The notes below the pieces were generated by a model. That model was not told the DNA's origin and did not search any database. It saw only the letters and a list, made by a program, of their open reading frames with translations. Below are positions 1 through 64,000 of a stretch of 64,000 bases of DNA, in pieces (position 1 is the first letter of the stretch; each line of letters begins with the position of its first letter). The stretch is taken from the NCBI GenBank assembly GCA_012270795.1, contig JAAXHO010000060.1, positions 1 through 64,000 of the forward strand, given 5' to 3'. A program made the position numbers and the translations under genes. The stretch comes from Candidatus Poribacteria bacterium (lineage in GTDB: Bacteria; Poribacteria; WGA-4E; WGA-3G).

Positions 1-468
1 CTCAACAGGTTCTATTCCTAAAGTTGGCATCAAAGTGCATCAAAAAGTCTTGATTATGGTACGAAATACTGCACAACCTAACAGGTTGTGCTACAAAGAA
101 GCACCAACACGTTTCGTTCCTGTCGGGTTTCGCTGCGCTCTACCCGACCTACGATATAAATTGCACAATCTGGCAGATTATGCTACAAGTGTTATAATTA
201 TAACTGGTGATGGGGGACAGATGGGAGGGGTTGTGGGGTTGAGGACAAGGGATTTCTAATAGATAGACAATAGGTTTGGGGGGTGTGTGCGCGGAATCGC
301 GGAAGGCACGGAGTGCGCGGAAGGCGCGGAGAAGAGAGCAGGAAAAGGTTTATTGCTTAGGATGTGGGTTTTCTGAGGTATGTGATTAATGGTGGTGTCT
401 TTTCCGTGTACTCCGTGTATTCCGAGATTCTGGAATCCACTCGTGAAATCTGTGAGAATTAAGTTAAT
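1..468. repeat. Repeat-filled intergenic region
   Basis: No credible gene is present. The first ~55 bases match the interior of the dispersed element seen whole at 28542-28689 and 17474-17648, so the window opens inside a truncated copy. Positions 71-95 hold the palindromic 'cacaacctaacaggttgtg' unit that recurs near 27.5 and 63.7 kb. Positions 115-160 hold the 'gtcgggtttcgctgcgctct' palindrome seen at 4.7, 17.8 and 25.6 kb. Positions 285-450 hold repeats of the 'gcggaattcgcggagt' type also found at 50.3-50.5 kb. Confidence 0.7.
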
Positions 469-1563
469 TTAGTCATTTGGGGCATCTCCCCAATCGGGGA
501 TTTGGAGCAACTCCCCATCCTTAAGTGCCGATTCATGTGCCACGAGTCCAGGGGCACAGTAGCGAACTGCTTCCCATACATTGATACGCGGCAACCGCTT
601 CTGATTGACAGCATCCACAAACTCATGAACGAGGTATGCATGAGACCCACCGTGTCCACCTAAATTGTCTACAAGTTCTTCTGGTAGGTATTCGTGCATT
701 TGGGTAGGTTGGATTGCTTCTCTTCCGTGTTTCGTTGCCCATACCTTTCCCGCGAGGCTCTGTTCATAACTGCCTTCTGTTCCATATATGCCGCTGGCAC
801 GTTCACACCCGGGATGACCAATTCTGCGAAACTCACAGATTTGCATTGTTGCTCCGTTGCTCATTGTGAATAGTCCAACTTCATTAGAATATGGGTTTTT
901 GTGGATTGTGTCCAGCCGAAACCAGTCGTCATTCGGATAGATATATCCTTGTGCTGAAACAGAAGTTGCATAAGCATTCATGACGGAGATAGGAAAACAT
1001 GTTGAGTGGGTTGGATAGTACATTGGGATCATACCGGATTTATCCCGCCCCCACTTTTCGCCCCATCGGTTTTTCAGTACATTGTATAGTCCATGCTCCA
1101 TATCGTGGAAATACTCTGCGCGGCAATGAACAAATTCCCCGAATGCGCCTTCAGCTGCTTTTTGTCGGCAAAACACTGCCTCCGGGCGAAAATAACTTGT
1201 TTCACCGTTCATATAGATCATTCCAGTCCGTTCCACTGTCCTGACTAGCTGTTCACATTCGTCTAACGACATGGCTGCTGGTACGGCAGTATAGACATGC
1301 TTACCTGACTCCATTGCCTGTATTGCTTGCGGTGCGTGCATCCAATGTTGCGTGATAATAACAAGTGCGTCCAAATCGGATTTGCAGATGTCATCAAGGC
1401 TGGTGTATGTCTCGGAAATCTTAAACTGCTTTGCCCATTTTGACAAGCGTTCTTCACGTAAGTCGCAGAGTGCGAGTCGATGTACGTCCGGATGTGCTTT
1501 GTAAGATTGAATGAAAGAGGGTCCGAACATCCCCAATCCCACCATTCCGATGCTGATACTCAT
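469..1563 (-). CDS. Gfo/Idh/MocA-family oxidoreductase without EKP motif
   Basis: A 364-residue protein of the NAD(P)-dependent Gfo/Idh/MocA family, whose members oxidise or reduce sugars, inositols and related polyols in the cytoplasm. The N-terminal Rossmann glycine motif GLGMFG is at residues 9-14, and a D at the end of strand 2 (CDLRE) suits NAD binding. The usual signature after strand 5, E-K-P with the catalytic lysine, reads A-V-P at 93-95 (HVYTAVPAA), so the lysine is replaced by Val94. Either this clade uses another base or the protein no longer does the standard reaction. 'AAGGATAA' lies just upstream of the ATG. It stands alone on the minus strand, divergent from the aminotransferase at 1939. 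Substrate unknown. Confidence 0.85.
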   Translation of the reverse strand: MSISIGMVGLGMFGPSFIQSYKAHPDVHRLALCDLREERLSKWAKQFKISETYTSLDDICKSDLDALVIITQHWMHAPQAIQAMESGKHVYTAVPAAMSLDECEQLVRTVERTGMIYMNGETSYFRPEAVFCRQKAAEGAFGEFVHCRAEYFHDMEHGLYNVLKNRWGEKWGRDKSGMIPMYYPTHSTCFPISVMNAYATSVSAQGYIYPNDDWFRLDTIHKNPYSNEVGLFTMSNGATMQICEFRRIGHPGCERASGIYGTEGSYEQSLAGKVWATKHGREAIQPTQMHEYLPEELVDNLGGHGGSHAYLVHEFVDAVNQKRLPRINVWEAVRYCAPGLVAHESALKDGELLQIPDWGDAPND

Positions 1564-1657
1564 TTAATTAATTATCCTTTTTGTCTCATGTTCCTTGTGC
1601 ATTGTTCGCTTTAACTTTTCATTCAAGTAAGGTTTGGAAAATATTAGGACTAAAATA

Positions 1658-1813
1658 ATACCAATTCAAATTAATATTGTCCCATTAAGGAATTCCACTT
1701 TTATTGCTGGTTGGGGTTCCTCTCTTCGGTAGGAGCGACCTCCTGGTCGAGACCAGGAGGTCGCTCCTACCAGAACATTTTGACAAATGGCATCTTATTT
1801 TTAGAAATGGTAT
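1658..1813. mobile_element. MITE-like element, family A, copy 1
   Basis: The first of four copies of a ~156-bp element (others at 37881, 54432 and 58003). It begins 'ataccaattc' and ends with the near-complement 'ttagaaatggtat'. The centre (1729-1768) is a strong palindrome, 'ggtaggagcgacctcctgg' and its complement. No reading frame. It fills most of the 375-bp gap between the two divergent genes. Confidence 0.75.
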
Positions 1814-1868
1814 AACATTAAGCAGAATTCGTGTCAAGTGTCTTTTCGTTCAAACCAACCAATACAAT

Positions 1869-1898
1869 TTGCATTTTTAACACCACAGATGCTATAAT
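1869..1898 (+). promoter_or_regulatory. Sigma-70-type promoter for the aminotransferase-sulfatase pair
   Basis: TTGCAT (1869-1874), an 18-base spacer and TATAAT (1893-1898). A start point near 1905 would give a leader of about 34 bases with a good ribosome site (AGGAGG) before the ATG at 1939. Predicted from sequence only. Confidence 0.6.
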
Positions 1899-1938
1899 AG
1901 ATATAACACAGAAATTGCCAAATTGATAGGAGGCACAC

Positions 1939-3081
1939 ATGAAGGATTTTGCATTCACAGGTGGTAGACCTGACCCGTACACATTTCCAACAGACGCATT
2001 GATAGAAGCAAGCGAAAAAGCACTCAAAAAATTAGGTGGACAACTTGTCAATTACCCTGGAGAAGCTGGTTACAGAGGTCTGCGTGAACTCGCTTCAATG
2101 CGATTTGAACGCAGAGAAGGTGTCCCGCTTCCAGTAGATAATACCTCTATCACATCAGGATCAATGCAAGCCCTTGACCTTGTGTTAGGTACTTTCATCA
2201 AACCGGGGGATACGGTCTTAACAGAGGAATATACTTACAGCGGCACACTCGGGATAATGCGGCATCTCAACGCAAATATCATCGGGATACCGATGGATTA
2301 TGTAGATGGCATGAATATGGATGCATTGGAGGCACAGTTGAAAGAGCTCCAGCGGAAAAATGTCATCCCTTCACTTATTTACACTACATCCAACCACCAA
2401 AATCCCACAGGTGCAATCCTATCGCTTGAACGTAGACACCGAATGTTAGCACTTGCTGAAGAATACGACACACTTATTGTTGAAGACGATTGTTATGGAG
2501 ATATTGACTTCGTACCCGACCCAACCCCTGCATCGTTGTTTAAGTTAGACACAACAAATCGGGTGATCTTCATTGCCACTTTCTCAAAAATACTCGGTGC
2601 AGGTGTCCGACAAGGTTACTTCGTTGCCAAACAACCCTATTACGGCATGATACATAATAATAGATGGGACGGGGGTACGAGTGCCCTCGCTAGTGCGATT
2701 GTAGCGGAATTCTTTATGGAGCATCTTGAATCACATCTTGAAACAACAAATGCTGCAGTTGGTGCAAAATGCAAGGCAGTTACGGATACGCTTGAAAAAC
2801 ACGTCAGTGCCCTATGTACGTGGACAAAACCTCGCGGCGGACTTTTCCTATGGATAGACCTTCCTGAAACAACCGATATGAATAAACTAAAAGCATTGGC
2901 AGCAGCAAAAGGAGTCGGTTTTAGCAATGGCGGTGCGTTCCACTATGCTGGAAATCCGGTGAAAGCGATACGGTTAGCCTACGCATACTGCCATGTTGAC
3001 GACATTCCAGAGGGGATCACCTATCTGTCAGAAGCGATTCGCAGCGCACAAATTGCGGTTGTTGATGCCGCCGCAGATTAA
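1939..3081 (+). CDS. PLP-dependent aminotransferase (class I/II fold)
   Basis: 380 residues, full length for a fold-type I aminotransferase of the 2-aminoadipate/MocR-catalytic type. Visible landmarks are NPTG at 155-158, VEDDCYGD at 181-188 (the Asp that contacts the pyridine nitrogen) and FSK at 215-217, where Lys217 should form the Schiff base with PLP. No GntR DNA-binding domain is attached, so it is an enzyme and not a MocR regulator. The start is set by 'ATAGGAGGCACACATG'. The sulfatase begins two bases after the stop, so the two are co-transcribed. Amino donor and acceptor cannot be read from sequence. Confidence 0.88.
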   Translation: MKDFAFTGGRPDPYTFPTDALIEASEKALKKLGGQLVNYPGEAGYRGLRELASMRFERREGVPLPVDNTSITSGSMQALDLVLGTFIKPGDTVLTEEYTYSGTLGIMRHLNANIIGIPMDYVDGMNMDALEAQLKELQRKNVIPSLIYTTSNHQNPTGAILSLERRHRMLALAEEYDTLIVEDDCYGDIDFVPDPTPASLFKLDTTNRVIFIATFSKILGAGVRQGYFVAKQPYYGMIHNNRWDGGTSALASAIVAEFFMEHLESHLETTNAAVGAKCKAVTDTLEKHVSALCTWTKPRGGLFLWIDLPETTDMNKLKALAAAKGVGFSNGGAFHYAGNPVKAIRLAYAYCHVDDIPEGITYLSEAIRSAQIAVVDAAAD

Positions 3082-3083
3082 CG

Positions 3084-4466
3084 ATGGAGGAAACCTTGCG
3101 TAATATCATTCTCTTCTCTTTAGATACACTCCGTGCGTCAAGCATGAGTTGTTACGGACATTCCAATTTAACAACGCCGCACATTGACGCGCTCGCAGCA
3201 AATGCGACTTTGTTTGAAAGCTGCATCAGTCCGCATATTCCTACACATCCCGCACATACGACGATGTTCACGGGAAAAGATGTACTAACGCACCAAATCA
3301 TAACGCAAGGGGGACAACTCAATCTATCTGAGAGCATAAAAACGTTACCAGAACTCCTAAATGAAGCAGGATACTTCACAGTTGCAGCAGACAATTTGGG
3401 ACGTTGGTTTCAACGTGGATTTCCAGAGAATCAGTACCGTGGATATAAATGGGAAACACGGTATCAGAATGCACGCAAAGCTGAGGCAGTGAATAAAACT
3501 GCTATTGAATTGTTGGAACTTGCACAATCGCAAGATAAGCCGTGGTTTGCATTTCTACATTACTGGGATCCACACACGCCTTATCTTCCGCCGACACCGT
3601 TTGAACGCATGTTTTATAGTGGCAATGAATGCGATCCTAACAATCGTAGTATGGATGCTGTCTACGCGTGTGAACCTTTTACAGATTACTTTCGGCAATG
3701 GATGTGCAAACCTGACCCTGACGACCCAGACAATATTGAGAAAAAACAGCTCTGGACAGACCGCAATTATGTCAACGCACAATATGACGCATCTATTGCA
3801 TATATGGACGCATCGCTGGCGCAGCTATTTCAATATTTGTCGGACTGTGGTCTCATGGAAGATACGTTATTGGTTATCACTGCTGACCACGGAGAAGAAC
3901 TTGACGAGCATCAACTCTGGTATGACCACCATGGATTGTATCAGACAAATTGCCATATTCCTTTGATACTCCACTGTCCTGAAGTCGTACCGATAGGTCA
4001 ACGTCTTGAAGGAATTGTAACCTTGAAAGACATTGCTCCTACCATTTTGGATTATGCTGCACAAACGGAGTTCTCTGAACGTGAAGATATGGAAGGAACA
4101 AGTCTACGCGCCATAATTGAAAATGGAGAGGACAGCGGATCTTGTGATGCAATATACCTCACGGAATGTGGTTGGATGAAAAAACGGGGATGGCAAACAA
4201 GAAAATGGAAACTGATTGTAGAAACCGGTGGCACACCTGCTGTCTACAACACGCCAGATATTGAACTTTATGATCTGGAAGAAGACCCTGATGAAATATA
4301 CAATCTCGCTGAAGAAGCGGATGATATTGTCCAACAATTGAAGGACGACATGGACACTTTCTTGACCAAACGGTTGGCTGAAACTGGACTACCGGAACCA
4401 ACAGAAGCACAAGATATTACGATGCGAAAGATTGGAGATAAAACAAAGGCAGTGCCGCTGCCATAA
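3084..4466 (+). CDS. Sulfatase-fold hydrolase (alkaline phosphatase superfamily)
   Basis: 460 residues with no signal peptide, so probably cytoplasmic. The metal ligand Asp14 lies in IILFSLDTLR, and the second metal site is ITADHG with Asp268-His269, followed by DHHG at 281-284. The nucleophile motif of classical sulfatases, (C/S)-x-P-x-R, reads T54-H-P-A-H58 (PTHPAHTTMFTG). Thr54 therefore sits where formylglycine would form, and His replaces Arg. Thr nucleophiles occur in phosphotransferase and phosphodiesterase branches of this superfamily, so a phosphate or phosphonate ester substrate is as likely as a sulfate ester. It is translationally coupled to the aminotransferase upstream. Confidence 0.82.
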   Translation: MEETLRNIILFSLDTLRASSMSCYGHSNLTTPHIDALAANATLFESCISPHIPTHPAHTTMFTGKDVLTHQIITQGGQLNLSESIKTLPELLNEAGYFTVAADNLGRWFQRGFPENQYRGYKWETRYQNARKAEAVNKTAIELLELAQSQDKPWFAFLHYWDPHTPYLPPTPFERMFYSGNECDPNNRSMDAVYACEPFTDYFRQWMCKPDPDDPDNIEKKQLWTDRNYVNAQYDASIAYMDASLAQLFQYLSDCGLMEDTLLVITADHGEELDEHQLWYDHHGLYQTNCHIPLILHCPEVVPIGQRLEGIVTLKDIAPTILDYAAQTEFSEREDMEGTSLRAIIENGEDSGSCDAIYLTECGWMKKRGWQTRKWKLIVETGGTPAVYNTPDIELYDLEEDPDEIYNLAEEADDIVQQLKDDMDTFLTKRLAETGLPEPTEAQDITMRKIGDKTKAVPLP

Positions 4467-4584
4467 TACACTTGGTCGCAGATTTCTAATAAATAAAGGA
4501 GGGGACTCCGATTTCTATCAGGTTTATTTTGTTTTCGGTTTTCTGCTATTTTTTCACATTTCAATATAACCATCTGTAGGTCCA

Positions 4585-4800
4585 AATCAAGAAATCAACG
4601 GTATGAATGCTATATAGCATTCCTCGGGTAGAGCGCAGCGAAACCCATAAGCGTCAATTTAAGAAATGAACCTCTTGTTGGAGGGGTTTCTAACCCCGAT
4701 TTTATGCCGTTCCGCTCTGCTATCGGGGTTAGAAACCCCTCCAACAAGGGGGAAATTTTGTTCCTGTCGGGTTTCGCTGCGCTCTACCCGACCTACGATA
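4585..4800. repeat. Composite palindromic repeats in intergenic region
   Basis: The 379-bp gap 4467-4845 holds no gene. 4585-4620 is a partial copy of the 'aaatcaagaaatcaacggta' hairpin that is perfect at 50117-50181. 4676-4750 is an inverted repeat with arms 'ttggaggggtttctaacccc' and its complement, also present at 12098-12168. 4765-4800 is the 'gtcgggtttcgctgcgctct' palindrome. The units abut each other, which suggests serial insertion. Confidence 0.7.
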
Positions 4801-4844
4801 TAAACAGTATTCCTATAAAAAATAAACAGTATTCCTATAAAAAA
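4801..4844 (+). repeat. Perfect 22-bp tandem duplication abutting the start codon
   Basis: Two identical copies of a 22-bp unit (taaacagtattcctataa plus aaaa), 4801-4822 and 4823-4844, end one base before the ATG at 4846. Any promoter or leader element in the unit is therefore doubled. No purine-rich ribosome site is visible in it. Confidence 0.9.
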
Positions 4845-4845
4845 A

Positions 4846-5895
4846 ATGAAATTAAAAAATAATTCTTATACTGCTAATTACATTATAGTCACTTGCATTT
4901 TTGTTTTCTTAGCAATTGGTTTGCTTTTTAACGGATGTGCTGCACTGCAAGAAGCACAGCAGCGTAGAGACCAACGTCTAAAGGATAGGCGCGATACGGA
5001 TCAACTCCTATTACCGGTAACTGATGCAACCATCACCGTAAATCCAAAACCCTCTAAAGGCACACCTCACGGCGAAAGCGATCACTACTCATTCACTTTC
5101 GTTGAGGACTTGCAAAAACACCAGGACTTTGACGAAATTGAGGAACGCAACGCATTCGCAAGAAGTTCCCTCACATATATGGAAAGTCTTTATAGTGCCA
5201 TGTATGACATTTTCGGATTTAAACCGAAGCAAAAAATTCATATAAAATTGCATAACCTCTATAGAGGCGGTAGAAGTATTGCTACAACAGGTTCATCTTC
5301 CAGCTATAGCATTCAGAATGGAGAAATAAGGAAGAATATTACTGACATTGAGATGGATTTTCCATTAGCCATGTATCAATCCCATGGAACACGTGTGCAT
5401 GAATTGACACACGCATTTACAAACATCTATTTTTTTCCTACATGGTTCTCGGAAGGCATTGCAGTCCTGATGCAGGCTGAATATGCAAATGACGACGCGC
5501 ACCCAAAATTTGACGATCTTGACCAAAACCTAAGAGTCAACCAAAATGGAGTCAACCTGTTAGAAGGCTGGGGTGGACACGGAGATCATCGAGCTGGACG
5601 AAATATCACGCAATGGCGATATAGATATGCATATTCAATTGTGTCTGAACTTAGAAAACTTTATGGAAAGGATTTTTACTTACGTGTTTTCGAATTAATG
5701 GACGAAGATCTACTTTATAAAAAGCTTTATGGAAACATGTCAACAAGTTTTGTTGTCTACTATTTCAGTCAAGCTGCTGGAGAAGACCTTGTTCCATTTT
5801 TTAAAAATTTAAAGTTTGATGTCCGCAAATTAGAAAAGGCAGACATTCTACAACAAATTGAAAAGCAAAAAGAAATGTTACGGAGGAAACAATGA
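4846..5895 (+). CDS. Membrane-anchored HExxH metallopeptidase-like protein
   Basis: 349 residues. An N-terminal hydrophobic stretch (12-30) ends at Cys31 (LLFNGC), a weak lipobox, so it is probably a lipoprotein or a single-pass anchor facing the periplasm. The zinc motif HELTH is at 185-189 and is followed by SEGIAV with Glu203, the arrangement of gluzincin 'peptidase MA-like' proteins. The N-terminal linker (35-60) is rich in Gln, Arg and Asp. The next gene overlaps its stop by four bases (ATGA), so the two form a translationally coupled pair. There is no clear ribosome site; the start follows a duplicated 22-bp unit. Substrate unknown. Confidence 0.75.
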   Translation: MKLKNNSYTANYIIVTCIFVFLAIGLLFNGCAALQEAQQRRDQRLKDRRDTDQLLLPVTDATITVNPKPSKGTPHGESDHYSFTFVEDLQKHQDFDEIEERNAFARSSLTYMESLYSAMYDIFGFKPKQKIHIKLHNLYRGGRSIATTGSSSSYSIQNGEIRKNITDIEMDFPLAMYQSHGTRVHELTHAFTNIYFFPTWFSEGIAVLMQAEYANDDAHPKFDDLDQNLRVNQNGVNLLEGWGGHGDHRAGRNITQWRYRYAYSIVSELRKLYGKDFYLRVFELMDEDLLYKKLYGNMSTSFVVYYFSQAAGEDLVPFFKNLKFDVRKLEKADILQQIEKQKEMLRRKQ

Positions 5896-6512
5896 TTGAT
5901 ACAAAACAGAACCCACGGGCTCGCTATGAACTTTTTATACCGATACTTGTGTTGATATTCATTTTGGCTTGTGCTGTCGGGCAGCAATGGAGCGAAAACT
6001 ATTCTCTTATATACGGTTCAAGGTCAAGTGACCCACTCATCATTGATGGTAGTTACAAGACTATAGGGCAAACACAGTTTGCTAACATGTCAAGAATTTA
6101 TAACTTGGATACACATCCTCCTTCGGAAGCTGTTGTTCTTCTTCCTGAGGAGAAGAAAATATTTCGGGTTGTCATCCATTCAACGAACTTGGAAGAATTT
6201 AAACTGTTGGCACGTAATAAGGATGGAAACTGGGAGGAAATCCATGACCAACGCAGCAACAAAGATAAAATAATTGATATACGGTTTAAGTCGCCTGCTA
6301 CTACCGATGCTATTAAATTAGTTGTACATAAGACATCAGATGATGCAGCGCAGAAACGAAAAAACCTAAAGATTGAGAGGGAAAACCGCGTGGCACCAGA
6401 TGGTACAGTTCGGCGTGGACAGATGGTCTACAAAGTCTTAGGTCCTTTGAAAGCAACTGCAAAAATCTCAGAAATGGAACTTTACGGTTTCGCAGAAACG
6501 CCTATAAAGTAA
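5892..6512 (+). CDS. Membrane-anchored protein of unknown function, partner of the metallopeptidase
   Basis: 206 residues. Residues 14-28 are strongly hydrophobic and end in FILAC, a possible lipobox with Cys28, so export and anchoring outside the inner membrane are likely. The remainder looks beta-rich. The C-terminal phrase KISEMELYGF resembles the last strand of discoidin/F5-8C-type carbohydrate-binding domains, but I cannot follow the whole domain. The ATGA overlap with the metallopeptidase gene argues for a shared role at the cell surface. Confidence 0.6.
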   Translation: MIDTKQNPRARYELFIPILVLIFILACAVGQQWSENYSLIYGSRSSDPLIIDGSYKTIGQTQFANMSRIYNLDTHPPSEAVVLLPEEKKIFRVVIHSTNLEEFKLLARNKDGNWEEIHDQRSNKDKIIDIRFKSPATTDAIKLVVHKTSDDAAQKRKNLKIERENRVAPDGTVRRGQMVYKVLGPLKATAKISEMELYGFAETPIK

Positions 6513-6817
6513 GTGGAAACCAAAAAATTGATGCAATTATGGTATAGACGGCACAAACTGGAAGTTTATGCTACAAAAAAGATGCTTTTTCAAAAAGAAA
6601 TGGTATAAATTAAACAGACCTAATCTCTATAATTACCTAAATTGTTATACCAAACTCACGTTCAATTTAACAATTAGTTGTATTTAATATACAAAATTCT
6701 ACGTTAATATTCTTAAAACACAAAAAATTTTTCTTTTTCCATCAAAATAAATGAAAAAAAGTTTGCATTTAATTAATTTATGTGTTAAACTACATTTCAC
6801 GATTTTTATTGTTTTGT

Positions 6818-6945
6818 GTTTCTTGTAAGGGTCAGGCAATTCTACTATTTGAAGAAACTTGGCATTCAATTTCTGCCATTTTAGATGGAGAGGGAACGAA
6901 ATATCAATCCTCTTACAAGAAACAGACCATGTTGAAATGCCAAGT
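6818..6945 (+). promoter_or_regulatory. Interleaved inverted repeats upstream of the XRE/ImmA genes
   Basis: Within the gene-free stretch 6513-7010 two inverted repeats are interleaved. Arm A 6818-6829 (gtttcttgtaag) pairs perfectly with 6912-6923. Arm B 6857-6866 (acttggcatt) pairs perfectly with 6936-6945. The order A-B-A'-B' cannot fold as nested hairpins; as RNA it would be a long-range pseudoknot, as DNA two long-spaced operators or element ends. It ends ~65 bases before the XRE start codon. The rest of the gap is very AT-rich with no credible gene. Confidence 0.55.
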
Positions 6946-7010
6946 GACTGTTGTATCAGAGTTTCTAAAATCTGTTTTTTTAATTATCTATTTGATGAAA
7001 GGAATTACTC

Positions 7011-7373
7011 ATGAGTGATGAAGTTATTTCACGCATAAAGCAGCGTCGACGTGAACTTAAGATGACGCAAACTGAATTGGCACAAGCTGCGAACCTAACA
7101 CCCGCAGCTATTTCCCAATTTGAGTCGGGCACCAGAAAACCTTCTTTTAATACGCTTTCTAGCCTGTCAGATGCCTTGAAGGTAACTACGGATTACCTAC
7201 TGGGTAAAAAAGAAAGGGGTTACGAAGATTTGATGGCGGACCCGAGGCTCAATGTCATGTTCAGAGGAATGATGAATTTTAAAGAGAGGGATAAAGAGAC
7301 ACTCTATGAATTCTACAAGTTTCTCAAATCCCAAGCGGAATCAGAAAAGAAAGATTCCGATGATTCCGAATAA
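7011..7373 (+). CDS. XRE-family helix-turn-helix regulator
   Basis: 120 residues. A Cro/C1-type helix-turn-helix fills residues 6-60 (RRRELKMTQTELAQAANLTP, then ISQFESGTRKPS), followed by LLGKKERG and an acidic, charged tail. It probably represses its own transcript by binding DNA upstream; the inverted repeats at 6818-6945 are candidate operators. The last codons overlap by 14 bases the original ATG (7360) of the ImmA/IrrE gene. In XRE-ImmA pairs the metallopeptidase usually cleaves the paired repressor to derepress mobile or stress genes. Confidence 0.88.
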   Translation: MSDEVISRIKQRRRELKMTQTELAQAANLTPAAISQFESGTRKPSFNTLSSLSDALKVTTDYLLGKKERGYEDLMADPRLNVMFRGMMNFKERDKETLYEFYKFLKSQAESEKKDSDDSE

Positions 7374-7517
7374 ACGTTTGCGCAAGGCGAAGGGGATCCC
7401 TGCAGCCGTAGCCTGGGGCATCCTTCGCGACTTGCGTATACAAGATTTTCCAATTGATCCACGCCAGATTGCATCGGAATTGCATCGGAACTCGGTATCG
7501 CTCTCTGGGAAAAAGAG
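7360..7517 (+). pseudogene. N-terminal part of the ImmA/IrrE gene, cut off by an 11-bp duplication
   Basis: From the ATG at 7360, which overlaps the XRE stop, the frame reads MIPNKRLRKAKGIPAAVAWG and on to PIDPRQIASEL, a normal ImmA/IrrE N-terminus. At 7468-7489 the 11-bp unit 'attgcatcgga' occurs twice in tandem. With one copy removed the frame continues ASELGIALWEKELPGTYDG directly into the downstream CDS. The duplication therefore shifts the frame, and the N-terminus is no longer joined to the catalytic part. Translation from here runs on out of frame to a stop at 7647. Confidence 0.8.
7468..7489 (+). repeat. 11-bp perfect tandem duplication causing a frameshift
   Basis: 'attgcatcgga' at 7468-7478 is repeated exactly at 7479-7489. 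Deleting one copy restores one continuous ImmA/IrrE reading frame. A two-copy repeat of this kind can be lost by replication slippage, so the gene could revert. Confidence 0.92.
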
Positions 7518-8240
7518 TTGCCCGGCACTTATGATGGCTGTCTCATGCAGGTCGGTAATGCCTGGGGGATCCTCATCAATGCAAGCATACGTTCAGAGAC
7601 GCGCCGAAAATTTACTATTGCACACGAAATTGGGCATTACCTGTTAGAGCACAACACATTACGCCCCTGTTCGCTTGATGAACAGTTTAATACTATGCTG
7701 GCAGAGCAGGAACAGGGTACAGCGCAAGCTCAGGCACAGAAACAGGCATATCTTTTGAGTGAACAACGAGCAAACCGATTCGCCGTTGAACTGTTGATGC
7801 CCACACCTATCTTTATGACTGACGCATCCGCCCTGACACAGGTTGGGTTGCCGGCAATTTCCACGCTTGCCACACAATACGGTACCTCTTTGACAAGTAC
7901 TGGAATCCACTACACAAGGTTATCGGAACAGGTATGCGCCATTGTGTTTTCTGAGGCAGGAATCATCCGCTACTTTGCATATTCTGATGGGTTCCGAGAG
8001 AATAAGTACTGCTATCTTGTAAACGGGCAACCGCTGCATCCAAAGGCCTTGGCTTCCCAGTTTACCAATACAACACGTATTGGTGAGTTGATTGATGAAG
8101 TCCCGCTACATTATTGGTGCAGACCAAAAGAAAGTCAATTAAATTGCGATAACTCGGAGGGGGAAGACTATCAGATTATTGAACATTCAAGGCGAACCCC
8201 ACGCACAAAACAGGTCATTACCTTCCTCCATCTTCCCTGA
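7518..8240 (+). CDS. ImmA/IrrE-family metallo-endopeptidase, catalytic portion
   Basis: 240 residues from the ATG at 7518. The zinc motif is HEIGH at 36-40 within RRKFTIAHEIGHYLLEH, and the third ligand is probably Glu82 in SEQRANRFAVELLMP, the usual family layout. The C-terminal half (100-240) resembles the sensor-like region of this family. The natural start was almost certainly 7360, with about 50 more residues, now separated by the 11-bp duplication. Whether the truncated product is made from 7518 is unclear, since no good ribosome site precedes it. It is the second gene of the XRE-ImmA pair. Confidence 0.82.
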   Translation: MPGTYDGCLMQVGNAWGILINASIRSETRRKFTIAHEIGHYLLEHNTLRPCSLDEQFNTMLAEQEQGTAQAQAQKQAYLLSEQRANRFAVELLMPTPIFMTDASALTQVGLPAISTLATQYGTSLTSTGIHYTRLSEQVCAIVFSEAGIIRYFAYSDGFRENKYCYLVNGQPLHPKALASQFTNTTRIGELIDEVPLHYWCRPKESQLNCDNSEGEDYQIIEHSRRTPRTKQVITFLHLP

Positions 8241-8284
8241 CCTATAAATAGTTATTTTCAAGCGGGGAAGGTTGTATCACTTCC

Positions 8285-8626
8285 ATGTCGTCGTCTGTCG
8301 TACGGTATTTACCGAGAAAACAAATAATGCTTACAAAAAATCAACAAACCGTTTATAATTGGATAAACGATGATCTTGAGTTACCGGTGTATGCAGAAGC
8401 ATATAAAGGGGCATTAGAGCAACTGAACAAGAAATCATCGGGCTATATTACGTATGTATCCCATACCGGAAGGGATATTATGAATGGACTTGCATCAGAT
8501 GCCGAAGGAATCACGCGGCAGCGGGTGCAATATGAACAACTTGTAGATAAGTTCAAAGATGATTGGAAAGATGAATGGGAGGAGATGGGTTTCATCCACC
8601 AGATGACATTCCAAAAGAACATTTAA
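8285..8626 (+). CDS. Unknown protein, N-terminal part (frameshifted)
   Basis: 113 residues; the start may be 8285 (after GGGGAAGG) or the in-frame ATG at 8327. The body (YAEAYKGALEQL, SHTGRDIMN) is helical and unfamiliar to me as a named domain. At DEWEEMGF the frame leaves sense. One extra T in the TTT run at 8590-8592 would continue the protein as GFHPPDDIPKEHLIP in the frame of the next ORF. So this and the 8575-8961 frame are one ~220-residue gene, broken either in nature or by a one-base sequencing error. It lies immediately 5' of the large helical protein at 8933, with which it probably forms a pair. Confidence 0.6.
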   Translation: MSSSVVRYLPRKQIMLTKNQQTVYNWINDDLELPVYAEAYKGALEQLNKKSSGYITYVSHTGRDIMNGLASDAEGITRQRVQYEQLVDKFKDDWKDEWEEMGFIHQMTFQKNI

Positions 8627-8961
8627 TCCCTAATGAAATCTGCCAAAAGATAAAAAAATTGATTGATGAACACAAAGAAGGTCGTCTTAGGGCAGAAGGA
8701 AAAGGGAGTTTATTTTTTACTACTTTTCTGGGATATTCCAATAAAGAAAGCATTCCGGATAACTTATCTCAGGAATGGTTGGACACACAAGATTGGTTTT
8801 TAAGTCATGCCCATTCACGCAAAAAAGGGTTCTCTATAGAGGCATCTGATGCAATAGAAAAGCATTTTCAATATCTTAATAACCATTTATATGCCGCTGC
8901 AGAAAGCGATATTGAACAGCTAAGGAGTATCTATGAAATCTTGGAAGAAGCCAACCGATGA
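8575..8961 (+). CDS. Unknown protein, C-terminal part (frameshifted)
   Basis: 128 residues in the frame that continues the 8285 ORF after the T-run at 8590-8592. It reads FHPPDDIPKEHLIPNEICQK and then a helical region ending YEILEEANR. No catalytic motif is visible. The 3' end overlaps the start of the 8933 gene by 29 bases, the kind of overlap seen in translationally coupled partners. Confidence 0.6.
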   Translation: MGGDGFHPPDDIPKEHLIPNEICQKIKKLIDEHKEGRLRAEGKGSLFFTTFLGYSNKESIPDNLSQEWLDTQDWFLSHAHSRKKGFSIEASDAIEKHFQYLNNHLYAAAESDIEQLRSIYEILEEANR

Positions 8962-10666
8962 ACTTGTAAATAAGGCACTTGCCTCAATTAGAAAGGTAAC
9001 TGCTTGCAAATATTTTTTCTCGCGCTTGGAAAATCCATTGTGGTTACAACCGCTTGCTGAACGTGGTCGTTTTAAATATCCGCCAAAAGCCCAGCGATTT
9101 GATGATGGCACCGTTATATACCCATACTGGCCGGAGATACGATATCTCAAGAACGTGTGTGCCGATTTACCGCATGAAGTTATCGATTTGGTTGTGAATC
9201 TGCCGAAAGTTGATAACCCAGTTGTCTATGACGGTATATTAGATATTGCTTTGCAGCTTCCTGGAGAATACTCTGTGAAACTAAAAGACAAAATACTTGA
9301 GTATGCTGGTATGGATCACCAATACCGAACTTATAAGTATGCATCACTATTGGAGCATTGGACAAAGGAGAATCAGACATCTGCAGCATTGGAACTCACC
9401 AAAATACTGATTGAGTTTGTACCTGATCCTCAGTCGGAGAAAAAACGTAAACAACGACAGGAAAGCGTAAGCGATTGGCGCAAAGCAGTAGGAACATTAC
9501 TTCATCCTATTCCGAAATTTAGTCACTGGGAATATGCAAATATAATTTCTAAAGGCGTTCGTCCACTTGCTGAAAAGGAACCCTTTAAAATTTCCTGTCT
9601 TCTTATTGATACATTAGTAGACATGATTCATTTAAAAACACATAAGGAAGATCTTAATAATGAGGAAGACCATTCTGATACATGGTGTCCCCGTCTTTAC
9701 TCACAAGATAACGACCACGAAGATCCTGAGAAAATACTTGTTCATACACTGACGTATACATGCGAGAAGGTATTTGAAAAACGCGACGACACGGTTGCAG
9801 TCTTAGACAGAGTTTTACGAAAGAAACCGAAGGCAATTTTCAAACGTCTACGTCAACATCTTTATGGACAATACCTGAATGAACAAACAAAACCGTGGAT
9901 ACGGGAACTAATTTTGACACATAAAGATTATGGGTTGTGGGAACATCATTATGAATTCCAGCAGATGGTACGATGTGCCTGTGAACACTTCACAGATACG
10001 TTACTTTCGGAAGAAGAACGAACTCGTATTTTTGATGCTATCCTTATGGGTCCATCAAAAGAAAACTATCTCCATTGGGTGGAGGGTTGGTTAGGGGAGA
10101 AATTCACAGAGAAGCGTTTCCGTGAACGTCAGCAGCGTTTTCATTGGATGCAGCTAAGACCTTTTGAACCTGTCCTCTTTGGAGAATATGAAACTCGTTT
10201 TCAAAAATTACAAGATAAAATCAACAAATCAATCTCCGATGATGATTATCCTCCTTTTAAAAACGAGGTAAAGACCAGTGGTGTGTTGGAGCGCAGCCCA
10301 CGTACACCCGATGATCTTGATAATCTCACAGATGAGGAATTACTTGCCTTCATAAACAACTGGGAAAAGATCGACGAATATGTCAAAGGGAGCTCGTTTA
10401 TAAGGATTAATATTGAGGCTCTTGCCAATGCATTTCAGTTTGTTTTCAAAGAGTCAATTATGCCTGATGTTAACAGACTGAAGTTTTGGATGAAAAATCG
10501 TGAACGGATTGAGAGACCTATTTACGTACGTGTCATGATTTATGCAATGCAGGCATTGGTTAAAGAAAAAAAACTTCGATCAACTCAACGAATGGTTAAC
10601 ATTCTGTGCATGGGTCTTATCACATCCAGACAGAGAACACAATACAGACTATTTACAAGGAGATGA
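8933..10666 (+). CDS. Large alpha-helical protein of unknown function, N-terminal part
   Basis: 577 residues. The N-terminus (KALASIRKVTACKYFFSRLE, then PLWLQPLAERGRFKYPP) has a conserved-looking aromatic/proline motif. The rest is a run of amphipathic helices rich in W, K and E that suggests an alpha-solenoid scaffold. No nuclease, ATPase or membrane signature is visible. At 10566-10573 an A8 run breaks the frame; with seven A's the protein continues VKEKNFDQLNEWLTFCAW into the next ORF, giving ~990 residues. A8 is long enough for transcriptional slippage, so both short and long forms might be made. Its place behind XRE-ImmA and a small partner suggests an accessory or defence role, which is inference only. 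Confidence 0.6.
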   Translation: MKSWKKPTDELVNKALASIRKVTACKYFFSRLENPLWLQPLAERGRFKYPPKAQRFDDGTVIYPYWPEIRYLKNVCADLPHEVIDLVVNLPKVDNPVVYDGILDIALQLPGEYSVKLKDKILEYAGMDHQYRTYKYASLLEHWTKENQTSAALELTKILIEFVPDPQSEKKRKQRQESVSDWRKAVGTLLHPIPKFSHWEYANIISKGVRPLAEKEPFKISCLLIDTLVDMIHLKTHKEDLNNEEDHSDTWCPRLYSQDNDHEDPEKILVHTLTYTCEKVFEKRDDTVAVLDRVLRKKPKAIFKRLRQHLYGQYLNEQTKPWIRELILTHKDYGLWEHHYEFQQMVRCACEHFTDTLLSEEERTRIFDAILMGPSKENYLHWVEGWLGEKFTEKRFRERQQRFHWMQLRPFEPVLFGEYETRFQKLQDKINKSISDDDYPPFKNEVKTSGVLERSPRTPDDLDNLTDEELLAFINNWEKIDEYVKGSSFIRINIEALANAFQFVFKESIMPDVNRLKFWMKNRERIERPIYVRVMIYAMQALVKEKKLRSTQRMVNILCMGLITSRQRTQYRLFTRR

Positions 10667-11900
10667 ATCACGCGAGAATCCGAGCTGGATCAATGCGCGA
10701 CGAGCTGTCGGTGTCTTTATCGGGGTATGTCTTTCAAAGGATGTAGATGTCCCGATTGCTGCTCGGAGACAAATAGAAAAGAATCTGAGAAAGCTTTGCA
10801 CACAGTATGATTGGAACTTGGATGAGAATCATCAAAACGGATTATATTGCAAGGATCCACTCACTGTAGGCATCAATAATACACGAAGTCGAGCGTTGGA
10901 TGATCTTGTAAAATTCGGTTTTTGGTTACGTAGGCATGAACCTGAATGTGAAGTCCCCGAAGTAATAAAGTTTCTTGAAAATAGGTTCTCATCAGAAACA
11001 GATTATTCTCTGACACCCCCTGAGTATGCTATTTTGGGCAAGAATTATCTTTCTATTTGCAGTTTCAATGAGAAGTGGGCAATTGACCATAAGTCAGATT
11101 TTTTCCCGCAAGCAGAAAGCAAACGCCAAGAATGGTATGCAGCATTTAGTAGTTTTTTGCTCTGTAATGGTGCAGTTAAACCACTCTTTGAGATTCTTAA
11201 GGATGATTTCAATTTTGGCTTACAACATTTATCTGATTTCAAAAAGCATGATCTCATTGCACGCCAACCACTTGATGTTTTCGGTGAACGTCTTTTCAAC
11301 TATTATTTATGGGAAATGTTCCCGCTTAAAGGTCAAGAAAGTTTACTTGAACAATTTTACCAGCAAACTGATAAAAAACGAGAACATTGGGCAAATTTGT
11401 TCAAGGATATAGGACATCGCTTGGGGAGTACTGGAAAACACTTAGACCCAAGTATGAAAGACAGAGTAAAGAAATTCTTTAAATGGCGTATTAAACAGGA
11501 AGAACCTATAGAACTCCGATATTTTACCTATTGGTTGCAATCTGAGTGTTTGGAAGTTAAATGGAGGTTGAGGTTTTATTCCAAAGTCATAGATGTATGC
11601 AAAGCAGAAGATTGCGAAGTAGAAAATTGGGAAATTTATCTAAAGGAGTTAAGTCAAATGCTTCCAAAACATACTGCACAGGTCGTTGAGTGCTTCTCAA
11701 AGTTAACCGATGGCATTGAAAATAAGAATATCTACATTCAGACAGAGGAAGCAAAAACTATCCTAAAAGCAGGGTTCAACAGCAAAGATTCAGTTATTTT
11801 CGAAAATGCAAAACGTGCCCTTAACAACCTACTCCGAGCTGATAAAATGGAATTTATGGATCTTGCGGTTGGCAAAGACAAACAAGCTTTAGAAAAATGA
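10542..11900 (+). CDS. Large alpha-helical protein, C-terminal part after the A8 frameshift
   Basis: 452 residues; the true continuation begins after the A8 run at 10566-10573, so the first ~10 residues of this frame are not native. It is again all-helical, with repeats of the form W-x-L-x-x-F-L-x-N and many charged residues, consistent with more solenoid units of the same protein. No recognisable catalytic motif. It ends at 11900 with no clear terminator. Confidence 0.6.
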   Translation: MQCRHWLKKKNFDQLNEWLTFCAWVLSHPDREHNTDYLQGDESRENPSWINARRAVGVFIGVCLSKDVDVPIAARRQIEKNLRKLCTQYDWNLDENHQNGLYCKDPLTVGINNTRSRALDDLVKFGFWLRRHEPECEVPEVIKFLENRFSSETDYSLTPPEYAILGKNYLSICSFNEKWAIDHKSDFFPQAESKRQEWYAAFSSFLLCNGAVKPLFEILKDDFNFGLQHLSDFKKHDLIARQPLDVFGERLFNYYLWEMFPLKGQESLLEQFYQQTDKKREHWANLFKDIGHRLGSTGKHLDPSMKDRVKKFFKWRIKQEEPIELRYFTYWLQSECLEVKWRLRFYSKVIDVCKAEDCEVENWEIYLKELSQMLPKHTAQVVECFSKLTDGIENKNIYIQTEEAKTILKAGFNSKDSVIFENAKRALNNLLRADKMEFMDLAVGKDKQALEK

Positions 11901-12068
11901 TACTTGGAAGATATTTTAACAATTCAGGTGAAGGGAAGTCATTTCATTTTCAGTTTATTTGCAACGACACATCAGTTGACAGTAGAATATATGCTAAGTG
12001 AATTTTGAAGAATTCCTCAGCAAAATCTTAACAAAAGACAGAAAACATACATCAACATATCTCACCAG

Positions 12069-12192
12069 AAGCATTCAATTGTCGGGCTTCGTTGTTGTTG
12101 GAGGGGTTTCTAACCCCGATTTGAGATATACAGCAGCAGAAATCGGGGTTAGAAACCCCTCCAACAAGAGTACATTTCGACAATTGAATGCC
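12069..12192. repeat. 124-bp inverted-repeat element
   Basis: The outer arms 'agcattcaattgtcg' and 'cgacaattgaatgcc' enclose the 'ttggaggggtttctaacccc' inverted repeat (12098-12168) also seen at 4.7 kb; a solo arm follows at ~12304-12332. No gene is present in 11901-12438. The ORFs predicted across this palindrome on both strands are artefacts of its symmetry. Confidence 0.75.
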
Positions 12193-12438
12193 TCTGCATA
12201 TCGGACAGAATTGCATTGACATTTTGAGCATGGTGCTATATAATTCAATATATGCAACGTATCTTATAAATGCAATTTTGTATAAATTCACAGAGTAGCG
12301 TGTTTGGTAAATCGGGGTTAGGAACCCCTCCTAAGATTTATGGGATGGGTTGTAGAAAGATCGTAGATATATTGACATTAATTAGATATAGATTTCGGTG
12401 ATAAGAAGATTACGAAAGGTTCAATTGAGGAGGAATTT

Positions 12439-15072
12439 ATGACACAACCCAAGTATGTTTACTTCTTTGGAGGTGGTGAAGGTGAAGGCGATGCAACCAT
12501 GCGTCTTTTACTCGGTGGAAAGGGAGCGAATCTCGCTGAGATGACGAATCTTGGCATTCCAGTACCTCCAGGCTTTACGATTTCCACTGAAGTATGCAAA
12601 TATTATTACGATAACGATAAGAATTACCCGACAGGTCTTGATCAACAGATAACGGAGAACCTTCACAAGTTGGAAGAGGTTCTCGGTGCGAAGTTCGGTG
12701 ATACAGAAAATCCGTTACTTCTTTCTGTTCGTTCTGGCGCGGCGGTTTCCATGCCGGGTATGATGGATACCATTCTCAATCTTGGTTTAAACGATGATGC
12801 TGTTAAGGGACTAATTGCTAAGTCTGGTAATGAGCGATTCGCCTATGATGCATATAGACGGTTTATTCAAATGTTTGGTAACGTTGTCTTACGTGTTGAT
12901 CATGACGAGTTTGAACATCTGCTTGAAGAAAAGAAGAAAGCGAAAGGGGTTACATTAGATACGGAGTTGGAAGCTGCGGATTTGCTGGAACTCGTGGGTG
13001 AATTCAAAGCGGTCATCAAGCAGAGAACCGGTAATGATTTTCCGGATGAGCCGCGTCGTCAGTTGGATATGGCACGGGATGCGGTGTTTGAATCATCTGG
13101 TAACCAACGTGCGATTACATACCGTCGTTTAAACGATATTTCTGAGGAGCTTGGACGAACAGCTGTAAACGTTCAGGTGATGGTATTCGGAAATATGGGT
13201 GGTAGTTCTGGCACGGGTGTTGCATTTTCACGCAATCCGTCAACAGGTGCCAACCAGTTCTATGGTGAATTTCTGATGAATGCACAGGGAGAGGATGTTG
13301 TTGCAGGTATTAGAACGCCGTTGCCGATCTCGGAATTGAGAAATATTCAACCTGAAGCTTATGATGAATTAGTTGGTATTGGTCAGAAGTTAGAGAGGCA
13401 TTATAGTGATATGCAGGATGTGGAGTTTACGATACAGGATGGGACGCTTTACATGCTTCAAACACGGAACGGCAAACGTACAGGGCAAGCCGCTGTTCGT
13501 ATCGCAGTTGAAATGGTTGAAGAAGGATTGATTGATAAGGAAACAGCACTTGTACGTGTTCCTGCTAACGATCTTGATCAGTTATTACATCCGAGTGTGG
13601 ATCCGGATGCGTCTGTTGAAATCATTGCACGAGGCTTACCCGCTTCACCGGGTGCTGCAGTTGGGAAAGTTGTGTTCACTGCCCTCCGTGCTGAAGAACT
13701 CGCTGCTGCTGGTGAAAAAGTGATTCTTGTGCGTACGGAAACTTCTCCTGAAGATATTGGCGGAATGGATGCTGCCGAGGGTATTTTGACTGCGCGCGGT
13801 GGTATGACAAGTCACGCTGCAGTTGTTGCACGTGGTATGGGGAAATGTTGTGTTGCCGGGTGTTCAGACCTTTTTATAAATGAGGAGGCTAAGGAATTCA
13901 TTGCGGGTGGTAATCGTTATTCGGAAGGAGATTTTATTACACTCAACGGTTCAACAGGTGATGTTCTCAAAGGTCAAGTGTCACTGATTCAACCTGAGCT
14001 GAGTGGGCAGTTTGGTATCCTGATGGAGTGGGCAGATGATGTCCGTTCACTGAATATTCGGACAAATGCAGATACACCTGAAGACGCGAAAAATGCAAGA
14101 CATTTCGGAGCAGAAGGGATAGGTCTTTGCAGAACTGAGCACATGTTCTTTGGTACAGGTATTGATGCTGTCCGTGAGATGATTTTGGCAGATGATACTG
14201 CAGAACGAAAACTGGCATTGACGAAGCTGCTTGCACATCAACGTAAAGATTTCATAGGTATCTTTGAGGCGATGGCGGGTTATCCTGTCACCATTCGCAC
14301 TCTGGATCCGCCGTTACATGAATTCTTACCCAAAAACGAATCTGAGATCAATGATCTTTCGGAACGTATCAATGTTGACGCTCAGAAGTTACGTGAACGT
14401 GTGGAAGAACTGCACGAATTCAATCCGATGCTTGGGCATAGAGGGTGTAGGCTCGGTATTGTATATCCAGAGATCACAGAGATGCAGGCGCGTGCTATTT
14501 TTGAAGCTGCTGTTGATGTTGCCAAACGCGGTATCAAGGTTTTGCCGGAGATTATGATTCCGCTTGTTGGGCATATTAATGAATTTTCATTGCAACGTAA
14601 AGTTGTTGTGGATACTGCAGAAGAGGTATTTAAAGAGATTGGTACTCGTGTTGAATACCTTGTTGGTACGATGATTGAGCTTCCTCGTGCTGCGCTGACT
14701 GCGGACAAAATTGCTGCGGAAGCAGAATTTTTCTCTTATGGCACTAACGACCTTACACAGACAACCTTTGGTATGAGCCGTGATGATGCGGTCAAGTTTC
14801 TTGAAGACTATGTCAATAATGGTGTTCTTGAATACGATCCGTTCCAAGTTTTGGACCAGGAAGGTGTTGGCAGCCTATTGGAAATCGGCTGTGAAAAGGG
14901 GCGTTCTGTCCGTCCTGACCTAAAAGTCGGTATCTGTGGGGAACATGGTGGTGAACCGAATTCTGTAAAGTTCTGCCATGGATTAAACTTTGACTATGTA
15001 TCTTGTTCACCGTTTCGTGTGCCGATTGCGTGTCTCGCTGCAGCGCAAGCTGTGATTGAAGCTAAATCGTAG
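12439..15072 (+). CDS. ppdK: Pyruvate, phosphate dikinase
   Basis: 877 residues, the normal length. The enzyme interconverts pyruvate, ATP and phosphate with PEP, AMP and pyrophosphate in the cytosol, at the glycolysis/gluconeogenesis junction. N-terminal ATP/pyruvate-binding domain (LLGGKGANLAEM; SVRSGAAVSMPGMMDTILNL), then the swivelling phosphohistidine domain with GGMTSHAAVVARG (catalytic His459), then the PEP/pyruvate TIM barrel ending in VGICGEHGGEP with the active-site Cys833. The start is fixed by a strong GAGGAGG. A rho-independent terminator follows at 15100, so it is probably monocistronic. The identification is secure. Confidence 0.97.
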   Translation: MTQPKYVYFFGGGEGEGDATMRLLLGGKGANLAEMTNLGIPVPPGFTISTEVCKYYYDNDKNYPTGLDQQITENLHKLEEVLGAKFGDTENPLLLSVRSGAAVSMPGMMDTILNLGLNDDAVKGLIAKSGNERFAYDAYRRFIQMFGNVVLRVDHDEFEHLLEEKKKAKGVTLDTELEAADLLELVGEFKAVIKQRTGNDFPDEPRRQLDMARDAVFESSGNQRAITYRRLNDISEELGRTAVNVQVMVFGNMGGSSGTGVAFSRNPSTGANQFYGEFLMNAQGEDVVAGIRTPLPISELRNIQPEAYDELVGIGQKLERHYSDMQDVEFTIQDGTLYMLQTRNGKRTGQAAVRIAVEMVEEGLIDKETALVRVPANDLDQLLHPSVDPDASVEIIARGLPASPGAAVGKVVFTALRAEELAAAGEKVILVRTETSPEDIGGMDAAEGILTARGGMTSHAAVVARGMGKCCVAGCSDLFINEEAKEFIAGGNRYSEGDFITLNGSTGDVLKGQVSLIQPELSGQFGILMEWADDVRSLNIRTNADTPEDAKNARHFGAEGIGLCRTEHMFFGTGIDAVREMILADDTAERKLALTKLLAHQRKDFIGIFEAMAGYPVTIRTLDPPLHEFLPKNESEINDLSERINVDAQKLRERVEELHEFNPMLGHRGCRLGIVYPEITEMQARAIFEAAVDVAKRGIKVLPEIMIPLVGHINEFSLQRKVVVDTAEEVFKEIGTRVEYLVGTMIELPRAALTADKIAAEAEFFSYGTNDLTQTTFGMSRDDAVKFLEDYVNNGVLEYDPFQVLDQEGVGSLLEIGCEKGRSVRPDLKVGICGEHGGEPNSVKFCHGLNFDYVSCSPFRVPIACLAAAQAVIEAKS

Positions 15073-15099
15073 ATTTTTTTATCTTGTTCGGTTTTTGAA

Positions 15100-15141
15100 T
15101 AGGCGTGTATGAATGTTCTACATACGCGCCTATATCTTTTT
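15100..15141 (+). terminator. Rho-independent terminator after ppdK
   Basis: Stem 15100-15111 (taggcgtgtatg) pairs with 15121-15132 (catacgcgccta) around a 9-base loop with one G-T pair, followed by 'tatcttttt'. It lies 28 bases past the ppdK stop. Confidence 0.75.
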
Positions 15142-15253
15142 GAATGCCTTTCAGAATATAAAATAAAGCGGTTGAAATATAACGGTGCTATGTGGTAAAT
15201 TATGATTACATTGAAGATAGTCAAAATGTTAAATCACTCCTGGAGAAAATGAC

Positions 15254-15823
15254 ATGAACTCGCAAGACATTTATACTTATGAACAGGAGTACCTATCTCC
15301 TGAAAAGACAAAAATGACTTTGGAGGAATTCCTTGAGAGCGATTTAGAAGGGTATGAATACCTAAATGGGGAGTTAATTCGCCTTGCTCCAACATCGGTT
15401 GAACACGGTGATATTAGTATGAATCTAATTTCACTTTTGAATACATTTGTTCGCGAAAATGAGTTAGGACGTGTTTATGCTCCTGATACGGGTTTCAGGG
15501 TTGGTGACAGATTTCTAATGCCAGATATCGCGTTCATTACATCAGAGAAACATCCTGATGATCGGAAAAAGGCATTCTCTATCCCACCTGATCTTGCTGT
15601 TGAAGTTGTCTCTCCTTCAGACATATTGAGCCGAATTCAAGAAAAGGTGTTTGCTTATCTTGAAGCAGGTAGTCAGTTAGTATGGGTACTTGAACCCCGA
15701 GCTAAAACGGTAACTGTCTATCGCTCTGAAACGGACATCACACTGCTAACGCGGAATAACACGCTCAGCGGTGAGGAAGTTGTTGAAGGGTTTTCTTGTC
15801 AGGTGGCAGAACTTTTTGAATAG
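15254..15823 (+). CDS. Uma2-family (DUF820) restriction-like endonuclease, copy 1
   Basis: 189 residues, full length for Uma2. This family has a PD-(D/E)XK-like fold and is abundant in cyanobacteria and Poribacteria; its biological role is unsettled. The core residues are visible: PD at 90-91 (LMPDIAF), Glu117 in DLAVEVVSPSD, and the K/E-rich helix SRIQEKVFAYLEAG. The ribosome site is CTCCTGGAGA. A second copy starts exactly 660 bp downstream. The two share near-identical 5' and 3' blocks but diverge in the middle, so recent gene conversion or domain exchange is likely. Confidence 0.85.
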   Translation: MNSQDIYTYEQEYLSPEKTKMTLEEFLESDLEGYEYLNGELIRLAPTSVEHGDISMNLISLLNTFVRENELGRVYAPDTGFRVGDRFLMPDIAFITSEKHPDDRKKAFSIPPDLAVEVVSPSDILSRIQEKVFAYLEAGSQLVWVLEPRAKTVTVYRSETDITLLTRNNTLSGEEVVEGFSCQVAELFE

Positions 15824-15913
15824 AACTTTATGAACAGATAGAAATAGTATTATGATAAATTGAATTGTAATAGTGCGTAGAAAAAACACAGTAACACATC
15901 AAGGAGGAAAAAA

Positions 15914-16483
15914 ATGGATGTACCAGAAGTTCATCAAATCATACCAGATAATCTTCCCGCTGAGCTTCCCAAGATGACTTTGGAGGAATTCCTTGAGAGC
16001 GATTTAGAAGGGTATGAATATATAAAAGGAGAGTTAATCCCTATGCCACCTACTTCAGTGGAACACGGTTACATTAGTGTGAACATAAGTTCTCTGTTAC
16101 ACTTTTATGTTCGTGAAAATCAACTTGGACGTGTTCTTATATCAGAAACTGGTTTCCGGGTTGGTGAACGCGTGTTGATGCCTGATATTGCATTTATTTC
16201 AACTAACCGCCTTTCCGATGATCTGAGCAAAGCATCCCCTGTTCCACCGGACCTTGCTGTCGAAGTAGTCTCTCCTACAGACATATTGAGCCGAATTCAA
16301 GAAAAGGTGTTTGCTTATCTTGAAGCAGGTACTCAGTTAGTATGGGTGCTTGAACCCCGAGCTAAAACGGTCACTGTCTATCGTTCTGAAACGGACATCA
16401 CACTGTTAACGCGGAATGACACGCTTAGCGGTGAGGAAGTTGTTGAAGGGTTTTCTTGTCAGGTGGCAGAACTTTTTGAATAA
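15914..16483 (+). CDS. Uma2-family (DUF820) restriction-like endonuclease, copy 2
   Basis: 189 residues, a tandem paralogue of the gene at 15254 with its own ribosome site (AAGGAGG). PD at 90-91 and E117 of DLAVEVVSPTD are kept, so both copies look active. The 47 bases 15974-16020 are identical to 15314-15360, and the last ~190 bases differ at only a few positions from copy 1. The central ~100 codons (SVEHGYISVNISSLLHFYVR, RLSDDLSKASPVP) differ clearly. The substrate-contacting middle may have diversified while the ends are homogenised. Confidence 0.85.
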   Translation: MDVPEVHQIIPDNLPAELPKMTLEEFLESDLEGYEYIKGELIPMPPTSVEHGYISVNISSLLHFYVRENQLGRVLISETGFRVGERVLMPDIAFISTNRLSDDLSKASPVPPDLAVEVVSPTDILSRIQEKVFAYLEAGTQLVWVLEPRAKTVTVYRSETDITLLTRNDTLSGEEVVEGFSCQVAELFE

Positions 16484-16517
16484 AGACGCTTTAAATTTAC
16501 TTTGAAAGGATAACACA

Positions 16518-16961
16518 ATGTTAATCGCAGATGTAAATGAAATGGAAGGTAGGACATATCCTGCCCGTAGGTTAACCAGAAATCTTGTTGGTGGGGCATC
16601 GCCGATACAGATAGACGAATTTTGTATGGGGTTCGTTGTTTTGGAACCGAACGGTGGACAGGTGCCGTGGCATAATCACGAACAGGAAGAGATATACTTT
16701 ATCGTTGAAGGCGAAGGCGAAATGTGTCTCGGTGAGGAACGGCAAACAATCTCCACAGGACAGATTGTTTTTATTCCTTCATGGGTTTTTCACCAGTTGA
16801 CAAATACCAGCGACACACCGATGAAGATGGTCTATTGCTACGGACCTGCAGGGGATGTTGACCATTGGAAACAGGAACTTGCTGGCACGCTTCCGAAAGC
16901 TGGTATAGATATGCCACCGCTCCCTGAAGGTGCGGCTCCGCAATGCACTGATAAACCTTGA
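16518..16961 (+). CDS. Cupin-domain protein
   Basis: 147 residues, a single double-stranded beta-helix. Cupin motif 1 is G47-x4-H52-x-H54-x3-E58 (PWHNHEQEE) and motif 2 contains FIPSWVFH with His92, so the metal site (HHEH) is complete. Such small cupins are isomerases, dioxygenases or sugar/ligand-binding proteins, and the sequence does not show which. 'GAAAGGATAAC' precedes the ATG. It follows the second Uma2 gene by 34 bases and may be co-transcribed. Confidence 0.85.
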   Translation: MLIADVNEMEGRTYPARRLTRNLVGGASPIQIDEFCMGFVVLEPNGGQVPWHNHEQEEIYFIVEGEGEMCLGEERQTISTGQIVFIPSWVFHQLTNTSDTPMKMVYCYGPAGDVDHWKQELAGTLPKAGIDMPPLPEGAAPQCTDKP

Positions 16962-17033
16962 GAATGGCTGTCAGTTGTCGACTATCAGTTTTTTCAGTTG
17001 TAGTTGTACTGATTAACACATAAAGGAGCTTTA

Positions 17034-17433
17034 ATGAAGAAAACAACTTTAGTTTATTGTTTATTTCTATTAGCAGTTTCGCTTTTCACTTTTCTACCAA
17101 AGGCTGCTGCGGTAGGCACATCAGAATGGGGGTTACCCGAAGGTGCCAAAGCGCGGCTTGGTAAAGGATATAACCATGAAATTGCATATTTCCCAGACAA
17201 CTCTAAACTGGCAGTGGCAAGTAGCATCGGTGTTTATCTGCGCGGTAAATGGGAAGTTGGTCCGCAAGCTGGAATTAGGGCATCAACCTGTCGGTATCTA
17301 TCAAGGCAAGAGCCGTGCAGCGCATTGAGATGGCAAAAACGCACTCGGTGAGTCTGTTGCAAGCGGTGTGTATTTTTATACACTCACCGCAGGGGATTTT
17401 TCTGCCACGCGCAAGATGCTAATACGAAAATAG
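17034..17433 (+). pseudogene. Fossil of a secreted WD40/FlgD-type protein
   Basis: The 5' end is intact: ribosome site AAAGGAGC, signal peptide (MKKTTLVYCLFLLAVSLFTF) and the first propeller strand (FPDNSKLAVASSIGVYL). It then jumps into the C-terminal end of the same kind of protein in another frame: NGKLVRKLELGHQPVGIYQ, a FlgD-like Ig domain, and finally SVASGVYFYTLTAGDFSATR with KMLIRK and a TAG at 17431, the sorting-type tail of such proteins. Between tail halves, codon 17326-17328 is TGA where the family motif H-W-D-G would need TGG. So one large internal deletion plus a nonsense change killed the gene. Confidence 0.8.
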
Positions 17434-17473
17434 ACTGCATCGTAAATGTAATATCATTTCTATTTGAATGGGT

Positions 17474-17648
17474 GTGTAAAGTTTTGGTTTTTTGTCTGAA
17501 CCAGGATTTACAGGATTTACAGATTTTCAGGATTTACCTCAACAGGTTTTATTCCAAAAGTTGACATCAATCCGCATCAAATAGCCTTGATAAGGTAATC
17601 CTTGTAATCTGTAAATCCTTGTTCAGACAAGTAACCAAAACTTTACAC
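17474..17648. mobile_element. MITE-like element with 'gtgtaaagttttggtt' ends
   Basis: The ends GTGTAAAGTTTTGGTT (17474-17489) and its exact complement (17633-17648) bound a body that starts 'tgtctgaaccaggatttaca' and ends with its complement. The same body occurs at 28542-28689 and, degraded, at 25759-25890. No coding capacity. It directly abuts the next element at 17649. Confidence 0.7.
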
Positions 17649-17965
17649 CAGGGCTATTCAGTTTTATAGTAGAATCCACAATTAAGTTTACACACGAAAG
17701 GACTACCCCCCTTTATCCCCCAGCAAGCGAGGGGAAATAGAACGAGGCAAAAGTGTGCAAATAATTATGGATTTCACTATAAGAATTATCAGTTGATGTG
17801 TGTTACTTAAAGTTTATATCGTAGGTCGGGTAGAGCGTTAGCGAAACCCGACATGTATTGTTTGCGGTTATCATGTCGGGTTTCGCTAACGCTCTACCCG
17901 ACCTACGTATACAATTCACGAATGTAATAAATATCTGCCAAAATACCTAAAACTGAATAACCCTG
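17649..17965. mobile_element. MITE family B, copy with a nested insertion
   Basis: Ends 'cagggctattcagtttta' and 'taaaactgaataaccctg'. Read in the opposite direction its body matches the element at 25402-25672, including the 'gtcgggtttcgctaacgctc' palindrome and 'aatatctgccaaaatacct'. It is longer because another element sits at 17667-17779. I found no clear target duplication around this copy. Together with the element at 17474 it fills the gap 17434-18018. Confidence 0.8.
17667..17779. mobile_element. 113-bp MITE with TA target duplication, nested in family B
   Basis: The ends 'tagtagaatccacaatta' and the complement of 'taattatggatttcacta' form imperfect terminal inverted repeats. TA flanks both sides (17665-17666 and 17780-17781). 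The related copy at 25402-25672 shows the empty site: 'cagttttaagaattatcag' is uninterrupted there. A TA duplication is the mark of IS630/Tc1-mariner-type transposition. Confidence 0.78.
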
Positions 17966-17982
17966 CTTCGTAAAGCATTTCC

Positions 17983-18011
17983 TTGATATTTTTCTTGGTG
18001 GTGTGTATAAT
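17983..18011 (+). promoter_or_regulatory. Near-consensus promoter that would give a leaderless transcript
   Basis: TTGATA (17983-17988), a 17-base spacer, TATAAT (18006-18011). The ATG of the Rpn-type pseudogene starts at 18019, about where transcription should begin, so there is no room for a 5' leader. Confidence 0.6.
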
Positions 18012-18018
18012 ACTCATC

Positions 18019-18443
18019 ATGGCACATTACGATGAACTATTCAAACATTTGGGGGAATTCTCACCCGACCAACTCGCAGCATTGGCTCTGAATACAGAGT
18101 ATACACCCTCTCTATATTTGGGGGTTTAATTCATCCACCTGAATTTTTTCAGGGTGGTATATTGGAGGCACTGATGAGAGAATCACCTGTTTACGAAAAC
18201 GTGATACAACGTGGCATAAAGCAAGGGATTGAACAAGGGATTGAACAAGGTAAGAAAGAACACGCCGTTGAAGCAATCCTCACGGTGTTAGAAGAAAGGT
18301 TTAAGGCAGATGTCGCAGAGAAACTAAAACCTTTTCTCGGGGCAATTGACGATCTGCAACGCCTGAATCATCTACTCCGAGTTGCTGCCCAAGCATTAGA
18401 TATAGATGCGTTTACACAGGTCCTCTTGAACCTTGAAAACTGA
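18019..18443 (+). pseudogene. Rpn/PDDEXK-type transposase-like gene, internally deleted
   Basis: The first 36 codons (MAHYDELFKHLGEFSPDQLA) are the typical start of an Rpn-family recombination-promoting nuclease, then TAA at 18127. In the next frame the C-terminal part resumes: FGGLIHPPEFFQGGILEALM, then RESPVYENVIQRGIKQGIEQ and a final helical domain to 18443. The whole catalytic core between them (~150 residues in relatives) is missing. The C-terminal 93 codons from the ATG at 18175 still form an open frame. Its 3' end overlaps the leader of the next gene. Confidence 0.75.
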
Positions 18444-18462
18444 GCTGGAATTAAGGATTGTA

Positions 18463-19632
18463 ATGACAAATCATATACAAAAAGCACATCGTGTTGGAAT
18501 CATTATGAACGGTGTTACGGGGAGGATGGGAACAAACCAACATCTCATCCGGTCTATCTTAGCAATTGCAGAAGATGGCGGAATCCCCATCGGTGATGGC
18601 GAAGTGATTATGCCTGATCCGTTTCTTGTCGGAAGGAATCCGGCAAAGTTAGAGAAGTTGTCTGAGTCTACTGGGGTTGAAAAATGGAGTACTGACCTTG
18701 AGGCTGTTCTTGCTGATGACGCATACACCGTATATTTTGACGCGCAAGTGACCTCGCGGCGTGTGGATGCGGTGCAGGCTGCAATCTCAGCAGGAAAGCA
18801 TATCTACTGTGAGAAACCGACTGCCATAACAACCGCAGATGCTTATAGTCTCTATGAACAAGCAATAAAAGCAGGGCTCAAAAACGGGGTTGTTCAGGAT
18901 AAGCTCTGGTTGCCCGGTATTCGAAAATTGAAACGTTTGATTGATGCGGACTTTTTTGGGAAAATCATTGCTGTGCGTGGTGAATTCGGTTATTGGGTAT
19001 TTCAAGGTGATGCTATTCCAACACAACGTCCCTCATGGAACTATAGAGCAGAAGATGGCGGGGGGATTATCCTTGATATGTTTAGTCATTGGCGATATGT
19101 GTTGGACAACCTATTCGGCGCGGTCAATGGGGTATCCTGTATTGCTACGACCCATCTTCCACAACGATGGGATGAGTCTAATGAGATGTATGAATGTACT
19201 GCAGAGGATGCTGCTTATGCAACCTTTGAATTAGCAGATGGAATTATTGCTCATTTTAACTCGTCCTGGGCGGTTCGGGTACGTCGGGACGATCTGTTGA
19301 CGATACAGGTAGATGGATTGAACGGTTCTGCTGTTGCAGGATTACGAGATTGTTGGATACAACCCTTATCTGGTACGCCGCGTCCTGTTTGGAATCCTGA
19401 CATTGAACAACCGATTAATTTCTATGACGGTTGGTTGAAAGTTCCAGAGCAGGAAACATACCAGAACGCATTTCGAGCACAGTGGGAGTTATTCCTTAGA
19501 CATGTCGTTTCTGACGAACCGTTTCCTTGGACACTGCTTGAAGGTGCAAAGGGTGTACAGTTAGCAGAAAAGGGAATGGAATCTTGGCAAACTCGAAAGT
19601 GGATAAAATTGCCCGAACTCTCAGCCTTATAA
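18463..19632 (+). CDS. Gfo/Idh/MocA-family oxidoreductase
   Basis: About 389 residues from the ATG at 18463, preceded by TAAGGA; an upstream in-frame start at 18433 lacks a ribosome site. The Rossmann motif is NGVTGRMG at 16-23. The catalytic EKP is intact at 117-119 (HIYCEKPTA), unlike the family member at 469. The C-terminal alpha/beta domain is complete (WNYRAEDGGGIILDMFSHWR). It is a cytoplasmic NAD(P)-dependent sugar- or polyol-type dehydrogenase of unknown substrate. Confidence 0.87.
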   Translation: MTNHIQKAHRVGIIMNGVTGRMGTNQHLIRSILAIAEDGGIPIGDGEVIMPDPFLVGRNPAKLEKLSESTGVEKWSTDLEAVLADDAYTVYFDAQVTSRRVDAVQAAISAGKHIYCEKPTAITTADAYSLYEQAIKAGLKNGVVQDKLWLPGIRKLKRLIDADFFGKIIAVRGEFGYWVFQGDAIPTQRPSWNYRAEDGGGIILDMFSHWRYVLDNLFGAVNGVSCIATTHLPQRWDESNEMYECTAEDAAYATFELADGIIAHFNSSWAVRVRRDDLLTIQVDGLNGSAVAGLRDCWIQPLSGTPRPVWNPDIEQPINFYDGWLKVPEQETYQNAFRAQWELFLRHVVSDEPFPWTLLEGAKGVQLAEKGMESWQTRKWIKLPELSAL

Positions 19633-19736
19633 ATGAAAGGTAGTGGAATTTTCGCTCCATCCTTCATATCTTTCACTCTTCCACTTACAATATCCGTGTC
19701 TTCTGTATCCTCAACGATTCACAATTTAGACAAATA

Positions 19737-19765
19737 TTGCGTTCTCCAGAAAAATGTTGTATAAT
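19737..19765 (+). promoter_or_regulatory. Sigma-70-type promoter upstream of the nuclease-rtcB pair
   Basis: TTGCGT (19737-19742), 17-base spacer, TATAAT (19760-19765). Downstream, 19787-19835 is a hairpin of the 'gcataaacatccagtttgtgc' repeat family, which would lie in the leader of the transcript. Confidence 0.55.
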
Positions 19766-19885
19766 AACCTAAGTTGCTACTTTGTAGCATAAACATCCAG
19801 TTTGTGCATCCATAGAACGCAAACTGGATGTTACAAAAAAGAGACATTATCAATTAGGAACGGTATAACAAGGGGATTCTCCCAG

Positions 19886-20490
19886 ATGGCGTATAGCAAT
19901 TTTACTTTAGACACAGTGCTGGAGGCATTTGATTTAGAAGAAGTTGGTGCTGCGGGTATCTTCGCTGCCAGTGAACCGGTGAAACCGAGTGAACTGCTCA
20001 CTGCAGTATTAGCGCGGAACATCCCTCTTGCGCTTGCTGTCGGTACAGAAAAAGTCAAATCAGAGTTAATTATTGCTAATGTCCTCGTTGAGCTCCGGGA
20101 ACAATTAGAGCACCGTATTAGTTTTTTTTCAGGGATTGAGTTCAACGTTGATGTTGATGCCAACCTGGCTGGTGTGTGTGATTTTGTGATAAGTCTCTCG
20201 CCTCGTCAATTTACTCTAAAGGCACTATCATCCTCATTGTTGAGGCGAAAAAGGATGACTTGTTGGTTGGGTTGGGGCAGTGCGTTGCAGAGATGGTAGC
20301 TGCACAACGTTTTAACGCAGAAGCAGGGAATGACATTACTTGCATTTATGGAACCATTACATCTGGGATAGATTGGCTTTTCCTCAAATTGGAGGGTAAG
20401 AACCTCTACATTGATATGAATGCCTATCAAATCTCTCAGTGCGATACGATTCTGGGGATTCTGGTAAGTATGGTGGCACAAAAAGCATGA
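19886..20490 (+). pseudogene. PD-(D/E)XK nuclease-like protein, split by one-base frameshift
   Basis: From the ATG at 19886 (MAYSNFTLDTVLEAFDLEEV) the frame reads through FFSGIEFNVDVDANLAGVCD to LSPRQFTLK, then loses sense. The other frame continues GTIILIVEAKKDDLLVGLGQ to 20490. One extra A in the run at 20218-20220 would join them into a ~200-residue protein with D...(I)VEAK, the nuclease core of a family common in cyanobacteria. It may be real or a sequencing error. The stop overlaps the rtcB start (ATGA at 20487), so it was the first gene of a coupled pair. Confidence 0.72.
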
Positions 20491-21986
20491 GAAAAATGAA
20501 AAATAAAAAAAAATACAATGGAAGGATAATCCTGGCAACAAAAGTAACTCTCAATAAAATTGATGACTATAGATGGCGTATACCGAAAAGTTATATGAAA
20601 GGTATGCGTGTAGATGGAATTGTCTATGCAAATGAAAAACTGCTTGAACAGACCAATAGTGAAGAAGCATTACAGCAGGTGGCAAACGTTGCACATCTGC
20701 CAGGCATAGTCAAACATTCACTTGCGATGCCCGACTTGCACTGGGGTTACGGATTCGTGATCGGTGGTGTTGCAGCAACGGATCCAAAAGCGGATGGTGT
20801 CGTTTCCCCTGGCGGTATCGGATACGATATAAACTGCGGTGTACGCCTGGTTCGAACTAACCTTGATGTGAAACAGTTAGAAGGTAGAGCGAAGGGACTC
20901 ATCGGTGAACTCTTTGATAATGTGCCTTGTGGTGTCGGTTCTAAAGGAAAGATACAACTCTCTCTGAATGAAGAGCGTTATATGTTGGAGCAGGGCGCGC
21001 GCTGGGCGATTGAGAGAGAATATGGACACCCACACGACCTACAATTCACGGAAGCAACTGGATTTCTTGAACATGCCAATGCTGAGGCTGCAAGCCAAAG
21101 AGCCTTAGAACGCGGAAAAAATCAACTCGGTACACTCGGTTCAGGGAACCATTTCCTTGAAGTTCAATTTGTGGATCGCGTTTTTTATCGGGAAGCGGCG
21201 GATGCAATGGGACTGAATGAAGGCAACGTCTGTGTGATGATTCATACCGGTTCAAGAGGTTTCGGTTATCAGATTTGCGATGAACATGTAAAGAGTTGGG
21301 TTCAAGTTGCAGAAAGATATGGTATCAATCTGCCTGATAAACAGCTGGCTTCTGCCCCTATCAACTCACCCGAAGGTCAAGACTATATTACTGCGATGGC
21401 ATGTGGAGCGAATTATGCGTGGAACAATCGGCAATGTATCATGCACCTTGTCCGCCAGACCTTTATAAAGTATTTTGACACGAGTGAAGATGAGCTTGGT
21501 TTGGAACTTGTCTATGATGTGGCACACAACATCGGTAAGTTTGAGAAACATGATGTTGACGGAGAGGAACGCGAACTGTTTGTCCATCGTAAAGGTGCAA
21601 CACGTGCGTTTCCTGCTGGTCATCCTGAGATTCCAGAAAAGTATCAAAAAGTTGGTCAACCTGTGTTGATACCGGGTGACATGGGGACTGCTTCTTATGT
21701 ACTTGTCGGGAATCCTGGTGCGATGGCAGAGACATTTGGCACAACTTGTCACGGTGCGGGTCGGGTGCTGTCACGCCGTAAAGCGATTGCCTTGACGGAG
21801 GGGCGTTCTATTCAAAAAGACCTTGAGGAACGGGGAATCTATGTGCGTGCAGAAGGCAAACGGACGCTTCGAGAGGAGGTCTCTGATGCTTACAAGGATG
21901 TTGATGAGGTTGTCCGCGTTGTTGACGAGGCGGGGCTTTCTCGGCGCGTTGCACGCCTGCGGCCGATTGGCGTTGTGAAGGGGTAG
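20487..21986 (+). CDS. rtcB: RtcB-family RNA-splicing ligase
   Basis: 499 residues from the ATG at 20487, which overlaps the preceding stop; an earlier in-frame start at 20439 is unlikely. RtcB joins 2',3'-cyclic phosphate and 5'-OH RNA ends using GTP and Mn2+, for RNA repair or tRNA splicing. The landmarks are complete: GGIGYDINCGVR (metal Cys117), GSGNHFLEV, IHTGSRGFG and TCHGAGRVLSRR containing His422, the position expected for guanylylation. Full length for a bacterial RtcB. Coupling to a broken nuclease gene suggests the two once worked together, for example cutting and resealing RNA; that is inference. Confidence 0.93.
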   Translation: MRKMKNKKKYNGRIILATKVTLNKIDDYRWRIPKSYMKGMRVDGIVYANEKLLEQTNSEEALQQVANVAHLPGIVKHSLAMPDLHWGYGFVIGGVAATDPKADGVVSPGGIGYDINCGVRLVRTNLDVKQLEGRAKGLIGELFDNVPCGVGSKGKIQLSLNEERYMLEQGARWAIEREYGHPHDLQFTEATGFLEHANAEAASQRALERGKNQLGTLGSGNHFLEVQFVDRVFYREAADAMGLNEGNVCVMIHTGSRGFGYQICDEHVKSWVQVAERYGINLPDKQLASAPINSPEGQDYITAMACGANYAWNNRQCIMHLVRQTFIKYFDTSEDELGLELVYDVAHNIGKFEKHDVDGEERELFVHRKGATRAFPAGHPEIPEKYQKVGQPVLIPGDMGTASYVLVGNPGAMAETFGTTCHGAGRVLSRRKAIALTEGRSIQKDLEERGIYVRAEGKRTLREEVSDAYKDVDEVVRVVDEAGLSRRVARLRPIGVVKG

Positions 21987-22188
21987 ATACTTTCTATTTG
22001 ACCTTTCTCAGTTTTAATTCGATCTTCAATTCAAAGGTTCTAATCAAGCAATTCTTACTTAGATGACATCAATGTCTATTTTTTCATCAGGTTGTTCAAA
22101 AAATGGGCATTTTTGCTAAACAAACAGTCAAATATACCCTTTTTCGTTGGCATAAAAATTGCTCATAAGTGATTAAGCCTCCTTAGGT

Positions 22189-22284
22189 GAGTCGGTACTA
22201 TACTCTCAAAGATATGCCCAATTCGCACGTGTAAGGTTAGAATCCCTGAAACTTCTCAACCGGTTAAGAGTGTAGTTCCGACTC
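22189..22284. terminator. Long inverted repeat between two convergent genes
   Basis: Arms 22189-22206 and 22267-22284 pair at 16 of 18 positions (gagtcggtactatactct against its near complement), with a 60-base middle and 'ttttatttt' following. It lies between the ends of rtcB (+) and the reductase (-), where a bidirectional terminator is expected. The large middle makes it more than a simple hairpin. Nothing else is seen in the gap 21987-22302. Confidence 0.5.
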
Positions 22285-22302
22285 TTTTATTTTCAAGTAA
22301 GT

Positions 22303-23745
22303 TCAAGAATCAATTAGTCTGCGTAAAGTCTTTACCAATGTTCCCTCTGACAACCATTTCGCTGCTACACGCCATACACTTGTAGAATAGGTCGGATACA
22401 CGTGGATCATTCCGCTTAACTTCCGTAAAGGAATTCCTTGCTGCATCGCCAATACATACTCGTGGATCACCTCACCTGCATTTGTCCCGACTATATGAAC
22501 GCCTAAAATCTTTCCACGCCATTTTGATGCGATAACTTTCGTAAATCCATGTGTTTCACCATCTGCTACAGCCCTGTCAACATCTTTCTGTTCTAATGTG
22601 AACACGTCTACATCTCCATATTGCTCACGAGCTTCCGTTTCAGTCAAACCGCACCTTGCGACTTCTGGATCGCAAAATGTCGTCCAAGGCACAACAGCGT
22701 AATTGATCTTTTTGGCAAAAGGTAATAGGAAATTCCGAACAAGCAATTGTGCTTGAAATGCTGCCACATGTGTAAAAAGATAGTGTCCGATGACATCTCC
22801 AGCAGCGTATATGTGTTTCACATGCGTCTGAAGTTGTCCATTAACTACGATGCCACTTTTTTCTATTTTAACACCGATTTTGTCAAGTTCTAAACCTTCA
22901 ACATTCGGAGCGCGACCTGCTGCAATAAGAATTTTATCATAGACCTGGATATTCTTTTCTTCGGATGTGGCATTTTCTCTATCTGAAAACATTACGCTAA
23001 TACCATCATTCTGTTGTTCAACCTTAATAATGTTGGTATTGAGTTTGATATCAATGCCTTCTGAAGTAAGATATTCTAACATCCGTTCAGAAACATCAGT
23101 ATCCTCTTTGGTTAGAATGCGTTCGCTCCGTTGTGCGATTGTAACTTCTGCACCTAACCGATGAAATGCTTGCCCCAATTCAATCCCTATCGGTCCAGCT
23201 CCAACAACCAGCAGCCGTTGCGGTAGTTCATTTATATCCCATACATTTTCACTGTCAAGGTATTCACAAGATTCTAATCCAGGTATTTCAGGAGCAAGCG
23301 GACGAGAACCTGTTGAAACTACAAATCGTTTACTCTTTAGTGTGCGTGTTTGTTTATTCTCAGAATCCTCCACGACAAAGGTATCGCGTGATTCAAAATG
23401 TCCATTTCCAAAGATGACATTAACCCCCATCTCACGAAATCGTTCAGGATTGTCGTGTTCCTCTTCAATAATATGTTGGGTGCTTTTCACATATTCTATT
23501 ACCTGTTGCCAGTCAGGTTTTATTTGATTTATTGCAATACCATATTTCTCTGCGTTTCGGATGTAGTTTGCAACCTTCGCTGCTTTAAGTAGTGCTTTTG
23601 AAGGCACACACCCCGTCCATAGACAGTCACCACCGATGCGATGTTTCTCAACGAGTGCGGTTTTTTTACCAAGTTTTGCACCAGCAACTGCGAGTACAAG
23701 TCCAGCACTACCACCACCAATAATTGTAAGGTCATATCTTTCCAC
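22303..23745 (-). CDS. FAD-dependent pyridine nucleotide-disulfide oxidoreductase (MerA/Lpd-like)
   Basis: 480 residues. The FAD-binding GGGSAGL is at 10-16, the redox disulfide is Cys41-Cys46 (GGDCLWTGCVPSK), and the NAD(P) motif is GAGPIGIELG. The C-terminal motif that in lipoamide dehydrogenase and glutathione reductase carries the catalytic His-Glu pair (HPTxxE) reads HVYPTYSTSV at ~448-457, so both His and Glu are absent. The protein also lacks the extra C-terminal cysteines of mercuric reductase. It therefore belongs to the uncharacterised MerA-like group; the disulfide substrate is unknown. It is transcribed with or after the amidohydrolase at 23770, 24 bases upstream. Confidence 0.85.
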   Translation of the reverse strand: MERYDLTIIGGGSAGLVLAVAGAKLGKKTALVEKHRIGGDCLWTGCVPSKALLKAAKVANYIRNAEKYGIAINQIKPDWQQVIEYVKSTQHIIEEEHDNPERFREMGVNVIFGNGHFESRDTFVVEDSENKQTRTLKSKRFVVSTGSRPLAPEIPGLESCEYLDSENVWDINELPQRLLVVGAGPIGIELGQAFHRLGAEVTIAQRSERILTKEDTDVSERMLEYLTSEGIDIKLNTNIIKVEQQNDGISVMFSDRENATSEEKNIQVYDKILIAAGRAPNVEGLELDKIGVKIEKSGIVVNGQLQTHVKHIYAAGDVIGHYLFTHVAAFQAQLLVRNFLLPFAKKINYAVVPWTTFCDPEVARCGLTETEAREQYGDVDVFTLEQKDVDRAVADGETHGFTKVIASKWRGKILGVHIVGTNAGEVIHEYVLAMQQGIPLRKLSGMIHVYPTYSTSVWRVAAKWLSEGTLVKTLRRLIDS

Positions 23746-23769
23746 AGTCCTACCACCCTATTGTTGCTT

Positions 23770-25314
23770 TTACTGTTTCCGAAGAACTTTTCCTGGGAGT
23801 TGTTTCGTTACATTGCCATCTTTGATGACTGCAACGCCATTGACAAATACCCAGTTTACACCCACGGGGGGTTGAACAGGATCAAACCACGTTGAACGAT
23901 CAGAGACAGTGATTGGATCAAAAACAACTATATCCGCAGCAAGACCTTTTGCAATTCTACCACGATCAGATAATCGGAATCGTTCTGCAGGAAAACCACT
24001 CATCTTATAGATTGCTTCTTTCAGACAGATTAACTGCCGTTCCCTGACAAACTTACCAAGATATTGTACGAAACACCCATAACTGCGTGGGTGTGGATGT
24101 GGTATATTGTAAACGCCATCGCTTGCAATCATCATACGTGGGTGGCTTGCAGTGCGATTCAAGACCCGTTCATTTTCTTCTGCAGAAGTTGCCCATGGCA
24201 TGACAAAGGTCTCAATTGCTGATTCATCAAGAATGAAATCATAAGCAAATTCCTCGTTAGTTTTACCTTCTTTTATTGCTGCTTCTGCAAGAGTCAAACC
24301 GATATATTTTCCACTTTTGTTATAACCTACAATCTGATTTCCAATTCCTATTTTATCTTTCAGATATGGAAGAGACTTTTCACGGATATAAGGAATTTCA
24401 AGATTAGCTAACATCTCATCTGGTGCCCCTGTTTGGTATTCCATCGACAACAACATCGCAAGGTGTGTCATGCCAGCAGGATAAAGATAAGACTCAAACG
24501 TCAAATCAATGTCTTCTTTATCAACCCGATCAAGAATTTCTGCTGCTTCATCGTCAACACGTTCATGGGAAATATGAACAGGGATCTCAGCTTGTTGTGC
24601 AATCTCAATAGTTTCTTCCCATGCCTTCTTTCTACCGATTAGTTGGTATCGGATATGTGCGGCATAGGTCGCATCATAACTTGCAGCGACCTTTGAGAGA
24701 AATACCAATTCATTTAAATCTGCATTCGCTGAAGGTTGATAGTCAAGTCCTAAACATAGACAGCATGCGCCTGCATCCAGCCACTGACGTGTGGTTTTCT
24801 CCATTGCTATTAATTCATCTTTAGTAGCTGGACGGGGATCCCACCCCATCGCGCCAAGGCGGACAGCACAGTGTGGCACTTGTGGATAGAGGTTCGCGGG
24901 AATGCGACCTTCAAACATGTTGAGGTAATCTTCTGGTGTCTGCCAATTGAGTGGAACTTCATCGTCGCCATAAGCAAATTGTGTGTAGTGCCAGAGTTCG
25001 CGTGCCTGTTGTTGTGATAAAGGTGCCCATCCGAAGCCGTCGGGTGCAGTAAGGTGTGTTGTTACGCCTTGCATGACTGCTGCAAATTGATCGCGTCCAC
25101 CGAGTAGAGAAATTTCTGAATGAACATGGACATCAATAAAACCAGGGCAAACTATTCTATCTTTTGCGTAAATTCGTTCTGATGTTTCCGCACTGCTAAG
25201 GTCACCGATTGCTGCAATGCTATCCCCTTGAATTCCGATATCAGCAACGAATGGCTCGCGTACACCTGTACCATCAATGATTTCACCACCAACAATTATT
25301 GTATCAAATTCCAC
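23770..25314 (-). CDS. N-acyl-D-amino-acid deacylase-like amidohydrolase
   Basis: About 514 residues from a GTG at 25314, chosen because AGGAGGGA lies six bases upstream; the longer frame from 25335 contains that ribosome site. It is a member of the D-aminoacylase branch of the amidohydrolase superfamily (beta-sandwich plus TIM barrel). Seen: IIVGGEIIDGTG, the zinc motif GFIDVHVHSE (His63, His65), further His in YAAHIRY and PVHISHERVD, and the late Asp in MIASDGVYNIPHPHPR. It probably hydrolyses an N-acyl-D-amino acid, a dihydropyrimidine or a similar amide in the cytosol. Substrate not determined. Confidence 0.83.
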   Translation of the reverse strand: MEFDTIIVGGEIIDGTGVREPFVADIGIQGDSIAAIGDLSSAETSERIYAKDRIVCPGFIDVHVHSEISLLGGRDQFAAVMQGVTTHLTAPDGFGWAPLSQQQARELWHYTQFAYGDDEVPLNWQTPEDYLNMFEGRIPANLYPQVPHCAVRLGAMGWDPRPATKDELIAMEKTTRQWLDAGACCLCLGLDYQPSANADLNELVFLSKVAASYDATYAAHIRYQLIGRKKAWEETIEIAQQAEIPVHISHERVDDEAAEILDRVDKEDIDLTFESYLYPAGMTHLAMLLSMEYQTGAPDEMLANLEIPYIREKSLPYLKDKIGIGNQIVGYNKSGKYIGLTLAEAAIKEGKTNEEFAYDFILDESAIETFVMPWATSAEENERVLNRTASHPRMMIASDGVYNIPHPHPRSYGCFVQYLGKFVRERQLICLKEAIYKMSGFPAERFRLSDRGRIAKGLAADIVVFDPITVSDRSTWFDPVQPPVGVNWVFVNGVAVIKDGNVTKQLPGKVLRKQ

Positions 25315-25401
25315 AAGTCCCTCCTGTGGACACAATTTTATTATCTGAAGTAAGATTTATCCCATTATAGCATATTAATGGCACACATTCAATAATCTAA
25401 T

Positions 25402-25672
25402 CAGGGTTATTCAGTTTTAGGTATTTTGGCAGATATTTATAACATTCGTGAATTAGATGCGTAGGTCCAAATCAAGAAATCAACGGTATGAATGCTATAT
25501 AGCATTCCCCGGGTGTGAATGCCTTATGGCATTCCCCGGGTAGAGCGAAGCGAAACCCGACATGACAACCAAAAACGCAACGTGTCGGGTTTCGCTAACG
25601 CTCTACCCGACCTACGATATAAACTTTAAGTAACACATATCAACTGATAATTCTTAAAACTGAATAACCCTG
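25402..25672. mobile_element. MITE family B, complete copy with 9-bp target duplication
   Basis: 271 bp with terminal inverted repeats 'cagggttattcagttttag' (25402-25420) and 'cttaaaactgaataaccctg' (25653-25672). The nine bases TAATCTAAT occur immediately on both sides (25393-25401 and 25673-25681), a perfect target duplication. No coding capacity; the centre is made of hairpin repeats. Directly after the right duplication lies a degenerate solo end (agggttgtttagttttaag), so this place has been hit twice. A transposase of this family must exist or have existed elsewhere. Confidence 0.88.
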
Positions 25673-25758
25673 TAATCTAATAGGGTTGTTTAGTTTTAAG
25701 AAAATATGTTAACATACGTTAATAGATTTGTTTGTTTATTGTCAGTTTGATATTCCCT

Positions 25759-25890
25759 TTGTCTGAACCAGGATTTTCAGGATTTACGGATTACCAGGAT
25801 TACCTCATCAATAGTTTTTTGATAAAGATTTATGCCAACTTATGATATAGTGCGTAATTCCTCAAACTCATAATCCTGAAAATCTAATGG
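25759..25890. repeat. Degraded copy of the 'tgtctgaaccagg' element
   Basis: Starts 'ttgtctgaaccaggatttt' and resembles the complete element at 28542-28689, but the right end is eroded (aatcctgaaaatcta, then unrelated sequence). It is part of the gene-free region 25336-26417. Confidence 0.6.
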
Positions 25891-25922
25891 TTTAAACCCA
25901 AAGGCATTCCCAAAAAAAGCAC

Positions 25923-25951
25923 TTGACACACATTGCCATACATGTTATAAT
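25923..25951 (+). promoter_or_regulatory. Perfect consensus sigma-70 promoter
   Basis: TTGACA (25923-25928), exactly 17 bases, TATAAT (25946-25951): both hexamers match the consensus fully. The next gene starts at 26418, so the leader would be about 460 bases. I see no gene in that leader, only the operator-like repeats described next. Confidence 0.8.
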
Positions 25952-26112
25952 GTATATTACATAACGGCTATGTGAAAAAAACATAAAAACTGACACATTT
26001 AGATCATCTGAAAAGCAAAATACCAAAATGTTACACTTCTTGAAAATAATATTTTTTAAAAAATTAGAAAAAATTACTTTTAACCCTTGCCATTACTGGG
26101 GTTAGAGCCAAT

Positions 26113-26241
26113 TTAAAATGTTACCAAAAAAACGAAAAAAGTGTCCATTTGGTAACATTTTAAGAATGGAGCGTCAAGGTATAATTTGAATATATCTGTT
26201 CTGATTTAAAATAGATAGCAGATTCAAACTGTATCTGCTAT
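26113..26241 (+). promoter_or_regulatory. Inverted repeats in the leader of the PspA/AAA+ genes
   Basis: A perfect 16-bp inverted repeat, ttaaaatgttaccaaa at 26113-26128 and its complement at 26148-26163, with a 19-base spacer. The half 'aaaatgttac' also occurs at ~26026. A second inverted repeat, atagcagat (26215-26223) and atctgctat (26233-26241), follows with a 9-base spacer. Both lie between the consensus promoter and the first gene and are good candidates for repressor or activator sites, or for structure in the long leader RNA. Confidence 0.6.
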
Positions 26242-26417
26242 ACTAACTCTAAACCGCATAAGCAGATAAAATGTTAATTTAATTCTCTTTACAATTTCTC
26301 TGTGATATGTTAGAATATCACGGGAAAGTTAATTAGTAACTGAATATAACGCGGATAGTATTTAACGAAAGTCTAATTCACTTAACCTTATGACACTTTG
26401 CACGCTAAAACGGGTGC

Positions 26418-27200
26418 ATGTATTTGGTGAAGACATTGATTGATAGGAATTTGTTTCGTCAGAAGTACTTACTTCATCTTATTAGCAATCCTTACACCAT
26501 TTACCCATTTGCAGCGGGTGCAATGGGGGTATTTGCGTCATGGGTCTTTAACTTAGAACCCCAGATTCTATACTTATTCGGGAGTGCTGTGATCGGTATT
26601 GGGATTCCCATAGGTGCAATGATTACAAGGTGGACTACCGGCACGGAGGATATTGCTAAACAGGTTCATGAAGAAATATTACACGAAGCACAACAAAAAC
26701 AGGAAGAGGAACTAAACGCGCTACACCACCAGTTGACAAGGGATGGCGACAGAAGAACTGAAAAGATGTTGGATGAACTCCGTTCATTGCATAAGTCCTT
26801 TCAAGAGGAAGTTCGAGAGGCAAGCTGGATGGCAAATCTGCCTTTATTGGTAAGTGCGGAAATAACGGATAAAGTATCAGAACTTTTTACACAAGCAGTG
26901 CAATGTCTTAAAGACACCCTGAAAATGCAGGAAAAATCAAGAGATTCTCAATTGGAAACTGTCAGACAGGTGTTACGACAACACAGAGAACAACAGATTG
27001 CGGACGTTCAACAGACCATAATCCAGCTTTCGCATCTGTATGCGCGTGTTCTTACTATCAGTCCTGATAGTAATGATACAGAACTTGGTCGTCTTCGCAC
27101 TGAACTGGATGAGAGTCTTGCATTTGCAAAAAAGGTGGATGAACAGATACGGGAATTCACACCAGATACCGATAAGGAAATTAATCAAGTCGTTCAGTAA
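26418..27200 (+). CDS. Two-TM, long coiled-coil protein of the PspA/AAA+ locus
   Basis: 260 residues. Two hydrophobic segments (~27-45 and ~48-69) form a tight hairpin in the inner membrane. Residues ~78-245 are almost wholly charged helix with heptad character (EEILHEAQQKQEEELNAL and onward), so a long cytoplasmic coiled coil. No named domain is recognised. The start ATG at 26418 has a poor ribosome site; a GTG at 26427 is possible. It is the first gene behind the consensus promoter and lies upstream of the PspA-like gene, consistent with a membrane anchor or sensor for it. Confidence 0.68.
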   Translation: MYLVKTLIDRNLFRQKYLLHLISNPYTIYPFAAGAMGVFASWVFNLEPQILYLFGSAVIGIGIPIGAMITRWTTGTEDIAKQVHEEILHEAQQKQEEELNALHHQLTRDGDRRTEKMLDELRSLHKSFQEEVREASWMANLPLLVSAEITDKVSELFTQAVQCLKDTLKMQEKSRDSQLETVRQVLRQHREQQIADVQQTIIQLSHLYARVLTISPDSNDTELGRLRTELDESLAFAKKVDEQIREFTPDTDKEINQVVQ

Positions 27201-27210
27201 ATATCATAGA

Positions 27211-27366
27211 GAGGAAATTGTAAAGTTTGCTCGTAGTATTGAAAAGATTAAGGTTGAGCAATCTGACACTATTGATGACCTTAATGCTGTTCGTGAACGA
27301 GTTAATGTTGATGATATGTATTCAGATATAATTTTAGAAAACAGATCAAAAGTTGAAACATCGTAA
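27211..27366 (+). pseudogene. Remnant of a second PspA-like gene
   Basis: The open frame EEIVKFARSIEKIKVEQSDT to DDMYSDIILENRSKVETS aligns with the stretch of the PspA-like protein reading SLARELDKIKTEQSDAVAEM to ADMLSGI. It has no start of its own. It suggests that a tandem PspA paralogue was lost, leaving a 3' fragment. 27405-27535 in the same gap is a repeat. Confidence 0.5.
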
Positions 27367-27404
27367 TTCATTTCAAGATCGTAAATTTTAGATTATTATA
27401 GTAG

Positions 27405-27535
27405 ATTTTAGAATTACCTGAACACTTTGAATCTATGTGTTTAGCAGACCTGATGGACTGCGTGTGTGTGTAGCACAACCTGTTAGGTTGTGTTCCGTAT
27501 CTGCACAACCTAACAGGTTGTGCAGATACGGAAAT
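27405..27535. repeat. Dispersed repeat with 'cacaacctaacaggttgtg' palindrome
   Basis: The sequence from 'ttttagaattacctgaacac' through two head-to-head 'cacaacctgttaggttgtg' units is repeated at ~63650-63780. The palindrome alone also occurs at 71-95. Confidence 0.7.
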
Positions 27536-27608
27536 GTCCAAGTAATTCTATGCTTTATTATATTATGGATTGGTTTTAAAGTTAACTATATTTAGGAGGA
27601 ATTTCACA

Positions 27609-28445
27609 ATGGCAAATGGCTTTACCCGTTTTTTTAGAGCAATATGGCACACACTCACCGGCCGAGCACACGAACAGGCTGACAAACTAATGGAAGACCC
27701 GAATGCAATTCGCGGTGCTTATGAAGATATAATCCAAGATAAGCAAAGGAATATCAAAACGTACAAGAATGCCATCGGTCAATTGATGGCTCAAGTTGAA
27801 AAGAAAAAGGGTATACTAAAAACCCTTACAGAGGATGTTGATAGGTTAGAAAAGTTGAAGACAGGTGCTATCAATAAGGCAAAAACCACTGCTGAGGAAC
27901 TGCAAAAAGCAGGGACTCCTGAGGAAGAGATCAAACAGAATCCAGATTACGTGCGGTGCGTTACCTCTTTCAACGATTTTCACTCCACTTTGGAAGAAAA
28001 AAATGCACGTATTGATGAGCTTGAAGAAGATATTGAAAACGCGCAATCAGGCATTGATTCACACAAGATCCAGATACAAAGTCTGGCCCGGGAATTGGAT
28101 AAAATCAAAACTGAGCAGTCCGATGCAGTCGCTGAAATGGTGATTGCCAAAGAACAGGAAGAGATCGCTGATATGTTATCTGGTATAAGTGCAGATGGGA
28201 CATCAGCCGATTTGACTCGGATGCGCGAAATACGAGAAAAAGCTAAAGGGCGATCAAAGGTCGCACAAGAACTCGCTGGAACTGATACACGTGCTGAAGA
28301 GGAAGAATTCCTTGCTGCTGCACGTACTTCTGCTGCTTCCGATGAATTTGATTCGCTTATATTCGGCGCAAAGCAATCCGATACTGAGAAAACAGGCGAA
28401 GGAACACCAGAAAAAACTGAAAGTGATTCCGAACTACCGTTATAG
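27609..28445 (+). CDS. PspA/IM30 (Vipp1)-family, ESCRT-III-like membrane protein
   Basis: 278 residues from the ATG at 27609 after TTTAGGAGG; an upstream in-frame start is not needed. The N-terminal amphipathic helix MANGFTRFFRAIWHTLTG and the EDPNAIR-type region (MEDPNAIRGAYEDIIQDK) are typical of PspA/IM30. Residues ~45-215 are long coiled helices, and the C-terminus is acidic and Gly/Thr-rich. PspA-family proteins polymerise on the inner membrane and remodel or protect it, and are bacterial relatives of ESCRT-III. Here the neighbours are a membrane coiled-coil protein and, downstream, a large protein and a double-AAA ATPase that could disassemble the polymer, as Vps4 does. Confidence 0.8.
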   Translation: MANGFTRFFRAIWHTLTGRAHEQADKLMEDPNAIRGAYEDIIQDKQRNIKTYKNAIGQLMAQVEKKKGILKTLTEDVDRLEKLKTGAINKAKTTAEELQKAGTPEEEIKQNPDYVRCVTSFNDFHSTLEEKNARIDELEEDIENAQSGIDSHKIQIQSLARELDKIKTEQSDAVAEMVIAKEQEEIADMLSGISADGTSADLTRMREIREKAKGRSKVAQELAGTDTRAEEEEFLAAARTSAASDEFDSLIFGAKQSDTEKTGEGTPEKTESDSELPL

Positions 28446-28453
28446 ATTGTTAT

Positions 28454-28483
28454 TATGGTGAATTATTGAAATAATTCACCATA
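28454..28483 (+). terminator. Hairpin after the PspA-like gene
   Basis: A perfect 12-bp stem (tatggtgaatta, 28454-28465, with 28472-28483) and a 6-base loop, starting nine bases after the stop. The T-rich part (atatcttgttttt) comes late, so it may be an attenuator rather than a full terminator. Confidence 0.6.
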
Positions 28484-28541
28484 GTTGGGTAATATCTTGT
28501 TTTTGTAAGATTTTAGAGTAGTTGGGTAGTCTACCTGTTCT

Positions 28542-28689
28542 TTGTCTGAACCAGGATTTACAGGATTTACAGATTACAAGGATTACCTTATCAAGGCTTT
28601 TTGATGCGAATTGATGTCAACTTTGGGAATAAAACCTGTTGAGGTAAATCCTGAAAATCTGGTAATCCTGTAAATCCTGGTTCAGACAA
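28542..28689. repeat. 148-bp inverted-repeat element ('tgtctgaaccagg' family)
   Basis: The ends ttgtctgaa and ttcagacaa bound near-complementary halves (ccaggatttacaggattt, and its complement near 28665). Best-preserved copy in the window; others are at 17490-17632, 25759-25890 and, cut by the edge, at 1-55. From 28770 to 28880 a second inverted repeat with 'gtagggacgatatgttt' follows. No gene in 28446-29014. Confidence 0.75.
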
Positions 28690-29014
28690 GTGAAAAGACT
28701 ATAGACATACGAGAAAAAAGATGGCGGACAAAAGTCATATCAATGTTTCTACAAAACTTTACACACCCAGTCCCGTAGGGACGATATGTTTATAGAAATG
28801 TGATAACCTATCTTTCTTGAGTTCCGTAGGAACGGCATATTTATTGTTGATGTGCTTTGAAACATATCGTCCCTACTAAATCAACGCTATGAATGCGCGT
28901 ATGGCATTCAGCGGAACTAAAGAAATCACTGAAATATTAATTTAATCTTCATACAGATTGTACTACATTGAAGACATCCTTGTTTACACTAATACATCAC
29001 ATAATGGAGCAATT

Positions 29015-30817
29015 ATGACAGTTAACACGTGGCATCAAGATAAAACCCCCGGTTCTTGGGAGAGTGTCTTAATATTATTGAAAGATTTTGAAAACCACGC
29101 ACATCAGATCAAGAAAGACAAAAAGAACTCTCCTGTTTCTACTGAAACACCTGAATCATTCTATAAAATCCATAATGCACTGGTAAATGAAACTAACAAA
29201 ATATTACAATCGTCTAAAGAAACAAAAATAACTAATTCAATTAAGGCTATAATAGATGAAGCTTTTGTTGAGGGATTATGGTTATCACTGGAACAGTATC
29301 CGGAAATCGTCAACCATCCAAGCATAGAAAATCTTGATACGGCTGGTTCTAAAATCTTCACACTCTTTACACCAGATGCACCATCAAACATTTCTGAGTG
29401 TGAACGCATCAAAACACAATTACAACAAAAATTCAAAATTACACCAGAGTCAGCAGAAAAACTAAAACACAAACTTTCTATACGAACTGCTCCTTTAAGA
29501 CATCGACATCAGATTATGGACAGTCTGCAAACACGATATAAGTTGGTGTCCGACAATCCTAATCTGGATGATGATATTCTTTCTTTTTTTCAATGTCTGT
29601 ATCCAGGCGCGCCATTTGATGTTGGTGAGGTAAAGCTAATAAAAACCTGCTCTGCTCTCTATTTCTGTTTGCCTTCTGTGATTAAAGAAAGTGTTGCTAA
29701 AAAAGATGCTGAACAAGAAAAGGATACAACAAATTCAGATGTAAAACAGCATACAAAAAAGAAAATAAGCTATGCACAGTTTCTCCGAAAAATATGGCAG
29801 GTAGAACCTTTTGCCCATTTTCCAGTATTCGGTACATTTGATGCGGAACATTTAGACATAACACTACGCAAACGGATTGCAGAAGACACGGGTCTATCAT
29901 TAGAACTTGTGACAACAACCCTCACGCGTATGATCGGATTTCTTCCGTTAGAGGAGCTTGATAAGTTTCTCATACACGATACTTGGGGACATCAATGGCA
30001 GGAAAGTTTATTAAATTTTGAGGAACTCTACACCGAATTATCACTTTTTGGTCGTCCTTTATCCTTCACCGAATCTGCTTCTGTATTAGGTGAACAGTTG
30101 TCTTTTTTTGATGCTTTTGTTAGAACCGATACCGGTGACATTCAACTTGATACTGAAAAACTGACAGAATTTATTGATGCTGAGTTATATGAGCGTTCTA
30201 TCATAGCATTCACCCCCATTCTCGCGGAAATGTTAGCGGATGTTGTTGAATACAAATTCTTACAATTGTACCCTGACCAAGCACATCTCATGCCAAGTTC
30301 CTCGCTCCTAAAAGATTACCCGAGCAAACTTGATTTGACACTTGAGGATCTCAGAAACTGTTTCGTCCGTGCCTCCGAGGCATTTCAGACTTGGGTGGAT
30401 TCTGATGAAGCTAAACATAGGATTCACACTGAGATTGTTGAGAAATTTGATATACCTGATAGAGAAAAAGAACATAAAGGTTTAGATCGCCTCCTTGTAA
30501 AAGCAGTGAATATCTGTAAAGAACGACTTGAACGTTTTTATCAACTGGATTGGTCCTGGGAGAAAACGGAAAATAATTGTTTACGACTCAACGCATTTAG
30601 CTTTACTGCATTAAACTTTCTGCGGATTCATACTGCTTTCCTCCAAACTTATGAATCATTGTCAAAAGTGAAAACTAAGTGTGGTTTCAAAGATGCACTT
30701 GTATTAGCAATGGGGACATTTTTTGAAAAAGAACCGCAAAGTAACATCTGGAAACTTGACCAGTTCTTAACAGAAGGATTTCTCCCCAGATGGAAAAAGT
30801 TAGCACAAGCCGGTTGA
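29015..30817 (+). CDS. Large protein of unknown function in the PspA/AAA+ locus
   Basis: 600 residues from the ATG at 29015 (ATGGAGCAATT upstream); the frame is open to 28958 but without a ribosome site. It is soluble, mostly helical, with no signal peptide or membrane segment. A charged low-complexity stretch near 225-250 (KKDAEQEKDTTNSD) separates an N-terminal from a C-terminal half. The motif H321-D-T-W-G-H326-Q-W stands out as a possible metal or active site, but I cannot assign a family. Its last 28 bases overlap the AAA+ gene start, so the two are translationally coupled and probably act together. Confidence 0.65.
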   Translation: MTVNTWHQDKTPGSWESVLILLKDFENHAHQIKKDKKNSPVSTETPESFYKIHNALVNETNKILQSSKETKITNSIKAIIDEAFVEGLWLSLEQYPEIVNHPSIENLDTAGSKIFTLFTPDAPSNISECERIKTQLQQKFKITPESAEKLKHKLSIRTAPLRHRHQIMDSLQTRYKLVSDNPNLDDDILSFFQCLYPGAPFDVGEVKLIKTCSALYFCLPSVIKESVAKKDAEQEKDTTNSDVKQHTKKKISYAQFLRKIWQVEPFAHFPVFGTFDAEHLDITLRKRIAEDTGLSLELVTTTLTRMIGFLPLEELDKFLIHDTWGHQWQESLLNFEELYTELSLFGRPLSFTESASVLGEQLSFFDAFVRTDTGDIQLDTEKLTEFIDAELYERSIIAFTPILAEMLADVVEYKFLQLYPDQAHLMPSSSLLKDYPSKLDLTLEDLRNCFVRASEAFQTWVDSDEAKHRIHTEIVEKFDIPDREKEHKGLDRLLVKAVNICKERLERFYQLDWSWEKTENNCLRLNAFSFTALNFLRIHTAFLQTYESLSKVKTKCGFKDALVLAMGTFFEKEPQSNIWKLDQFLTEGFLPRWKKLAQAG

Positions 30818-32697
30818 TGTCTTTAAAAAAAGGGGGAAACCCAATCGCAATTAAGGAACCTTCTTACCAATTCAGAACTGATGCTGGACTGCTAATTAAC
30901 TCAGGTACATCACGTAGTATTGTCCTTCACGGAAATATCCACGACCTCTTTTTTATTGAAGAAGATAATGTTGAGGATTACATACCCCTTGTCCCCTTTC
31001 TTACGCGTAGTTGGGATATACCTGGTTTTATCCTTATAGTATATGAACTCAATGGACCCCTACGTTTTCTGCATGAAAAAGACCGGGATAAACTCAAAGA
31101 CGCTTTTAATGTGTGGCGTGGCAATACTGAATCTTCAGAGAAAAAGATTTCCAGTCTATATGCACTCCCCAAAGACATGGAGCGCAAAACCAGAAAAGCA
31201 GCTAAATCCTTAGATATATCTGATGGATTGTTTGAGCAATATCTGAACGATGCGATCGGCAGTCCAACATTAGCACTGGAACTGCTACGCCAATTCTGTT
31301 TGATTTCTCGTTCCACCAATATTCAGGGTAAAAAGTTCTTAAAAGAAAAATTGGTCATACTTATTGAAGCCACGGACATGCTGCTCCCCGAAGGTGAAAT
31401 CCGAAGTCTCAACTTAGCCGATAGACACAGAATCAGTATCGTTCAGGATTGGATATCAGATTCCGATTTCATGAAGGCTACTGACACCGTCGTCTTCATA
31501 GCTGAGTCAAAAAGTTTGATTAATTCACGCATTATACGGCTTCCGCAGGTTGTTGATGTGGAGGTACAATCTCCATTAGTAGATACGCGTAGGCATTTTA
31601 TCTCATGGTTCAACCGAACCCAGAAACCTAAAGGTAAGGAATTAAATCTATGGGGTAGTCAGTCGCAGCTGGCGGTGTTAACTGCTGGTCTGTCCATTCA
31701 GGCATTACGACAACTCCTCGTATCTGCTTGTTATTCTGGAGAAAAACTTCAACCGGAAGATGTTATAGAGAAGGTCTCGGAATTTATACAAGCTCAGTTA
31801 GGTGAGGATGTTGTTGAGTTTAAAAAACCCGCGCATTCACTAAATGATATAGTTGGAAACACAAAACTTGTAGAATACCTAAGAACACAAATCATTCCGC
31901 GCATCACGTCAACAGGAAAAGATTCACTTTCAGGATTGAGTGTTTGCGGACCTATCGGCAGTGGCAAGACCTTTATCTTTGAAGGATTAGCAGGAGAACT
32001 GGATATCCCTGTGTTAATATTGAAGAATATCCGCAGCATGTGGTTCGGTCAAACAGATGTAATTTTTGAACGTCTGAGGCGTTTGTTGATGGCACTCGTA
32101 AATGTCTTAATTTTTGTAGATGAAGCGGATACACAGTTTGGGGCGGTAGGAAGGGACGCACACGCAACTGAACGTAGACTTACAGGAAAAATACAAGCGA
32201 TGATGTCTGATCCGCAATTACGCGGTAAAATCACATGGCTATTGATGACTGCACGTATCTATAATCTCTCGCCGGACCTCCGAAGAGAGGGAAGGGTTGG
32301 TGACATTGTGATTCCTGTTCTTGATCCCACAGGAGATGATCGAGAGACCTTTTTACGCTGGACGCTTAGTAATGTCTATAAAGGGAAGATACCAGAAGAG
32401 GAATTCAAACTCATCCTTTCACAGACAGAAGGCTATTCTGCTGCGAGTTTCGCTTCTCTCCGCGCTGACCTAGAGGCTGTCAAAAGTCGAGAAGGTGAAT
32501 TATCTATAAACGAAATCGTTGACGTTATCTCTGATAGGATACTCCCCAATATAGGTCCAATTCGTCAATATCAGACCTTACAAGCCTTTCTCAATTGCAC
32601 TCGTAAATCCCTACTGCCAGGTGATTACTCACCGGAAATCCGAGAATCATGGCGGCAACAGATAGCACAACTTGAAGCCATGGGTGTTAGCGGATAA
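30790..32697 (+). CDS. AAA+ ATPase with a degenerate first AAA module
   Basis: 635 residues from 30790 (AGAAGG upstream), or 626 from the ATG at 30817 that overlaps the previous stop as TGATG. The C-terminal AAA+ module (~350-560) is complete: Walker A GPIGSGKT with Lys393, Walker B LIFVDEAD with Asp444-Glu445, and an arginine-rich second-region-of-homology segment (SPDLRREGRVGDIVI). Residues ~25-330 resemble a first AAA module that lost Walker A but kept a Walker-B-like LVILIEATD. The active module plus PspA-family gene upstream recalls ESCRT-III/Vps4 partnership: the ATPase may remodel PspA polymers. This is inference from context. Confidence 0.78.
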   Translation: MEKVSTSRLMSLKKGGNPIAIKEPSYQFRTDAGLLINSGTSRSIVLHGNIHDLFFIEEDNVEDYIPLVPFLTRSWDIPGFILIVYELNGPLRFLHEKDRDKLKDAFNVWRGNTESSEKKISSLYALPKDMERKTRKAAKSLDISDGLFEQYLNDAIGSPTLALELLRQFCLISRSTNIQGKKFLKEKLVILIEATDMLLPEGEIRSLNLADRHRISIVQDWISDSDFMKATDTVVFIAESKSLINSRIIRLPQVVDVEVQSPLVDTRRHFISWFNRTQKPKGKELNLWGSQSQLAVLTAGLSIQALRQLLVSACYSGEKLQPEDVIEKVSEFIQAQLGEDVVEFKKPAHSLNDIVGNTKLVEYLRTQIIPRITSTGKDSLSGLSVCGPIGSGKTFIFEGLAGELDIPVLILKNIRSMWFGQTDVIFERLRRLLMALVNVLIFVDEADTQFGAVGRDAHATERRLTGKIQAMMSDPQLRGKITWLLMTARIYNLSPDLRREGRVGDIVIPVLDPTGDDRETFLRWTLSNVYKGKIPEEEFKLILSQTEGYSAASFASLRADLEAVKSREGELSINEIVDVISDRILPNIGPIRQYQTLQAFLNCTRKSLLPGDYSPEIRESWRQQIAQLEAMGVSG

Positions 32698-32729
32698 TAG
32701 GAAAATAAGAAGAAATGAAAGGAGCAATT

Positions 32730-32786
32730 ATGGGGATAAATAGAAAATCTGAGAATTGGTTAGTATTACAAAATGCATGTAGTTAA
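32730..32786 (+). other. Tiny ORF with a strong ribosome site, probably a gene remnant
   Basis: 'GAAAGGAGCAATT' stands before an ATG at 32730 and an 18-codon frame (MGINRKSENWLVLQNACS) that ends against the stop of the convergent oxidoreductase gene. The ribosome site is as good as those of real genes here, so it may be the stump of a fifth gene of the PspA/AAA+ set. Confidence 0.35.
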
Positions 32787-33862
32787 ATACTACGAGTTAG
32801 CGGATGTTCCCGATTTTCAATTGGAAACTGGACACGTTGACCAGTAAGTTGAGATTCATAAGCCCCTACAATCATTTCTAACGCTGCAACTGCGTCCTCG
32901 GCAGAAGATATTGGTTTTCTATCGTTTTCAATTGCATCAATCAGATCCATTATTGCGAGTTCATTACCCTGAAAGAAAGGCGTGTTATCAAGTTCAATAG
33001 GTTGCCATTTCTGATTAGTATTTGAAGGGAGGAATACCGGGTGTGGATAGTGCATAATCCTATTTGCCACATCTCCACGCAGTGATAGTATTCCATCACT
33101 ACCAGCAATATCCATTCCATATCTTCCTGTGCCTGCTTGGTCTTTTCTTGATTGGAAGTAGCCAGCAACACCACTTTTGAAAGCGAAGTAGCTATTGACG
33201 CAATCTCCTGCCACAGGTCCGACAGGTTCAGTGGGTTGATGGTCATCGCCAAAAGTTACCTCTTTCCCGTCTTTCGTGACGTGAGATCGCATCCATTTCA
33301 CATCACCGACATAGAATCGCATGAGGTTGAACAGATGTGTGCCAAGTGTAATCATGTCTTCACCGCCACCGCGTCTGTCCTGCTTGCCACTTGCATAGAT
33401 AGCTTGAACTTTCCCTATCTTACCATCGTTGAGCATATCCCTGATGGCATGTGTCGCGGGAAGATAGACTGCTTGATGAGCTACAGCAACCTTCAAACCT
33501 TTCTGATTTGCAGTTTCAACGATAGTGTCACCGTCAACAAGTGAACTCGTCATCGGTTTTTCGCAATAGACATGGCATCCAGCATTAAGGCACGACATAA
33601 CCATGTCAAGATGTTCTGGAACCCATCGTGGACAAACACTGACTATATCCAAAGCTTCTTTTTGTAACATCTCATGGTAATCGGCATAACTCCGCTTTGC
33701 GCCCGTTTCTTCAACAGCCCTTGCCCTACCTGCTTCATCAGGATCGGAGATCGCGATGAATTCTACATTTTCAATATTGTTGTAGACAGTATGCAGTCCG
33801 TGTCCATAGTTACCAGCCCCGGTATGGCCAATTGCTGCTGCACGGTATGTTTTTTTATTCAA
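32783..33862 (-). CDS. Gfo/Idh/MocA-family oxidoreductase
   Basis: 359 residues, full length. The nucleotide motif is GHTGAGNYGHG (12-22), followed by the acidic ISDPDE at 38-43 that favours NAD. The catalytic EKP is intact at 101-103 (HVYCEKPMTSS), and the C-terminal sheet domain ends EDAVAALEMIVGAYESQLTG. 'AAGGGAGGAAAATATTG' precedes the ATG. The PCD gene starts ~340 bases upstream on the same strand and may share its transcript. Substrate unknown. Confidence 0.87.
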   Translation of the reverse strand: MNKKTYRAAAIGHTGAGNYGHGLHTVYNNIENVEFIAISDPDEAGRARAVEETGAKRSYADYHEMLQKEALDIVSVCPRWVPEHLDMVMSCLNAGCHVYCEKPMTSSLVDGDTIVETANQKGLKVAVAHQAVYLPATHAIRDMLNDGKIGKVQAIYASGKQDRRGGGEDMITLGTHLFNLMRFYVGDVKWMRSHVTKDGKEVTFGDDHQPTEPVGPVAGDCVNSYFAFKSGVAGYFQSRKDQAGTGRYGMDIAGSDGILSLRGDVANRIMHYPHPVFLPSNTNQKWQPIELDNTPFFQGNELAIMDLIDAIENDRKPISSAEDAVAALEMIVGAYESQLTGQRVQFPIENREHPLTRSI

Positions 33863-33908
33863 TATTTTCCTCCCTTTCTAAATAGATTTTACGGTCTAAA
33901 CTACTATT

Positions 33909-34202
33909 CTATTTCTTTAGACTGATTGTATTTGCATGTTTAGCGAATTCAATATCCAACAGGGTTATACCATTTGCATCATGTGTCTTCATGTCAATTG
34001 TGACACGGTTATATACGTTGAACCATTCAGGATGATGGTTCATGGATTCCGCTACTAATGCCAGTTGTGTCATAAAGCCGAAAGCAGTAATGAAGTTGTC
34101 AAACTTGAATTCTTTATGAAGTTTGCCATTCTGTAGGGACCAACCGTTGAGTTGTTCTAAATAGTTCTGAATTTCGTTATCTGTAAGTTTTTTTTGTGCC
34201 AT
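33909..34202 (-). CDS. phhB: Pterin-4a-carbinolamine dehydratase
   Basis: 97 residues, the usual length. The signature is complete: [20 protein letters not shown], with His56, His57, Pro58 and, after the strand, THD with His74. The enzyme dehydrates 4a-hydroxy-tetrahydropterin to recycle the cofactor of aromatic amino acid hydroxylases; many bacteria carry it without a hydroxylase, and none is seen in this window. The ribosome site is GAGAGGATTCAG. The assignment to PCD/DCoH is secure; the biological partner is not. Confidence 0.93.
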
Positions 34203-34331
34203 CTGAATCCTCTCAAAATTGTATCGGTAATTATTTTTAGTGGAATATTCCGTTAGATTAGGTTAAAATTGTATTAGATACATAAGATTATATCAAGTTA
34301 ATTTAGTAGTCGTATAGATAAGGAGAAATAA

Positions 34332-35558
34332 ATGGCACTTGCTACAACGTTATATTTTCCAGAGGTAGGTCCACAGTGGCATGATTGGGTTCAAGTCATC
34401 AACGTTGGGACTGAGGAAACCCGTGTGACAGGGATTGCGAGGAATGCTGCTAACGGTCAACCCACTTGGTCTGATGAGAAAGAGATTGCCCCATTTGAGT
34501 GTTGGACTCCAAATGTAGAGGCGATCAAAGTGAATTCTTCTATGCAGTTGTCGGCGGATCAACCGATAGTTGCTGAGCGTCACATGCATGACGATACAAA
34601 CATATTGGATTTTGTCGGTGCGGCGGAAGAATATGAAACAGTTGGTTTACGTTTGTTCTTTCCAGAATTGGTGCCGGGTGCTTTAGATTGGTTTCGTTTC
34701 CTGAACGTTGGTGAAGCAGACGCATTGGTCAATATCATCGTACGCAATAGACGCGGGGACATCGTCAGACAACACCATCATGCAATTAAACCGCAATGTT
34801 GTTGGGATATTGCAGAAGGTTTGATGGGGAATGTACAAGGGACCCTTGAGGTGCAGAGTACACAACCTATTGTTGGTGAACGTCATCTACACTATCAGGG
34901 TGGGAAAACTTGTGTTGGACAATACGGGCAAGTTATTACAGATGCCCCTCGGACACTCTATTTTCCTGAAGTCGGTCCAGCATGGCAAGATTGGGCTGTT
35001 ATCGTCAATGTCAGCAGAGAAAGGGCAGAGGTGACGATGATTGCACATGAAGATGGTACGGGGAATCCTGTGACAACCATGGAACGTGAGTTGGATCCCT
35101 TTGAGTGTTGGATGCCGAAGATGGAAGACATAAAAATCAAATCATCTATTTTGGTTCGTAGTGATCAACCGATTGTAGCGGAACGACACATGCACAGTGG
35201 AACAGCCGTAATTGATTTACCGGGTGCATCAGAAGAGAGTGGGCATGTGGGGCTTCGTCTGTTTTTTCCTGAGGTTGCAAGTGGTGCAAGAGATTGGTTC
35301 CGTTTCCTAAATGTTGGAGAAGATGACGCTTTAGTTAACATTATTGTTCGAAACAGAAAGGGTGACATTAGGAGACAGATTCATCGTAGGATAAAGCCGC
35401 GTTGTTGTGTTGATGTGGACGAAGCTGCAATGGGGAATGTCAGAGGCTCCGTTGAGGCACAGAGTTCACAACCCATAGTCGGTGAAAGGCACTTGCACTA
35501 TCAATCGGGACACAGAGGTGCAGTAGTTGGTACTTATGGGGTTGTTATTGGTGAATAA
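34332..35558 (+). CDS. Four-repeat beta-rich protein of unknown function
   Basis: 408 residues made of two tandem ~205-residue copies, each with two related halves, giving an A-B-A-B order. A units start TLYFPEVGPxWxDW and end QPIVAERHMH; B units start GLRLFFPELVPGALDWFRFL (PEVASGARDW in copy 2) and end QPIVGERHLHYQ. Each unit so ends in the shared QPIV(A/G)ERH(M/L)H motif with two histidines. No signal peptide. It looks like a stack of small beta-sandwiches, perhaps ligand or metal binding. A good ribosome site (AAGGAGAAAT) precedes it, and the SDR starts three bases after its stop, so the pair is an operon. Confidence 0.7.
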   Translation: MALATTLYFPEVGPQWHDWVQVINVGTEETRVTGIARNAANGQPTWSDEKEIAPFECWTPNVEAIKVNSSMQLSADQPIVAERHMHDDTNILDFVGAAEEYETVGLRLFFPELVPGALDWFRFLNVGEADALVNIIVRNRRGDIVRQHHHAIKPQCCWDIAEGLMGNVQGTLEVQSTQPIVGERHLHYQGGKTCVGQYGQVITDAPRTLYFPEVGPAWQDWAVIVNVSRERAEVTMIAHEDGTGNPVTTMERELDPFECWMPKMEDIKIKSSILVRSDQPIVAERHMHSGTAVIDLPGASEESGHVGLRLFFPEVASGARDWFRFLNVGEDDALVNIIVRNRKGDIRRQIHRRIKPRCCVDVDEAAMGNVRGSVEAQSSQPIVGERHLHYQSGHRGAVVGTYGVVIGE

Positions 35559-35561
35559 GAT

Positions 35562-36308
35562 ATGAATTTAACTGGTAAAATTGCGATAGTAACAGGGGCG
35601 GGACAAGGCATTGGTAAAGCAATTGGACTCAGACTTGCCAATGCTGGAGCAGCTGTTGCTATTCTGGATTTAAACTTGTCATCTGCTGAGGAAGTTGCAA
35701 AAGAGATTGAAAAGATAGGTCAACGAGCACTACCAATTCAAGCTGATGTCTCACAATCTTCCGAAGTCAATGCAGCTGTTGACGATGTGCTTTCCGAATT
35801 TGGACGTGTTGATATTCTTGTGAACAACGCTGGTATTGCTGGAAGAACTTTACCCCTGACTGACCTTGAGGAATCTGATTGGAATGCTGTTTTGGGTGTG
35901 AACTTGACAGGAGTTTTCTTATGTTGTAAAGCTGTCATTGGTACGATGATTGAGCAGGATTACGGTAGAATTGTTAATGTTGCATCTATTGCGGGTAAAG
36001 AGGGTAACCCGACAATGATACCGTATTCAGTGTCTAAAGCGGGGGTTATTTGTTTGACGAAAGCACTTGCGAAAGAGGTGACAGACTATAACATCCGTGT
36101 TAATGCAGTATCTCCTGCAGTGATTGAAACTCCAATTATGGACGGCATGGCACAGACTACTATTGACTATATGGTAAGTAAGATTCCTTTGGGACGTATT
36201 GGCAAACCTGAAGAGGTTGCTGCTGTCGTCAATTTCTTAGCCTCGGATGAGGTAAGTTTTGTTACAGGTCAGTGCTATGATGTAAGTGGTGGTCGGGCAA
36301 CGTATTAA
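35562..36308 (+). CDS. Short-chain dehydrogenase/reductase (FabG-like)
   Basis: 248 residues, classical SDR length. Cofactor motif TGAGQGIG (11-18), NNAG at 88-91, catalytic Ser142, Tyr155 and Lys159 (VNVASIAG, PYSVSKAG), and the C-terminal GQCYDVSGGRATY loop. Asp36 after strand 2 (AILDLN) points to NAD(H). FabG-like SDRs reduce 3-oxoacyl-ACP or oxidise sugars and alcohols. Context favours a sugar/alcohol substrate linked to the repeat protein upstream over core fatty-acid synthesis, but that is inference. Confidence 0.88.
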   Translation: MNLTGKIAIVTGAGQGIGKAIGLRLANAGAAVAILDLNLSSAEEVAKEIEKIGQRALPIQADVSQSSEVNAAVDDVLSEFGRVDILVNNAGIAGRTLPLTDLEESDWNAVLGVNLTGVFLCCKAVIGTMIEQDYGRIVNVASIAGKEGNPTMIPYSVSKAGVICLTKALAKEVTDYNIRVNAVSPAVIETPIMDGMAQTTIDYMVSKIPLGRIGKPEEVAAVVNFLASDEVSFVTGQCYDVSGGRATY

Positions 36309-36393
36309 ATAAGGGTTAAAAAGGACAATAAAACAAGGTGAAGTCTACAATAAGTCTGTTCAATGGGACGAGGAACCGATAAAGGAGAAATAG

Positions 36394-36419
36394 ATAGACG
36401 GGTACGAATACCCGTCTAT
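36394..36419. terminator. Hairpin between convergent genes
   Basis: A perfect 11-bp stem atagacgggta / tacccgtctat with a CGAA loop, between the SDR (+) and the PQQ-repeat gene (-). T-rich sequence follows only weakly on the minus side (ctatttctccttt). Confidence 0.5.
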
Positions 36420-36433
36420 GCGAGTCGGTTTGA

Positions 36434-37828
36434 TTATTCTGCAATGCAGTAGAGATGCTTTGTGCCGCGCAGATATAATTCTGATCCGACGATGGCAGGG
36501 GATGCGTTAAAACTTTCATCAAGTTGGTTTTGTGCAAGTATTTTGAACTTGGGACCGTCTTTTATGACTGCGACGACTCCATTCCTTCCTGCTATATAGA
36601 CCTTGCCAGCAGCACCGACGATAGATGCATACACTCCTGATACCCCTTGAACCCGGACCGGTCCATACAGGACATTTCCATTGCTAATATCAATTGCTGT
36701 GAGGATATTGTCATTCCTTTTCAAGAAATAGATAATCTCATCACTTAGAAATGCGGAGGGGACGTAGGGTGTGTCACGGTCATAATGCCAATTAACAGCG
36801 TTGGTTCCGGTAATATCACCTGAGGCGAGTTCAAGATTTATAGATTGTAGGGAACTTCCCCTGTGACCGCTGATAACGTAGATATTTCCATCTTTATACA
36901 TCGGAGATGGGATAACATTTTGTGTCATGCCCCCACATTCCCATATTAGATCGCCATTGGTTAAATCGTAACTGCATGTGCGTCTTGTAGCGGGAACAAT
37001 GACTTGTGATTTTCCGTTGTAATCAACGACGATTGGGGATGTCCAAGTTGTGGGTTCATCTCTGTATATTTTCCAGATTTCGTCACCAGTGTATTTATCT
37101 AGTGCGGTGATAAAGGATTGTCCTTCGTGGTCTTGTAGGATGACAATTGTATCACCGTGTATTATAGGACAACTTCCTTCACCGAATGTGTTCCTTTTCT
37201 GCATGATTCCGATGTCCTTCTCCCACTTGATATTTCCCTTCATATCTAAGCAGTAAAGGCCTCTGGAACCGAAATATGCATATATGTGTTCACCGTCAGT
37301 GATTGGGGAATTGGATGCGAAACTTGCATCGTTGTGAATTCCTTCATGGGGTTTGGTTTCACGTAGCGTTTTTTGCCATGCTACGCTTCCATCACTTCTG
37401 TTTAGAACGAGAAGTTCAAACTTATAGGGAGGAAAAGTTCTGTTTCTATTTCCTCTCCTGCCCTGTCTTCTTCCGGGTTGTTCTTGTTCGGGTGGGTTTT
37501 CAACTTCAGGGGTTTCGGTTTCCTGTACCTTTCCTTGAATTGCGGTTTGAATGTAGACTTTATCTTTCCAGATGATGGGGGTTGCATGTCCTAAACCGGG
37601 GATTTCTACCTTCCAACGTATATTCTCGGTTTCACTCCAGGTCGTGGGTGGATTGGCATTAACGGCTTTGCCTGTTGCAAGTGGACCTCGCCAATGATGC
37701 CAATTTTTTTCAAAACTGGTTGCATGTGTTCCATTTTTGGCATGGTTGTCTGCGATTGTTTTTGATGTATATATCGCGAACAATGTCAAAAGACAGATGC
37801 AAATCAAGAATGCTACAAATTTTTTCAT
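36434..37828 (-). CDS. Secreted PQQ-like beta-propeller protein, copy 1
   Basis: 464 residues. Signal peptide or anchor MKKFVAFLICICLLTLFAIY, then NWHHWRGPLATGKAVNANPP, the typical entry of outer-compartment PQQ-like propellers of planctomycete/poribacterial type. Repeats with W-x-x-D/P-I-V and Y-x-Y-F-G-S-R-G-L-Y-C-L-D-M form the blades. A Pro/Arg/Glu-rich loop (EVENPPEQEQPGRRQGRRGN) interrupts blade 1-2. No PQQ-binding catalytic set is obvious, so it is probably a non-enzymatic sensor or binding propeller. Ribosome site ATAAGGATAAG. A paralogue lies at 38231. Confidence 0.83.
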   Translation of the reverse strand: MKKFVAFLICICLLTLFAIYTSKTIADNHAKNGTHATSFEKNWHHWRGPLATGKAVNANPPTTWSETENIRWKVEIPGLGHATPIIWKDKVYIQTAIQGKVQETETPEVENPPEQEQPGRRQGRRGNRNRTFPPYKFELLVLNRSDGSVAWQKTLRETKPHEGIHNDASFASNSPITDGEHIYAYFGSRGLYCLDMKGNIKWEKDIGIMQKRNTFGEGSCPIIHGDTIVILQDHEGQSFITALDKYTGDEIWKIYRDEPTTWTSPIVVDYNGKSQVIVPATRRTCSYDLTNGDLIWECGGMTQNVIPSPMYKDGNIYVISGHRGSSLQSINLELASGDITGTNAVNWHYDRDTPYVPSAFLSDEIIYFLKRNDNILTAIDISNGNVLYGPVRVQGVSGVYASIVGAAGKVYIAGRNGVVAVIKDGPKFKILAQNQLDESFNASPAIVGSELYLRGTKHLYCIAE

Positions 37829-37880
37829 TTTTCTTATCCTTATATCGTATCAGAAACATTAAATTATTTTAATCCAAGTT

Positions 37881-38038
37881 ATACCAATTCTAAAAATATG
37901 GTCTCATTAAGGAATTCCACTTTATTATTGCTGGTTGGGGTGCCTCTCTTCGGTAGGAGCGACCTCCAGGTCGCGACCTGGAGGTCGCTCCTACCAGAAC
38001 ATTGCGACAAATGGCACCTTATTTTTTAGAAATGATAT
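37881..38038. mobile_element. MITE-like element, family A, copy 2
   Basis: 158 bp, starting 'ataccaattc' and ending 'ttagaaatgatat', with the central palindrome 'ggtaggagcgacctccaggt' and its complement. It lies between the two PQQ-propeller genes, in a 402-bp gap that holds no gene. Confidence 0.78.
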
Positions 38039-38230
38039 AAAAAACAGAAAATCTAACAAATGACTAAAATATCCTCCACAACCATCCCATAGCGATATAT
38101 TCCCACTCAAATTCCTAAATATTTAAATTAATGGGTGTTACTAAGAGTTTATATCGTAGGTCGGGTTTTGATATCGTTTTAACCGACCTACAACATTGAA
38201 CTCTGCCAATAAGATAAAATAAACATGATT

Positions 38231-39595
38231 TTATTCAGCGATGCAGTATAGGTTTTTGGTGCCGCGCAGAAATAATTCAGAACCGACAATTACGGGTGAT
38301 GCGTTGAAACTATCATCCAGTCGGTTTTGTGCGATAATTTCGAGCGTTGGTCCGTGTTTTAGTACTGCTACAGTGCCGTTGCGGCTTGCGATGTAGACAC
38401 GGTCATCTGCCCCTGCGATTGATGAATAGACACCTGAGATTCCATTGACTCTTTCTGGTCCGTAATGTACTTGTCCGGTATTTCTATTAATGGCAGTGAG
38501 AATGCCGTTATTACCTTTTAGGAAATAGATAATGTCACCCTTCAACATAGGTGAAGGGACGTAGGGTGTATCGCGATTGTATTCCCATACGACCGCATCT
38601 GTGCCTGTAATATCACCTTTAGCGAGGTCTAGGTTTATTGCTTGTAGGGATGCCCCACGGAATCCACTGATGATATAGACATGTCCATCCTTGTATAGTG
38701 GCGAAGGAATAACATTTCGCGTCATACCGCTACATTCCCAGATAACTTCCCCGTTTGCTAAGTTGTAGCTGCGTGTTCGGTTTGTTGCGGGAACGATAAT
38801 TTGTGATATGCCATTATGTTCAACGATGATAGGGGATGTCCAAGTAGTGCGTTCATCACGGAGTATTTTCCAGATTTCGTCTCCGGTGCGTTTATCAAGT
38901 GCCGTGATAAAGGATTGGTCTTCGTGGTCTTGAAGAATGACGATAGCATTGTCGTGTAAAATGGGGCAACTTCCTTCACCGAAAGTTCCGGCTTTCCTCA
39001 TTTTTCCAATATCTTTTTCCCACTTGATATTTCCCATCATATCCAAGCAGTAGAGTCCGCGGGAACCAAAATATGCATAGATGTATTCCCCATCAGTGAT
39101 AGGTGAATTGGATGCGAAACTTGAATCGTTATGCATGCCTTCATGTGGCACGGTTTCGCGAAGTGTTTTTTGCCATAAGACATCTCCGTTACTTCTGTTG
39201 AGGCATAGAATATCAAACTTGTAGGTAGGTAGAGCTCTACGTCTTCTTCTACGTTGATTGTCTTCAGGCGGTGTTTCAGTTTCCGGTTTTGGCGGTGCAC
39301 TCTCAATTGCGGTTTGAATAAAGATCTTATCTTCCCAGATAATTGGGGTTGCGTGCCCTAAACCTGGTATAGGTACTTTCCAACGGACGTTTGTGTCTTC
39401 GTTCCAGGTTGTTGGTGGATCGGCATTTACAGCGGTACCGTTATTATGTGGTCCACGCCAATGGTGCCAGTTTTTCTCATAGTCGACTGATAGTTCTTTT
39501 TTAACTTTATGGCCATCAGCAATAGTATATGTTGTATACACTGTGAATAAAGCTAATGCACAGATACACATCAGTAAAACACCAATTTTCTTCAT
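38231..39595 (-). CDS. Secreted PQQ-like beta-propeller protein, copy 2
   Basis: 454 residues, clearly a tandem paralogue of the 36434 gene: the same signal peptide type (MKKIGVLLMCICALALFTVY), entry motif (NWHHWRGPHNNGTAVNADPP), blade sequence (YAYFGSRGLYCLDMMGNIKW) and ending (LFLRGTKNLYCIAE). The charged loop is shorter (PPEDNQRRRRRRALPTYKFD). It is exported and probably periplasmic. Ribosome site TTAAGGAGAATAAAC. The M16 peptidase gene lies upstream on the same strand, 65 bases away, so a long minus-strand operon 47064-36434 is possible. Confidence 0.83.
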   Translation of the reverse strand: MKKIGVLLMCICALALFTVYTTYTIADGHKVKKELSVDYEKNWHHWRGPHNNGTAVNADPPTTWNEDTNVRWKVPIPGLGHATPIIWEDKIFIQTAIESAPPKPETETPPEDNQRRRRRRALPTYKFDILCLNRSNGDVLWQKTLRETVPHEGMHNDSSFASNSPITDGEYIYAYFGSRGLYCLDMMGNIKWEKDIGKMRKAGTFGEGSCPILHDNAIVILQDHEDQSFITALDKRTGDEIWKILRDERTTWTSPIIVEHNGISQIIVPATNRTRSYNLANGEVIWECSGMTRNVIPSPLYKDGHVYIISGFRGASLQAINLDLAKGDITGTDAVVWEYNRDTPYVPSPMLKGDIIYFLKGNNGILTAINRNTGQVHYGPERVNGISGVYSSIAGADDRVYIASRNGTVAVLKHGPTLEIIAQNRLDDSFNASPVIVGSELFLRGTKNLYCIAE

Positions 39596-39659
39596 TGTTT
39601 ATTCTCCTTAAATAAGCGTTTTGTAGTAGTCGTGTTCAAAACTACCCTACTAATATTGT

Positions 39660-42600
39660 TTAGGTTAAAATGTCTTCAATAACAAGGGATTGATCTAATT
39701 CATTGTTTGCGGTTTCAAGTTTTTCTCGACTTGAAACGACACAAATTGTTGCTTTATCAAGATTTTCTTCAAAAAGTTGAATCAATGCACGTTTGACTTC
39801 GTTTGGCGTTGCCCTTCGGAGTTGTGCGTAACGTTGTTCACGCATTTCATTTGTTTGTCCACTGATATGATACCACTGTGCGTTACTTATTGCCTGACTC
39901 GGCCGAATCGGTTTTTCAGCATTTTTGGCAGATGAAATGATGGCTCTGTCAATATCAGTTTGTGTCCATTCTACCTGCTTGATGTAATCTATTGTCTGCT
40001 CAAATATATTGATTGTGCGTGCTACGTGCGGGTCTCTAAATGAGGATTGGTATAGAGCTGAATCGAAACCGCTATAAGAAAGTCTTGCACCGTAGGCATT
40101 GCCTTTAAAACGGATTTCACTCAATATGTAATCCATCCGCACGAGATGCGTTCCAATTGAGATTAATGTTGAATCCGGATGCGAATAATGCGGTGCTGGC
40201 ATTACGTGTGCACAGTGTGCGATCTGAATTGGTCCTGCTAAACCTTCTCGTGGTGGTGTGTTGTATGGTTGATAATCAATCTGATCTATATCTATCGGTT
40301 CATCTTGCATAGCACTCAGCCAATCATTGAGTTTTGAACGCGTTGTTTGGTATGCGGAGTCGGAACCGACAAACCCCGCAGTCACACGTTGTCGATTTAA
40401 TAAGAAATCACGTATCTCTTCAATATGACTCATTAGAGCTGCGTTATGTTCGTCAAAATCCTTGAGTTGAGATTCACTATGTCTGAGTTGTGGCAATCCG
40501 TGAACGATTTCAGATAGATGTCCTTGCGGTGAGAGTCCACGTGAAGCATGATGAATTGCAGTGCTTGATCCGTCCTGCACCATTTCTGTTTGGTATTCAG
40601 CAACAGCTTGTACCATTACATCGCGAAGTCGTTCAGTATCGCGTGGGTTTACCGAAAAAACGTAATCATATAACACATCAAGTGCTGCATCAATTTTATC
40701 ATCAACTGCTTTTAAATGGAAGTATACGTTTTGCAATGAATGGTTAGGGTCAAGTGCATGTGTACGAAAACCAACACCACAGCGGATACCTCCAGTAACC
40801 GCTGACTTTCTCAGTGCCATTTGTGTATAATCCATTTCAGCGGCACCGAGTTTATGAATGGCATCAATATATCTCGGCATATAAGTCCAAAGGTGTTGTG
40901 GCAACCCACGAATATCAAAATCCAACACAAAATAGTTAACACCATTTGAAAAAACATCATTGTGTAGGAAATCTCTACCACAAACCTTCTCAATGGTAGT
41001 CGGTATATGTTTCGGTTTTTCGGGAAGGTCGTTGACACTAAGCTGCGGTAGCTTTTCTAAAGCTTCGGGTGGATTTGGTTGTCCATTCATACGTTCTAAT
41101 TCAGCAGCATCAGCAGCGATCTTTAGCATCTGTTCGTCGCTGAGTTGTGATCGGATGTCCTTAGTGCGTTTTTCCAATTCAGCATCAAGTTTTGCCTGCA
41201 TGTTTGGGTCAGGAGAAAGGATGCTGGTCAATCTGTGCGGGTTATCCAACAACCGTTCCTGAATCATTTCGTTGAAAATAGCAGGATTTTCTTCCCATCT
41301 TCTGCGAATAGTAGCAAGGTTTTCTTCCATTCTCAAGAAAGTATCTGAATCGTTGTCATATATCCATGCGTTGATAACCCGGTAAAGCATTCGTAATGGA
41401 AACATCGGGGAGACTTCTTGGTAAAAGAGGGTTGACTGTTGAAATGCAGCTTCTACCAATTGGCTATCAAACACATTATTAGCAAGTTCTGTCAAAGTAT
41501 CTGTGACCAAAGTTATAAATGCTTCGGTTCGATCTTTCTCACTTCCCTTTATACCCACATAGAAGGTACTATTTGGACCGATACTACCTACTCCCGAAAA
41601 GATGATATCCGTACCCAGTTTTGAGTCTATAACGGCTTTTTTAAGTGGTGCAGCTTCATTTCCAAAAAGGATTAAACTTAGGATATAGCACATAACTAAA
41701 TCATCAGGATCCGTAGCATCACCAATGAGCCAACTTAGTAGTATATATGTTTTCTCATTCAGTGATTCATCTGGAGAAACGGGGTATGTATCACGAATAG
41801 TCTGGGGTGAATTCCATCGTGGTTGTTGGGTAACACCTGGAATCAGGGGTGTTGAAGGGGTGATGGTTTCATTTTTTGGAATTTTATCAAGTTTATCAGC
41901 AAGAAATTCAATATAATCTCTGGTAGGAATATCACCGTATAAGAGGAAGTATCCGTTGCTTGGATGATAATAGGTTTTATGGAAGTTTTTGAGTTGTTGA
42001 TAGGTTAATTCAGGAATTGCCTCGGGATCTCCACCGGATTCTTTTGCGTAAACCGTATCTGGTAATAGATTGCTTGATGATGCGCGATATAATCGTGATT
42101 CTGGGTCAGAAAAAACGCCTTTCATTTCGTTGTAGACAATACCGGTAATCTTCAGATCGCCAGTTGGTTTTTCAGGGTCTATAGGAGTAAGATGGTGTCC
42201 TTCGCGTTTGAAAGTTTCCTCTGTCAATAATGGATGAAAGACGGCATCAAAATATACTTCCGCAAGGTTAAATAGGTCTTTTTTGACATTACTTGCGACT
42301 GGATATAATGTATGATCAGAACTTGTCATGGCGTTTATGAAAGTAGCCATGCTCATCTTTATCATTTCAAAGAACGGTTCTTTAACAGGATATTTATGTG
42401 ATCCTGCTAAGACAGCATGCTCAAGTATGTGGGGTGTGCCTGTGTCGTCTGATGGGGGTGTTGGGAAACTGACTGAGAAAAGGTTTTCTGTGTCGTCTGT
42501 ATAGAGATGCAGTAACCGTGCCCCGCTACGATGATGTTCTAACTCAATTGTTACTGCCCGTAGTTCATCTATGGGTGTGATGGCTTTGACTTCAAACCCG

Positions 42601-42677
42601 TTTAGTTTTTGTCCTGGTTGTAGGTCGATTGGCGGGTGTGAGGTCCCGCCATTTTCAGCTGCGAGTTTTGTATCCAT
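39660..42677 (-). CDS. M16-family (PreP-type) zinc peptidase, copy 1
   Basis: About 1005 residues from the ATG at 42677 (CTGGAGGAAAA upstream); a longer frame to 42707 contains that ribosome site. Size and layout fit the single-chain M16C/presequence-protease type: two homologous halves closing around a peptide chamber. The inverted zinc motif HILEH (His83, Glu86, His87) and the later ligand in GIVYNEMKG are present; the C-terminal half has no zinc motif, as expected. No signal peptide. It degrades short peptides in the cytosol. The paralogue at 42737 lies directly upstream. Confidence 0.88.
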   Translation of the reverse strand: MDTKLAAENGGTSHPPIDLQPGQKLNGFEVKAITPIDELRAVTIELEHHRSGARLLHLYTDDTENLFSVSFPTPPSDDTGTPHILEHAVLAGSHKYPVKEPFFEMIKMSMATFINAMTSSDHTLYPVASNVKKDLFNLAEVYFDAVFHPLLTEETFKREGHHLTPIDPEKPTGDLKITGIVYNEMKGVFSDPESRLYRASSSNLLPDTVYAKESGGDPEAIPELTYQQLKNFHKTYYHPSNGYFLLYGDIPTRDYIEFLADKLDKIPKNETITPSTPLIPGVTQQPRWNSPQTIRDTYPVSPDESLNEKTYILLSWLIGDATDPDDLVMCYILSLILFGNEAAPLKKAVIDSKLGTDIIFSGVGSIGPNSTFYVGIKGSEKDRTEAFITLVTDTLTELANNVFDSQLVEAAFQQSTLFYQEVSPMFPLRMLYRVINAWIYDNDSDTFLRMEENLATIRRRWEENPAIFNEMIQERLLDNPHRLTSILSPDPNMQAKLDAELEKRTKDIRSQLSDEQMLKIAADAAELERMNGQPNPPEALEKLPQLSVNDLPEKPKHIPTTIEKVCGRDFLHNDVFSNGVNYFVLDFDIRGLPQHLWTYMPRYIDAIHKLGAAEMDYTQMALRKSAVTGGIRCGVGFRTHALDPNHSLQNVYFHLKAVDDKIDAALDVLYDYVFSVNPRDTERLRDVMVQAVAEYQTEMVQDGSSTAIHHASRGLSPQGHLSEIVHGLPQLRHSESQLKDFDEHNAALMSHIEEIRDFLLNRQRVTAGFVGSDSAYQTTRSKLNDWLSAMQDEPIDIDQIDYQPYNTPPREGLAGPIQIAHCAHVMPAPHYSHPDSTLISIGTHLVRMDYILSEIRFKGNAYGARLSYSGFDSALYQSSFRDPHVARTINIFEQTIDYIKQVEWTQTDIDRAIISSAKNAEKPIRPSQAISNAQWYHISGQTNEMREQRYAQLRRATPNEVKRALIQLFEENLDKATICVVSSREKLETANNELDQSLVIEDILT

Positions 42678-42736
42678 TTTTCCTCCAGGGTTATTAGGAT
42701 CGTACATCTAACAAATAAATTGTCTATGAGTATTGA

Positions 42737-45700
42737 TTATATATCCTCAATTACAAGGGGTTGATCCATTTTTTGATTTTCTGCTTCCAATTTCTCACGA
42801 CTTGCTATGACGCAAATTGAGGCTTTATCTTGATTTTCTTCAAGAACTTCAATGAGCGCACGTTGGACTTCCTTAGGGGTTGCACGTCGTAATTGAGCAT
42901 ATTTTTCTTCAATTATATCATGTGTCTGTCCTTCTAAATAATGCGATAGTGCTCTGGATGATGCCTGATTGGGACGAATACTTCGAAGGTATCCTGATGA
43001 ATTAGCAATAATTGCACGGTCAATATCTGTTTGTGTCCATTCTGTCTGGTTAACATAGTCAATTGTATTAGCAAACACATTAATTGTACGTGCGATGTGC
43101 GGATCACGCTCAGATCCTTGATAGATCAAGGATTCAAACGGGTTGTATGAGAAAGCATAACCGTAAGCATTTCCTTTTAGTCTGATCTCAGGTCTCATGT
43201 AATCATTCCTAATGATATGTGACCCGATTGTTAAAAGTACCGAATCTGGATGTGAATAGTGTGGAGCTGGAATTATCTTTGTGCAATGTGCAATTGGAAT
43301 AGGAGCCGCTAATCCTTCACGCGGTGGCGTATCAAAAGATTCAAAACCTATCGGTGCTGGAATTATTGGTTCATCACGCATTTCGTCAATCCATTCGGCA
43401 AACTGTACACGAAACATATCAAAAGCGTTGTCAGAACCGGTAAAGCTGGCAGTAACCCGGTTCTGAACCGTCAGAAACTCACGAATCTGTTCAATATAAC
43501 TGATGAGTTCTTCATAGGAGTCATCAAAAGAATTTGCCAACATTTCATTTGTGCGGAGACGTGGTAGACCATAGACAATATCTTTGAGAAAACCGCGAAG
43601 TGAGAGTCCCCTTGCAGCCCGATGGTTAGCGGCATGTGGCCAGTAATAGTCCTGTTTAGACGCTACTGCACGTTTGAGTATCTCACGGAAACGTTCTTTA
43701 TCGCGCGGGTTTACCTCAAAAATTAGATCATGAAGGATGTCCAATGCACCCTCCATCTTTCCATCAAGTGCTTTCAAGTCAAACTTCATGCCAAAAACTG
43801 CATGTGATGGACCAAGTGTATGTGTAGTAAACGTCGGTGAACATCCTATGCCGCCAGTTGCGGCTGCTCTACGTTGTGCGACCTGTTCGTAATTCATCTT
43901 ACCAGCACCGAGTTTACTAATGGCATCGGTGTAACATGGCAGATACTGCCAAAGATGTTGTGGTAATCCCTGCAAGTCGAAATTGAGTGAAAGATAGTTC
44001 ACACCGTTTGAAAAGATGTCATTTCTGAGTAGAGGACGACCTTTGACCGTTTCAACAGTAGTAGGAATTTGTAGAGGTTTATCAGGCAAGTCAGAGATAC
44101 GCAGTTGCGGTAACTTCGCTAAACTCTCAGGTGAGTTCGGTTGACCGCTGAGACGTTCAAGTTCAGCGGCATCTGCAGCAAGCTGTTTCATCTGTTCATC
44201 TGAAAGTTGTGCGCGAATTGCTTTTAGGCGTTCATTTTCCTTTGCATAAAGCCTCTTCAGTTTACCTGGTTCAGGTTTAAGGATGGTCGTCAACCGATGT
44301 GGGTTGTCAAGAAGCCGCTCACGAATCAAATCATTGAAAATCTGTGGATTTTGTTCCCAACGTTGACGGACAGCAGATAGGTGTGTCCCCATCTTTAAGA
44401 ATAGTGTTGGGTCCTTTTCATATATCCATGTATTAAAGACATGCATCGCCATTTGAAACGGGAAGTTTGATGTAACTTCCTGATAGTCATAAGTGATCTG
44501 TTGGAATGCGGCTTCTACTTGTTCATGGTTGATATCTGCATTCGCAATTTGAGTCAATGTATTCATCACCAATTCCACAAAAGGTTCAATGCGATCTGCT
44601 TCACTTCCGACTAAACCGATACTCCATGTCCTATTCGGTCCCATCCTACCCCTTAAGAAATTGTACCGTATGTTGATTCCAAGTTTGGCATTGGTAATTG
44701 CTTTACGGAGCGGTGAACTTTCATTGCCAAGCAATATCCTGAGTAATAGTCTGAACATGATAGCCTCTTCAGGATCTGTTGCATCTCCGATGAGCCAACT
44801 CAACATCAAATAGGTCTTTTCATTTAGGGACTCGTCAGTCTCTATTGGATATGTATCCGTGACGGTTCTCGGGAATTTCCACTTTGTCTGGCGTGTTGTT
44901 TCTTTTCTTAGAGGATGTTGCCGTCCATTTATTTCTGTCTTTGGCATCGCCGCCAGTTTATCGGAAAGGAATGAGAGATATTCGTGTGTGGGTATATCTC
45001 CGTAGAAAAAGAAATAACTGTTGTGTGGATGATAGTATGTTTCGTGATAAGACTTCAACTTTTCGTGCGTTAAATCAGGTATAACAAGCGGATCCCCAGC
45101 ACCATTGTTAGTATAGTGGGTGTCTGGTAAGAGATTATTCTTAACAATTGTCCAAAGGTAGTATTCAGGTTCCGTCAAGCCAATTTTCACTTCATTATAG
45201 ACGATTCCGTTGATCTTTAAATTCTCTGTCGGTTGGTCTGGGTCAACTGGTTCAAGATGATGTGCTTCACGTTTAAAGATTTCCTCGGTCAGAAGTGGAT
45301 GAAAAACCGAATCAAAATGAATTTCTGCAATATTAAATAGGTCTTTCCTGACATTGTTTGAGGTGTAGTAGAATCCGTGATCAACACAGTTCATTGCATT
45401 CGTACTGTCATAGGACGCTAAGCTCATCTTCATACTTTCAAATAACACACCTTTTACTAGATACTTACGAGAACCCATTGTAACGCAGTGTTCAAGGATA
45501 TGGGGCAATCCTGTATCATCATAAGTTGGTGTTATTGGACTGATTGAAAACAGGTTTCTGGAGTCGTCTGCATAGAGGTGTAGCAACCGTGCGCCGCTAT
45601 GTGGATGCAAGAGTTCTATTGCCACTGCACGTAATTCATCAATTGGTGTGATGGTTTTGACTTCGAATCCGTGAAGTTTTTGTCCTGGTTGTAGGTCGAT

Positions 45701-45748
45701 TGGCGGGTGTGAGGTCCCGCCATTTCCAGTTGCGAGTTTTGAGTCCAT
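42737..45748 (-). CDS. M16-family (PreP-type) zinc peptidase, copy 2
   Basis: 1003 residues, a tandem duplicate of the gene at 39660 with almost the same N-terminus (GNGGTSHPPIDLQPGQKLHG). HILEH is at 83-87 and GIVYNEVKIG supplies the third ligand, so it should also be active. The copies differ next to the catalytic site: HAVLAGSHKYPVKEPFFEMI in copy 1 against HCVTMGSRKYLVKGVLFESM here, which may mean different peptide preference. Ribosome site CCGGAGAC. The gap to copy 1 is 59 bases, so they are probably co-transcribed. Confidence 0.88.
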   Translation of the reverse strand: MDSKLATGNGGTSHPPIDLQPGQKLHGFEVKTITPIDELRAVAIELLHPHSGARLLHLYADDSRNLFSISPITPTYDDTGLPHILEHCVTMGSRKYLVKGVLFESMKMSLASYDSTNAMNCVDHGFYYTSNNVRKDLFNIAEIHFDSVFHPLLTEEIFKREAHHLEPVDPDQPTENLKINGIVYNEVKIGLTEPEYYLWTIVKNNLLPDTHYTNNGAGDPLVIPDLTHEKLKSYHETYYHPHNSYFFFYGDIPTHEYLSFLSDKLAAMPKTEINGRQHPLRKETTRQTKWKFPRTVTDTYPIETDESLNEKTYLMLSWLIGDATDPEEAIMFRLLLRILLGNESSPLRKAITNAKLGINIRYNFLRGRMGPNRTWSIGLVGSEADRIEPFVELVMNTLTQIANADINHEQVEAAFQQITYDYQEVTSNFPFQMAMHVFNTWIYEKDPTLFLKMGTHLSAVRQRWEQNPQIFNDLIRERLLDNPHRLTTILKPEPGKLKRLYAKENERLKAIRAQLSDEQMKQLAADAAELERLSGQPNSPESLAKLPQLRISDLPDKPLQIPTTVETVKGRPLLRNDIFSNGVNYLSLNFDLQGLPQHLWQYLPCYTDAISKLGAGKMNYEQVAQRRAAATGGIGCSPTFTTHTLGPSHAVFGMKFDLKALDGKMEGALDILHDLIFEVNPRDKERFREILKRAVASKQDYYWPHAANHRAARGLSLRGFLKDIVYGLPRLRTNEMLANSFDDSYEELISYIEQIREFLTVQNRVTASFTGSDNAFDMFRVQFAEWIDEMRDEPIIPAPIGFESFDTPPREGLAAPIPIAHCTKIIPAPHYSHPDSVLLTIGSHIIRNDYMRPEIRLKGNAYGYAFSYNPFESLIYQGSERDPHIARTINVFANTIDYVNQTEWTQTDIDRAIIANSSGYLRSIRPNQASSRALSHYLEGQTHDIIEEKYAQLRRATPKEVQRALIEVLEENQDKASICVIASREKLEAENQKMDQPLVIEDI

Positions 45749-45771
45749 TTTGTCTCCGGTTTTATTCTAAT

Positions 45772-47064
45772 TTATTTCTTTTCTAAGCTTGCACAAATAA
45801 GTTCTTTGTCATTTCGTGCGAAGACGTGCTTATATGCAAACGCTGGATGCGCCCATGTAACGCCGCCCCTTTGGTTCAGTTGGTCTCGCGTCGGTTCAAT
45901 CAATTTGGCGCGACTGATAATGTTAAGTCCTTCGGGAGAAAGTTCTGTGATAAGGAGTTCACCCCGTTCATTGAACATCCAGACTTTGTCTTCGTTTTGG
46001 ACAAATTGAATGGTACTCCAGCGTGCGACTGGTACTGCAGATAGGTTTTCCCACACCCGATCTCCAGTCTGTGCGTCAAGACACCTCAATTCTCCATAAC
46101 TGTCTACACCGTATATATGATCTTTGATCCATATTGGCGTTGACATAGTTGTTTGCAGTGCATCCGTATTTCTTTCATCTTTCCCTTTTCTATGCCATCC
46201 AAGTTCAAAATCCAATTTGTTTGTTGATAGTTTCAGTAGAGCTGCCCCTTCATAGAAGTTCGTAACAAACAATTGATTGTTTTTATAGATTGGTGTTGCA
46301 ATGCCGATTTCCCATCGGGTTGGGGGCATAGGATATTTCCAATGTAATTCACCAGTTTTTGGGTTCAGTGCGGTTACATTCCACCCGGTCCAGCATATTA
46401 AGACGCGTTTTCCAGCCTGTTCAATGATAATCGGTGCTGAGTAAGAAGCGTTATCTTCAAGTGCTTTCCATTTCTCATCACCAGTTTTTCGGTCAAACGC
46501 AACCACGCATGCTTCTGGTTTTCCGCCTATTTGGACGATGAGTAGGTCATCTTCAACGAGTGGTGCGCAAGCAATACCCCAAATTGGCATATTGATGTTG
46601 TATTCTGTATTTAGGTCTTTTTTCCATTTGATGTTGCCGGTTGCTGCATCGAAGCAATGTAAATGTCCCATCGCGCCTAATGCGTAAGCGAGACCTTCAT
46701 GTATCGTCATTGTAGCGCGCGGTCCTGCAGAATAATCTATTTTATAAATACAGTCATAGGTATAAGACCAGATTTCATCTCCTGTTTGCCAATCAAAGCA
46801 CAGTACACGTTCAACCTGTTTCGGTTTTGTGAGTCTGTCAGTGACGTAGACACGTCCATCAGCGACTGTCGGTCCACTGTAACCACTTCCAATTGGCACA
46901 CTCCATCGTATAGGTATTTCTTCACCTTCAAATTTATCTATGATACCCGTTTCGTTCCAAACACCGTCCCTATTTGGCCCACGCCATTGCGACCAGTCAT
47001 CTACTGCAGCAGAACATGCTATCAACAAAGTAACTGCAAGCATGCCTATAAATCGTCCTGTCAT
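45772..47064 (-). CDS. PQQ-like beta-propeller lipoprotein
   Basis: About 430 residues from the ATG at 47064, nine bases behind AAGG; the ATG at 47073 is too close to it. A signal peptide ends in a good lipobox (TLLIAC), so it should be a lipoprotein. The body starts DDWSQWRGPNRDGVW, then blades such as VLCFDWQTGDEIWSYTYDC and GNIKWKKDLN. It is only distantly related to the two propellers at 36434 and 38231. It lies 24 bases upstream of the M16 copy 2 gene and probably heads that transcript. Role unknown; such propellers often bind ligands at the cell surface. Confidence 0.82.
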   Translation of the reverse strand: MTGRFIGMLAVTLLIACSAAVDDWSQWRGPNRDGVWNETGIIDKFEGEEIPIRWSVPIGSGYSGPTVADGRVYVTDRLTKPKQVERVLCFDWQTGDEIWSYTYDCIYKIDYSAGPRATMTIHEGLAYALGAMGHLHCFDAATGNIKWKKDLNTEYNINMPIWGIACAPLVEDDLLIVQIGGKPEACVVAFDRKTGDEKWKALEDNASYSAPIIIEQAGKRVLICWTGWNVTALNPKTGELHWKYPMPPTRWEIGIATPIYKNNQLFVTNFYEGAALLKLSTNKLDFELGWHRKGKDERNTDALQTTMSTPIWIKDHIYGVDSYGELRCLDAQTGDRVWENLSAVPVARWSTIQFVQNEDKVWMFNERGELLITELSPEGLNIISRAKLIEPTRDQLNQRGGVTWAHPAFAYKHVFARNDKELICASLEKK

Positions 47065-47360
47065 TTTTCTCATCCTTAATGTATAACTCCTTCAATCCTT
47101 ACGAAGATTTTTTGTGCTTGATGCTTATTCTAATTCAATTCCTTCAATTATATTCTATCATTTTTTTATAGGTGTGTCAATCTGAAAAATTTGCAAGCCA
47201 TACATGCATGCAATGGTGAGGGAAGATGGAGACCTTTGGTAAGAGATAAGGATTCCCATAACGATAGCATATAGGAAGGGTACTTCCAATTAGTAATGGG
47301 ATATTATCATTTAGATATGGTATAACATCGGATAGAACTGAAAACGTTTTGGAGTAGATA

Positions 47361-47397
47361 AGAAAACAGGCAGATACCCAAAACGGATATCTGCCTG
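47361..47397 (-). terminator. Rho-independent terminator of the coiled-coil operon
   Basis: On the minus strand a 10-bp perfect stem (caggcagata, loop 11, tatctgcctg) is followed by 'ttttctta'. It begins 24 bases after the stop of the 47421 gene. The rest of the gap 47074-47420 is AT-rich with a degraded family A repeat end near 47307-47327 and no gene. Confidence 0.75.
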
Positions 47398-47420
47398 TGA
47401 TAATGTTCCAGCGAGTGGCG

Positions 47421-48719
47421 TTATTCTTCAACGTCCTGTTCTAACGCCTTCAGCACCGATTCAGCAAAATCTTTGCCATAGTTGGCGGAGACCAACTCTC
47501 TTGCCAATTGCCGTCGCTGCGCGGGGGTCGCCCCCCCCTTGACACCTGAAACAACTTCACGCACCTTAGAAACAACAGACTTCCGCAACTCAGCAGTGCG
47601 CCGCTGCAACTGCTGCCGTTCCGCTTCGGTCGGGAAAAACTTTTCAAACTCCGCAGGGGTCATATATTGAGAGATAAGCACATCAAAGTATTTCTTATCT
47701 ACATCTTTACGCCACGACTGTAACTGTATTTGAACGTTGCCAATAGTGTCCATCGCAACATCGGGTGAAGCAGGATCAGTCGGCACGGGCTCAGTCGTAT
47801 CTGGTGAAGCAGGAACAGGATCAACCTCTGGTGAAACAGGAACAGCAGACTCGGATGGAGAATTCATCGGCACGACAGGCCCCTCAGAACCTGACCGATC
47901 CCGATTCGTCACATACGGGGGCAACTTGACACCAACAATTTGCTCCTCACCATCTACAACTTCTATCACAAGATAGTCACGATACTTTTCTATGATTTGC
48001 GGAAGCTGTGCTTTCCATTCCGCAGCCTTCCGCTCTCTTTCAGGTTTGCCACGATTCCACTCTATAAAAAACTTGCGATTTTGTATAATGTTCTTCGCAT
48101 TTCTTATAGCCATTTCTAAGAAACGAATCCTTTCAGGAGCATCGTTTTCTGCATCCGAAAGTAGACGTTGAAGTTCTGCCTCATATTCTTTGAGTTGTTT
48201 CTCATGATAAAGTAACTGTTCTTCATCACTCATCACAAGATACGCTTCATGTTCTTCTGCAAGCTGACGCTTATACGCTTCAAGGCTCGCTTTTTCCTCA
48301 GTCATCTGTTGAAGATATGCCGCACGCTCTGCTTTCGTTTCCTCAATATATTCGGGACTAAAAACCGTGTGCCCATGAGCGATAACATAATCATAGTGCC
48401 TCAGCAATCTATCCTCGCCCGGTTTTAGCGGTTGACGCTTAAGTTCAAGTTTGCCTTCAAGATATTCAATATGCGCTTTATCACCAGCTGTTTTTGCTAT
48501 ACGAATCTGATCTTCAATATCTTGTATTATCTCTTGACGATAATCCTTAGAACTTTCGGATAAAGACTCCTGCATGTCGCTTCCCTCCTTTTGCTCCGTT
48601 GTGGGTTGCTGTGCCGTCTCTGTCGGTGGAACAGAAACATGTTGTCTGTGCAATATAAACCACACGCAAAGACCTAGCAAAAGCATAAATGCTACGAAAA
48701 TTAAAAAACCGGTTTTCAT
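47421..48719 (-). CDS. Membrane-anchored coiled-coil protein of unknown function
   Basis: 432 residues. One N-terminal membrane helix (MKTGFLIFVAFMLLLGLCVW), a Thr/Gln/Glu linker, then a long charged coiled coil (~55-245). A Pro/Ser/Thr/Val linker follows (~275-320, repeats of P-V-P-x-S-P and D-P-V-P). It ends in a helical domain (QYMTPAEFEKFFPTEAERQQ on). A C8 run at 47531-47538 lies in the codons for KGGATP, a slippage-prone spot, but the frame is intact. Ribosome site GGAGGAG. It shares a transcript with the broken gene upstream (48756-49729). No family recognised. Confidence 0.72.
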   Translation of the reverse strand: MKTGFLIFVAFMLLLGLCVWFILHRQHVSVPPTETAQQPTTEQKEGSDMQESLSESSKDYRQEIIQDIEDQIRIAKTAGDKAHIEYLEGKLELKRQPLKPGEDRLLRHYDYVIAHGHTVFSPEYIEETKAERAAYLQQMTEEKASLEAYKRQLAEEHEAYLVMSDEEQLLYHEKQLKEYEAELQRLLSDAENDAPERIRFLEMAIRNAKNIIQNRKFFIEWNRGKPERERKAAEWKAQLPQIIEKYRDYLVIEVVDGEEQIVGVKLPPYVTNRDRSGSEGPVVPMNSPSESAVPVSPEVDPVPASPDTTEPVPTDPASPDVAMDTIGNVQIQLQSWRKDVDKKYFDVLISQYMTPAEFEKFFPTEAERQQLQRRTAELRKSVVSKVREVVSGVKGGATPAQRRQLARELVSANYGKDFAESVLKALEQDVEE

Positions 48720-48755
48720 GAATGTCTCCTCCTTATTGCGTGCCTTGCAACTCGG

Positions 48756-49423
48756 CTATGTATTTTTGATAACCTCTTCAAAACCATCGGGAGGCGGATT
48801 ATCTTTTTCCCACTGTCCCAGATTAACACCATCTCTAGCGGCTTTATGTAAGCTTTCTAAATATCCGGGTGCCGTCACTTCTAGAGCCTCGAATTTCAAT
48901 CGTCTCTCTTCAAGCTCTTGGCCCCTCTGCTCTTTCTTATAGAGTTCCGTGCACACAGCACTCAGCTGACCTGTCAATTCCGTATATTCTTTTTCAGGTT
49001 TTTCTCTCGCTTTCTCAAGGGTTTGGATATCTTCTTCAAGACCTTTAACCTTTTCCTTGGCCTTCTCTTCCTTATCCGCAGCCTCTGCGTAAGGCGTATA
49101 GGCTGCGTTCTTTTCTGCCGCTGCGGCAGTTGTTTTTGCTTGAGCCGTTGTCCACTCGTTCACAAGATTTTGCGCCGTAGGACAATATTCAAGGTGAAGC
49201 GAAAAGCAATAGTCGCAATCCCCTACATGATCAATGAAATCATTATACAACTTATTGCTTTTCTTAGAAGCCTCCCACCACGCCCAAAATTTGGGATAGT
49301 AAACCTTTGCGGCTGCGTCTTTTTCTTTTGTCGCAGCTGCCAACTCTTCTTTGGCTGTCCTTAGTGAAGCCCGCTTAGATTGAAGCTGTGCGTCAAAAGG
49401 TTTCAGCTTCGCCGCTACCTTAT
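48756..49423 (-). pseudogene. Coiled-coil protein, C-terminal part cut off by a 32-bp duplication
   Basis: In frame from the duplication at 49424 the sequence reads DKVAAKLKPFDAQLQSKRAS, then KVYYPKFWAWWEASKKSNKL, a Cys pair region CDYCFSLHLEYCP, and a long coiled coil ending DGFEEVIKNT. Its only possible start inside is a TTG at 49343. If one 32-bp copy is removed the frame joins the membrane segment at 49729 without interruption, giving a ~310-residue protein similar in plan to the 47421 product. The cysteines (C-x2-C, C) may bind metal. Confidence 0.7.
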
Positions 49424-49487
49424 CCAGCTTTTTAGTTAACTTCTTCTCATCAGCTCCAGCTTTTTAGTTAACTTCTTCTCATCAGCT
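49424..49487 (-). repeat. 32-bp perfect tandem duplication causing a frameshift
   Basis: The unit at 49424-49455 (starting ccagctttttagttaac) is repeated exactly at 49456-49487. Since 32 is not a multiple of three, the duplication breaks the gene; deletion of one copy restores it. Confidence 0.93.
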
Positions 49488-49729
49488 TGCAATTCCGAAA
49501 TAGATTTTTCGTTAAGCTCCTCCTCTTCTTGAATTTCAAGAATCATATGTGTGATGATACCCGCTACTACAGATAGGACGACAGGTAACGCATAAGTTTT
49601 TAGATACGGTACCAAAGGCACTAACCAAATAGGAATAGCAGCATACACCAGGGTGGTAATACATAATAAGGCAACAAGTGCCAGGACCAAAAAATTGCGT
49701 TTCTCAATATGTAGTCTCAAGGTAGACAT
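49436..49729 (-). CDS. Membrane protein, N-terminal part before the duplication
   Basis: 98 residues from the ATG at 49729 (AAAAGGAGAAAATAAA). Two hydrophobic segments (~11-30 NFLVLALVALLCITTLVYAA and ~32-56) are followed by the start of a coiled coil (EIQEEEELNEKSISELQADE). Because of the duplication the frame ends LELMRRS. The product would be a bare membrane anchor. The long leader upstream contains several hairpins. Confidence 0.7.
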   Translation of the reverse strand: MSTLRLHIEKRNFLVLALVALLCITTLVYAAIPIWLVPLVPYLKTYALPVVLSVVAGIITHMILEIQEEEELNEKSISELQADEKKLTKKLELMRRS

Positions 49730-49739
49730 TTTATTTTCT

Positions 49740-50000
49740 CCTTTTTTCTGTGATCTGACATTTTCAGATCTTTGTCTTTTATAATTTTGACAGTCCCAAA
49801 AGGAGAAGTAATCAAATGTCCTTTTGGGCCCGCTGGTTTTCATATTCCTATAGCATCGGACTAATGTCTGTGCTATAATGAAAACCTGCCCTGTCATAGC
49901 TACATTATGGCATGGCTACGCGCTGAGAGTGCCTCTTACACACTTCGGCGCGCCCCCACCTTGGGGGTTTGCGTGCCCTGGCGCAACACACCTAAAACGT
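49740..50000 (-). promoter_or_regulatory. Structured leader upstream of the coiled-coil operon
   Basis: Reading the minus strand toward the gene: a GC-rich block (49916-49985) with the hairpin cccccaccttggggg, then a 10-bp hairpin 49795-49804/49819-49828 (cccaaaagga and complement), then gatctga/tcagatc at 49752-49770 just before the ribosome site. The base composition differs strongly from the surrounding AT-rich DNA. It may be a regulatory RNA leader or another inserted repeat; I do not recognise a known riboswitch. Confidence 0.4.
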
Positions 50001-50103
50001 GCATTTCTAACGCCTTGCATTAAATATAACACTTTTGCACTTTCAACGCAACAATTTTTTTGAAATTATGGTAGATCATACAATTAATTCTACATTCTGA
50101 GTT

Positions 50104-50235
50104 GTAGGAGCGACCTCCAAATCAAGAAATCAACGGTATGAATGCCATTTAGGCATTCATACCGTTGATTTCTTGATTTGGCGTATTCTACCAAGCGCAT
50201 TCCCCGGGTCGCGACCGGGAGGTCGCTCCTACCGG
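50104..50235. repeat. Nested palindromes with a perfect 30-bp hairpin
   Basis: The outer arms 'gtaggagcgacctcc' (50104-50118) and 'gggaggtcgctcctac' (~50217-50232) are the core palindrome of family A. Inside sits a 65-bp perfect palindrome: arm 50117-50146 (ccaaatcaagaaatcaacgg onward) and its exact complement 50152-50181, loop attta. Partial copies of the inner hairpin occur at 4.59 and 25.47 kb. It looks like one mobile hairpin inserted into another. Confidence 0.8.
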
Positions 50236-50312
50236 AGAGGTTTTGAAACGAAATGGACATAAGTTTTGTGGTATCATTATTTATTGAATACCTCTGCATA
50301 CCAAATAGGGTA

Positions 50313-50544
50313 TGTAAAGTTTTTTGTCACACAGAATCGCGGAATTCGCGGAGTACACGAAAGACACTGAAAAGACATCCCATAAACATTATTACCAAAG
50401 AATAACCTATAAATAAGTAAGACGATCCGTTGCAGTGGTCTTTTCCGCGAATTCCGCGTACTCCGCGAAGTCCGTGATTCTGAAGCACACCGTGAAATCC
50501 GCGAAGTCCGTGATTCTGATAAAATGGGTGACAAAAACTTTACA
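50313..50544. mobile_element. MITE-like element with 'tgtaaagttttttgtcac' ends
   Basis: The ends 50313-50330 and 50528-50544 are inverted repeats differing by one T. The body carries 'gcggaattcgcggagt' units in opposite orientation, as seen once at 285-450. The end sequence 'tgtaaagttttt' resembles the ends of the element at 17474. The gap 50001-50628 holds no gene. TATAAT at 50593-50598 is a plausible -10 box for metH. Confidence 0.65.
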
Positions 50545-50628
50545 CATCCAGAATGTGAAACCAAAAGAATGGAATTAATGCTCATACCGTGTTATAATAT
50601 ATGGGTATGATATTTGGATAAACAAGAG

Positions 50629-53600
50629 ATGAGCATGTCAAATTCTGAACGGATAAAACATCTACGGAAATTACTGAAAGAAAAAATCCTTGTGCTTGAT
50701 GGTGCAATGGGTTCGCTGCTACAGACATATAGACTCACGGAAGAAGATTTTCGTGGGGATCAGTTTTTATCATATCCATGTGAACTCAAAGGTTACAACG
50801 ACCTACTCTCCATTACCCAACCTAAAATAGTCCGTGAAATACACACTAATTATTGTCAGGCAGGGGCAGACATAATTGAAACAAACACCTTTACAAGTAC
50901 TTCCGTTTCAATGGCAGATTATCAGCTTGAGAATGTTGCATATCAAGTTAACTACGCAGCAGCACGGATTGCGCGTGAAGTAGCCGATGAAAATTCTACT
51001 CCAACGAAACCCCGTTTTGTCGCTGGCAGCATGGGCCCCACCAATCGCAGCTGCTCAATCTCTCCAGAAGTGAATGATCCTGGATACAGAAATATCACCT
51101 TCTCAGATCTCGTTTCTGCTTATACGACACAAGCAGAAGGATTGGTAGATGGTGGTGTTGATTTACTGCTTGTAGAGACGGTGATGGATACCCTCAACTG
51201 CAAAGCAGCACTTTTTGCAATTCAAACACTATCTGAAACACGGAAAATTGAGATTCCTATCATCGTATCTTCTGATAGAAGTGGAGGTGGCGGACGTAAT
51301 CTTTCAGGGCAGACGGTCGAAGCATTTTGGAACTCTATTAGACACGCAAATCTACTTGCAGCAGGATTAAATTGCGGTTTTGGTTCAGAACAGATCCGAC
51401 CTTATTTAGTAGGAATGTCTAAGATCGCAGATATACCAATCATTTGCTATCCGAATGCTGGTCTCCCGAATGAGCTTGGACATTACACACAAACACCTGA
51501 AGAAATGGGTGATTGGATACATGATTTTGCCCGGAATGGCTTCGTAAATATCGTTGGCGGTTGCTGTGGTAGCCAACCTGAACATATAGAGACTATTGTA
51601 AAAGTCGCATCGGAATACCCGCCACGTAAACCTGAACCACAAGAACGTGCATGTAGGCTGAGCGGTTTAGAAGCATTCAATATTACTCCCGATTCGCTTT
51701 TTGTCAACGTAGGTGAAAGGACAAATGTAGAAGGATCACGAAAGTTTGCAAGACTTATTAAAAATGAAGATTATGAGACTGCATTAGAGGTGGCACGTGA
51801 TCAAGTTGAGAACGGTGCCCAACTGATTGACATCAATATGGACGCGGGGTTATTAGATGGGGTGGCCGCTATGATCAGGTTTCTAAACTTGATAGCTGCA
51901 GAACCGGATATCAGCCGCGTTCCTATCATGCTTGATTCCAGTAAATGGGAGGTAATTGAAGCAGGTTTAGAATGTGTTCAAGGTAAAGGCGTAATCAACT
52001 CAATTAGTTTAGAAGAGGGTGAGAAAGACTTCTTAGAAAAAGCACGTCTGATTATGAAGTATGGTGCAGCAGTTATCGTCATGGCATTTGACGAGAAGGG
52101 GCAAGCACACACACTTGAGCGAAAAGTAGAGATATGTCAAAGAGCTTATAAACTGTTAACTGCAGAGGTCGGTTTTCCTGCTGAAGATATTATCTTTGAT
52201 CCAAACATCCTTACAGTTGCTACAGGAATTGCCGAGCATAACGAATATGCACTTGCTTTCATACAAGCATGTAGTGAGATTAAGTCTACCTGTCCACATG
52301 CTTTGGTGAGTGGTGGTGTCAGTAACATATCATTTTCATTCCAAGGCAATGACACGGTTCGCGAAGCAATGCATGCAGCTTTCCTTTATCACGCAATCAA
52401 TGCTGGATTGGATATGGGTATTGTCAATGCAGGACAACTTGCGGTTTATGATGATATACCGAAACCATTATTAGAGGCAGTGGAGGATGTTATATTCAAT
52501 CGGCGAAAAGATGCGACAGATCGACTATCGGATTTGGCAAGTACTTTACAAGGAAAAGGAAAAAAGAGGAAAGTAAATCGAAAGTGGCGTAAGTTACCAG
52601 TAGAGGAACGTTTAAGCCATGCGCTTGTTGAGGGTATAATTGAATATATTGAAGATGATACAGAGGAGGCGCGTCTAAAACATGAACGACCGATTCAGGT
52701 TATTGAGGGGCCATTGATGACTGGTATGGACCGGGTCGGTGAGCTTTTTGGAGATGGGAAAATGTTCCTTCCTCAAGTGGTTAAAAGTGCACGCGTGATG
52801 AAGAAGGCAGTTGCGCATCTCATTCCATACATTGAAAAGGAACAGGCTGAAGGTGCTATCCAGTCCAGAGGGAAGATCGTGATGGCAACTGTGAAAGGTG
52901 ATGTGCATGACATAGGGAAGAATATTGTTGGAGTTGTGCTTGGTTGCAACAACTATGACATCATTGATCTTGGCGTGATGGTACCAGCAGAAGATATATT
53001 GGGAACTGCAAGGAAGGAAAACGCAGATATTATTGGACTTAGTGGCCTCATCACGCCTTCGTTAGATGAGATGGTTCATGTTGCTGAAGAAATGGAAAGA
53101 GAAGGGTTCAACATACCGCTTCTCATTGGTGGTGCAACGACCTCTAAGGTACATACTGCAGTTCAAATTGAACCTGTCTATGGAGGTTCAACGATCCACG
53201 TCAAAGATGCTTCGCGAAGTGTTGGTGTTGTCGGTAATTTGATGAATATTGATAACCAACAAGAATTTGTCAAAAAGACTCGAGAAGAATATCGTGATAT
53301 ACGTGAACAGCGTGAAAAGAATAGGAAACAAACAAGATTATTAGCATTTGAAGTTGCACAGCAGCGTAAATTTAAGCCAGACTGGGAAAAATACGTTCCG
53401 CCGAAACCCAAGATGGCAGGAATAAAAGTCTTTGATGAATATCCTTTAGAAAAACTTGTTGATTACATTGACTGGACACCGTTTTTCACGACTTGGGGTT
53501 TAAAAGGTAAATATCCAGACATATTGAAAAATAATGAAATGGGGTCTGAAGCAAATAAACTATTAAAAGATGGAAGAAACCTACTGAGAACAATCGTTGA

Positions 53601-54309
53601 ACAGAAGGACTTAATTGCAAAAGCCGTTGTAGGCATCTTCCCCGCAAATGGGGTTGGGGAAGTTACAGATATATTTGTTGATGAGGAAAGAAAAAACACA
53701 ATTGCTAAATTACCTCATCTCAGACAACAAACGGAGCAACCATTCTCGCGCCCTAACCTAAGCTTGGGGGACTACATTGCACCTTACGACACAAACCTTC
53801 AGGATTATATTGGTGCGTTTGCAGTTACAACAGGAGTTGGAGTTCCTGAGCTTTGTGCAGCGTTTGAGCAAAAGCATGACGACTACAACAGTATCATGAC
53901 GAAAGCATTGGCAGATCGCTTAGCAGAGGCATTTGCAGAACACATGCATCAGTTAGTACGGACAGAACTTTGGGGATATGCAGATGATGAAATGTTAGAT
54001 AACGAAGCATTGATTGCTGAAAAATATAGGGGAATTCGGCCTGCTCCTGGTTACCCCGCTTGTCCAGATCACAATCAAAAACGAATTCTGTTTGAACTGC
54101 TGAATGTTCCTGAGAATACTGGGATAACACTCACCGAAAGTCTTGCTATGTTTCCAGCTGCTTCAGTTAGTGGGTGGTATTTCTCACATCCAGATTCAAA
54201 GTATTTCAGTATTGCGAGAATTGGTGAGGACCAGGTTCGTGATTATGCTATACGTGCAGGAATGGATTTTGAAACTGCGCTGCGTTGGCTTAAACCGTTA
54301 TTGAAATAG
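50629..54309 (+). CDS. metH: Cobalamin-dependent methionine synthase
   Basis: 1226 residues (start ATG 50629; the frame is open to a TTG at 50614). It transfers methyl from methyltetrahydrofolate via cobalamin to homocysteine. All four modules are present in order: homocysteine-binding barrel ([12 protein letters not shown]; zinc Cys in GLNCGFG and [11 protein letters not shown]), pterin barrel ([16 protein letters not shown]), cobalamin cap and Rossmann domain with DVHDIG (His760 as lower ligand; ITPSLDEMV later), and the SAM-dependent activation domain ([17 protein letters not shown]). Full length, apparently intact. I see no cobalamin riboswitch upstream. Confidence 0.97.
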
Positions 54310-54335
54310 TGTTGTATCAGCAATTGTAAAAAAAC

Positions 54336-54364
54336 TGGATGGTAATTTTTGGAATCACCATCCA
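54336..54364 (+). terminator. Possible terminator after metH
   Basis: An 8-bp stem tggatggt/accatcca (54336-54343, 54357-54364) 26 bases past the stop, with only a weak T-rich tail (ctttatagttttt). Confidence 0.4.
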
Positions 54365-54431
54365 CTGGGACTTTATAGTTTTTGGAACTTAATGATGTTT
54401 CAATTCAGTCATTTTTAATTATATAATTATA

Positions 54432-54586
54432 ATACCAATTCTAATTAATATTATTCCATTAAGGAATTTCACTTTTATCGCTGGTTGGAGGTCTCTCTTC
54501 GGTAGGAGCGGCCTCTCGGTCGCGACCGGGAGGCCGCTCCTACCAGTTCTCCACAACTAATGAGACATTATCAATTAGAATGGTAT
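54432..54586. mobile_element. MITE-like element, family A, copy 3
   Basis: 155 bp from 'ataccaattc' to 'ttagaatggtat'. The central palindrome has diverged in both arms together (ggtaggagcggcctctcggt; cgggaggccgctcctacc), a compensatory pattern. It ends three bases before the stop of the VOC gene. Confidence 0.78.
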
Positions 54587-54589
54587 AAC

Positions 54590-54946
54590 TTATGATTTAT
54601 GTAAGCCAATAACGTTTCCACTTGGATCCATGAACATTGCAAAAGAACCCATATCATCAGGAATATCAGTTGGTGGTATCAGTATATTTCCACCATTACT
54701 TTCCACTTTAGCGACTGCTGCTTGAAGATCCTCTACTGAAATATATATAGTAATCTGGTTTGTATAAGGCATTTCATCGGTTGTTGGAAAAATATGACCC
54801 TTTATTCCTTGATCCGAACCTGGATTGCATAAGTGGACACCGTTTGTGTTAGATGAGATATCCCATCCAAAGAGTGATCGGTAAAACTCACACAATTCAT
54901 CACCGTTTTTGCCTGCTATTTCAAACCACATGACTGGATTTGGCAT
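54590..54946 (-). CDS. VOC-family (glyoxalase/bleomycin-resistance fold) protein
   Basis: 118 residues from the ATG at 54946, which follows AAGGAGATAGCAAC; the longer frame to 55009 is not needed. A single module of paired beta-alpha-beta-beta-beta units: PVMWFEIAGKNGDELCEFYR with SLFGWD, and the second half ITIYISVEDLQAAVAKVESN to MFMDPSGNVIGL. This is the small stand-alone type often annotated as glyoxalase-like; the typical metal ligands are only partly evident (E in GK-G-E replaced by Asp). Function unknown. Confidence 0.82.
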   Translation of the reverse strand: MPNPVMWFEIAGKNGDELCEFYRSLFGWDISSNTNGVHLCNPGSDQGIKGHIFPTTDEMPYTNQITIYISVEDLQAAVAKVESNGGNILIPPTDIPDDMGSFAMFMDPSGNVIGLHKS

Positions 54947-55010
54947 TGTTGCTATCTCCTTATTGATAACATAGTAAATATAGGGTGAAATATGGAAATA
55001 ATAATACACC

Positions 55011-55086
55011 TGAGTTGTAGGGGGGAACTCCGAATCGCGACCAAACCCTTTGTTTGTCGCGATTCGGAGTTCTCTCCTACAACTCA
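55011..55086. repeat. Inverted repeat in the gap before the fused kinase gene
   Basis: Arms 55011-55040 and 55056-55086 (ccgaatcgcgac and complement, flanked by tgagttgtagg). A relative of the 'gttgtaggag' palindromes. The rest of 54947-55375 is AT-rich with nothing else seen. Confidence 0.65.
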
Positions 55087-55375
55087 GAATGTAATATTAA
55101 TGAATTAATTGTAAAACCTACTATATATAAATATTAACGGGAGTTTGCATGAATAAGGTACGATGAAATCATATTTTAAAGTCATGTTGACCAATAAGAA
55201 TTATCATACTATAATATATATTGAACATAAATAATGCTCTAATTCACTAAACAGAATAGAGAATAAAAATCAGACTTAATACAAAATTTTCTATGATATT
55301 AAAAAATAACTTCACATCTTTTTGATAGTTAAATATCAACTTGCTCTATTAATATACCACATATAAGGAAGAACA

Positions 55376-57295
55376 ATGAAACTATTCGTCCCTGGGCGTA
55401 TCTGTCTTTTTGGTGAACACACCGATTGGGCGGGTCGTTATCGATTGAATAATGCAGAACTGGAGAAAGGGTACACTATAATAACCAGCACAAACCAGGG
55501 TGTTTATGCTCAAGTACAACCTCATCCTACAAATCTGATCATAAAAACAACACTGAGTGATGGCACACGCTACGGACCTTATACCTTACCCATGGAACCG
55601 GCAGCACTACTTGCGGAAGCTGAAAAAGGAAGCTTTTTTAGTTATGCTGCAGGTGTGGCATATCAAATCTTAACAAATTACCGTGTACAGGGATTAGAAA
55701 TTGATAACTACCTAACCGATTTACCGGTAAAAAAAGGACTCTCTTCCAGTGCAGCAATTTGTGTGTTAGTTGCCCGAGCATTCAACCGAATCTATGACCT
55801 CAAAATGACCACACGAGGAGAAATGGAATATGCCTATCGCGGTGAGACGACAACGCCATCTCGGTGTGGTAGGATGGATCAAGGTTGTGCGTATCAACAT
55901 CCTATACTGATGAGCTTTGATGGCGACCTAATTGATGTCAGAGAGTTCAGTGTTCCAAACAACCTCTATATGGTGATTGTTGATTTGGGGGCAGGTAAGG
56001 ATACCCTCCTCATCTTAAATCAGCTTCATCATTGTTTTCCGTTTGCTGAGAATGAAATGCAGCGAAATGTACAGCATTACTTAGGCCCTTTGAGTGCCGA
56101 AATCACTCGTTCAGCGTATGATGCGCTGCGCCAAGGTGATGCTGAAGCAGTTGGTAAACTTATGACGCGAGCACAACAGGAATTTGACAAACATCTTATC
56201 CCAGCTTGTCCATCACAGTTGACTGCCCCCGTTTTACACAAAGTTCTCAACTACGAACCGATTCAACCTTATATCTGGGGTGGCAAAGGAGTGGGTTCAC
56301 AAGGGGATGGTTCAGCACAGTTCATCGTAAAAGACGAAGAGAGCCAACGCCGCGTCATTGAGATAATTGAACGTGATTTGAAGATGTCATGTTTGAAACT
56401 TGTTATTGAAGCGAGTCGGCATGTTCGCAAGGCAGTGATTCCTGCAGCAGGCTTTGGCACACGTCTCTTTCCCGCGTCAAAAGCAATGAAAAAGGAACTT
56501 TTTCCCGTTATAGACAGTGATGGACGTGCAAAACCCGCAATTATGGCTATCATTGAAGAGACTATCAATGCGGGGATTGAGGAAGTTTGTCTTATCGTGC
56601 AAAGTCGGGATATAGATCTCTTTGAATCCTTCTTTAAAACACCGCCGCGTATTGAACATTACAACAAACTGAGTAAAGAAAATAGAGCTTATTGTGATTA
56701 CTTGTTGGAACTTGGCAGTCGTATCTCATTTGTTACTCAGGACGTTCAAGAAGGTTTTGGACACGCGGTTTATTGTGCAAGGGATTGGGTTGGTAATGAA
56801 CCTTTCCTACTGATGTTAGGCGATCATCTCTATGGGTCAGATGAACCGCAATCATGTGCGAAACAGGTTTTAACTGCGTATGAACAGGTAGGACACAGTG
56901 TCGTAGGATTAAAAGAAACTCCGATTGATGAGCTTTCTAACTTCGGTTGTGTTACTGGTGTGTGGCAAGATGAAGGTACCATGCTGTCAGTAACTGAGTT
57001 CTATGAAAAACCAGATCCAGAATATGCAAGACTTCATTTACATATAGATGGAATGGATGAGGACAAATTTCTTACTGTCTTTGGTATTTATGTGATTGAA
57101 CCGCAGATATTTGGGTTTCTTGAGCAGAATATTGAACACAACTTCCGTGAACGTGGTGAGTTTCAACTTACTTCATGTTTAGATGATTTACGAAAAGCAG
57201 ATGGGTTTTCTGGATATGTCGTCAAGGGACGTAGATTTGACATTGGACTGCCTGAGGAATATAGACAGACTGTGATAGGATTTAAAAATGTGTAA
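55376..57295 (+). CDS. Fused GHMP sugar kinase and GalU-like sugar-1-phosphate nucleotidyltransferase
   Basis: 639 residues. Residues 1-340 are a GHMP kinase of the galactokinase/arabinokinase type: GRICLFGEHTDWAG (7-20), the ATP motif KKGLSSSAA (119-127), motif 3 GGKGVGSQGDGSAQF (~302-316). Residues ~348-639 are a UTP-glucose-1-phosphate-uridylyltransferase-like domain: VIPAAGFGTRLFPASKAMKK, MLGDHLYG with the metal Asp, and FYEKPD. One protein should thus phosphorylate a free sugar at C1 and couple it to a nucleotide, a salvage route to an NDP-sugar, with the domain order kinase first. Sugar and nucleotide are not determined. Start by AAGGAAGAAC. Confidence 0.88.
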   Translation: MKLFVPGRICLFGEHTDWAGRYRLNNAELEKGYTIITSTNQGVYAQVQPHPTNLIIKTTLSDGTRYGPYTLPMEPAALLAEAEKGSFFSYAAGVAYQILTNYRVQGLEIDNYLTDLPVKKGLSSSAAICVLVARAFNRIYDLKMTTRGEMEYAYRGETTTPSRCGRMDQGCAYQHPILMSFDGDLIDVREFSVPNNLYMVIVDLGAGKDTLLILNQLHHCFPFAENEMQRNVQHYLGPLSAEITRSAYDALRQGDAEAVGKLMTRAQQEFDKHLIPACPSQLTAPVLHKVLNYEPIQPYIWGGKGVGSQGDGSAQFIVKDEESQRRVIEIIERDLKMSCLKLVIEASRHVRKAVIPAAGFGTRLFPASKAMKKELFPVIDSDGRAKPAIMAIIEETINAGIEEVCLIVQSRDIDLFESFFKTPPRIEHYNKLSKENRAYCDYLLELGSRISFVTQDVQEGFGHAVYCARDWVGNEPFLLMLGDHLYGSDEPQSCAKQVLTAYEQVGHSVVGLKETPIDELSNFGCVTGVWQDEGTMLSVTEFYEKPDPEYARLHLHIDGMDEDKFLTVFGIYVIEPQIFGFLEQNIEHNFRERGEFQLTSCLDDLRKADGFSGYVVKGRRFDIGLPEEYRQTVIGFKNV

Positions 57296-57319
57296 TAAGC
57301 CAAAAAGATAGGAGAAATG

Positions 57320-57958
57320 TTAAAAAGTGTATTTAATAGTGCCTTCTGAATAAGATGCTACTTCATAGGGTCCAAAAATAAGACGAATACCGATCGGATT
57401 ATCTTTGTCAGGAGGATGTACTTGCCAAATTACATTATCTAAACTATCTTTCAACCAGTAATTGTCCTCTTTAATCCGATTGTTTACTTGAGTTAGTAGT
57501 TCTCCTATTGAGATACCTTTGGTTTTCAAGTATTCAGTTAGGGATATGTCTTTATTGTTGTGGAGTGTGTAGGATACGTATTTGGTCATACCATGTGCCC
57601 CACCTGCGAACTCGTAGTCTGTAATAAGAATACTCTCATACTCGCCAACAATAACACGTTCTAAGGTAATATCAAGTGTGAATGGTAGTGCTACACTTTT
57701 AGGATATTTTCTTTCGAACTCAATAGCACTTTTGAGTATAGTTTCCCTTCGTTCGTTGATATATTCTTCTATCGTATCTTGTTTTTGGTGACCTTCAAGC
57801 CACTTAGGTTTTTTGAATGTCAAACTAAAAGCGGATGTGTTAGAAGGTGGTTCAGAAGTATTTGCGTTCTTATCATCCCTTTTATGAACTAATACCCAAT
57901 ACAGACCGACTAAAACTAAAAGTATTACAATACTTGTAACTATGTTTTTGGCTTTCAT
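57320..57958 (-). CDS. Membrane-anchored DUF3298-type protein
   Basis: 212 residues. One N-terminal membrane helix (MKAKNIVTSIVILLVLVGLY), then a soluble outer domain. The pattern YPKSVALPFTLDITLERVIV, YEFAGGAHGMTKYVSYTLHN, then SLTEYLKTKGISIGELL matches the DUF4163/DUF3298 (RsiV-type) fold, which in RsiV binds lysozyme. No sigma factor is adjacent, so an anti-sigma role is not supported. Ribosome site GGTGGAAATATT. Family call moderately sure, role unknown. Confidence 0.75.
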   Translation of the reverse strand: MKAKNIVTSIVILLVLVGLYWVLVHKRDDKNANTSEPPSNTSAFSLTFKKPKWLEGHQKQDTIEEYINERRETILKSAIEFERKYPKSVALPFTLDITLERVIVGEYESILITDYEFAGGAHGMTKYVSYTLHNNKDISLTEYLKTKGISIGELLTQVNNRIKEDNYWLKDSLDNVIWQVHPPDKDNPIGIRLIFGPYEVASYSEGTIKYTF

Positions 57959-58002
57959 AATATTTCCACCTTAGATACATTACAACAGATAAATATTATG
58001 TT

Positions 58003-58159
58003 ATACCATTTCTAAATGATAATGTCTCATTAGCTGTAGGGATATGGTAGGAGCGACCTCCTGGTCGCGACCGGGAGGTCGCTCCTACCGAAGAGAAGCA
58101 CCCCAACCAGCAATAACAGTGGAATTCCTTAATGAGACAATATTTTTTAGAATTGGTAT
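58003..58159. mobile_element. MITE-like element, family A, copy 4 (inverted)
   Basis: 157 bp, in the opposite orientation to the other three copies, from 'ataccatttctaaa' to 'ttagaattggtat', with the core 'ggtaggagcgacctcctggt' palindrome and 'gtggaattccttaatgagac' on the right. It fills the gap between two minus-strand genes. Confidence 0.78.
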
Positions 58160-58191
58160 TAGATTTCAGTACACATTGGTTGACATTGTGC

Positions 58192-61100
58192 CTATTTTTC
58201 CAAAGTGCCATCTGTAGAATTTGCTGTTAATTTGATTACTACAATCGTCAAATCGTCATACTGCTCTTCGTCTTGTACAAAGTTCTGAACATCATCTACA
58301 ATATGCTGAATTACCTCTTCAGCAGTACTTTCATCTGGTATTCTGGCGACCAATTCATTGAAACGGTCGGATCCATACATATCGTGGTTAGCGTTGAGAG
58401 CTTCAATCAATCCATCCGTGTGGAATATAAAGATATCTCCCTCTTCTAAATCTACAGTTGTAGCTTCGTATTGAACATTTTTCCTACTTCCGAGCGGTAA
58501 GTCAGTATTTTCTATTTCAATGATTTCGGTCCTGCGCTTGAGTAGTGGGTAGGGTTGTCCCCCGTTTGCATAGTCAATTTGTTTTTTGTTTGCATCTAAT
58601 ACTGCTAAATTAAGAGCTATAAAACTGGGTCCATACATTCGAGGAGCCAATCCATCATTAAGGTTTCTTAAAATAACATCCGATTCAGACATAAACCTTG
58701 AAACTTCATGTAACATACCGTTTGTAAGTACAGCATTCATTGCCCCGCGTATGCCTTTTCCTGCGGCATCTGCGACAGCGATTGCAGTTCTACCATTTTC
58801 AACTGTGAGATAGTCGAAGAAGTCGCCTCCGACTTGAGTCGCCGGTATAGACATACCAGCAATATCAAATTGTTGTATGTCTGGTGCTTTATCGGGTAAT
58901 AGTCCCATTTGTATATTTTGTGCTTCGTTTATTTCTGCACGGATACGTTGCATTTCAGCTTCTTCTTTTTCTCTCATTTCAATGCGTAATTGTGCAGTGT
59001 GTCGACGGTTCACAACTAACCTAAAAATCAGAGAACCGACAGCAGCGATAAAAATTAGTGTTGGCAAATAATTTCTCCAACGGCTCCAAATAGGTTGATC
59101 AATAGTAAAATTCAGGACAGTAGGTTGTTGTGTATATGGCCAACCTTGTCGAAAACCTTTTATCAAGAAAGTATAGTTACCGGATTTTAAACCTTCATAT
59201 TGAATTCGTGGAGGGTGTCTATTTTCCCCGAGTTCTTCTGGCAAAAAGGTTTGCTTTATATCCCCTTTTAATAAGGTTTCATTAGGTTGTTTTATGTTTG
59301 AAGAAACAGTTGACCATTTATTATTTTCGACCCCGATTAGTCTGAACCTATATTCCATATCATCACGGAGTGGGTTTATTCCTTCAAAATTGATAGTTAT
59401 ATTTTTTATTCGCGCGGGTAGTAGTTCTGTCAAATCAGTAAAAGTGCGTTTCCCAGAATCGGCAAGGAAAGGTTCTGTGAATGTTTTTCCTGCATCAACG
59501 GATGTGATTCGGCAAAATGGTAGTACACCGAGACTTGCACGATACTGTGTTGCTCCTCCTTCGCTACCGAACCATAGGTCTTCTTCATTTGTCGCGTGAA
59601 TACTTGAAACGTTGTTATGTATGAGTCCATCTTTAGTTGAAATAGATAGGAAACTGTTCCCATCATATCTGACGACACCGCCCCCCCATGTAGCAAACCA
59701 GAGATTACCCCAATGGTCTTCATGGACATCACGAAGATCATCCACAAGGAATCCATCCGAAGTTGTATAAGTCGTAACAGTTTCATGGTCATACCGTATT
59801 GCGCCTTGGGCAGTTGCTAACCAGAGATCACCGTTCGTTGTAATTTGGTGTCTTCTAACGTCAATTACATCAACAGATATTGCTTTTTTTAGTTCTGTGC
59901 CAGAGTAAGTTTTTATACTGTCTCTAAAAACAAAGGTCATCAATTCTGTTTCACCTGTTTCCGATTCATTTGAATTATCCTCTTGACCTACCGTAGGAGT
60001 AGAATTTGGGTCTATAACCCCATTGGTTTGTATCGTTAGCAGTGGTGCACCACTTGCTGAACCTGGTAGTTCAGTCAATGCGTTAGCAATTTCAGGATTA
60101 TCCCAATACATCAGTTGTCCACTTGAGGTATTGTAAAACCATTGTACATCCTGTTCATCAGAAGTAGGGGATATTGGTATGACTGATTGCAATGGTAGCA
60201 GTTCTGTATGGATTGTTCCAGTAACTTGACCTGTATTTATCTGGATATTTGAATATCGTTTTACATCTCCAGTATCATAATAACACCAAAGTCGGTTGTG
60301 CGTGTCTGTGTGAAGTGCCGTAATTACATCAGGCGGTTGTGGTAGAGATTTGATAATAAGAAATTCAATCAACTCAAAAGTTTCACGGGAAGTAAAGCGG
60401 TATAGTCCATTACTTCTTGGTAAGAATAACCACCCCCCTAAAGATATCCAAGGATCTGTTCCCATGGAAACAATTGGCGGAGAATCGTGAAAGAGGGGTT
60501 CTCCCCCAGGCCCTATTTCAGGTTGCATCATGAGAGAAAGATCTTCAAATTCTCCGTTTCTATAACGGTAAACTCTGTAATAAGTGGACTGATTTTGAAC
60601 TTGAAATGGCTTATCTATAAACCAAATATATCCATCGGCTTCAAATATTTTTATTATATCAATGCGTCTATTATATATCTGGTTTGTAATATTATCATCA
60701 TTGCCAAGAATTGTATGTTTTGTTGTATGTTCAACTAACGGATATTGAATAAGTTTTTCTTCATCTGCGTTGTACTTTGCCACACCCCCAGGGATACTAA
60801 GCCACAGAGTCCCAGAACTGTCAGTGTACATCAATCGAACACTGTTACTTCCTAAAGTTGCCCGTGTTGTGTGATTAACAATGACGGGTTGAGGTTCGAA
60901 TGAAGTAACACCGTTATCATGTCCAAACCATATTTTACCGTCTAATCCCTCAAAAACGGTCAAGATGTTATCACTACCTAAACCATTATCTACACCGTAG
61001 ACTTTTGGTGCTAATTCTGGTGAGTCGGTAAGTGGTGAATCCAATTGAAAAACACCTGTACTGTTATTTTCAAAAAACTTATTATCATATAAATGTGCGC

Positions 61101-62118
61101 CAGACTGACTTGCAAACCAGAGTTTATTCCATGCATCTTCAATTTCAAAAGAGCCATGTAAGAAATAATTTGGGTTGGCTTCTACAGAAAAACTCCTTAA
61201 TCGCTGCAGTTTTTCCCCATCCCACCAATTCAATTGTTGATGATCCCTAAACCAAATTCTTCCGTGAGAATCACTCTTTACATTTACATTTTGATATTGC
61301 ATTGATGTTGTATTCTCGGGTGTTCCACTTTGTTTAGGTGTTTCAATTGATTTATTAAGAATTTTCTCAAATTGTGTACCGTCATATTTTAGTAGAAGGG
61401 ATTTTCCACCGAACCAAAGATTATCGTCTCTGTCTTGAATGATCACTTGGACTGACCGATCTTTTGAAAGGTTTGGCAGATTTTCGTGTCTTCTCAGTGT
61501 TCCAACCTGCCACATATTTGTGTCTTGCTGAAAACTGATAATTAGTACACCTTGGGCATCGCTCCCACCTATCCAATAAGTGTCATCGTTACTTTGGAAT
61601 ATGACATTTATTTTAGCAATGGAGGTCGCTGTAATGTTTATTGGGTAGGCTTGTGGTATTTCCTCACTATTCAACGCAGAATATCGCGTAATAGAATTGT
61701 TTCCACCAATCCAAACATCCCCTACATTGTCAATAGCAAGACAGTTTCCATCATTAACATAGGAGAAAGTCTGACCATCATATCTACTTATAACACCTTC
61801 ACCTTCTGAAGGATGCTGGCTTAGAAACCAGACATGTCCCCACTTGTCCTCTACCATTTTTTTAGTCGTACCACGAAAGACGTTTGAATCACCGGAATAC
61901 GGAATAAAGGTGTTTCCATCAAATCGACTTACCCCCCCACGGTCAGAACCGAACCATAACACGCCTCTGCTATCCTGAAATATTACGGGTACAACTGGAC
62001 CGACAAGACCGTCAGCGACAGTGTATGTTTTCATTTGTTCAAATGCTTCAATAGATTGTGCATTAACAATGAAAGAAATGAAAATAGTAATGAGGATAAA
62101 TTTTTTCATAAGATTCAT
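58192..62118 (-). CDS. Propeller sensor with SpoIIE-type PP2C phosphatase output
   Basis: 1308 residues (the start could also be the ATG at 62109). A signal peptide/anchor (MKKFILITIFISFIVNAQSI), then a periplasmic sensor of two-component-regulator propeller repeats over ~900 residues (QDSRGVLWFGSDRGGVSRFD; EDHWGNLWFATWGGGVVRYD and others). A Y_Y_Y-type beta domain follows near 910-990 (NPLRDDMEYRFRLIGVENNK), then a membrane helix near 1010-1028 and a coiled linker. The C-terminal SpoIIE phosphatase has VGGDFFDY and VADAAGKG, with the late metal Asp in EEQYDDLTIVVI. Such proteins read an outside ligand and dephosphorylate an anti-sigma-antagonist or similar. The partner is not in the window. 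Confidence 0.9.
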   Translation of the reverse strand: MNLMKKFILITIFISFIVNAQSIEAFEQMKTYTVADGLVGPVVPVIFQDSRGVLWFGSDRGGVSRFDGNTFIPYSGDSNVFRGTTKKMVEDKWGHVWFLSQHPSEGEGVISRYDGQTFSYVNDGNCLAIDNVGDVWIGGNNSITRYSALNSEEIPQAYPINITATSIAKINVIFQSNDDTYWIGGSDAQGVLIISFQQDTNMWQVGTLRRHENLPNLSKDRSVQVIIQDRDDNLWFGGKSLLLKYDGTQFEKILNKSIETPKQSGTPENTTSMQYQNVNVKSDSHGRIWFRDHQQLNWWDGEKLQRLRSFSVEANPNYFLHGSFEIEDAWNKLWFASQSGAHLYDNKFFENNSTGVFQLDSPLTDSPELAPKVYGVDNGLGSDNILTVFEGLDGKIWFGHDNGVTSFEPQPVIVNHTTRATLGSNSVRLMYTDSSGTLWLSIPGGVAKYNADEEKLIQYPLVEHTTKHTILGNDDNITNQIYNRRIDIIKIFEADGYIWFIDKPFQVQNQSTYYRVYRYRNGEFEDLSLMMQPEIGPGGEPLFHDSPPIVSMGTDPWISLGGWLFLPRSNGLYRFTSRETFELIEFLIIKSLPQPPDVITALHTDTHNRLWCYYDTGDVKRYSNIQINTGQVTGTIHTELLPLQSVIPISPTSDEQDVQWFYNTSSGQLMYWDNPEIANALTELPGSASGAPLLTIQTNGVIDPNSTPTVGQEDNSNESETGETELMTFVFRDSIKTYSGTELKKAISVDVIDVRRHQITTNGDLWLATAQGAIRYDHETVTTYTTSDGFLVDDLRDVHEDHWGNLWFATWGGGVVRYDGNSFLSISTKDGLIHNNVSSIHATNEEDLWFGSEGGATQYRASLGVLPFCRITSVDAGKTFTEPFLADSGKRTFTDLTELLPARIKNITINFEGINPLRDDMEYRFRLIGVENNKWSTVSSNIKQPNETLLKGDIKQTFLPEELGENRHPPRIQYEGLKSGNYTFLIKGFRQGWPYTQQPTVLNFTIDQPIWSRWRNYLPTLIFIAAVGSLIFRLVVNRRHTAQLRIEMREKEEAEMQRIRAEINEAQNIQMGLLPDKAPDIQQFDIAGMSIPATQVGGDFFDYLTVENGRTAIAVADAAGKGIRGAMNAVLTNGMLHEVSRFMSESDVILRNLNDGLAPRMYGPSFIALNLAVLDANKKQIDYANGGQPYPLLKRRTEIIEIENTDLPLGSRKNVQYEATTVDLEEGDIFIFHTDGLIEALNANHDMYGSDRFNELVARIPDESTAEEVIQHIVDDVQNFVQDEEQYDDLTIVVIKLTANSTDGTLEK

Positions 62119-62133
62119 AATAAACTGCTATTT

Positions 62134-62266
62134 CAGGACTTACGCAAATTTGGGTGTTCCTGTTTAGAATTTTGTTTGTTCAAGGATTTTATCCCGGATT
62201 TTTTGTCATTTTCAGGGATTTACCCCCCTTTATCCCCCCGCAAGCGAGGGGAATGCGTAAGTCCTG
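62134..62266. mobile_element. 133-bp MITE with 'caggacttacgca' ends and 5-bp duplication
   Basis: Perfect 13-bp terminal inverted repeats, caggacttacgca (62134-62146) and tgcgtaagtcctg (62254-62266). TATTT flanks both sides (62129-62133, 62267-62271). The body contains 'cccccctttatccccc' also seen inside the MITE at 17667. It lies just upstream of the sensor-phosphatase start and may affect its promoter. 62296-62352 is a hairpin of the 'cttccagtttgcgc' type. Confidence 0.75.
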
Positions 62267-62372
62267 TATTTTTTACTTACCCCAAGTTGCTCTATATAAG
62301 TAACGTAAACTTCCAGTTTGCGCACTCAGTAGCACAATCTGGAAGATTATGCTACTTATGTGTCATTTAGAT

Positions 62373-63551
62373 TTACTTAGTAGAAAAATCTCTAATCCGT
62401 GTTATTGCCTCTTCAATGACTTTATCAGGATATGTAAGTGAAATTCGGAAAAAACCTTCACTCCACTGCCCATATCCGAGACCAGGTGTAACAACGACCC
62501 CTGCATCTTCAAGGAGTGCAGTCGCAAATGCGCGGCTTGAACCATTAAATCGTTCTGGAACTGGTGCCCAGATATACATTGTGGCTTTTGGTTTGTCTAT
62601 AGACCAACCACTTTGTGTTAATGCATCTACCACCATGTCTCTACGTTTTTGGTATATTTGGTTCAGTTTTGGTGTAACTTCATCAGCGATAGAAAGAGCT
62701 TTGGCTCCAGAGAATTGTAATGCACGCAGCGACCCGTTGTCAATATTATCTTTTACTTTTTTCACTGCTTCCACAACATTTGGATTTCCTACAACAAAAC
62801 CTAATCGCCAACCTGTCATATTAAAAGCTTTGCTCAAAGAGAAGAATTCTACAGAAACTTCATCAGCTCCATCTATCTGTAAAATACTTGGAGAACGATA
62901 ACCGTCATAGGTGTTTTCGCTATATGCGTTGTCGTGTGCGATCAGGATATTGTTCTGTCTTCCAAATTCTACAGCACGTTTAAAGAAGTCTAAATCAGCA
63001 GTTGCTGTCGTTGGATTGTTTGGATAGTTTATCCATAGCACTTTTGCAAGACGTTTTACTTCATCGGGAATATCGTCAAAGTCAATATAAAAACCATTAT
63101 CTCGTAAAAGTGGTGCATAATATGTAGTTGCACTTGCAAATACATGCCCGATGTTATAAGTCGGATAACCCGGACTTGCTGCTATTCCAACATCCCCAGG
63201 ATTTAGAATGCCCAACGCCATTTTCACAATTGCATCTTTGCTACCGAGTGTTGTTACAATTTGATTATCAGACAACGATACATTAAAGCGATGTTTATAG
63301 AACCGCTGTACTGCCTCTGGGAATTCCGGTACTGGATTATCACAACCGTAGCGATGTCTATCTGAGTCCGATGTATCTTGAATAGTACTACATAATGTAT
63401 CAACAACGGGGTCGGGTGTTGGGATGTCTGGATCACCAATTCCAAGGCTGATGACATCCACACCACGTTCTTTGGCAGCTTTCATTTTTTGGCGAATATC
63501 CACAAATAGATATGGTGGAAGTTTGTGTAACCGTTCTGCAAGTGTAATCAA
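62373..63551 (-). CDS. PLP aminotransferase, LL-diaminopimelate aminotransferase type
   Basis: About 392 residues from a TTG at 63551, 11 bases behind AGGAG; the frame is open to a TTG at 63572, which overlaps that ribosome site. N-terminus LHKLPPYLFVDIRQKMKAAK and ISLGIGDPDIPTPDPVVD are typical of DapL-like enzymes. INYPNNPTTA is the NPT site, and FFSLSKAFNMTGWRLGF carries the PLP lysine. DapL makes LL-diaminopimelate from tetrahydrodipicolinate for lysine and peptidoglycan. Close relatives use other amino acids, so the specific reaction is likely but not proven. Confidence 0.85.
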   Translation of the reverse strand: MITLAERLHKLPPYLFVDIRQKMKAAKERGVDVISLGIGDPDIPTPDPVVDTLCSTIQDTSDSDRHRYGCDNPVPEFPEAVQRFYKHRFNVSLSDNQIVTTLGSKDAIVKMALGILNPGDVGIAASPGYPTYNIGHVFASATTYYAPLLRDNGFYIDFDDIPDEVKRLAKVLWINYPNNPTTATADLDFFKRAVEFGRQNNILIAHDNAYSENTYDGYRSPSILQIDGADEVSVEFFSLSKAFNMTGWRLGFVVGNPNVVEAVKKVKDNIDNGSLRALQFSGAKALSIADEVTPKLNQIYQKRRDMVVDALTQSGWSIDKPKATMYIWAPVPERFNGSSRAFATALLEDAGVVVTPGLGYGQWSEGFFRISLTYPDKVIEEAITRIRDFSTK

Positions 63552-63649
63552 AATAGTATGTACTCCTATCAATTTTCCTTACGAAAGGATATTCTAAATT
63601 TTAAGTATGTTTTGATTGTATCAACCAAAACGTCTTTTATCAAACTGAC

Positions 63650-63780
63650 ATTTTAGTAGATTTAAGAATTACCTGAACACTTTGATCTATGCGTTTAGCA
63701 ACCTAACGGACTGCGTGTGTTGTAGTACCGCTTGTTAGGTTGTGTTCCGTTTCTGCACAACCTAACAGGTGGTGCTACAG
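63650..63780. repeat. Second copy of the dispersed 'ttacctgaacac' repeat
   Basis: The sequence from 'tttaagaattacctgaacac' to 'cacaacctaacaggtggtg' matches 27405-27535, with the head-to-head palindrome present. No gene in 63573-63805. Confidence 0.7.
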
Positions 63781-63805
63781 GCTTTACTATATATCAATTA
63801 TATAC

Positions 63806-64000
63806 CTATTCTATTTCAACGACTTTATATTTCAAGATAGTTCCACTTTGTCCAGTGATTATACCAGATCGTGAACTGCTCATTTGGATTGCTGTTAGGT
63901 CTGTTAGCGTATCCGTTCGTTGAGGTCTCCAATTTTCTCCGCTATCCTTCGTGTGAAGCACAAGCCCGTTTTTCCCGACAATCCAACCTTCCTCTTTTGT
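63806..64000 (-). CDS. Ycf48/BNR-like propeller protein, C-terminal end (cut by window)
   Basis: An open frame with no start runs from the window edge to TAG at 63806-63808, 64 residues. It reads EEGWIVGKNGLVLHTKDSGE, then NWRPQRTDTLTDLTAIQMSS and GIITGQSGTILKY. The G-W-x-V-G-x-x-G-x-(V/I)-L-x-T-x-D-x-G-x-x-W repeat is the blade of Ycf48-like (photosystem II assembly-factor-related) and BNR propellers, which in non-phototrophs are secreted proteins of unknown role. Gene continues beyond 64000. Confidence 0.8.
   Translation of the reverse strand, partial: TKEEGWIVGKNGLVLHTKDSGENWRPQRTDTLTDLTAIQMSSSRSGIITGQSGTILKYKVVEIE

What the first reader, a model, noticed from the sequence alone, without database searches (positions are those of the whole stretch)
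25923..32786. A PspA / double-AAA+ locus resembling a bacterial ESCRT-III-Vps4 pair with two new partners
Seen: behind a perfect consensus promoter lie a two-TM coiled-coil protein, a PspA/IM30-like protein, a 600-residue unknown protein with an H-D-x-W-G-H motif, and an ATPase with one degenerate and one complete AAA module. The last two overlap in reading frame. Known: PspA/Vipp1 are ESCRT-III relatives and Vps4 is an AAA+ that disassembles ESCRT-III polymers. Inference: this may be a membrane remodelling or protection system in which the ATPase and its coupled partner recycle a PspA polymer anchored by the two-TM protein.
Basis: partly seen in the sequence, partly recalled or inferred. Interest (0 to 1): 0.85.

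Follow-up and report, generated by a model that had tools for sequence, protein, structure and literature searches.

The report
PspA remodelling motor with optional arm
In sponge-associated Poribacteria a membrane-coating PspA protein is always encoded beside a p97-like protein-pulling motor, an already published bacterial counterpart of the eukaryotic ESCRT-III/Vps4 pair; the new point is that a 600-residue protein of unknown fold and a small membrane protein come and go together with a separately encoded cell-envelope module.

Summary
The four genes are real. The window lies in a Candidatus Poribacteria genome. P2 is a divergent PspA/Vipp1 protein. P4 is a p97-type double-AAA protein with a dead N-terminal and an intact C-terminal module. 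P1 is a two-TM coiled-coil protein. P3 is a helical protein with no sequence or fold match.

PspA beside a double-AAA protein with an inactive N-terminal copy, and its extended operon with PBP-OmpA proteins, is already published (mSystems 2024, PMC11237479), so the headline pair is not new.

New here: (1) the pair is universal in the window's family, but P3 is in only 36 of 58 genomes. (2) P3 co-inherits with P1 (7 of 7 independent changes) and with a PBP-OmpA protein (6 of 6 informative), although in the window's genus the latter lies elsewhere in the genome. (3) An out-group carries a decayed P3 relic between PspA and AAA, so the window's gene order looks ancestral. (4) The PspA partner ends in a conserved SELP(L/I/V) tail after a fast-evolving linker; tandem short PspA copies lack it.

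Best reading: a PspA-remodelling motor that grips the PspA tail, with P1/P3/PBP-OmpA as a dispensable envelope-sensing arm.

The parts
25923..25951 (+). perfect sigma-70-type promoter match (TTGACA-17-TATAAT, TG extended), 495 bp before P1
   Evidence: not recovered upstream of P1 in relatives
26288..26316 (+). weaker promoter-like site (TTTACA-17-TAGAAT) about 130 bp before P1; similar sites recur there in the genus
26418..27200 (+). P1: membrane protein with two predicted TM helices and a coiled coil; 3' end altered relative to the nearest relative
27200..27394 (+). remnant of a short tandem PspA paralogue (intact in the nearest relative, L034:1137-1745); about 570 bp deleted here, including the end of P1
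27609..28445 (+). P2: divergent PspA/IM30/Vipp1 protein, 278 aa
28425..28442 (+). C-terminal peptide DSELPL of P2, conserved after a poorly conserved linker
28540..28930 (.). interspersed repeat sequence in the P2-P3 gap (related copies at about 17.5 and 25.75 kb)
29015..30817 (+). P3: 600-aa helical protein without Pfam, NCBIfam, PHROG, PADLOC or PDB match; found intact only in one Poribacteria family
29975..30004 (+). P3 motif HDTWGHQWQE (residues 321-330), invariant in 30 sequences
30790..32697 (+). P4: double-AAA protein (likely start ATG at 30817)
30868..31809 (+). P4 N-terminal degenerate AAA module, D1-like, no P-loop in any homologue
31948..31971 (+). P4 Walker A GPIGSGKT of the intact C-terminal module
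32038..32055 (+). P4 aromatic pore loop MWFGQT
32107..32133 (+). P4 Walker B LIFVDEADT

Best explanation
This is the cytoplasmic half of a PspA-remodelling system. P2 (PspA) coats or polymerises on the inner membrane; P4, a p97-like motor with a dead D1 and a live D2, binds the conserved C-terminal tail of P2 and pulls subunits out of the polymer through its pore, resetting it. This core pair is in every genome of the family. P1 (two TM helices plus coiled coil), P3 (cytosolic, helical) and a periplasmic module (two NMT1/PBP-OmpA proteins and a vWA protein, at G000:C199 about 32.9-37.4 kb) form an optional arm that most likely senses a ligand or the cell wall outside and relays it through P1 to the PspA polymer, with P3 as adaptor or enzyme inside. 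Shown: gene content, linkage, co-inheritance, tail conservation, motor fold and motifs. Inferred: polymer formation, tail binding, pulling, signal relay, and every statement about what P3 does.
For: PspA and AAA co-occur and share a contig in 55 of 58 family genomes; the other three are at contig ends or in fragmented assemblies. The seven order/class relatives with the AAA also have a PspA, in the same locus where contigs allow. P4 aligns over about 650 columns to p97 D1-D2 (Foldseek 6e-17), nearest PDB sequences VAT/Cdc48/AFG2; pore loop, Walker A and Walker B kept in 21 of 21. P2 matches PF04012, and its profile hits Vipp1/PspA chains at 1.8e-5. P2 tail: linker identity 0.38, tail 0.85, S, L and P in 18 of 18; the short paralogues lack it. 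P1 follows P3 in 7 of 7 independent changes and PBP-OmpA in 6 of 6 that differ (p 0.016 and 0.031), although PBP-OmpA is elsewhere in the genome in g1 and g3. Out-group G064 has NMT1-OmpA, vWA, PBP-OmpA, P1, PspA and AAA in one run, with a P3 relic before AAA.
Against: No experiment. The tail is not kept in the distant order/class relatives, whose PspA ends in GE or RPEI. P2 itself is under Pfam's cut-off (30.8 against 33.9 bits), and a designed coiled coil scores as well as Vipp1 against its profile, so part of that signal is coiled-coil composition. P3 and P1 are missing from 22 family genomes, so the motor works without them. Binding of the tail to P4 was not modelled.
Confidence: 0.58

Rival explanations
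1. A transporter-regulation module: the ancestral partner is a NitT/TauT-type ABC importer with PBP-OmpA receptors, and PspA plus AAA assemble or switch that importer rather than remodel membranes. P3 took the place of the lost transporter.
For: Relatives carry substrate-binding protein, permease and ABC ATPase between PspA and AAA (G070, G059, G062, G071); NMT1 and OmpA domains. The 2024 paper also suggests a link to solute transport.
Against: In the window's family no ABC genes were seen in the inspected loci, yet PspA-AAA is universal. The P3 relic in G064 lies in a locus without ABC genes.
Confidence: 0.2
2. P3 is the real client: a metal-dependent helical enzyme (invariant HDTWGHQWQE plus E390, E393, E405, D409, E412) maintained by the AAA motor, with PspA only as membrane dock.
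For: Invariant His/Asp/Glu set on predicted helices; P3 lies directly before AAA in genera g1 and g3 and as a relic in G064.
Against: 22 family genomes keep PspA-AAA without P3; in g2 and g4 P3 is far from AAA; no fold or family match; the stretch after the motif is low-confidence in the model.
Confidence: 0.12
3. The four genes are neighbours by chance or by repeat-driven rearrangement, and P3 is a passenger.
For: Gaps of 408 and 569 bp with interspersed repeats; P3 is elsewhere in g2 and g4.
Against: Co-inheritance of P3 with P1 and PBP-OmpA over 7 independent changes; a P3 relic at the same position in another family.
Confidence: 0.06

Closest known systems
PspA plus double-AAA protein with inactive N-terminal copy, and its extended PBPB-OmpA/ABC operon (mSystems 2024, PMC11237479; examples AEY64321.1, OGG56892.1)
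   Same: PspA gene with a double-AAA gene whose N-terminal module is dead; TM-segment protein, PBP-OmpA and ABC genes in the longer operon; same proposed role
   Different: Here P3 is added, ABC genes are absent from the inspected family loci, the system is split over two loci, and PspA has tandem short copies and a conserved tail. The paper's supplement was not readable here.
Vps4 / CdvC (ESCRT-IV)
   Same: classical-clade AAA with aromatic pore loop, encoded next to an ESCRT-III-superfamily gene; may work alike
   Different: no MIT domain, two AAA modules, closer by score to Cdc48/VAT/p97
Cdc48/p97/VAT double-AAA motors
   Same: D1-D2 architecture; best sequence and fold matches
   Different: no match to the p97-type N domain; D1 lacks a P-loop in all 21 homologues
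PspA / Vipp1 / IM30
   Same: match to PF04012 and to Vipp1/PspA structures
   Different: divergent (under the Pfam cut-off), with an added linker and SELP(L/I/V) tail

Membership tests
PspA/Vipp1 branch of the ESCRT-III superfamily | PspA_IM30 profile over most of the length | tested here: met
   PF04012 best Pfam hit, 30.8 bits, E 2.8e-7, residues 9-243, but under the cut-off 33.9; orthologue in G064 35.9 bits, over the cut-off; Vipp1 chains 1.8e-5
PspA/Vipp1 branch of the ESCRT-III superfamily | forms rods or rings on membranes | not testable with these tools
   needs protein
Vps4 (ESCRT-IV) | N-terminal MIT domain | tested here: not met
   N-terminal half models as an AAA module; no MIT hit in Pfam. 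MIT is a criterion in PMC10936438
Vps4 (ESCRT-IV) | single AAA module | tested here: not met
   two AAA modules aligned over p97 D1-D2
Vps4 (ESCRT-IV) | aromatic pore loop and intact Walker A and B in a classical-clade AAA | tested here: met
   MWFGQT, GPIGSGKT, LIFVDEADT
Vps4 (ESCRT-IV) | encoded with an ESCRT-III-superfamily gene | tested here: met
   next to PspA wherever contigs allow
PspA-linked double-AAA system of PMC11237479 | two AAA modules, N-terminal one inactive, next to PspA | tested here: met
PspA-linked double-AAA system of PMC11237479 | PBP-OmpA protein in the system (optional in the paper) | tested here: met
   same genome, other contig; same locus in G064 and G070
PspA-linked double-AAA system of PMC11237479 | ABC ATPase and permease in the operon (optional in the paper) | tested here: not met
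   not in the inspected family loci; present in G070, G059, G062, G071
Protease-type AAA (FtsH, PAN) | peptidase domain, or an FtsH/PAN model over its cut-off | tested here: not met
   only PF00004 passes its cut-off; FtsH and PAN models far below theirs
Classical PSP system | PspB, PspC or PspF genes nearby | not tested
   no dedicated search was made

The most novel reading that the evidence does not exclude
P3 founds a new protein family, with a new fold or a new metal-binding helical enzyme, that together with P1 and the PBP-OmpA proteins controls a bacterial PspA polymer and its p97-like motor: an envelope-to-cytoplasm signalling arm for a bacterial ESCRT-III-like machine that is lost or gained as one unit.
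Probability: 0.3. Interest if true: 0.72.

Novelty: new variant of a known kind. Interest (0 to 1): 0.52.

Why it matters
PspA and Vipp1 are accepted ESCRT-III relatives, but whether bacteria have a Vps4-like recycler is untested; [quoted passage not shown] Here a Cdc48-type double AAA with a dead D1 is strictly tied to one PspA copy, and that copy alone carries a conserved C-terminal peptide. That makes the question 'does a bacterial AAA recycle PspA?' testable with two proteins and one short peptide, and the co-inherited P1/P3/PBP-OmpA arm points to what may control it.

Tried and rejected
P3 in Pfam, NCBIfam, PADLOC, PHROGs: nothing for the window protein; weak hits in single members of its alignment (best Terpene_syn_C_2 2e-4 in 3 of 30; TENA_THI-4 0.024 in one) were inconsistent between members and not followed. 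P3 fold against PDB: nothing below E 0.5. P3 in GTDB genome contigs: 33 loci, all Poribacteria (that scan relies on two short peptides and would miss remote relatives); none in viral contigs or plasmids. P1 against its positional counterpart in G059/G062 and against P2 by profile comparison: no significant similarity, so that equivalence is positional only. Plasmid homologues of P4 (about 26% identity) have no annotated PspA within 8-9 kb: too distant to decide. PADLOC hits of P1 and P2 look like coiled-coil noise, so no defence role is claimed. A link with the compartments reported for Poribacteria: the 2016 study describes bipolar structures that did not appear membrane bound (PMC5087111), so none is claimed.

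Full report
Observation. The genome (G000, 5.18 Mb, 298 contigs) belongs to Candidatus Poribacteria, judging by the record titles of all 33 loci found with P3. The perfect promoter is real but is not seen upstream of P1 in relatives, where a weaker site nearer the gene recurs in the genus. The gaps between P1, P2 and P3 contain interspersed repeats, so one operon is plausible but not shown. The P3/P4 overlap depends on the start codon chosen; relatives have gaps.

What the proteins are. P2 is a divergent PspA: PF04012 at 2.8e-7, just under the cut-off, an orthologue over the cut-off, and profile hits to Vipp1/PspA structures at 1.8e-5, where a designed coiled coil also scores 2.7e-6. P4 is a double-AAA protein: its model aligns to p97 D1-D2 over about 650 columns, and the nearest solved sequences are VAT, Cdc48 and AFG2. 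The N-terminal module has no P-loop in any of 21 homologues (in two of them the N terminus is incomplete), while the C-terminal module keeps Walker A, Walker B and an aromatic pore loop in all. P1 has two hydrophobic segments and a coiled-coil-like remainder. P3 is helical (model pTM 0.76, mean pLDDT 75.7), with no family hit and no fold hit. Its stretch HDTWGHQWQE is invariant in 30 sequences together with several Glu and Asp, but the segment just after it is low-confidence in the model.

Distribution. Of 98 genomes (58 in the family), P4 is in 58 of 58 family genomes and in 7 beyond. P2 is in 56 of the 58 and in the same 7; by my reading of the two hit lists it shares a contig with P4 in 55, the rest being contig ends or fragmented assemblies. 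P3 is in 36 of 58, P1 in 34 (the two P3 genomes without P1 are G008 and G010, where the contig is short or the assembly fragmented), and the PBP-OmpA protein in 37: all P3 genomes plus G051, a fragmented assembly almost identical in P4 to the P3-bearing G032. On a P4 tree of 55 family genomes the P3 label needs 7 changes. In independent pairs P1 follows P3 in 7 of 7 and PBP-OmpA in 6 of 6 that differ (sign test p 0.016 and 0.031). These p-values are modest, rest on one gene tree, and were computed after the pattern had been seen. Gains cannot be told from losses.

Gene order. Genera g1 and g3: P1 - PspA (1 to 4 copies) - P3 - AAA, with the PBP-OmpA genes elsewhere. Genera g2 and g4: P1 - P3 directly downstream of NMT1-OmpA, vWA and PBP-OmpA genes, and PspA - AAA elsewhere. 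Out-group G064: NMT1-OmpA, vWA, PBP-OmpA, P1, PspA and AAA in one run. The 355-bp gap before its AAA contains a degraded relic of the last part of P3 (E 1.7e-4 in a whole-genome profile search, running to the matching stop, with a weak second piece in another frame). This places P3 between PspA and AAA in a common ancestor, although horizontal exchange cannot be excluded. G070 and more distant relatives have ABC transporter genes in that position.

Tail. Among 18 full-length P2 orthologues the linker before the C terminus has mean pairwise identity 0.38 and the last six residues 0.85, with S, L and P in 18 of 18 and E in 17. The short tandem paralogues lack linker and tail. This resembles the division in ESCRT-III between subunits with and without Vps4-binding motifs; it is a resemblance, not a test. 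Two other PspA-family genes exist in the genome; only the one on C192 was read to its end, and it has no such tail.

Known or new. The 2024 PSP survey (PMC11237479, passages read) already reports PspA with a double-AAA protein whose N-terminal copy is inactive, TM-segment proteins, PBPB-OmpA proteins and ABC genes, and proposes ATP-dependent membrane remodelling comparable to Snf7-Vps4. Not found in the text read: P3, the tail, the co-inheritance and the relic. Its supplement could not be opened.

Mechanism. The best-supported account is a motor (P4) that extracts P2 from a membrane polymer by its tail, with P1/P3/PBP-OmpA as an optional envelope-sensing arm. Polymerisation, binding, pulling and relay are inferred. 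'Works like Vps4' is plausible; 'is a Vps4' is not, since two defining features were tested and not met.

Noticed in passing
27200-27394: Remnant of a short PspA paralogue joined to the end of P1: about 570 bp present in the nearest relative (L034:1012-1581) is missing here.
   Followed up: yes
L116:8865-9219 (G064): Degraded relic of the P3 C-terminus between PspA and AAA in an out-group genome.
   Followed up: yes
25490-25625, 25740-25900, 27440-27545, 28530-28720: Several families of interspersed, partly palindromic repeats, with further copies near 4.7, 17.5-17.9 and 63.7 kb of the window.
   Followed up: partly
12216-12244: A second perfect TTGACA-17-TATAAT match in the window.
   Followed up: no
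L034:5346-7215 (G013): The AAA gene of the closest relative is split over two frames: frameshift or assembly error.
   Followed up: no
L106:8446-9603 (G035): A 385-aa ORF, possibly of a transposable element, sits between PspA and AAA; both flanking genes look intact.
   Followed up: no
L181:6895-12278 (G000:C199): NMT1-OmpA, vWA, PBP-OmpA and a protein with a twin-arginine-like start in a row: the distant second half of the system in the window's own genome.
   Followed up: partly
L111:7785-8369 (G005): In a genome without P1 and P3 an unrelated 194-aa protein with a hydrophobic segment lies between the two PspA copies, perhaps a stand-in for P1.
   Followed up: no
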